Shown one piece after another: positions 1-10,320 of a stretch of DNA of 10,320 bases. Position numbers and translations under genes: made by a program. Under the pieces are notes generated by a model. It was not told the DNA's origin. It worked only from the letters and a program-made list of their open reading frames with translations, and ran no database searches. Position 1 is the first letter of the stretch, and each line of letters begins with the position of its first letter. Source of the stretch: Thermoproteota archaeon (GTDB lineage: Archaea; Thermoproteota; Bathyarchaeia; Bathyarchaeales; Bathycorpusculaceae). Where the stretch lies: NCBI GenBank assembly GCA_012511995.1, contig JAAZFA010000121.1:1-10320 (forward strand), in the 5' to 3' direction.

Positions 1-237
1 CATCTAGTAGAAAGTGAAAAATTACAAGAAAAGACGAATGAACTCAGCAAACACCTGTCTCAAATGGCACCTCTCGCCCTTTTACCTGTTAAAAAACATT
101 TAAACCTAATTGCCCATGGTGATTTTAAAGAAGAGGAAATCATCGAGTTAGTTAAACAATCGGAAGCATCTGATGATATGAAAGAAGGTGTCACTGCGTG
201 GGCTGAAAAACGAGAGCCGGAGTTTAGAGGGGTTTAA
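1..237 (+). CDS. Crotonase-family protein (enoyl-CoA hydratase/isomerase), C-terminal part
   Basis: Partial gene, open at the left edge and ending at TAA 235-237; 78 codons are visible. The translation shows the usual C-terminal pattern of crotonase-fold enzymes: an alpha-helical stretch with MAPLALLPVKKHLN (the family's 'P.a....K..l' helix), then the closing segment SDDMKEGVTAWAEKREPEF, which matches the family signature 's.D..EG..Af.eKR.P.f.G'. Crotonases act on acyl-CoA thioesters in the cytoplasm, mostly in fatty-acid or related carboxylic-acid catabolism. The oxyanion-hole and catalytic residues lie in the missing N-terminal part, so substrate and exact reaction cannot be assigned. It is unrelated to the CRISPR locus and probably marks its left chromosomal boundary. 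No T-tract terminator is visible after its stop. Confidence 0.85.
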   Translation, partial: HLVESEKLQEKTNELSKHLSQMAPLALLPVKKHLNLIAHGDFKEEEIIELVKQSEASDDMKEGVTAWAEKREPEFRGV

Positions 238-272
238 GTAGGTAGGGGTTGTTACCCATGAAATCATGGAAC

Positions 273-302
273 TTCTAAAAGCGCTTTACGAATCCCTATA
301 AT
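273..302 (+). promoter_or_regulatory. Candidate promoter of the cas1-cas2-3 operon
   Basis: A perfect TATAAT -10 hexamer lies at 297-302. The best -35 is weak: TTCTAA at 273-278 with an 18-nt spacer, 3 of 6 to TTGACA. Transcription would start near 309, giving a leader of about 34 nt that carries the cas1 Shine-Dalgarno. The 10-bp palindrome AAAGCGCTTT (278-287) falls inside the spacer and could bind a regulator. The -10 match is directly visible; promoter activity is inferred. Confidence 0.5.
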
Positions 303-330
303 ATATGGAGCCATTTTATCGATATTGAAA

Positions 331-336
331 AGAGGG
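331..336 (+). promoter_or_regulatory. Shine-Dalgarno of cas1, deciding its start
   Basis: AGAGGG stands 6 nt before ATG 343. An upstream in-frame TTG at 325 extends the frame by six codons, but its own first codons run through this ribosome-binding site. ATG 343 is therefore the better start. Confidence 0.75.
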
Positions 337-342
337 TTAAAA

Positions 343-1293
343 ATGACCAATAAGCCACCTTATATACCATCCTCTGATCTCAAAACGATACTCCACTCTA
401 AACGTGCCAATCTGTATTATCTTGAGCACTGTCGTGTGTTAGTTAATGGCGGTCGAGTTGAATACCTAACAGATCAGGGTAAAGAATCCCTTTATTGGAA
501 CATACCGATTGCCAACACCACATCAATTTTATTGGGTACTGGCACATCAATCACTCAAGCTGCAGTTAGAGAGCTAAGTAAAGCAGGTGTTGTTATTGGT
601 TTTTGTGGAGGTGGTGGCACACCACTTTTTGCGGGAACAGAGATAGAGTGGTTAAATCCACAAAGCGAATATCGCCCTACACAATACCTTCAAGACTGGT
701 GCAAATTTTGGTTTGATGATGAACTTCGACTTGAAGCTGCTAAGCTCTTACAAACCAATCGTCTCCAATATATTCAAGCATTATGGCCCGTTATTCACAA
801 TGAGCAAAGCGTACTACAGAAACTATGCGAAGACTATAAACATCGTTTTAATTCAGTACCTGACCATACACACTTATTAACGGCCGAAGGCCGATTTACT
901 TCTCAACTATATCGGATAGCTATTCAAGCCACCTCTTACGATCCTTCATTTACAAGAAGTCATCGTGGAAATGCGCACGACCCAGCAAATCGTTTTCTAG
1001 ATCATGGCAACTATTTAGCGTACGGTTTGGGAGCGACTGCTTGCTGGGTTTTAGGACTTCCTTTTGGACTAGCAATACTACATGGTAAAACGCGTCGTGG
1101 TGGTTTAGTTTTTGATGCCGCAGATATAATCAAGGATGCTATTGTGTTGCCACAAGCATTTATCAGCGCAGTAGAAGGTCATGATGAAAAGAAATTTCGT
1201 CAGATGTGTATTCAAAAATTTACTAAATTCAAAGCATTAGACATCATCATTGATACGTTGAAACTTATTAGTCTGCAAATGCAAAAAGTATGA
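343..1293 (+). CDS. cas1: CRISPR-associated endonuclease Cas1, subtype I-F
   Basis: Metal-dependent DNA integrase that, with the Cas2 part of Cas2-3, inserts new spacers at the leader end of the array. From ATG 343 it is 316 residues, near the roughly 320 usual for I-F Cas1. The N-terminal beta domain runs to about residue 90 and contains GTGTSITQAAVRELSKAGVV, typical of the family. The helical catalytic domain follows. The expected metal ligands are visible: E182 in TAEGRF, H247 in LAILHGKTRRGG, and D258 and D261 in LVFDAADIIKD. The gene appears intact. Its TGA overlaps the ATG of cas2-3 (ATGA, 1290-1293), so the two are probably translationally coupled, which fits the stable Cas1-Cas2/3 complex of I-F systems. 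A TTG start at 325 is possible but less likely because the Shine-Dalgarno AGAGGG lies between the two starts. Confidence 0.97.
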   Translation: MTNKPPYIPSSDLKTILHSKRANLYYLEHCRVLVNGGRVEYLTDQGKESLYWNIPIANTTSILLGTGTSITQAAVRELSKAGVVIGFCGGGGTPLFAGTEIEWLNPQSEYRPTQYLQDWCKFWFDDELRLEAAKLLQTNRLQYIQALWPVIHNEQSVLQKLCEDYKHRFNSVPDHTHLLTAEGRFTSQLYRIAIQATSYDPSFTRSHRGNAHDPANRFLDHGNYLAYGLGATACWVLGLPFGLAILHGKTRRGGLVFDAADIIKDAIVLPQAFISAVEGHDEKKFRQMCIQKFTKFKALDIIIDTLKLISLQMQKV

Positions 1294-4200
1294 ACATCCT
1301 TATCATTAGCCAATGCACTAAAAAAGCACTTAAAGAAACGCGCCGAATTGTTGATCAATTTGCTGAGCGAACTGGTGATAGAGCTTGGCAGACCCAAATA
1401 ACTGCGGAAGGATTAAAAACTCTCCATCGTTTATTAAGAAAAACTGCCAGAAAAAATACGGCAGTTGCTTGCTTTTGGAATCGTGGTCGACACTTAACAG
1501 AACTAATTTGGATTGTTGGGGATAAAAGTCAATTTAATGAAGATGGCAGAACACCAACAAACAGAACCCAAAGAGACATACTTCGCCTCAAAGATGAGAA
1601 TCAATGGAATTATCTAAGCAGCATTCAAATTATGAGTGTGCTTGCTGCTTTACTCCACGATATTGGAAAAGCCACAGTTGGTTTTGACGCTAAGCTACGA
1701 GACCAAACACCACGTTCCGACCCCTATCGTCATGAGTGGATTTCATTATGTTTATTTAAAAAAATGATTGAAGGCTGTCAGAACAATAAAGAGTTTCTTG
1801 AGCGTCTTCGCAATTGGGACATTTATATAAAATCGAATATCAACTGGCACCAAGAATTAGTGATAGATGAAGAGCATAAACAAAGTTTAACGTTTGAATT
1901 TGAAGATATTCCACCCTTAGCGCAGTGGTTAGCATGGCTTATTGTTAGCCACCATCGATTACCATTTTATGATGTTAAATACCGCTGCATGTCGACTCGT
2001 AAACTATTAAGAAAAGACGACTCTAATTACTTACTTCACGATGTTAAGAGTTTCTTTAAAAGCCTTAAACCAGTAGAAAACTGGGTAAAACACCAAATAG
2101 CGATTGATGAGAGTGGAAAAAATCTAGGCTCCTTTTTTAATCTTAAAAAAGATCCAACCAATTCTGACCTATGGATAAAAGATTTACAACGCTGGAGTCG
2201 AAAAGCCCTAAATGATGATTACTTAATGTCACTAACTAACAGTAATGCGCTATGGAATCCCCTTCATTTACACCTCTCCCGATTATGCCTAATGATTGGT
2301 GATCATAATTATTCAAGCCTAAGCAGTGACTCACCTAAACGTATTCTTAATCAAGAAAAATTCAATACTTACTTCCAAATAGCCAAAGAGGATAAGACAT
2401 CAAAAACTAAGCTATGGGCCAATTTTGATCGGAACACAGGCTATGGCAAACAGTTTTTAGATGAGCACCTCGTTGGTGTAGCACGCATGACTGCGAGCTT
2501 TAATCGTTACCTGCCTTTTATACGTCATGAACTTAATAGTCTCAATAATCATTCTCGATTTAGAAAAAGAGCAACCGTACAAAGATTTGCATGGCAAGAT
2601 AAAGCCTGTGATCTCGTTAAAGCTTTTAGTGAAACGAGTGAAAAAAGTGGTTTTTTTGGCGTCAATATTGCCAGCACCGGTACTGGAAAAACATTAGCTA
2701 ATGCAAAAATAATGACTGCTTTGGCTGGTGATAAAAAAGGTTCTCGACTAACCTTTGCTTTAGGTTTAAGAGTCTTAACCTCACAAACTGGACAGTCTTT
2801 AAGAGAACACTTTGATCTAGATGAGGCAACCATTGCTACGCTTATTGGTGGCACAATTTTCCCTGCTTCAACAGAGGTGATTAAAAATCAAGATGCACAG
2901 AGTGGTAGTGAAAGCGCAGCGAGCGATCTGTTTTTTGATAATGGTGAGTTTTTTGATCTCATAGATGAAGGTGGGATCGATGAAGATATATTTGGAACCG
3001 TCATTCACGATCCCAAAACCAAACAACTATTGATGACCCCATGGATTAGTTGCACCATTGATCATTTAATGCAATTGACTGAACAACACCGCGGCGGTCG
3101 CTATATGGCACCTCTTTTAAGAGTTTTAAGTAGTGATTTAATTCTTGATGAGCCAGATGATTTTGGTACAAATGATTTACCAGCGCTTTCAAGACTTATT
3201 TATTGGGCTGGTTTATTAGGCAGTCGAGTGATGCTTTCCTCTGCCACCATTACAAAAGACATGGCTATAGGATTGCATGCAGCTTACGAGTCAGGTAGAA
3301 AAATATGGAATCGCTTCGTCGATTTACCAGAACAACCTACTGTGTGCGCTTGGTTTGATGAGTTTAACCAACATATTCGTCAGACAGATAATATAGGTTT
3401 TACAGAATATCACCAAAAATTTTGTGAAAAAAGAATAAAGAAAATTAGCGAACAACCAATCAGAAGAAAAGCCGACTGGTTAGAGTTTAAATCTAAAAGT
3501 GAACTTAGTTGCAAATTGATGGAGGGTGTTTTAACACTTCATACAACTAATGCTCAAACCTATCAGGACCTATCTGGGAGAGATAAGAAAATAAGTGTAG
3601 GATTAATTCGCTTTGCCAATATTAATCCAATGATGGAGGTATTGCAGGATTTCTTAAATGAAGAGTGCCCTAAGGACACCGTTATCCATGTTGTACCCTA
3701 TCATTCTCAACAACTTTTACTCTTTAGATCAAATCTTGAAAGCATACTAGATCGCTTACTAAATCGAAAATCCCCAGACAATCTTATTAAGCATGCAGAA
3801 ATTCAAACTGCCATTAATACAACAAGTGATGACATCAAAAACCATATATTTATTGTTTTTGGTTCGCCTGTAACGGAGGTTGGTAGAGATCACGACTATG
3901 ATTGGGCAATTATTGAGCCCTCATCAATGCGCTCTATTATTCAGCTTGTTGGCCGCGTATGGAGACACCGTCCTGATAAAATTGCATATGAAGAAAATGT
4001 TTTAATATTAAATCAAAATCTTAAAGCTGAACGTGGTGCTCGTATTGCCTACACTAGACCCGGTTATGAAACAGACGAGTTTCCATTAAGAAATCACAAT
4101 CTTGTTCAAATAATTGATAAGTCTGAAATTGAGAATATTAACTCTATTCCTCGACTACTTAGAGAAAAAATAAAAAAAGAAACAAAGACTACTGCTGCTA

Positions 4201-4769
4201 AGAAAGTAGTCGCAAGAAAACAAGCTTCTATTATGAGAGGTAGGATAGCCCAAAATCAAAACATTTCTGATGCAAGCTTTTTACAAGAAAAAAATGGTTT
4301 AGCATCACTCGAACATAGAGTCATGAAAGATCTTCTTAATAATCAAAATAACTTTCTAAGTTTATATCGACAAGAAAATAATGCAGCAACTTTAACCTCG
4401 CACCATAGCCGTATCAGTCCTTTTAGAGAGAGTTCAGGGTTTGAAGAAACTTATGTTGCCTTACTTAGAAACGGTTATCAAAATGATCTTTTATTAAAAA
4501 GCTATCAAAACGCAAAAAACAATCCAGACGATGACGAGAAGTCTGCCATGCATCATTTTGATTTAGTAGAAATAAAAGATACCGAGCAAATCAAACTTTG
4601 GCTTAAACCCTGCTTTGCAAGTTGCCTGCAAACACTAAGCGAAGAGTTAGGTATCGATGAAGGAAAAGTGGCACTTAGATTTGCTACGGTTAATCTTAGG
4701 AACTACCAAGATGTCTATAGGTGGAAATTCAATCCATGGGGAGGTTTTTGGAGTGGGGGCGCAACGTAA
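1290..4769 (+). CDS. cas2-3: Cas2-Cas3 fusion: adaptation subunit plus HD nuclease/helicase, subtype I-F
   Basis: 1159-residue fusion diagnostic of type I-F; it serves spacer acquisition with Cas1 and degrades targets recruited by the Csy complex. Residues 1 to about 95 form the Cas2-like domain (MNILIISQC start). The HD nuclease follows, with H123-D124 in LLHDIGKA, H148 in YRHEW and H221-H222 in VSHHRLP. The superfamily 2 helicase has Walker A STGTGKT (462-468), a DEAD-type motif DEPD (620-623), motif III SAT (651-653) and motif VI QLVGRVWR (885-892) with arginines R889 and R892. A C-terminal domain follows, with a Lys/Arg-rich segment at about 959-985. All nuclease and ATPase motifs are present, so it looks functional. 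It is somewhat longer than the roughly 1080 residues I remember for Pseudomonas aeruginosa Cas3. It starts within the cas1 stop codon and ends at TAA 4767-4769, followed by a long non-coding gap. Confidence 0.97.
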   Translation: MNILIISQCTKKALKETRRIVDQFAERTGDRAWQTQITAEGLKTLHRLLRKTARKNTAVACFWNRGRHLTELIWIVGDKSQFNEDGRTPTNRTQRDILRLKDENQWNYLSSIQIMSVLAALLHDIGKATVGFDAKLRDQTPRSDPYRHEWISLCLFKKMIEGCQNNKEFLERLRNWDIYIKSNINWHQELVIDEEHKQSLTFEFEDIPPLAQWLAWLIVSHHRLPFYDVKYRCMSTRKLLRKDDSNYLLHDVKSFFKSLKPVENWVKHQIAIDESGKNLGSFFNLKKDPTNSDLWIKDLQRWSRKALNDDYLMSLTNSNALWNPLHLHLSRLCLMIGDHNYSSLSSDSPKRILNQEKFNTYFQIAKEDKTSKTKLWANFDRNTGYGKQFLDEHLVGVARMTASFNRYLPFIRHELNSLNNHSRFRKRATVQRFAWQDKACDLVKAFSETSEKSGFFGVNIASTGTGKTLANAKIMTALAGDKKGSRLTFALGLRVLTSQTGQSLREHFDLDEATIATLIGGTIFPASTEVIKNQDAQSGSESAASDLFFDNGEFFDLIDEGGIDEDIFGTVIHDPKTKQLLMTPWISCTIDHLMQLTEQHRGGRYMAPLLRVLSSDLILDEPDDFGTNDLPALSRLIYWAGLLGSRVMLSSATITKDMAIGLHAAYESGRKIWNRFVDLPEQPTVCAWFDEFNQHIRQTDNIGFTEYHQKFCEKRIKKISEQPIRRKADWLEFKSKSELSCKLMEGVLTLHTTNAQTYQDLSGRDKKISVGLIRFANINPMMEVLQDFLNEECPKDTVIHVVPYHSQQLLLFRSNLESILDRLLNRKSPDNLIKHAEIQTAINTTSDDIKNHIFIVFGSPVTEVGRDHDYDWAIIEPSSMRSIIQLVGRVWRHRPDKIAYEENVLILNQNLKAERGARIAYTRPGYETDEFPLRNHNLVQIIDKSEIENINSIPRLLREKIKKETKTTAAKKVVARKQASIMRGRIAQNQNISDASFLQEKNGLASLEHRVMKDLLNNQNNFLSLYRQENNAATLTSHHSRISPFRESSGFEETYVALLRNGYQNDLLLKSYQNAKNNPDDDEKSAMHHFDLVEIKDTEQIKLWLKPCFASCLQTLSEELGIDEGKVALRFATVNLRNYQDVYRWKFNPWGGFWSGGAT

Positions 4770-4821
4770 TAACAGTCTTAAATACAACGAAAGACCATAT
4801 TAACGCGGATTCACTCCAATG

Positions 4822-4862
4822 ATAAATTGACTAACTATCTATATGACAGTTAGTCAATTTAT
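4822..4862. repeat. Perfect 15-bp inverted repeat with 11-nt loop
   Basis: Left arm ATAAATTGACTAACT (4822-4836) and right arm AGTTAGTCAATTTAT (4848-4862) are exact reverse complements around an 11-nt loop. It lies 52 nt after the cas2-3 stop. Neither side has a T-tract and the stem is AT-rich, so it is not a canonical intrinsic terminator in either direction. It could fold in RNA as the 3' end of the candidate - strand RNA, help end the cas2-3 transcript, or be an operator for a dimeric regulator. Confidence 0.85.
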
Positions 4863-4897
4863 AGAGCATTACACAATAATGAATATAACTCTATCTT

Positions 4898-4925
4898 TTT
4901 AAAGGCTGCCTACACGGCAGAAAAT
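4898..4925 (-). repeat. Solitary degenerate type I-F CRISPR repeat
   Basis: Aligned without gaps to the array repeat, the - strand sequence matches at 22 of 28 positions. Differences are at repeat positions 1 (A for G), 4 (T for C), 12 (T for C), 13 (G for A), 22 (C for T) and 24 (T for A). Both stem arms, CTGCC and GGCAG, are unchanged. The loop is GTGTA instead of GCATA and keeps the G and A at its ends. All features expected for Csy4 recognition and for cleavage after the last stem G are therefore kept, and changes fall only in loop and flanks. It is in inverse orientation to the main array and 4.3 kb from it. Confidence 0.85.
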
Positions 4926-5052
4926 TTACTAACAAAATATACACATTTATAAGCTATCTATTCGATAGAGATAATAATAATTCTATCACCATACACTTTG
5001 ACTTCTAACAACAATTTAGAATTCAAATTTATTTATAAGTATTAACTCTTAT

Positions 5053-5139
5053 ATGCAACTACTTCTAATCATCCTAATATATGAATTAATAAAATTTCAT
5101 CAACCTGTGTCTATTTACAAAAACACGGTTATTCTTTAA
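5053..5139 (+). other. Small hydrophobic ORF, doubtful
   Basis: An ATG-to-TAA frame of 28 codons encodes a peptide beginning MQLLLIILIYELIKF, hydrophobic over its first 12 residues or so. No Shine-Dalgarno sequence precedes it and it overlaps the putative csy1 promoter. The AT-rich composition alone can create such leucine/isoleucine-rich frames. It is listed only because small toxins occur next to crRNA-like RNAs in CreTA modules. Confidence 0.12.
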
Positions 5140-5142
5140 TAT
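5114..5142 (+). promoter_or_regulatory. Candidate promoter of the csy1-csy2-csy3-csy4 operon
   Basis: TTTACA (5114-5119, 5 of 6 to the -35 consensus), a 17-nt spacer and TAATAT (5137-5142, 4 of 6 to the -10 consensus) predict a start near 5149, about 13 nt before the csy1 ATG. A gapped inverted repeat (AACC-T-GTGT at 5102-5110, ACACGGTT at 5123-5130) flanks the -35 box and may be an operator. A second possible -35, TTGACT at 4998-5003, has no good -10 at proper spacing. Confidence 0.45.
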
Positions 5143-5147
5143 AAAAC

Positions 5148-5181
5148 CCAAGATAAACAACATGACAGCAAACTACATTCG
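5148..5181 (+). promoter_or_regulatory. Candidate partial target of the - strand crRNA-like RNA (CC PAM plus seed)
   Basis: CC at 5148-5149 is the I-F PAM and is followed by AAGATAAA at 5150-5157. The guide-like segment on the - strand begins AAGATAGA, so 7 of the first 8 bases match; after that the match is lost. Position 6 of a I-F guide is flipped out, so the effective seed is 6 of 7. The site covers the predicted start of transcription and the ribosome-binding region of csy1. A match of this length can arise by chance, hence the low confidence. Confidence 0.3.
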
Positions 5182-6472
5182 CCAACACCTCCAAAAAACA
5201 TTGGATGGTTTTTATGAGAAAAAGTTTGGTACAGATTTACGTAACTTGCAAAAAGCCATTGATGAAGGCAATCTAGAGTTAGTCGCTAAACTCAAAGAAA
5301 AACTTGAGCCTGAAAAACAAAAGTATGAATTGAATTCTTGGCTCGAAAACGAACTTCCTAAAATGCTAAGAAGTTTAAAATTTGGTACTCACATATCAAA
5401 AGGTCTGCACTCCTCATCTAAAGGCGACAACTTTTATTTCAAAGCAATAGTTAATTTAGATGAGGAGTATATTTTAGGTAGTCACACTATCCCTAAACTA
5501 GCAATCGATGCCAACGGAAACGCCGCCGCTTTACCTCTTTTAGCTTTTATAAAAACTCAAATTGATGACACAAGCCTTAAAGAGCTTATTATTTCTGATT
5601 CTATCAAACTTAAAGGTGTTTTCCACGATAACCCTGACTCTTCAGAAGAGATTAAAAACCAACTAAAAACAAGCCTATTAAACTCGCCAAAAACCCCTTT
5701 AGTTGATGATTTAAACAAACATATTCTTTGGCCTTTGAGCAACAATGCGATTGCAAATGATGATTACATCAATCTATTACCTCTCCACCCTTCTTCATTT
5801 CTAAACCATATCTACTTAAGACTACAAGATCTAAAGTTTGGCGAGCTAAGTCAACTTGCGAGAAAACAACGCGATAGTAAAAAAGGCCCCTACACACCCT
5901 ATCCTATCCTTAACAACCTAGCTGTTATTAAGTTAGGTGGCGCTCAACCGCAAAACGTCAGTAGTTTAAATTCACAGCAAAGCGGGCAAAATTATTTACT
6001 CCCTTCTTTTCCTCCGATTTTTAGAACAAAAGATAATATTCCACTTAAACAAGCAGATGATAGTTTCTTTAATGAACGACTGAAATATCACTGTCGTCCG
6101 GCTTTTAACAGATTAAAAAACATTATTAAACTAAATCAAAATAATAAACGTATCCGCTCACTTCGCCAAGACGCTTTAGATGAAATCATTTTTACCATCC
6201 TCTTAATTGCTGATGACATTCATCGCCAAAAAAATTCAGGTTGGAGCGAAAACTATCAACTCAATAAATACGAGAAGACTTGGCTTGATCCGCAAGCTAT
6301 CGAACAAACTCATTCAGATGATTGGTCAGACGAAGTCGCTCAACGATTTGCGCATTGGCTCAATCGATGGCTACAAAAAGAACTTAAAAGCCTAAGAGAC
6401 GATTTAGCAAAAAAAGAGTATCAGTACTGGCAAGGCGAGATGTTAAACATATTAAAACTTAAGTATATGTGA
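5162..6472 (+). CDS. csy1: Csy1 (Cas8f), large subunit of the type I-F surveillance complex
   Basis: 436 residues, against about 434 in Pseudomonas aeruginosa. Csy1 binds the crRNA 5' handle together with Csy2, recognises the CC PAM and starts unwinding of the target. Visible family features are the N-terminal segment SLKFGTHISKGLHSSSKGDN (71-90), the central block LGGAQPQNVSSLNSQQSGQN (258-277) running into YLLPSFPP, and a C-terminal tryptophan-rich helix region (AHWLNRWLQKEL, then EYQYWQGEM). In the central block relatives usually have KPQN, which from memory holds the PAM-contacting Lys and Asn; here the Lys is Q262 while N265 is kept. Start ATG 5162 has only a weak purine stretch upstream, and the codon lies about 13 nt after the predicted transcription start. 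It is the first gene of the csy operon; its stop is 9 nt from csy2. Confidence 0.95.
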   Translation: MTANYIRQHLQKTLDGFYEKKFGTDLRNLQKAIDEGNLELVAKLKEKLEPEKQKYELNSWLENELPKMLRSLKFGTHISKGLHSSSKGDNFYFKAIVNLDEEYILGSHTIPKLAIDANGNAAALPLLAFIKTQIDDTSLKELIISDSIKLKGVFHDNPDSSEEIKNQLKTSLLNSPKTPLVDDLNKHILWPLSNNAIANDDYINLLPLHPSSFLNHIYLRLQDLKFGELSQLARKQRDSKKGPYTPYPILNNLAVIKLGGAQPQNVSSLNSQQSGQNYLLPSFPPIFRTKDNIPLKQADDSFFNERLKYHCRPAFNRLKNIIKLNQNNKRIRSLRQDALDEIIFTILLIADDIHRQKNSGWSENYQLNKYEKTWLDPQAIEQTHSDDWSDEVAQRFAHWLNRWLQKELKSLRDDLAKKEYQYWQGEMLNILKLKYM

Positions 6473-6481
6473 GCTTGAAAA

Positions 6482-7477
6482 ATGAACAATACAACTTTTT
6501 ACATACACATAGACCAAATGAAGATCTTAGATGCTAATGCCATCTCTGGACCACTCACGTACGGCTTTCCTAGTCTTAATGGCTTTTTAGGTGCTACTCA
6601 TGCACTAGAAAGAAAGCTTAACGCTTCTTCAGACTTTCCAGACATTCAGTTTGATGGTGTTTTAATCGCTTGCCGAGATCACAAAATAAAAATTGATACC
6701 TCTGGTTATGATGGCAGATTTATCCAAAAACGAGCTCCGATAAAACGCGATGGCAAAACCGCATCAATCACTGAAGAAGGCTACGTTGATTTAACGGTGA
6801 GCTTAATTATCAGAGCAAAAGGCAGTGAAACTGAGTTCTTAAACTCAGAATCCAATAAAGAGTTATTAGAAAAGAAATTCAAAAACTTTTGTCTTTCACA
6901 ACGTTTTGCTGGTGGCGCGGTGATATCCATTGAAAAGATTTCTTTTTATCCAACAGAGCAAGCAGATAGCTTAAAAAAACTGCTTCTTCCTAGTTATGTA
7001 CTAATAGATGCTACAGATGAAGCGATGAGCATTTATGAAGAAATGGTTCAAGGCTACCGAAGTGATGCTGATGAGGAGATCGATGAAAACACTGGGGAAA
7101 TTAAAAACAGAGTTCATAACCCCTTAGGTAGTAATCCTACAGCTAGCACTTTGGATATCTTACTCAGCACCTTAATTACCTATCAAATCCCACCTGAGTC
7201 TGATGATGGGATATGGCAAAGCTATTCCTTCAAAAGTGGGCGCGGATGGTTAGTACCGATACCAATTGGATATCAAGCCATTAGTAATAAATACGAACCT
7301 CATAGCATAAAAGCTGTGCGTAACCCCAACTATCCATCACAATTTGTTGAAACCATTTACGCTCTTGGTAAATGGGAGTTTCCACACCGACTTAAAGGCG
7401 ATTTTAACCAGTACTTTTGGCGCTATACAGAAACCGTGGAAAACCTTTATCTGATCCAACCTAACTATACCGATTAA
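6482..7477 (+). CDS. csy2: Csy2 (Cas5f), crRNA 5'-handle binding subunit
   Basis: 331 residues, close to the roughly 327 of Pseudomonas aeruginosa Csy2. It has a RAMP-type fold, pairs with Csy1 at the foot of the complex and holds the crRNA 5' handle. The N-terminal signature GPLTYGFPSLNGFLGATHAL (23-42) matches the family's 'sPLTwGFPs...FLGf.HAL'. The C-terminal block GRGWLVPIPIGYQAI (253-267), followed by QFVETIYALGKWEFPHRL (287-304), is also diagnostic. It starts 9 nt after the csy1 stop, with only a weak GAG upstream, so translational coupling to csy1 is likely. No truncation is seen. Confidence 0.95.
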   Translation: MNNTTFYIHIDQMKILDANAISGPLTYGFPSLNGFLGATHALERKLNASSDFPDIQFDGVLIACRDHKIKIDTSGYDGRFIQKRAPIKRDGKTASITEEGYVDLTVSLIIRAKGSETEFLNSESNKELLEKKFKNFCLSQRFAGGAVISIEKISFYPTEQADSLKKLLLPSYVLIDATDEAMSIYEEMVQGYRSDADEEIDENTGEIKNRVHNPLGSNPTASTLDILLSTLITYQIPPESDDGIWQSYSFKSGRGWLVPIPIGYQAISNKYEPHSIKAVRNPNYPSQFVETIYALGKWEFPHRLKGDFNQYFWRYTETVENLYLIQPNYTD

Positions 7478-7485
7478 AATGTCAC

Positions 7486-7490
7486 AGGAG
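7486..7490 (+). promoter_or_regulatory. Strong Shine-Dalgarno of csy3
   Basis: AGGAG stands 7 nt before ATG 7498 and is the best ribosome-binding site in the csy operon. This fits the need for six Csy3 copies per complex against one each of Csy1, Csy2 and Csy4. Confidence 0.75.
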
Positions 7491-7497
7491 TTATATT

Positions 7498-8499
7498 ATG
7501 TCTACAATTAAAGTTGCTTCCGTACTTGCCTTTGAGCGCAAATTTGATTTTTCAGATGCTCATTTTTATCAGAAAGATAGTACCAGTGATAACCAAGAGC
7601 TATTGCCTGTCCAGATTCAAGAAAAATCCGTTCGTGGCACAATCTCAAACCGTCAAAAAAATGCTATTGCAAATGATCCTGTCAAATTAGATGCTGAGGT
7701 CCAGAAACCTAACTTGCAGACAGTTGATGTTGCTATGTTAAATGACGCCTGCGATACCTTAGTAGCTAGTTTCACTTTAAAAGTATTACCTTTTGAGGGT
7801 AAACCTTCAATCTGTAACGACCAAAAATATCAAACAAAATTAGAAGAAACCGTTCAGAATTACATTGAAAATATTGGATTCAAAGAATTAGCTAATCGCT
7901 ATGCTCAAAACATTCTAAATGCCAGATGGTTATGGCGTAATCGTATGGGTGCTAAAAATGTTCGTATAACAGTAAAAAATGAGAAAGAAACACTCGTTAT
8001 TGAAGATGCTAAATCATTAAGTTTAATGAATTTCGAACAAAGTAATAATGAAATTAATCAATTAGCAGAATGGATTATAAGTGGTCTAAGTGGTAAAAGC
8101 GCACCTGTTTTTATCGATGTTAAAGCTGAAGCGCTTGTCGGTGCTGGACAGGAAGTTTATCCATCACAAGAATTAATTCTTGATAGTTCAGATGATAAAA
8201 GCAAAGTGCTCTATAGTTCAAATGAAAAAGCATCTATGCACAATCAAAAAGTTGGTAATGCTATTCGCACCATTGATACTTGGTACTCTGATGAAGTAAG
8301 CTTCCCAATCGCAGCTGAACCATATGGGGCTGTTACTACTCTAGGTACAGCTTTTAGACAACCTAAGACTAAAAATGACTTTTACACCCTTTTCGATAAT
8401 TGGGTCCTTAAAGATGAAACCCCTGATACAGAACAACAACATTATATCATTGCAGTGTTAATTCGCGGTGGCGTATTTGGTGCTAGTGGTAAGGAATAA
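7498..8499 (+). CDS. csy3: Csy3 (Cas7f), crRNA backbone subunit
   Basis: 333 residues, the usual family length of about 340. Six copies polymerise along the spacer part of the crRNA, with a thumb from each flipping out every sixth nucleotide. Family blocks are easy to see: VLAFERKFDFSDAHFY (9-24), EKSVRGTISNR (42-52), ELANRYAQNILNARWLWRNR (130-149), GAGQEVYPSQEL (215-226), MHNQKVGNAIRTIDTWY (247-263), EPYGAVTTLGTAFR (274-287) and the closing LIRGGVFG (321-328). The gene is intact. It sits 20 nt after csy2 with its own strong ribosome-binding site and ends 3 nt before csy4. Confidence 0.97.
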   Translation: MSTIKVASVLAFERKFDFSDAHFYQKDSTSDNQELLPVQIQEKSVRGTISNRQKNAIANDPVKLDAEVQKPNLQTVDVAMLNDACDTLVASFTLKVLPFEGKPSICNDQKYQTKLEETVQNYIENIGFKELANRYAQNILNARWLWRNRMGAKNVRITVKNEKETLVIEDAKSLSLMNFEQSNNEINQLAEWIISGLSGKSAPVFIDVKAEALVGAGQEVYPSQELILDSSDDKSKVLYSSNEKASMHNQKVGNAIRTIDTWYSDEVSFPIAAEPYGAVTTLGTAFRQPKTKNDFYTLFDNWVLKDETPDTEQQHYIIAVLIRGGVFGASGKE

Positions 8500-8502
8500 A
8501 TC

Positions 8503-9075
8503 ATGTTGAGTCATTATTTTGAGATTAAAGCCGTTCCTCACGAGGAAATGCCACAATCTGCTATTACATCATTAGCAATGCAGGATCTTCATAGCTTATT
8601 AAAAGATTTTGAAGGTAAAGTTGCACTAGCCTTTCCTAATTATCAGAAACATGTACTGACCTTAGGCGGAAGAATTCGCTGTTTTGGTGACTCAGCTTCA
8701 TTAGAAATTTTACGATTAAAGCTTAGCAATAAAACTATTTCTGACTACGCTATTATCACAAACATAAACCCTGTCCCAACTAATATACGTGGTTACTATA
8801 ACTATAGTAGGGTTCAAAATAAAGGGCTTAGCGATTTAAGAAGACAACAAAGACGTTTGGAAAGTGAAGGTGTTTGTGAAGATAGAATTAAAGAAATTCT
8901 TGGCAATAAAGCACAGAATCAAAAGCAGATTACCTTGCCACATGTCCATATAAAAAGCTCCTCTACAGGTCAACAGTTTTTGTTAATGATTAAACAAAAA
9001 CAAAAACCAATGAAATCAACTGGCGTTTTTAATAGCTACGGTTTAAGTAAAGATGCTACCGTGCCTTGGTTTTAA
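8503..9075 (+). CDS. csy4: Csy4 (Cas6f), crRNA-processing endoribonuclease
   Basis: 190 residues, against 187 in Pseudomonas aeruginosa. Csy4 binds the repeat hairpin, cuts at its 3' base without metal and stays on the crRNA as the head of the complex. The catalytic histidine is H30 in MQDLHSLL, equivalent to H29. The arginine-rich helix that enters the RNA major groove is visible as LRRQQRRLE (112-120), preceded by R103 in YSRVQ. The active-site serine lies in KSSSTGQQF (151-159). The protein ends with the diagnostic YGLSKDATVPWF. A ribosome-binding site AAGGAA (8491-8496) lies across the end of csy3, 6 nt before the ATG. It is the last gene before the operon terminator and the array. Confidence 0.97.
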   Translation: MLSHYFEIKAVPHEEMPQSAITSLAMQDLHSLLKDFEGKVALAFPNYQKHVLTLGGRIRCFGDSASLEILRLKLSNKTISDYAIITNINPVPTNIRGYYNYSRVQNKGLSDLRRQQRRLESEGVCEDRIKEILGNKAQNQKQITLPHVHIKSSSTGQQFLLMIKQKQKPMKSTGVFNSYGLSKDATVPWF

Positions 9076-9144
9076 TACTAGAACAGTTTAATTTTTAATT
9101 AGATTAAACAAAAAACGAATTTTATTCTTATTCAACAAAATAAC

Positions 9145-9188
9145 CCTTTTAAATATTCTCCTAGGGGGAATGTTTAAAAGGTTTTTTT
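9145..9188 (+). terminator. Intrinsic terminator of the csy operon
   Basis: A 17-bp stem (left arm 9145-9161, right arm 9165-9181) closes a 3-nt TAG loop. Fifteen pairs are Watson-Crick and two are G-T wobbles at 9154 and 9159. Seven T residues follow (9182-9188). The paired CC/GG ends and T-tract make it a strong rho-independent terminator for + strand transcripts, 69 nt past the csy4 stop. It separates cas mRNA from array transcription. Confidence 0.88.
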
Positions 9189-9242
9189 GACTAGCTCTTT
9201 AAAAACTTGGAATTAATAAGGTTTTGAAGCATAATAATGCTA
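9189..9242 (+). promoter_or_regulatory. CRISPR leader with candidate array promoter
   Basis: AT-rich segment between the terminator and the first repeat. TTGGAA (9207-9212), a 17-nt spacer and CATAAT (9230-9235, 5 of 6 to consensus) predict a start at about 9242, right before repeat 1. An alternative -35, TTGACT (9187-9192), overlaps the end of the T-tract but has only weak -10 partners. I-F integration usually depends on IHF bending the leader. Only weak IHF-like matches (7 of 9 constrained bases) occur, at 9200-9212 and 9217-9229 in reverse orientation. The functional leader may reach further left through the terminator. Confidence 0.55.
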
Positions 9243-10292
9243 GTTCTCTGCCGCATAGGCAGCTTATAAATAACTTGCCTTGGGCGGATGAACATTTCAT
9301 TAGTTCTCTGCCGCATAGGCAGCTTATAAACACGGACTGATCTTTTAACTGTAGTGACTTACGGTTCTCTGCCGCATAGGCAGCTTATAAATAAGTCCTT
9401 TACTCTGTCGCGCGCTGCTTGTCGTTCTCTGCCGCATAGGCAGCTTATAAATTAAAGCGTGAGCGATTGATTGCTGAGATGAAGTTCTCTGCCGCATAGG
9501 CAGCTTATAAAAAGCGTATGCGGATTGGTTAGAGAAGCAGAACGTTCTCTGCCGCATAGGCAGCTTATAAAATGCTGACCGCTCGTGTGTAATCAAAGCC
9601 ATGGTTCTCTGCCGCATAGGCAGCTTATAAAAGTCGAGCCGGACAGTAAGCCGATGCCCATATGTTCTCTGCCGCATAGGCAGCTTATAAAACCATCAAA
9701 ACCGTCACGACCTCGCGCCTTGCGTTCTCTGCCGCATAGGCAGCTTATAAAGCTCCGGGGTCTCGGTTGCTGTGCCCGGCGCTGTTCTCTGCCGCATAGG
9801 CAGCTTATAAAAAAGCGGAGCTAATGGACTTGTGGCGCGCTCAGTTCTCTGCCGCATAGGCAGCTTATAAAACAACTTTAAACTTGGAAAAGAGAGCAAA
9901 GAGGTTCTCTGCCGCATAGGCAGCTTATAAAACAAAGCATTGTTCCATCGGCGAACTTAACGTGTTCTCTGCCGCATAGGCAGCTTATAAATTGGGCTCC
10001 GGCTGGGTGAAGACTGACACCTTGTTCTCTGCCGCATAGGCAGCTTATAAATTTTGCTGCTCCCTTCTTTCCTCTCTGACGGCGTTCTCTGCCGCATAGG
10101 CAGCTTATAAACTAGAGAATGAGTCGGACAACTCGGAGGTGGGGTTCTCTGCCGCATAGGCAGCTTATAAATTCTATTTTCACCGTCATGTCGGGACTCC
10201 CTCGTTCTCTGCCGCATAGGCAGCTTATAAATACGAGCGTTTAAGCTAGCAGCCGAGGACATGGGTTCTCTGTCGCATAGGCAGCTTATAAA
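9243..10292 (+). CRISPR. Type I-F CRISPR array, 18 repeats and 17 complete spacers in the window
   Basis: The 28-nt repeat has 5' flank GTTCT, stem CTGCC, loop GCATA, stem GGCAG and 3' part CTTATAAA, the latter becoming the crRNA 5' handle after Csy4 cutting. Repeats start at 9243, 9303, 9364 and then every 60 nt to 10204, with the last at 10265. The first 17 are identical; the last has T instead of C at position 9. Spacers are 32 nt, except spacer 2 (9331-9363) and spacer 17 (10232-10264), which are 33 nt. Repeat orientation and the leader on the csy4 side show rightward transcription and newest spacers at the left. After the last repeat, 28 nt remain to the window edge; a next repeat would begin only at about 10325, so the array may continue or end here. 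Confidence 0.99.
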
Positions 10293-10320
10293 TTCTGGAT
10301 GCTCGGAAGCTTCATAAAAC

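Follow-up and report, generated by a model that had tools for sequence, protein, structure and literature searches.

In a type I-F CRISPR locus, cas2-3 and csy1 are separated by a gap of 392 nt, which houses a mini-CRISPR, in which two degenerate repeats (psiR1 and psiR2) enclose a 20-nt guide. The site matched by this guide lies immediately ahead of the csy effector genes, so the element is probably a built-in brake. We consider it very likely that it encodes a crRNA of the CreR type, which directs the Csy complex to the csy promoter and lowers transcription of csy1-csy4. The kind of element is already known; the example described here is new and minimal. Throughout, the window denotes the whole stretch of 10,320 nt that was analyzed.

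The I-F locus and its two degenerate repeats

The window contains a complete type I-F CRISPR locus, whose cas genes all scored above the NCBIfam cut-offs, and an array with spacers of 32 nt (Table 1). Between csy4 and the array, an inverted repeat with 24-nt arms (9138-9188, 83%) and a T run at its end resembles a terminator. A gene fragment at the contig edge (1-237) resembles the C-terminal part of an enoyl-CoA hydratase, with a PF00378 score of 24.8 bits, slightly below the cut-off of 27.

Table 1. Features of the I-F locus in the window
Feature	Position	Strand	Remarks
cas1	325-1293		NCBIfam
cas2-3	1290-4769		NCBIfam
A/T-rich hairpin	4822-4862		3' of both the mini-CRISPR and cas2-3; -21.6 kcal/mol, z -8.1
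psiR2, second degenerate repeat	4898-4925	-	22/28 versus array repeat
Predicted mature RNA, 48 nt	4906-4953	-	8-nt handle, 20-nt guide and 20-nt stem-loop handle, as expected from Csy4 cutting
psiS, 20-nt guide TGTGTATATTTTGTTAGTAA	4926-4945	-	between psiR1 and psiR2
psiR1 (TATCTCTATCGAATAGATAGCTTATAAA), first degenerate repeat	4946-4973	-	21/28 versus array repeat
Candidate -10 box of the mini-CRISPR, TAGAAT	4980-4985	-	TGA before it; 6 nt upstream of psiR1
Target	5104-5125	+	PAM CC 5104-5105, protospacer 5106-5125
Candidate csy1 promoter, TTTACA-17-TAATAT	5114-5142	+	consensus match only; -35 box within protospacer
csy1 (cas8f)	5162-6472	+	TIGR02564, 306 bits; first gene past target; presumed regulated
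csy2, csy3, csy4	6482-9075	+	TIGR02565, TIGR02566, TIGR02563; remainder of presumed regulated operon
csy4 (RNA processor)	8503-9075		NCBIfam
Canonical CRISPR array	9243-10292	+	repeat GTTCTCTGCCGCATAGGCAGCTTATAAA, 60-nt period

Two other contigs of the bin are archaeal in character. One of them (C452) carries the archaeal ribosomal proteins L4 (TIGR03672 rpl4p_arch, 330.7 bits) and L2. Another (C117) encodes an RNA polymerase A1 subunit above the cut-off (TIGR02390, 1321.6 bits) and gave only sub-cut-off matches to bacterial rpoB; of 14 control genomes, 4 also exceeded the TIGR02390 cut-off. When Csy1 was searched for in 100 genomes, the window's own was the sole match, with none in the 99 relatives of its bin. 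The I-F contig is probably bacterial and was placed in the wrong, archaeal bin; its transfer into an archaeal genome is less likely.

An earlier, sequence-only reading had noticed psiR2, and comparison with the array repeat bore out its description: 22 matching positions, 10/10 stem bases, the loop G and A retained and a handle preserved at 6/8 positions. The 35-nt stretch (4897-4863) and the hairpin that it had placed behind this repeat were also found, the latter with arms at 4822-4839 and 4845-4862 that are 94% complementary. However, psiR2 is not the lone repeat it was taken for, as the same strand carries psiR1 20 nt further upstream, and both read away from csy1. psiR1 supplies an 8-nt 5' handle, CTTATAAA (4953-4946), that is identical to the array handle (8/8). 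Its stem, CTATC/GATAG compared with CTGCC/GGCAG in the array, has four changed bases and retains all five pairs.

RNA folding formed the 5-bp stem in psiR1 as well as in psiR2. Rfam returned sub-threshold matches only, namely CRISPR-DR4 at 16.1 bits for psiR1 and 22.8 bits for psiR2 (gathering score, 35) and otherwise microRNA families and Yfr8. The top repeat match was 19/28 in 3,000 dinucleotide-shuffled intergenic regions (reached in 2) and likewise 19 in 100 shuffles of window positions 1-9200 (reached in 4). A chance origin of the repeats was rejected, given 22/28 for psiR2 against this shuffle maximum. The pair also departs from a canonical array in its diverged repeats, its 20-nt spacer and the -10-like box adjoining psiR1.

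In I-F crRNAs, the first repeat donates the 5' handle, and therefore the guide is the 20-nt stretch at 4945-4926. Csy4 cleaves after position 20 of the repeat. The mature RNA is thus predicted to start at 4953 with CTTATAAA, not at 4905 with the psiR2 handle CCTTTAAA as had been proposed. The last 8 bases of psiR2 are expected to erode because they are absent from the mature RNA, whose predicted fold was ordinary relative to shuffled sequences (z -1.3). For the candidate -10 box, no good -35 element was seen upstream, and the box is absent from the promoter-scan calls. The hairpin at 4822-4862 is a possible two-way RNA 3' end; it has no T tract on either side, and the terminator scan called no site there.

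The guide and its target upstream of csy1

Guide positions 1-5 and 7-11 pair with the target, giving a seed match of 10/10 beside CC, and position 6, a flipped base, is the only mismatch within the seed stretch (guide positions 1-11). Past the seed, pairing is limited to 2 of 9 positions, for a total of 12/20. The target lies 56 nt upstream of the computed csy1 start codon. Nowhere else in the 2.23-Mb bin, which seems to consist mostly of DNA from another organism, is CC followed by the exact seed.

Several controls address how readily such a match would arise. Among shuffled guides, 78 of 300,000 had a full seed match next to one or another of the gap's 10 CC dinucleotides, as did 1 of 23,030 20-mers drawn from the gaps of the 29 other loci scanned (see below). 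The whole-guide score was modest compared with shuffled guides (P = 0.013). On the basis of the shuffled-guide seed counts and the PAM and shuffle controls of the scan, a chance origin of the target was rejected.

The assignment of a csy1 promoter at 5114 is weak, because four promoter-like sites were called between 4700 and 5250, with 3.8 expected; the candidate scored 5.7 and the runner-up at 5107 scored 5.5. The stretch from the protospacer end to csy1 contains no start codon. Given this and the distance of 56 nt, a bound complex would block csy1.

The same arrangement could instead belong to an addiction module of the CreTA type, in which the RNA would be the antitoxin (CreA) and would repress a small toxin RNA nearby, not the csy operon. 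Gap position, orientation, 20-nt guide and CC PAM are as in the published Acinetobacter creA, and there are short open reading frames (ORFs) to consider: the target lies within one of 28 amino acids (5053-5139, +), another of 10 codons with a GTG start (5107-5139, +) begins inside the target, and a third of 4 codons, with AGGT upstream (5100-5086, -), comes after the target on the opposite strand. However, csy1 follows the target after only 56 nt with no intervening start codon, compared with 204 nt in the Acinetobacter strain LoGeW2-3, and Shine-Dalgarno-like motifs in the gap are restricted to 4 bases in four ORFs (4879, +; 5100, -; 5058, -; 4876, -), with none longer. A creT mini-ORF with a Shine-Dalgarno sequence between the target and csy1 was sought on the + strand and rejected, as none was found. 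We regard a CreTA module as unlikely, although a toxin RNA that lacks an ORF, or one encoded on the - strand, may be present.

An even smaller probability is assigned to a decoy RNA resembling phage Racr, which would only sequester Csy4 or Csy3 and have no DNA target. Solitary repeat RNAs do inhibit I-F systems, according to PMC10651486. Yet the element combines two repeats with a 20-nt guide that matches a PAM-flanked site right before csy1, and it sits in the cas locus, whereas Racr is a solitary repeat encoded in a virus; a decoy is thus highly improbable. The viral contigs searched contained neither a Csy1 relative nor an exact match to the guide. A search for close relatives of the window's intergenic region found none; the nearest named Csy1 is 50% identical, and the three nearest Csy1 proteins (P0002-P0004) are 53-56% identical.

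Related elements in other I-F loci

The survey comprised 44 named loci with Csy1 relatives and the window. The gap was at least 100 nt in 30 of these 45 loci, and the other 15 (14 with a gap below 100 nt and L037, cut off by a contig end) were left unscanned. To count as positive in an automated scan, a gap had to contain a stem whose handle was close to that of the array and, after it, a guide whose seed matched a PAM-flanked site at 9/10 positions or more. With CC as the PAM, 20 of 30 loci were positive, the window included. The other 15 dinucleotides yielded two positives for TA, one each for CA and TC and none for the remaining 12, and shuffled gaps yielded a mean of 0.0 in 10 rounds. Mini-CRISPR elements are thus common among the surveyed I-F loci with a cas3-csy1 gap, although 20/30 describes the sample surveyed and is not a census. 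Furthermore, the 20 positives are not 20 independent events, because several are closely related (L012/L015, L038/L044 and L010/L013).

Fourteen of the positive elements read away from csy1 and six towards it (L010, L011, L013, L016, L017 and L018). The ten negatives were L009, L020, L021, L022, L033, L034, L039, L041, L042 and L045; L042 revealed two repeats and a target once an imperfect stem was permitted, while L039 was negative by hand too (P = 0.195). Outside the 30, an element on the Psychrobacter plasmid pA11BP5 (L049, 3309-3178) was missed at first and became positive when one stem mismatch, located in its first stem, was allowed; its guide has a seed match of 10/10 and 17/20 in total to a target at 3376 on the - strand. 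A slightly relaxed search also recovered the published LoGeW2-3 element (L048), which served as a positive control (seed 10/10, 17/20 in total, target 204 nt from csy1).

Recurrence bears on the idea that the pair is a nonfunctional remnant of a second, decaying array. In its favour, both repeats are degenerate, and the Psychrobacter urativorans locus (L014) holds a third repeat and, with it, a 32-nt spacer of the ordinary kind. Against this stand the psiR1 stem, in which four bases changed and yet remained paired, its 8/8 handle, the match of guide and target beside the right PAM and the presence of elements at 20 of 30 loci. Decay would not yield paired stem changes, a PAM-flanked match and recurrence, and we therefore judge a remnant to be very unlikely.

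To compare the two repeats as guide donors, we used 17 two-repeat elements, including the window's, hand-picked from 18 pairs; the pair around the ordinary 32-nt spacer of L014, which is without a target, was omitted. A CC-flanked target (seed of at least 9/10) existed for the 20 nt behind the first repeat in 17/17 elements, and for the nucleotides behind the second repeat in 0/17. This result, together with the target scan in the window, argues against a single repeat at 4925-4898 with the handle CCTTTAAA and a 35-nt guide past 4898, as the sequence-only reading envisaged. psiR2 itself is real and stem-perfect. However, the first 20 nt of that guide reach a seed of only 5/10 at CC sites of the gap and 8/10 window-wide, compared with 10/10 for the guide between the repeats, and this candidate was rejected; a single-repeat anatomy is scarcely credible. 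Since psiR1 exists as a partner, the repeat that donates the handle and the guide had both been misjudged, while the core idea, that the csy operon has an I-F autoregulator, is well supported.

Guides in the 17 two-repeat elements were 14 to 27 nt long, and thus all fell short of the 32-nt spacers in the window's array. Four elements (L031, L027, L013 and L016) have guides of less than 20 nt, so that their last positions fall in psiR2. The asymmetry between the handles of the two repeats (0.94 versus 0.52) is a biased measure, because psiR1 copies were found partly through their handle. A TATAAT-like hexamer ending 0 to 12 nt upstream of psiR1 was present at 17 of 20 loci, compared with a mean of 4.8 and a maximum of 12 in shuffled sequences; these 20 loci differ from the scan positives in that L042 was included, whereas L014, with its ordinary spacer upstream, and L039 were excluded. 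Mini-CRISPR genes thus seem to start at psiR1.

In the 20 guide-target pairs, positions 1-5, 7 and 10 matched always, and positions 6, 12 and 18 matched in 9, 6 and 8 pairs, respectively. We take these last three to be the bases that are flipped out of the crRNA-DNA duplex in type I effectors. PMC8501985 describes positions 6 and 12 as unpaired. At the 19 loci without the window, positions 6, 12 and 18 matched in 23 of 57 cases and positions 13-17, 19 and 20 in 100 of 133; the seed positions had served for selection, and positions 13-17, 19 and 20 had not. With its total of 12/20, the window ranks last among the 20 positive loci. By eye, the guides of the sister loci L010 and L013 differ at positions 5, 10 and 11, and their targets show the same three changes and additionally differ at 6, 18 and 19.

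The target lay at most 120 nt from the computed csy1 start in 16 of 20 positives (15 of 19 without the window), the exceptions being L002 (161 nt), L017 (282 nt), L012 (421 nt) and L015 (413 nt). Targets overlapped predicted promoters in 16 of 21 cases, a count for which no null was computed. Some loci showed further features. A DUF2188 gene (5611-5850) lies between the guide-matched site and csy1 in L012 from Psychrobacter, with a similar ORF seen by eye in L015, and is possibly regulated cargo. The same is possible for a 78-amino-acid ORF without a Pfam or NCBIfam match between target and csy1 in L017 (5737-5973). Oligella urethralis (L002) has two CC-flanked guide sites, at 5816 (16/20) and at 5945 (14/20), the latter near the csy1 start. 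In L014, three degenerate repeats (5807-5699) enclose the 32-nt spacer and a guide of 20 nt, whose target, flanked by CC, lies 77 nt upstream of csy1; the locus may be a mini-CRISPR caught gaining or losing a spacer.

A proposed csy self-brake and known systems

Based on these features, we propose that a short RNA would be transcribed leftward from a promoter ending at psiR1. Csy4 would cut psiR1 and psiR2, with the cut at the psiR2 stem-loop forming the 3' end, and release a crRNA of 48 nt whose handle is normal and whose guide is truncated to 20 nt. Once it has taken up this crRNA, the Csy complex would bind the CC-flanked target at 5104-5125 through the 11-nt seed, leaving position 6 unpaired, and would cover the -35 box of the csy1 promoter, so that transcription of csy1-csy4 is reduced. 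A guide this short and only partly paired should not license cleavage by Cas2-3. By repressing csy1-csy4, free Csy complex would thus limit its own synthesis, and the brake would be released once the complex is occupied or disabled by array crRNAs or anti-CRISPRs. Points against the brake include the pairing past the seed (2/9) and promoter calls that, by their number, are no better than chance.

If the brake operates, the I-F system would sense its own free effector, and depleted or disabled Csy complex would lead to higher csy expression. We further suggest, as something possible rather than probable, that an I-F effector regulating its own promoter through a truncated guide, with little pairing beyond the 11-nt seed, reflects a general I-F design. 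As parts of this tentative reading, shortened guides and unpaired 6th, 12th and 18th positions might allow binding without Cas2-3 cleavage, and pairing past the seed might tune the strength of the csy brake in each lineage. The natural range of guide length and pairing would then offer a ready series for determining how much pairing repression needs without self-cleavage.

CreR, the Cas-regulating RNA, was reportedly described by Liu et al. in 2023. Shmakov et al. are also said to have found, in 2023, mini-arrays partly complementary to cas promoters, above all that of cas8, and to have tested an I-F1 example; the window's element differs in its lineage and its seed-only pairing. According to reviews, CreR is a mini-CRISPR RNA that is partly complementary to a cas promoter and generally comes without a toxin. 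Likewise, the window has degenerate repeats outside the array and in the cas locus, and the PAM-flanked site that its guide partly matches lies at a predicted cas promoter. The cases named in one review are of types I-B, I-E and V-A, whereas the predicted element here is I-F. A literature search for I-F versions found the Acinetobacter CreTA and no paper on an I-F CreR, with the two likeliest papers beyond its reach.

The haloarchaeal I-B CreA is similar in its use of seed positions 1-5 and 7-11, at which complementarity suffices, and in the handle asymmetry between its two repeats, the first of which supplies the 5' handle (PMC8501985). It differs in Cas subtype, in its TTC PAM and in its toxin target. 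The closest resemblance in layout is to the I-F CreTA of Acinetobacter WCHA45 and LoGeW2-3, which likewise occupies the cas3-csy1 gap (PMC10097628) with two degenerate repeats, a 20-nt guide and a CC PAM and reads away from csy1. Its target drives a 33-bp toxin ORF and pairs at 17/20 positions, and the tested I-F CreA also required positions 13-17 (PMC10097628). In contrast, the target in the window is followed directly by csy1 and matches the guide at 12/20 positions.
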